DNA of 11,109 bases from positions 1-11,109 of the forward strand of contig CAMDZU010000021.1 in assembly GCA_945910715.1 (NCBI GenBank). Direction: 5' to 3'. The notes under the pieces were generated by a model. It saw nothing but the letters and a program-made list of their open reading frames with translations, ran no database searches and was not told the origin of the DNA. Origin of the DNA: an uncultured Clostridia bacterium (GTDB lineage: Bacteria; Bacillota; Clostridia; Oscillospirales; Ruminococcaceae). This document shows, piece after piece, positions 1 to 11,109 of this stretch (the stretch's first letter is position 1; each line of letters begins with the position of its first letter). Made by a program: the position numbers and the translations under genes.

Positions 1-186
1 ATAATTTGCCGAATTAGTACATATTGTATCTGCTACTGCGTCGGATTTTACCGAATTGAGCATTTTAGATATTGGAGAAAAAAGCGACATTACCCCGGCA
101 AGCAATATAGCGGTTATTGCAACCGCTATTATAACTTCAACAAGGGTGAAGCCTTTTTTTGCCTTAATTTTTCTTATGTAATTCAT
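1..186 (-). CDS. type IV prepilin-like protein, C-terminus beyond window edge
   Basis: A pilin-class subunit, of which only the first 62 codons are present; the 3' part lies beyond base 1. The N-terminus has a short basic leader followed by a class III signal with the prepilin peptidase site KKG|FTLVEV. Glu is at mature position 5, followed by a hydrophobic stretch (IIAVAITAILLAGVMSLF) that would form the N-terminal helix packing in the pilus core. The ATG at 184-186 follows a GGAG ribosome site with 8-nt spacing, 13 bp after the upstream prepilin gene ends, so it is the last visible gene of the pilus operon. PilD-type cleavage and methylation are expected from the family. Whether it is the major pilin or a minor one cannot be told from the N-terminus. 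Confidence 0.88.
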   Translation of the reverse strand, partial: MNYIRKIKAKKGFTLVEVIIAVAITAILLAGVMSLFSPISKMLNSVKSDAVADTICTNSANY

Positions 187-199
187 AATTATTTCTCCA

Positions 200-1096
200 T
201 TAAGTCACATCGTTTCTGTAAATTCCAAGTCCATTGTATTCCTTGAAATTACATGCCGGATCTGAAATATTAAAATAAGTATTGAAGTTGATATAGAAAT
301 TGGCATAGTCTGAAGACTTTATATCGAATTCAATAAATGCGTCCGTATTTACAACATTACTGTTGTCAGAACGGATAAATCTAATGCATGTTGCTTTTTC
401 GGTTGCTATACCATCAATATCGTATTCATTCGAATCCATTGTACTGTATGTCAGATATACATTGTTAGATATTTTCAGATTATATGCATTTGATGGCAGT
501 CTTAATTTTAAGAAGTTCCTGTTCTTGCTGCTTATTTGCTTTTTTGTCAGCACATAGTTATTATCGGTTATCTTTAAATAAAGCTTTATGTGATGATATT
601 CCGTTCCGTCTGAAAGCGTAGCAGTAGTGTTTTCCTTTTCTTCAATATGCAGTTGGGTCAGTCCGCTTGAGCCATATACTACTGCGGTGGCAAGAATATA
701 GCTTGGATCGTTAGGGTCGATTGTGCTGCTTGGCGCACTGTACGGCGCTTTAATAACATTTAAATTCAACCCGTTATCCATTTTGCTTCCGTCTGAATTT
801 ATAGTTGCCGAATTGACTGACGCATTATTTATTGAAAGGCTTTCCCCGTTTGAAAAGGGAATGGATACGCTTTGCGAGGTTGCGTCTTCATAATACTGTG
901 CCTTTGCAATTGCTTCCTGCTGTTCTTTAAGGTTGTTGTTCAGAGCATTATTTCTTCTCTGATCCTCGGCGGAAACTCCGATGATTCCGAAAAGAACAGC
1001 TGCCAGAATAGCAAACAATGCAAAAGCAACAATACACTCTACAAGTGTAAAGCCTTTATTGGATTTAATATTTTTTTTCAGATTAATTGTATCCAT
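200..1096 (-). CDS. type IV prepilin / pseudopilin-like protein, 298 aa
   Basis: A pilin-class subunit. It has a 15-residue basic leader, the cleavage site NKG|FTLVEC with Glu at mature position 5, and a hydrophobic helix at about residues 16-37 (CIVAFALFAILAAVLFGIIG). A polar helix segment rich in Gln, Asn and Glu follows, and then a roughly 230-residue beta-rich, Ser/Asn/Thr-rich globular domain that I cannot assign to a family. At 298 aa it is longer than most major pilins (about 150-200 aa), which fits a minor pilin or PilW/GspJ-like role. The ATG lies inside the 3' end of the upstream gene (14-bp overlap) with GGAG about 5 nt before it, suggesting translational coupling. Base composition is more AT-rich than pilC, pilMN and pilO. 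Confidence 0.87.
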   Translation of the reverse strand: MDTINLKKNIKSNKGFTLVECIVAFALFAILAAVLFGIIGVSAEDQRRNNALNNNLKEQQEAIAKAQYYEDATSQSVSIPFSNGESLSINNASVNSATINSDGSKMDNGLNLNVIKAPYSAPSSTIDPNDPSYILATAVVYGSSGLTQLHIEEKENTTATLSDGTEYHHIKLYLKITDNNYVLTKKQISSKNRNFLKLRLPSNAYNLKISNNVYLTYSTMDSNEYDIDGIATEKATCIRFIRSDNSNVVNTDAFIEFDIKSSDYANFYINFNTYFNISDPACNFKEYNGLGIYRNDVT

Positions 1097-3371
1097 AAAC
1101 TCTCCAGCCTTTCGAAGTTGTAGGTGACAGAGGAGTGCTGTGTCCTGTTGATGACATCAGATTCTGAAGAACTTCTTTTCTTTGCTTATCGGTTAATCCG
1201 GGAGTATAGTAATCATAGGGAATTGTACAGATATACTTTCTTGTTGTTTGTTCCATAGTGTAGCTTGAGGAAATTACACCGCCTACAACTGCAACTGACG
1301 CATCTGTGCCTGATGTTTCAAATTCCATATATGGTGCGTAAATAAATCCGCAGAAAGTATTTGACGCCGAAAAATCAAGATCGCTGTTTACATCAATTGA
1401 TACAAGGAATATGTTATTGTGAATATACGTATCGGTAGAGCCTGTTCCGTAATCGCCGGCAATAACAGTTGGATTTATACAGAGATTATCTCCTATATTG
1501 CTTGTAAACCCTGAAACATTGGCTGCTGTGACATACCCTACATTTCCTCTCAGCTTGTACCAGCCCTCATGACCTACAAAGTGCTGTTCCTGTGCAACAT
1601 AAGTTGTTCCCTCGGAAAGAACAAATACTACGCTTCCTCTTCCTTTGACGAGTACATTTATTTTATTGTAGGATACTGAACCGGTATTCCACTTAAAGGT
1701 ATCATCGGATCCGGGAGCAAGATAAACATAAATATTATGATATTTTGGCAAAGAGCCATCCATCACAAGGTTTCCGGATGGGTCATAATCATTAGTGTCA
1801 AAATATATCATTTGGGTATTTTTCATATTGTGATTTATCTTAGAACTTTCAATTATACAGTTCTGATAAATTGTTGCTGTATTAGGGAATCTGTTACCGT
1901 CCCATCCGCTAAAATCACTGTATTTTATATCTCCGCCGGCAATTTTAGCATCTTCGGCAGCCATTTCGGCGTCAGACATAACGCTGAAGCTTATATTGTA
2001 TCTCGGTACTCCTGCAAGGTAATCCGTATTATTATCATACAGTGCGTTTCCGTCTGCGTCTGTTCCGGTGCTGTTCAGAAACAGCTTTTTAAGATTCCAG
2101 TTCACATATACATAGTTGCCGATTTTTGAATCGATGTCATTTGTGCAGGTGCTTACCCAAGAAGCAGGTGTCTGAACATATAAAGGATCGTTGCCTGTTT
2201 CTTTTTTCACAGAGGAAATAAAGTTTTTGTAAACATCATACTTATCAACATCTGTACCGGGTACGGCAGTTGTATATTTATTTAATGCAGATTCGTCTAT
2301 GCCTAGTCTTGTAGCAAGCTCAGCCATATGCGAATAATCATTGCGAACATAAACCTTGCCGGTAACGTTCATGTTACCTGCTTCAAAAAAATGATTACTT
2401 GCAGCGCCCGCAATTATTAAATCTCCGTTTACATACACGTTTCCGCTGAAACTGGGAGTACTTAGTATAACCAAATCTCCGTTTACATACAAATCGCATC
2501 CCGTTTCAGAGCCACCGCCTCCGTAAATACAATCGCCTACAACATAAGCTGATGTTCCATCAATCATTTTATATCCAGCAGAGGCTGAACATATCCAGTT
2601 TGCACCAACTCTTAGTTTTCCACCCTCAAGGTCAAAATTGCCTTGATTTCCTGTCGTATAGAAATTGTTTCCTACGGTAATATCAAATGGAGTTGTTGCC
2701 GTATCTCCGGTAGGTACATCATCAAAGTAAAGCGTTCCTGAACAGATAATCTCCTTGTTGATATTTAGATAAGAACCGTGTGCAAGCCGTGTGTATTCGT
2801 TGTCAAGGTACATTGTTGAAGTTACTTCTGTACCGGAAATAGTAACATCCTGCGGTGTATAGCCTGTTGATGTAAAGAATCTGTTAAATTCCGCAATTGT
2901 TCCTAAGTCAAGGGTACACCAGCTTTCGGTTCTTGCCTTTTCACCGTTAAGCTCAGTTTCAACAATTATCTGAAAAACATGAAGAGTATCTGTTGGTTCG
3001 CCTTGCTTTTTTGTAATCGTAATGCCGAATTTTCCTAGATTATATGCGCTTATGGCAGCGTTGAAATCCTGAAGATCCGGTTGTGTAGCACCCATTGTTG
3101 ATGATGAATATATTGCGTCCCCAACATTTAAATCTATCATTTTTTCAACAAAGGCAGAGCCCATATTGTTTGATATGTAGCTGTCAATAACATTATTTAC
3201 GGACAGCGCAGTCTGATAGCTCTGCTTTTCCTCATAATCAGACACAATATGCTGGTAATTATTGTTTACTGTGTAATATACTGCTGCCGCTAAAACTATT
3301 AGCACCGACATAACCAGCAGTACAATAAACAGTACGCTGCCTCGTTTACTTTTCAAGTTGGAGAACTTCAT
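1083..3371 (-). CDS. large PilX/GspK-like pilus assembly protein, 762 aa
   Basis: Probably a minor pilin or tip-type subunit of the pilus. The N-terminus (residues 1-34) has a basic leader KSKRG followed directly by a hydrophobic helix (SVLFIVLLVMSVLIVLAAAV). It resembles the PilX N-terminal region and has no Glu at mature position 5, as in GspK. After a polar helix to about residue 70 the protein is almost all beta-predicted. Residues around 195-345 hold loosely repeating rungs such as YVNGDLVI and YVNGDLIIAG, suggesting a beta-solenoid. The C-terminal third has FCGFIYAPYMEFE followed by AVVGGVISS, a pattern I associate with PilX-like proteins of Gram-positives. It is several times longer than proteobacterial PilX (roughly 150-200 aa). 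The ATG follows GAGGTG by 5 nt, 35 bp after pilO. The pilin-class assignment is firm; the tip or adhesive role is inference. Confidence 0.78.
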   Translation of the reverse strand: MKFSNLKSKRGSVLFIVLLVMSVLIVLAAAVYYTVNNNYQHIVSDYEEKQSYQTALSVNNVIDSYISNNMGSAFVEKMIDLNVGDAIYSSSTMGATQPDLQDFNAAISAYNLGKFGITITKKQGEPTDTLHVFQIIVETELNGEKARTESWCTLDLGTIAEFNRFFTSTGYTPQDVTISGTEVTSTMYLDNEYTRLAHGSYLNINKEIICSGTLYFDDVPTGDTATTPFDITVGNNFYTTGNQGNFDLEGGKLRVGANWICSASAGYKMIDGTSAYVVGDCIYGGGGSETGCDLYVNGDLVILSTPSFSGNVYVNGDLIIAGAASNHFFEAGNMNVTGKVYVRNDYSHMAELATRLGIDESALNKYTTAVPGTDVDKYDVYKNFISSVKKETGNDPLYVQTPASWVSTCTNDIDSKIGNYVYVNWNLKKLFLNSTGTDADGNALYDNNTDYLAGVPRYNISFSVMSDAEMAAEDAKIAGGDIKYSDFSGWDGNRFPNTATIYQNCIIESSKINHNMKNTQMIYFDTNDYDPSGNLVMDGSLPKYHNIYVYLAPGSDDTFKWNTGSVSYNKINVLVKGRGSVVFVLSEGTTYVAQEQHFVGHEGWYKLRGNVGYVTAANVSGFTSNIGDNLCINPTVIAGDYGTGSTDTYIHNNIFLVSIDVNSDLDFSASNTFCGFIYAPYMEFETSGTDASVAVVGGVISSSYTMEQTTRKYICTIPYDYYTPGLTDKQRKEVLQNLMSSTGHSTPLSPTTSKGWRVYGYN

Positions 3372-3406
3372 AATATCACCTCAGATATTGTTCTTTGCTT
3401 ACTTAA

Positions 3407-4222
3407 TTACTTATCCAGCTCGGGAACGTCCATTGGGTTTACGCAGTAGAGAATAAGGTTTACAGGTGTGGAAACCTTTGAGTTGCCTGTGAGCTCGGTG
3501 GTCTTTTCCGTTGTGTTTGTAACGGTGATTTCGTTGCCGTTCTCGTCAATTTCTACTGCTTCTTCCGATGAAGAGGAAGTCTGCTCGTATGGGATATTGA
3601 TTGACTGAATATAGGTTGCCTGAGGCAGCTCGTGAATTGCGTCAAGGAACGCTCTGAGGTCGTCAAGTCTGCCCTCTGCGGTAAACGAAATGCTGACTGC
3701 ACCTACGACCTGGGAATACTGTGCAAGCTCCGCATACTTCATTTCGGGAGTCGGAATAATGTTTCCGTCTGCGTCAACCTCGTATTCCACTTCCTCGGAA
3801 ACGGAGGAAAGGGACTTTGCGTATTCCTTTAATGGGTAGGTTACCTCAACCTCGGTGAAGTCGGTAAGAGAAAGGGTAGAAGCGGTAAGGTTGCTGATGT
3901 TGAGTGACAGAGTGGACATTTTTGTATCCTCGAGAATCTGTCTTACAATAACGTCGGCTTCCTGGGTTTCAAGATCTTTGTAGAAATTGCCCTCGTATTC
4001 CTTTGCGTTGTCGTAGGCTTCCTTTACCTCGTCGTCAATTGTTTCCTCACGCTGGAGAGTAACGTAGATGTTATCTCTTTCAGCCTTTGCGGAATCAAGA
4101 TTTCTCTTTGAAACATCAATCTTCTGAATTGCAGGCCATGCAAACATAAGGGTGCCTGCCACAAAAATTACTATTGCAACAAATACCATAAGTATTGTTC
4201 TTTCGGTTTTACTCAGTTTCAA
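3407..4222 (-). CDS. pilO: PilO-like pilus alignment subcomplex protein, 271 aa
   Basis: An inner-membrane partner of PilN that links the cytoplasmic PilM ring and the platform to the growing pilus. It has a short cytoplasmic tail, one membrane helix (about residues 10-29), a charged coiled-coil region (about 33-100), and a C-terminal alpha/beta region. The segment around 172-212 (VGAVSISFTAEGRLDDLRAFL...IQSINI) matches the ferredoxin-like PilO core. A Ser/Glu/Thr-rich insertion at about 213-248 makes it longer than typical PilO (about 200 aa). The start is TTG at 4220-4222: AGGGAGG lies 8 nt before it, and the next Met (residue 12) is already inside the membrane helix. It overlaps the pilM-pilN reading frame by 14 bp, so coupling is likely. 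Assignment rests on architecture and position more than strong sequence identity. Confidence 0.8.
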   Translation of the reverse strand: MKLSKTERTILMVFVAIVIFVAGTLMFAWPAIQKIDVSKRNLDSAKAERDNIYVTLQREETIDDEVKEAYDNAKEYEGNFYKDLETQEADVIVRQILEDTKMSTLSLNISNLTASTLSLTDFTEVEVTYPLKEYAKSLSSVSEEVEYEVDADGNIIPTPEMKYAELAQYSQVVGAVSISFTAEGRLDDLRAFLDAIHELPQATYIQSINIPYEQTSSSSEEAVEIDENGNEITVTNTTEKTTELTGNSKVSTPVNLILYCVNPMDVPELDK

Positions 4223-5717
4223 CGCCGTTTCCTCCCTTGATTAACATTGTCAGGGAGAAGGTGTATTTCGGTTCTCCCTCTTTATCGCCGTCTTCCTTGA
4301 CCTTTGTGCCGCTGAAGCCGTTATATGCTATATTCTCGAAATAGCCCTGGTCCTTCAGCGCCTGAACGTAGGTGGCAGGCATACTGTCGTCGGTACACTC
4401 AAAGGAAACGGAAAGCGAGTATTCGCTGATTGCAACGCTGCCTGTTATTTTCATTCCTTCAACAAGGTTTTCCTCAAGCTTTTCAAGCACCTCGGTAATT
4501 GCTCTGGGCTTGTTGTCGAACAGGTCGTTTGCCTGCTGAATGCTTGAAAGGTAGCTCTGGTAGTTGGTAAGAGTGCCTATCTTGTTGTTAAGCTCGGCAA
4601 GTCTGCCCTGAAGCTCGGGGTCCTGAATTTCGGTACGGACAATCGCCGTCTGAGCGTCGATTCCTGCGGTGTACATATTTACGCCTACGGTAACGCCGCC
4701 TACCAGCACGCAACAGCCCAGCGCCAAAACGCCCAGCTTGATGAAGTATGTATTTACGCCCTTCTTTTCCTTTGCCGCAGAGGACTGGAGCAGGTTAACG
4801 TGGTCATAAACCTTGTTTACCTTGTAGAATGCGCCGATTGCGTTGGCGTACTTGGAGAAGTCAAGCTCGCACATTGTAACGATCTTGCTTGGGATCGTAA
4901 GGATATGAGCAGGAACGTTAAAGGAGGAAATTGCGTTTGTAAGAGCAATAAAGTCGTTAATAACGCCGTAGAACATAATCTCCTTGAGAGGCTTTGCGTC
5001 CTTTCTTGAGGAGGTGAACTGAATCATACGGAACAGGTTATCATAAACCGCCTGATTAACGTAATCCGGATCGTTGTTGTAATCCATCTTGTCAATCTTG
5101 ATGTAGCGGGAGAAGGTAAGCTGATTGTCCTCGTACAGGTTGATGTTGAGGAAGTCTGTGTCAATCTGCACCAGCATAAGGGGCATTGAAGCCTCAAGAC
5201 GGGAGCTGTTGAGGATAAGTCTTGTGATACAGTTGTTGGAAATGTTGATCTGTGAAAGGGAAATTCCAACGTGAGAGAACAGCTTTACATAGCCGTCGAT
5301 CATTCTCTGGGGGCAGGCGGTAGCCATAAGCTTTATCATGTGCTTGCCGTCCTCGTCGGTAGCCTCGCCCGTGATTGAGTAGGAAATGTTGTAATCGTTG
5401 GAGATACCCATATTGGCCTGAATCATAGCCTCGATTGCGGCGGAGTTGGTCAGCTTCTTGGGCTTTGGCAGCATAAGCTCCTTATACAGAATGTAGCTGG
5501 AGTTTACGCAGACGATTGCTTCCTTTTCCTTTATATTCTTGGAGTTGAGAATATCGGTGATTTCGCTGGCAACCATAGGAATATCGGCAATATAGCCGCT
5601 AACCACGCTGCCCTGGGGCAAATCTCTTGTGTCGGCGTCGATAACTCTGATCTTGTTTCCTGCAAGGACGCCGCGAACCATTTTTATCTGTTTATCGGTA
5701 ATGTCAATTGATAACAT
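4209..5717 (-). CDS. pilM: PilM-PilN fusion protein of type IV pilus assembly, 502 aa
   Basis: Residues 1 to about 300 form an actin-fold PilM domain: the phosphate-1-like strand SIDITDKQIKMV at 3-14, the phosphate-2-like strand LVQIDTDFLNINLY at 182-195, and the closing ANAIGAFYK at 291-299. Residues 306-310 (HVNLL) resemble the N-terminal NLL motif by which separate PilN proteins bind PilM. A membrane helix follows at about 324-349, then a coiled coil (about 352-400) and a ferredoxin-like domain to the end, all typical of PilN. One chain therefore covers two usually separate subunits; from memory, fused pilMN also occurs in other clostridia. The usual glycines of both PilM nucleotide-binding strands are replaced, so ATP binding may be weak. 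The ATG follows GAGGTG by 4 nt. It lies 36 bp after pilC and overlaps pilO by 14 bp. Confidence 0.88.
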   Translation of the reverse strand: MLSIDITDKQIKMVRGVLAGNKIRVIDADTRDLPQGSVVSGYIADIPMVASEITDILNSKNIKEKEAIVCVNSSYILYKELMLPKPKKLTNSAAIEAMIQANMGISNDYNISYSITGEATDEDGKHMIKLMATACPQRMIDGYVKLFSHVGISLSQINISNNCITRLILNSSRLEASMPLMLVQIDTDFLNINLYEDNQLTFSRYIKIDKMDYNNDPDYVNQAVYDNLFRMIQFTSSRKDAKPLKEIMFYGVINDFIALTNAISSFNVPAHILTIPSKIVTMCELDFSKYANAIGAFYKVNKVYDHVNLLQSSAAKEKKGVNTYFIKLGVLALGCCVLVGGVTVGVNMYTAGIDAQTAIVRTEIQDPELQGRLAELNNKIGTLTNYQSYLSSIQQANDLFDNKPRAITEVLEKLEENLVEGMKITGSVAISEYSLSVSFECTDDSMPATYVQALKDQGYFENIAYNGFSGTKVKEDGDKEGEPKYTFSLTMLIKGGNGVETE

Positions 5718-5753
5718 ATTGCACCTCTGTTTTTGAATTTATTTTTTGCGGTA

Positions 5754-6953
5754 TTAGTTTGCAACTGCGCCGAAGGAGCCGTAAAGTGCAGGGAGTACGC
5801 TGGCAACTACAAGGCCGACGCCGATACCGAGAACGATAATCAGCATAGGCTCCATAAGTCCAACCAGCTTTGAAATAGCGGTATCCGCTTCTTCGTCGTA
5901 ATAGTCGGCTGTCTTTGCAAGAATATCGTCAAGAGTACCTGATTCCTCACCGACGTAGATAATGGAGGTGAAGATACCCTCGAAGATGTTTGTCTTGGTA
6001 ACTGCGTTTGAAAGGGATTCACCCTGTTTTACGTCCTCGATTACCTGTTCCCTGAAAACCTTTTCGATATAGGAATTGCCCAGTGTGCTGACGGATTTTT
6101 CGATACACTCAACCATCTGCATACCCGAAGAGAACAGGTTGGACATCGTTCTTGCGAAACGGGAGGTGTAAATGGTCTTCATCAGCTTGCCCACCTTGGG
6201 CATTTTGCAGAGCAGCTCGTCGTATTTAAGACGGGTACTTGGAGTTTTCAGCAATATTCTGACTGCGAAAACCAGCGCAACAACGATTGCGATACAGATA
6301 TACCATTTTTCCTTGAGGAAGTCGGAGAAGTCCATCATAGCCTTTGTAAGAGCCGGAATTTCGTCAGGCGAACTGAACATATCCATAAACATAGGCAGAA
6401 TGAAGGTAAACAGCGCAAGCATAATAATCAGCATCATTACAAGAAGAACGATAGGATAGGTCATTGAGCTCTTGATTTTGTTGTTGATTTTGTTTTCCTT
6501 TGCATAATGGTCGGAAACACGCTGCATAATCATATCCAGATTACCTGAAGCCTCGCCCGCAGCCACCATGCTCACGAAGAACATAGGGAAAACGCCTTTT
6601 TTTGAGGCAACCGACTCGGAGAAGGAACGGCCTCTCTGAACGTCCTCGTAAATCTCCAGCAGAACTGCCTTCATCTTTTTATCCTCCTGCTGTGTGTAGA
6701 GGATATTGAGGGCTCTTACAATGCTGATACCGGAAGTAAGCATTGAGCTGAGCTGTCTGCACAGGAATGCAAGATCCTTTGTCTTGAACTTGTATCTTGC
6801 TTTTTCCTCCTTTTCCACAAGCTCCGTATAGGAAGTGCAGAAAAGGTTTTTTTCCTTCAGCTTTTCAATAAGCTGCTGGTAGTCGTCGGCTGTTTCTTTG
6901 CCTCGGATGGTTCTGCCGTTGATGTCGCTGGCAACGTAGGTAAATGAAGCCAC
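5754..6953 (-). CDS. pilC: PilC/GspF-type inner-membrane platform protein, 399 aa
   Basis: The polytopic platform on which the assembly ATPase acts during pilus extension and retraction. It has the usual family length (about 400 aa). Counting from the GTG start, it begins with a MASFTYVASDINGRTIRG-type N-terminal motif. Two T2SF domains follow (about 60-190 and 260-388), each with the family signature GExSG: GEASGNLDMIM at 133-143 and GEESGTLDDIL at 336-346. Membrane helices lie at about 167-187, 217-235 and 367-389. The reading frame is open to a TTG at 6960-6962, but GTGGGGG sits immediately before that TTG. The GTG at 6951-6953, about 9 nt after GGGGG, is the better start and gives the canonical N-terminus. 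It is the first gene of the pilus operon; the promoter is at 7017-7045. No pilB or pilT lies next to it here. Confidence 0.93.
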   Translation of the reverse strand: MASFTYVASDINGRTIRGKETADDYQQLIEKLKEKNLFCTSYTELVEKEEKARYKFKTKDLAFLCRQLSSMLTSGISIVRALNILYTQQEDKKMKAVLLEIYEDVQRGRSFSESVASKKGVFPMFFVSMVAAGEASGNLDMIMQRVSDHYAKENKINNKIKSSMTYPIVLLVMMLIIMLALFTFILPMFMDMFSSPDEIPALTKAMMDFSDFLKEKWYICIAIVVALVFAVRILLKTPSTRLKYDELLCKMPKVGKLMKTIYTSRFARTMSNLFSSGMQMVECIEKSVSTLGNSYIEKVFREQVIEDVKQGESLSNAVTKTNIFEGIFTSIIYVGEESGTLDDILAKTADYYDEEADTAISKLVGLMEPMLIIVLGIGVGLVVASVLPALYGSFGAVAN

Positions 6954-7226
6954 TAATGTCAACCCCCACTCTTTTAACTAAATTCTATATATTTATATAT
7001 ACATAGATATACAATTATTATATCATACTGCCCTTGTCAATTCAATTACTGTCTGTGACAAACATTAAGGTAATTTTTTGTGCAAAATTATCCAATGGGT
7101 TACAATTTACCGTTTCACTGTTTCGCAACATTGACAAATCATAAAGCAGAAAACGGCTTTGTTTCGCAGTTATTTTGAAACCCGTGAGTAAAATTTTACC
7201 ATAAGTTTTATTTCAGCCATAAAAAT
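6954..7226. other. intergenic region upstream of pilC
   Basis: An AT-rich region without a convincing gene. It holds the pilC promoter (7017-7045), its AT-rich leader (about 6954-7010), and upstream sequence with a 9-nt direct repeat TGTTTCGCA at 7119-7127 and 7160-7168, spaced 41 bp start to start (about four helical turns). A TTGACA on the plus strand at 7131 has no -10 partner. I see nothing else in it. Confidence 0.6.
7017..7045 (-). promoter_or_regulatory. sigma-A-type promoter of the pilus operon
   Basis: On the minus strand TTGAAT (7040-7045) is followed by a 17-nt spacer and a perfect TATAAT (7017-7022), preceded by TGA, giving an extended -10. Transcription should start near 7010, about 57 nt before the pilC GTG. 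The 12-nt core TATGATATAATA is identical in the lysC promoter, which probably reflects consensus rather than co-regulation. Confidence 0.75.
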
Positions 7227-7259
7227 TGCAGCCTTTATACCGTGTGTATAAAGGCTGCA
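7221..7259 (-). terminator. intrinsic terminator downstream of folA
   Basis: A perfect 14-bp stem: TGCAGCCTTTATAC at 7227-7240 pairs with 7246-7259, with a 5-nt loop. On the minus strand it is followed by AATTTTT. It starts 3 bp after the folA stop codon and closes the lysC-thyA-folA transcript before the pilus promoter. Confidence 0.9.
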
Positions 7260-7262
7260 CTG

Positions 7263-7757
7263 CTATATACTTTTCACATTTTTATTCACATAATCCACAA
7301 ACTGAATGTTAAATCCGTTTGTTTCGGCAATTTCCGACATTCCGGCAATTTCCCAGTCCTTATCCTCGTCAAGATTGGGGAAAAAGGTATCCGCCTCAAA
7401 ATCGTGGAGCACTCTTGTAACCACCGCCTTTTCGCAGTAGGGCAGCAGCTCCCTGTAAACCATTCCGCCGCCGCAGACGTAAATTTCCTCATCACATTCC
7501 TTTGCGAAGGCGAGAAAAGCGTCAATGCTTTCAAAGCACCTTACCTCGGGGTAAAGGCTCGGCTTTGAGGTTATAACAAGGTTTACCCTGTCGGGGAGAG
7601 GACGTCTGGGGAAGCTCATATAGGTTCTGCTGCCCATAACGATTGTGTTTCCCGTGGTTATCTCACGGAATCTTTTCATATCCTCGGGAAGTCTTGCAAG
7701 GAGGTTGTTGTCCTTTCCTATTCCCCATTTATTGTCGGCGGCAACTATGATTTTCAT
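7263..7757 (-). CDS. folA: dihydrofolate reductase, 164 aa
   Basis: A cytoplasmic enzyme that reduces dihydrofolate to tetrahydrofolate with NADPH and is the target of trimethoprim-type antifolates. Length and motifs are standard for bacterial type I DHFR. They are WGIGKDN (11-17), LPEDMKRF (23-30, with the catalytic acid Asp26), the NADPH-site MGSRTYMSF (41-49), PLPDR (53-57, Arg57 binding the glutamate tail of folate), the CGGG nucleotide loop (95-98), and TRV (114-116, equivalent to E. coli Thr113). The ATG follows AAAGGA by 6 nt. The gene lies downstream of thyA in the same direction, the usual pairing, because ThyA consumes methylene-tetrahydrofolate and releases dihydrofolate. The two genes are separated by an unusual palindromic element (7774-7934). 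A strong terminator follows. Confidence 0.96.
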   Translation of the reverse strand: MKIIVAADNKWGIGKDNNLLARLPEDMKRFREITTGNTIVMGSRTYMSFPRRPLPDRVNLVITSKPSLYPEVRCFESIDAFLAFAKECDEEIYVCGGGMVYRELLPYCEKAVVTRVLHDFEADTFFPNLDEDKDWEIAGMSEIAETNGFNIQFVDYVNKNVKSI

Positions 7758-7773
7758 TGTGAGTCCTTTCTGA

Positions 7774-7934
7774 GATACTAATAACCGATTGTTCTATGGA
7801 TAAAGACGGCGGGTAGAATACGCCCAATCAAGGAAAACGACCGCAGGCAGGCTGGTGCCTGTCAAGGTTGTTTGACGCAGAGTGGACGTATTATAACCGT
7901 TGTATTTTCCATAGGTTAATTGGTTATTAGTATC
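7774..7934 (+). repeat. 161-bp palindromic element with nested stems, possible MITE or structured RNA
   Basis: The ends are inverted: GATACTAATAACC (7774-7786) is the exact complement of 7922-7934, and after a 7-nt non-pairing step CTATGGA (7794-7800) pairs with 7908-7914. Further stems nest inside: 7805-7809 with 7897-7901, 7814-7822 with 7887-7895 (one mismatch), AAACGAC 7835-7841 with 7867-7873, and CAGGCA 7844-7849 with 7856-7861. Two pairs are G-U only if the plus strand is the RNA; on the minus strand they become A-C mismatches. This favours an RNA, if any, running opposite to thyA and folA. There is no reading frame of note and no clear target-site duplication. The right end overlaps the thyA stop codon. 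A non-autonomous mobile element and a structured RNA are both possible. Confidence 0.6.
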
Positions 7935-8760
7935 AAATGGCTACGGGAATTTTCTCGCTGAATTCGTGGTACTTGTAATTTTCAAGGGTAAAGCTGTTTT
8001 TGGTGAACTTGTAGAAGTCGGTTATATCCTCCACTACCATTTTCGGCGCAGGGTAAGGCTCTTTTTCAATAAGCCGCTTAACGATTTCAACGTGTCTGTC
8101 GTAAATATGAGCGTCCGCAACAACGTGGACAAGTTCTCCTGCCTCAAGTCCGCTTGCCTTGGCAAACATAATCAGCAATGCGGCATACTGGCACACATTC
8201 CAGTTGTTTGCGGTAAGCATATCCTGGGAGCGCTGGTTGAGTATGGCGTTGAGCTTGTTGCCCGTTACGTTGAAGGTCATTGAGTAGGCGCAGGGGGCAA
8301 GACCCATTTCCGACAAATCGTGATGGTTGTAGGTATTGGTCATAATGCGGCGGCTGGCAGGATTGTTCTTTAAATCGTACAGCACACGGTCAACCTGGTC
8401 GAACATTCCCTCGGGGTACTTGTGCTTTACTCCAAGCTGATAGCCGTAAGCCTTGCCTATGGTATGGTTTTCGTCCGCCCATGCGTCCCATATATGGGTG
8501 GAAAGTTTGCGGACGTCGTTGGACTTCTGCTGATAAATCCACAGTATTTCCTCAATTGCGGAGCGGTAATAAACTCTGCGGAGGGTCATTACGGGAAATT
8601 CCTCCTGCAAATTGTAGCGGTTTATCATACCGAACTTTTTTACCGTATGAGCAGGAGTGCCGTCCTCCCATTTTGGCCTTACGTTAAGGTCGGTGTCCCA
8701 TACGCCGTTTTCGATTATATCTCTGCAATTCTCAATAAAAAGCTTGTCAGCAATACTCAT
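7933..8760 (-). CDS. thyA: thymidylate synthase ThyA, 275 aa
   Basis: Methylates dUMP to dTMP using 5,10-methylene-tetrahydrofolate, releasing dihydrofolate for FolA. It has the classic ThyA fold and motifs: the RRIMTN phosphate-binding arginines (about 137-142), the catalytic Cys in LAPCAYSMTF (Cys157), NQRSQDMLTANNWNV (about 175-189), and HIYDRH (218-223). The C-terminus PVAI is the conserved closing residue set. I chose the ATG at 8758-8760 (MSIADKLF) because AAAGGA lies 6 nt before it and the N-terminus then resembles clostridial homologues. The ATG at 8773-8775, 15 bp upstream with AGGGG before it, is an alternative giving 280 aa. The TGA stop is contributed by the palindromic element that follows. 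No promoter is visible in the short gap after lysC, so transcription probably comes from lysC. Confidence 0.95.
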   Translation of the reverse strand: MSIADKLFIENCRDIIENGVWDTDLNVRPKWEDGTPAHTVKKFGMINRYNLQEEFPVMTLRRVYYRSAIEEILWIYQQKSNDVRKLSTHIWDAWADENHTIGKAYGYQLGVKHKYPEGMFDQVDRVLYDLKNNPASRRIMTNTYNHHDLSEMGLAPCAYSMTFNVTGNKLNAILNQRSQDMLTANNWNVCQYAALLIMFAKASGLEAGELVHVVADAHIYDRHVEIVKRLIEKEPYPAPKMVVEDITDFYKFTKNSFTLENYKYHEFSEKIPVAI

Positions 8761-8790
8761 GGCTTTTCCTTTCATAGGTTTCCCCTGAAA

Positions 8791-8832
8791 ACAGCAGTCC
8801 GAAAGAGAGCGGCTCCCTTTCGGACTCGGTTT
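8791..8832 (-). terminator. hairpin between lysC and thyA, terminator-like
   Basis: AGTCCGAAAG (8796-8805) pairs with CTTTCGGACT (8817-8826). An inner GAG/CTC pair surrounds a CGG loop, and outer AAAAC/GTTTT flanks can extend the stem. On the minus strand it begins 23 bp after the lysC stop and is followed by GCTGTTTTC, a short U-tract. It may act as a partial terminator, attenuator or processing site before thyA. The weak U-tract and the lack of room for a thyA promoter make full termination uncertain. Confidence 0.6.
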
Positions 8833-8849
8833 TGTCTTTGTCTTACATC

Positions 8850-10163
8850 TTATTCGGATAAAATAAACATATCGTAGATAACTTCAATTGCCTTTTCAAA
8901 GTCATCTTCCTTTATACCGATAATAATGTTAAGCTCGCTGGAGCCCTGGTCAATCATACGGATATTTATGTTTGCGTGGGAAAGAGCGGCGAAAATTCTT
9001 GTAGCAGTACCTTTCTTCGCCTTCATTCCCCGTCCCACAACGGCAATCATTGCAATTCCGTCCTCAACCTCCATGTGATTAGGGTGGCATATTTCGGAGA
9101 TACGCTCAATGAACCTGGGATGAGCCTTTAAGCTGTCTGTGTTTACAACTATGCTCATTGTATCAATGCCCGTGGGGATATGCTCAAAAGCAATGTCCTC
9201 GTTTTCCATAAGGGTAAGGATACGTCTGAGGAAGCCTATCTCGTTATTCATTTCGTCCTTTTCAAGGTTGATAACGGAGAAGTGCTTCTTGCCTGCAATG
9301 CCCGTGATGATGTGCTTTGTATCTGCGGGAGCGTCGGGGACAATCATTGTGCCCTTTGCCTCGGGAGCGTTTGTGTTTCTGATGTTAATCGGGATTCTTG
9401 CGTTTCTTACGGGGAAAATTGCGTCCTCGTGAAGAACGGTTGCGCCCATATATGAAAGCTCACGAAGCTCCTTGTAGGTAATTGTTTCAATTGTAAGAGG
9501 GTCCTTTACAATTCTCGGGTCGGCAACAAGGAAGCCCGAAACGTCCGTCCAGTTTTCGTAAAGGTCAGCGTTGATTGCTCTTGCAACAACGGAGCCTGTA
9601 AAGTCGGAGCCGCCTCTTGAAAAGGTCTTGATTGTGCCGTCGGGCTTTGAGCCGTAGAAGCCGGGAATTACTGCGCAGGGATAACCCTCAAGTATTGACG
9701 CAAGGTTAGCGTCCGTAAGGTCTGCGTCAAACTCGCCCTTCTGATTGAAGGAAATGCCCTTTGCTGCGTCAATCCACGCAAAGCCGAGGTAATTTGCAAG
9801 AATAATGCTGTTGAGGTATTCGCCTCTGCTTGCGGCATAGTCCTTGCCTGAACGCCTTTTGAAGTTGTCCATTATAGTTTCATATTCCGTATCAAGGGAC
9901 ATTGCAAGACCAAGGTCGGAAATAATTCCGTTAAATCTTTCCGCAATGGGTGAAAAGGAAACATAAGCGTCCTTGCCCTCGCCAACCTCGTCATAGCACT
10001 TGTACAGCATATCGGTTACCTTGATATCGTCGCTGTAACGCTTTCCGGGAGCAGAGGGAACTACATAGCAGCGCTCCTTATCCGCCTTGATAATAGCGGC
10101 AACCTTGCGGAACTGATTAGCGTCAGCAAGTGAGGAGCCGCCGAATTTTACAACCTTTGCCAT
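8850..10163 (-). CDS. lysC: aspartate kinase, 437 aa
   Basis: Phosphorylates L-aspartate, the first step to lysine (and diaminopimelate for the cell wall), threonine and methionine. The catalytic amino-acid-kinase domain starts with VVKFGGSSLADA (4-15) and contains SRGGSDFTGS (182-191), the family's nucleotide/aspartate motif. Two C-terminal ACT domains follow (about 294-363 and 370-437; the second contains VVGRGMKAKKG and NIRMIDQGSSELNIII). This implies feedback control by an amino acid, commonly lysine in such enzymes. There is no fused homoserine dehydrogenase. The frame is open to ATGs at 10187 and 10175. I chose the ATG at 10161-10163 because it gives the standard MAKVVKFGGSS start and has GGTGG 5 nt before it. 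The leader can fold to bury exactly this start. It is first in the lysC-thyA-folA cluster. Confidence 0.94.
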   Translation of the reverse strand: MAKVVKFGGSSLADANQFRKVAAIIKADKERCYVVPSAPGKRYSDDIKVTDMLYKCYDEVGEGKDAYVSFSPIAERFNGIISDLGLAMSLDTEYETIMDNFKRRSGKDYAASRGEYLNSIILANYLGFAWIDAAKGISFNQKGEFDADLTDANLASILEGYPCAVIPGFYGSKPDGTIKTFSRGGSDFTGSVVARAINADLYENWTDVSGFLVADPRIVKDPLTIETITYKELRELSYMGATVLHEDAIFPVRNARIPINIRNTNAPEAKGTMIVPDAPADTKHIITGIAGKKHFSVINLEKDEMNNEIGFLRRILTLMENEDIAFEHIPTGIDTMSIVVNTDSLKAHPRFIERISEICHPNHMEVEDGIAMIAVVGRGMKAKKGTATRIFAALSHANINIRMIDQGSSELNIIIGIKEDDFEKAIEVIYDMFILSE

Positions 10164-10265
10164 AAAAACCACCATTTCTCCGTGCATACAGAACCGTTTC
10201 CCCGCACGGAGGGGCTACGGCGGTTTTTATGAATTAACGCAATATCACATAAAAACCTGAAATAC
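10161..10265 (-). promoter_or_regulatory. lysC leader with mutually exclusive hairpins over the ribosome site
   Basis: In the minus-strand transcript the order is GGUUUUUAUG (10257-10248), CAUAAAAACC (10231-10222), GGUUUUUAUG (10170-10161). The middle copy pairs perfectly (10 bp, 16-nt loop) with the first. Alternatively, extended to CAUAAAAACCGCC (10231-10219), it pairs over 13 bp (one G-U) with GGUGGUUUUUAUG (10173-10161), which is the lysC ribosome site plus start codon. Inside the second fold CUCCGUGC (10211-10204) pairs with GCACGGAG (10185-10178). That stem competes with a small CCCC/GGGG hairpin (10214-10211 with 10203-10200). This is switch-like architecture for translational control. 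It is not a lysine riboswitch by size or sequence, and the signal sensed is unknown. A DNA operator role for the repeats is the alternative. Confidence 0.6.
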
Positions 10266-10271
10266 TTTACT

Positions 10272-10300
10272 ATTATATCATAGGTTGCCGATAAAATCAA
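10272..10300 (-). promoter_or_regulatory. sigma-A-type promoter of lysC
   Basis: On the minus strand TTGATT (10295-10300), a 17-nt spacer, and TATAAT (10272-10277) preceded by TGA (extended -10). Transcription should start near 10263-10266, just before the first strand of the leader hairpin, leaving a leader of about 100 nt before the lysC ATG. Confidence 0.75.
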
Positions 10301-10419
10301 GTAAAATATGCTATTCGGAAAATATAAAAAAGGAATATGCTGAAAGCCGTTTTTATGGTGAAATCGTCCCATTTTGTCCGCTTTTATCAAAAAAAATTAT
10401 ATATATCATTGATTAAAGG
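10301..10419. other. spacer between divergent lysC and sensor-gene promoters
   Basis: An AT-rich gap separating the two -35 boxes. It includes a further copy of the leader repeat core (GTTTTTATGG on the plus strand at 10349-10358) and a poly-A/AT run at 10390-10406. There is no gene. It could hold regulator sites acting on either promoter, but none is recognisable. Confidence 0.5.
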
Positions 10420-10448
10420 TTGAAATTCACTTTATTTTGTGTTAGAAT
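10420..10448 (+). promoter_or_regulatory. sigma-A-type promoter of the rightward PAS-protein gene
   Basis: TTGAAA (10420-10425), a 17-nt spacer, and TAGAAT (10443-10448) preceded by TGT, which makes it an extended -10. The expected start near 10455 leaves a leader of about 70 nt. That leader holds two GGAGGA sequences (10494-10499 and 10514-10519). Only the second is placed for the ATG at 10526. Confidence 0.72.
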
Positions 10449-10525
10449 ATAACTCGAAATAGTGTGTTTAACAGGATTTGACCGCTGAATATCGGAGGAT
10501 TCTGTTCACCTGCGGAGGACGTAAT

Positions 10526-11109
10526 ATGAGAGAGCACCGTAAAATTATAAGCAAGCAGATTTCCAGAATATACGACAGAGTAAGATTTATTCAGCTTGAC
10601 AGCCGTCTTGGAATAATTTTCTGCACTCCTAATGTATGGCCTGCGGATATGAACTCTGACGTGGTGGAAAATGTTTCCGTATATATTGACGAAATGGAAA
10701 AGGAACAGCTTGCGGAAAAGCTTGTTCCCGTAATGAAGGGCGAAAAGGATATAATAAATTTCAGAGCCCTTGTAAACGAAAAGGAGTGGCTTTGCCTTGC
10801 TTTTACGGAAAAAAGCTTTTACCACGGCGACGCAGCCATAAGCCTTTTCCTCATTGACGATACCAAGGAGGATTACATAGAGGTTCTCCAGCTTTCCTGC
10901 GAGCTTCAGGCAAGGCTTATGTTCAGGCTGCTACTGAACAGCATCGACGTGCCCATTGTATTCACCCACGACGAATATATCACCTACGCAAACAAGGCGT
11001 TTTCAAATATGCTTGGCTTAAAGCAGTCGGTTGTACATTCCACCAAGCTTTCAAAGCTTGCCTCAAAGCCTTACCAGCACCTTTTCAACGAGGATGAGGA
11101 CGAAAAGGA
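10526..11109 (+). CDS. PAS-domain sensor/signalling protein, N-terminal part only
   Basis: An open frame of 194 codons without a stop, continuing past the window. The ATG at 10526 has GGAGG 7 nt before it and a good promoter further upstream. Residues of about 20-115 look like a degenerate PAS fold: FRALVNEKEWLCLAF followed by SLFLIDDTKE resembles the end of a PAS/PAC unit. A linker helix (about 117-135) leads to a clearer PAS start (LLLNSIDVPIVF, then YITYANKAFSNMLGL at 151-165). No signal peptide or membrane helix is visible, so this portion is probably cytoplasmic. PAS proteins usually end in a histidine kinase, GGDEF/EAL, or DNA-binding output domain, and none is in view. Being divergent from lysC, it may share regulatory DNA with it, but no functional link can be shown. 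Confidence 0.82.
   Translation, partial: MREHRKIISKQISRIYDRVRFIQLDSRLGIIFCTPNVWPADMNSDVVENVSVYIDEMEKEQLAEKLVPVMKGEKDIINFRALVNEKEWLCLAFTEKSFYHGDAAISLFLIDDTKEDYIEVLQLSCELQARLMFRLLLNSIDVPIVFTHDEYITYANKAFSNMLGLKQSVVHSTKLSKLASKPYQHLFNEDEDEK

Follow-up and report, generated by a model that had tools for sequence, protein, structure and literature searches.

The pathway leading to lysine, threonine, methionine and diaminopimelate begins with the lysC step. Lysine riboswitches (RF00168), which are cis leader RNAs at aspartate-pathway genes, adopt exclusive folds with a terminator or a buried ribosome site, and in the trp and erm attenuators three alternating segments are present, of which segment 2 pairs with segment 1 or segment 3. 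In RNA thermometers, a hairpin lies over the ribosome site and AUG. For the B. subtilis vmlR leader, PMC9226507 describes a three-codon ORF in the first stem, a terminator and a separate hairpin that sequesters the SD sequence. 'Concerted transcriptional and translational attenuation' by terminators that sequester the ribosome site was proposed in PMC2965389 (2010), which states that such bifunctional hairpins had until then lacked any experimentally demonstrated case.

The lysC leader analyzed here lies on the minus strand of a window of 11,109 nt (the whole stretch of DNA that was analyzed). Like the lysine riboswitch, it is a candidate cis leader RNA at an aspartate-pathway gene, but the 182-position model of that family was without a match in it. 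As in the three-segment attenuators (trp, erm, vmlR), copy 2 of a short repeat can pair with copy 1 (fold A) or copy 3 (fold B). In comparison with vmlR as described in PMC9226507, no sensing leader peptide is present, only AUG-UGA, and a single hairpin would provide both the terminator and the burial of the start. In this respect fold B, as a possible terminator and predicted start-site lock, resembles the bifunctional hairpins proposed in PMC2965389. A hairpin over ribosome site and AUG is shared with RNA thermometers, but in the lysC leader this hairpin was predicted not to open at temperatures up to 60°C (AUG unpaired with a probability of ≤0.024), and a thermometer was rejected. The predicted folds contain exclusive stems, one of them over the lysC start site, and stems of this kind over a start site or a terminator mark an attenuator or two-state leader. 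Our preferred reading, held tentatively, is that this is a lineage-specific attenuator-type leader RNA of lysC. Features are listed in Table 1.

Table 1. Positions of lysC, its predicted promoter, the repeat copies and the predicted folds, in window coordinates
Feature	Position	Strand	RNA nt	Remarks
lysC, aspartokinase (AA_kinase and ACT domains)	8850..10163	minus		Pfam PF00696, E 2.9e-33; PF22468, E 2.6e-26
lysC start AUG	10163-10161	minus		same position indicated by relatives' leaders and sister protein P0001
Predicted promoter TTGATT-17-TATAAT, TG before -10	10272..10300	minus		consensus scan, 10/12 matches
Copy 1, GGTTTTTATG as DNA, GGUUUUUAUG as RNA	10257-10248	minus	9-18	5′ arm of fold A stem P1
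Start-stop minimal ORF, AUG-UGA	10245-10250	minus		AUG in copy 1
Copy 2, CATAAAAACC as DNA, CAUAAAAACC as RNA	10231-10222	minus	35-44	partner of copy 1 (fold A) or copy 3 (fold B)
Copy 3, GGTTTTTATG	10170-10161	minus		contains lysC AUG
Copy 3 region	10161..10173	minus		candidate ribosome site GGUGG (10173-10169), then U5 and lysC AUG; basis, sequence
Fourth copy, CATAAAAACG, one mismatch	10348-10357	minus		5′ of -35, outside putative transcript
Fold A stem P1, copy 1/copy 2, 10 bp	10248-10257 with 10222-10231	minus		predicted
Fold A second hairpin, GCCGU-AG-CCCC-UCCGUGC-GGGG-AA-ACGGU	10193..10221	minus	45-73	predicted, -14.5 kcal/mol
Fold B inner stem, CUCCGUGC/GCACGGAG	10178..10211	minus	55-63/80-88	predicted; 3′ arm holds possible ribosome site GGAG
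Fold B hairpin	10160..10232	minus		predicted MFE fold; 16-bp outer stem (10232-10217 with 10175-10160, 3 G-U) over GGUGG and AUG

Three alternating copies before lysC

A reading made from the letters of the DNA (hereafter the sequence-only reading) had reported three alternating 10-mers before lysC, and these were found on the minus strand where it had placed them. Copies 1 and 2 were complementary at 10/10 positions, and copies 2 and 3 at 12/13 with one G-U; the latter pairing had been given as 13 positions with one G-U, which is correct as far as it goes, but the predicted stem is longer, at 16 bp with three G-U. Copy 1 with the bases that follow it reads AGG-UUUUU-AUG-UGA, with the AUG at about nt 16 of the putative transcript, AGG five bases 5′ of it and UGA directly after it. 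When the mismatched fourth copy was included, the spacings among the four CATAAAAAC copies were 61, 26 and 100 bp, and their orientation was mixed. Transcription probably starts near 10265, giving a leader of ~105 nt, because of the predicted promoter at 10300-10272; promoter-like sites in the region numbered 3, versus 1.5 expected in shuffles.

For comparison with other lysC leaders, 141 loci were scanned and 139 yielded a leader (L038 and L129, both from the end of one contig, yielded none). These gave 110 leaders distinct by their last 60 nt, and the comparison set consisted of the 108 besides the window with 105 upstream bases; six further lysC leaders of the genus were inspected by eye only. 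Starts of the own genome were taken from 40 contigs and the window, with start choice by a simple SD rule, and comprised 296 rows for start burial (one of which is lysC at another start) and 295, with lysC left out, for alternating triples. The source assembly is a draft, 68% complete, and the leader is known from one sequence.

Alternating triples of 8, 9 or 10 nt that touched the start site were found in 0/20,000 dinucleotide shuffles at each length. At 8-10 nt, none occurred at the 295 other starts of the own genome or in the 108 other lysC leaders, and at 7 nt one occurred among the 295 own-genome starts. An inverted pair of 10 nt alone was commoner (1/295 starts and 47/20,000 shuffles). 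The three-copy arrangement is real and is not a product of chance. The 121-nt stretch around the leader had a folding z-score of -3.49, with 0/200 shuffles as good. In the 1.72-Mb assembly the 10-mer was counted 22 times, three of them within 97 bp in the lysC leader; the 19 other copies were viewed in context, and four belonged to a dispersed repeat, many fell within open frames and several were at hairpins. The dispersed repeat was present on four contigs of the own genome (L162, L189, L190, L198) as TTTGTGGTTTTTATGTTGGT followed by GGGGGCTACTCGCCCCC-like palindromes. The 220-bp region had no other copy in the own genome (assembly 68% complete), and a mobile element was rejected on the same search together with the lack of a plasmid or phage match.

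Predicted folds and access to the lysC start

Folding, permutation and findpath were each consistent, as predictions, with the proposal that the leader has two mutually exclusive folds. The inner competing stems also proposed were located, CUCCGUGC/GCACGGAG as an exact pair and CCCC/GGGG in the rival fold. When the growing RNA was folded in steps of 8 nt, fold A was obtained at 46-94 nt and fold B from 102 nt on. Fold B was below fold A in ensemble energy by 7.3 kcal/mol at 105 nt and by 3.3-5.0 kcal/mol at 115-166 nt. The A-to-B barrier (findpath, lowest path found) was 10.3-12.4 kcal/mol at 106-126 nt, which corresponds, with an assumed prefactor, to a conversion time of seconds to minutes. 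UCCGUGC, the seven-base loop of the second fold A hairpin, is exactly complementary to GCACGGA just 3′ of it, and their pairing is a possible toehold for the A-to-B change.

The strength of fold A was examined by permuting the pairs and loops of fold B such that fold B was kept. The fold A energy was matched in 18/5,000 permutations for nt 1-78, in 24/5,000 for nt 44-78, and in 139/5,000 when the inner part alone was permuted. Fold A thus looks stronger than expected given fold B, with the inner-only permutation as modest evidence. All of these results are computational, from the parts of the leader and its two exclusive folds to their departure from chance and the place of fold B as energy minimum.

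In fold B, the AUG and GGUGG (a non-canonical ribosome site) had a predicted unpaired probability of ≤0.005 at 37°C, in keeping with the earlier suggestion that one fold hides both. The longest start-covering stem was 16 bp here versus ≤12 in the 108 other lysC leaders, and it was <16 bp in the other own-genome rows, apart from one equal row that represents lysC with a different start. Opening of the start site was computed to cost 10.6 kcal/mol, a value reached by 23/296 own-genome rows (including the lysC row with the different start) and by 1/108 other lysC leaders.

With both fold A hairpins kept, opening of the start (nt 89-107) cost 2.6-4.1 kcal/mol at 105-115 nt and 7.7-8.7 at 126-166 nt; with P1 alone kept, 2.8-7.9 and 6.7-8.1 kcal/mol, respectively. 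From fold B, the cost was 10.0-12.1 kcal/mol at 105-115 nt and 10.0-12.9 over all lengths tested. The higher cost in fold A at 126-166 nt reflects pairing of the start region with the early part of the coding sequence; at 94 nt, weak pairs already involve part of GGAG. Since start opening in the 126-166 nt RNA is only about 2-5 kcal/mol cheaper from fold A than from fold B, fold A is not clearly open there. The sequence-only reading had held that one fold frees translation; the cheap opening at 105-115 nt agrees with this, but the values at 126-166 nt make the effect weaker than was claimed. By prediction fold A is the easier state for start entry, and its advantage is clear only as long as the transcript contains little of the coding sequence.

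The terminator-like character of fold B is an addition to what the sequence-only reading observed. Its stem begins after AAAAA and ends in GGUGG, which is followed by UUUUUAUG; the hairpin is large and interrupted, and the U-tract after it consists of five U only. Hairpins after genes of the own genome were found for 91/301 genes, 59 of them with a T-rich tail, among which a T run of 5 was commonest (18/59), and many were of the same style as fold B (AAACCGC...GCGGTTTTT). The d-score of fold B, from a d'Aubenton-Carafa-type formula, was 13.7, and of the seven hairpins used for comparison (some with shortened tails) six scored higher. No terminator was found by a scan of the region limited to loops of 3-8. 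Fold B might thus combine two roles in one hairpin, ending transcription and hiding the lysC start.

Homologous leaders and lysC control in relatives

By exact search, the copy 2/copy 3 and copy 1/copy 2 pairs were found in 0/70 other genomes of the genus, leaving the own genome as the only one among 71. A covariance model built from this single leader and run with stricter filters against the 71 genus genomes (E up to 0.1) returned only the leader itself and a match in G002 (E 0.021), which was rejected as a homologous leader since it is an ordinary terminator; against 247 family genomes (E up to 0.01, stricter filters) it returned itself only, with none in the 246 others. The lysine riboswitch model RF00168 had no match in the window (E up to 1) or the leader (E up to 10), which bears out the earlier statement that no lysine riboswitch precedes this lysC, and none was found in the own 68%-complete genome. 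Rfam gave no minus-strand family on the leader (T-box or other cis-regulatory); the sole match was a plus-strand pntA sRNA below threshold (22 bits vs 54). Twenty lysC-bearing loci of relatives gave one tRNA only at Rfam gathering thresholds. No aptamer-like domain was recognisable in the leader, and on reading it no leader peptide with regulatory codons was found, only the AUG-UGA in copy 1. A literature search by title or abstract opening returned no paper on this lysC leader.

Among 61 distinct lysC leaders of the genus (window included), most had an ordinary AAGAAAGGA-like site shortly 5′ of the start and no such repeats, and a few differed, for example in TTG starts with a GGAGG site. Because most relatives have the ordinary site, the leader is no general lysC control of Clostridia. 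On the lysC tree, the window lysC and P0001 formed a separate lineage. Nine leaders, mostly of one subclade, had a small hairpin just 5′ of the AAGAAAGG site, with a sequence that varied among them (L007, L008, L010, L012, L015, L017, L020, L027, L029); those other than L007 and L008 lay outside the window's lineage on the tree. The lysine riboswitch was not seen in six of these nine genomes (G024, G036, G063, G064, G065, G069) and was present in three (G021, G026, G034). A genus-wide hairpin before the SD was rejected, the mean z being -0.04 for the 61 genus leaders (window included) vs -0.27 for 120 sampled own-genome genes, with no enrichment. Upstream of lysC in L026 (G050), several long GC-rich palindromes were observed, possibly inserted repeats.

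The lysine riboswitch exceeded the family cut-off in 38/71 genus genomes, with 4/14 control genomes also positive. It was on a different contig from lysC in 36/38 genomes; in G001, a single contig, the two were 1.2 Mb apart, and in G062 the riboswitch was present and no lysC was seen. In the three loci opened (L205, L206, L207), the next gene after the riboswitch was asd (NCBIfam). Most of the relatives compared start lysC from a plain site, and in many of them a lysine riboswitch is located elsewhere, before asd in those three loci. In the own 68%-complete assembly asd was not found, in a search run without a positive control.

Readings of the leader and the genes around it

Under the attenuator-type reading, copy 1 would pair with copy 2 when RNA polymerase leaves the promoter and the next segment would fold on itself, giving fold A; copy 2 would be kept off the lysC start, and ribosomes would reach the start at modest cost. 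If fold A were unformed, opened or given time, copy 2 would pair with copy 3 in fold B, the ribosome site and AUG would be hidden, and transcription may end at the start codon because the fold B stem runs into UUUUU. We infer that both folds are used in cells, with B as the off and A as the on state and with possible termination; the obvious guess for the choosing signal is an aspartate-pathway product. The strongest objections are that the leader is one sequence from one draft genome and that in longer RNA the start is not evidently open in fold A.

Fold B may act alone as a passive hairpin that sets a low constant lysC translation, the copy 1/copy 2 pairing being accidental and without switching. 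We consider this unlikely, with a chance nonetheless worth weighing: fold B is the energy minimum at the tested lengths from 102 nt on, the leader has no recognisable ligand-binding domain, the start is not clearly opened by fold A in longer RNA and no homologous leader was found to indicate selection for fold A, but a perfect third copy would be unexpected (0/20,000 shuffles) and a fold A this good is unusual when fold B is kept (18/5,000). Improbable in our judgment is a recent and functionless sequence accident, whether from template switching that left a local inverted duplication or from an error of assembly. Template switching makes near-perfect inverted copies, which the copies here match, and the arrangement was found in a single draft assembly and is missing from the leaders of relatives; however, three copies and a separate inner stem require more than one event, the second fold A hairpin is not derived from the copies, the lysC-thyA order is seen in relatives, and the lysC frame is intact with a 95% identical sister protein (P0001).

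A low probability is likewise assigned to control mainly by transcription attenuation, in which fold B would be an intrinsic terminator ~100 nt after the promoter, fold A the antiterminator and burial of the start a by-product. The A-tract, GC stem and U5 as in the post-gene hairpins of the own genome, the d-score, the terminator in G002 as the leader model's sole other genus match and the lack of any likely same-strand gene upstream in the remaining 0.9 kb of the contig argue for it; the size and interruptions of the hairpin, the short U-tract, the negative terminator scan, a d-score below most of the hairpins compared and the need for fold A to be displaced in time argue against it. At the DNA level, the four CATAAAAAC copies could be operator sites of a DNA-binding regulator in a divergent promoter region. 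The fourth copy does lie outside the putative transcript, and divergent promoter-like sites are found in the region together with a divergent PAS-domain gene, the upstream neighbour of lysC, but the spacings and mixed orientation were judged unusual for an operator layout and the contexts of the 19 other genomic copies speak against such sites; we regard this reading as very improbable. Equally far-fetched at present is that copy 1 mimics the lysC start and serves as a decoy for ribosomes. A ribosome settled there would block the pairing of copy 1 with copy 2, and copy 2 would then be available to bury the real start and perhaps to end transcription. If so, lysC would be lowered when free ribosomes are plentiful, or by whatever binds the lysC start, and one hairpin would be both terminator and start-site lock.

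If the attenuator-type leader is an invention of one lineage, its 105 nt would show two-state control arising from three short start-site copies, without an inherited aptamer. It could also serve as a test case for a terminator that hides a start codon.

On the minus strand lysC, thyA and folA are consecutive (7263-10163), and the folate and thymidylate genes may also be under control of the lysC leader. thyA was found in 18/58 relatives' loci searched, mostly right behind lysC (duplicates kept; many of the loci stop shortly after lysC), and a folA relative adjoined thyA in two relatives' loci; L054 and L057 had a similar order with distant folA relatives. A chimeric contig is argued against because the lysC-thyA order is common to relatives. 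Further along the same strand (1-6962), a type IV pilus or type II secretion-like cluster was observed, with PilM_2 and T2SSF identified by Pfam and prepilin-like N-termini by eye.
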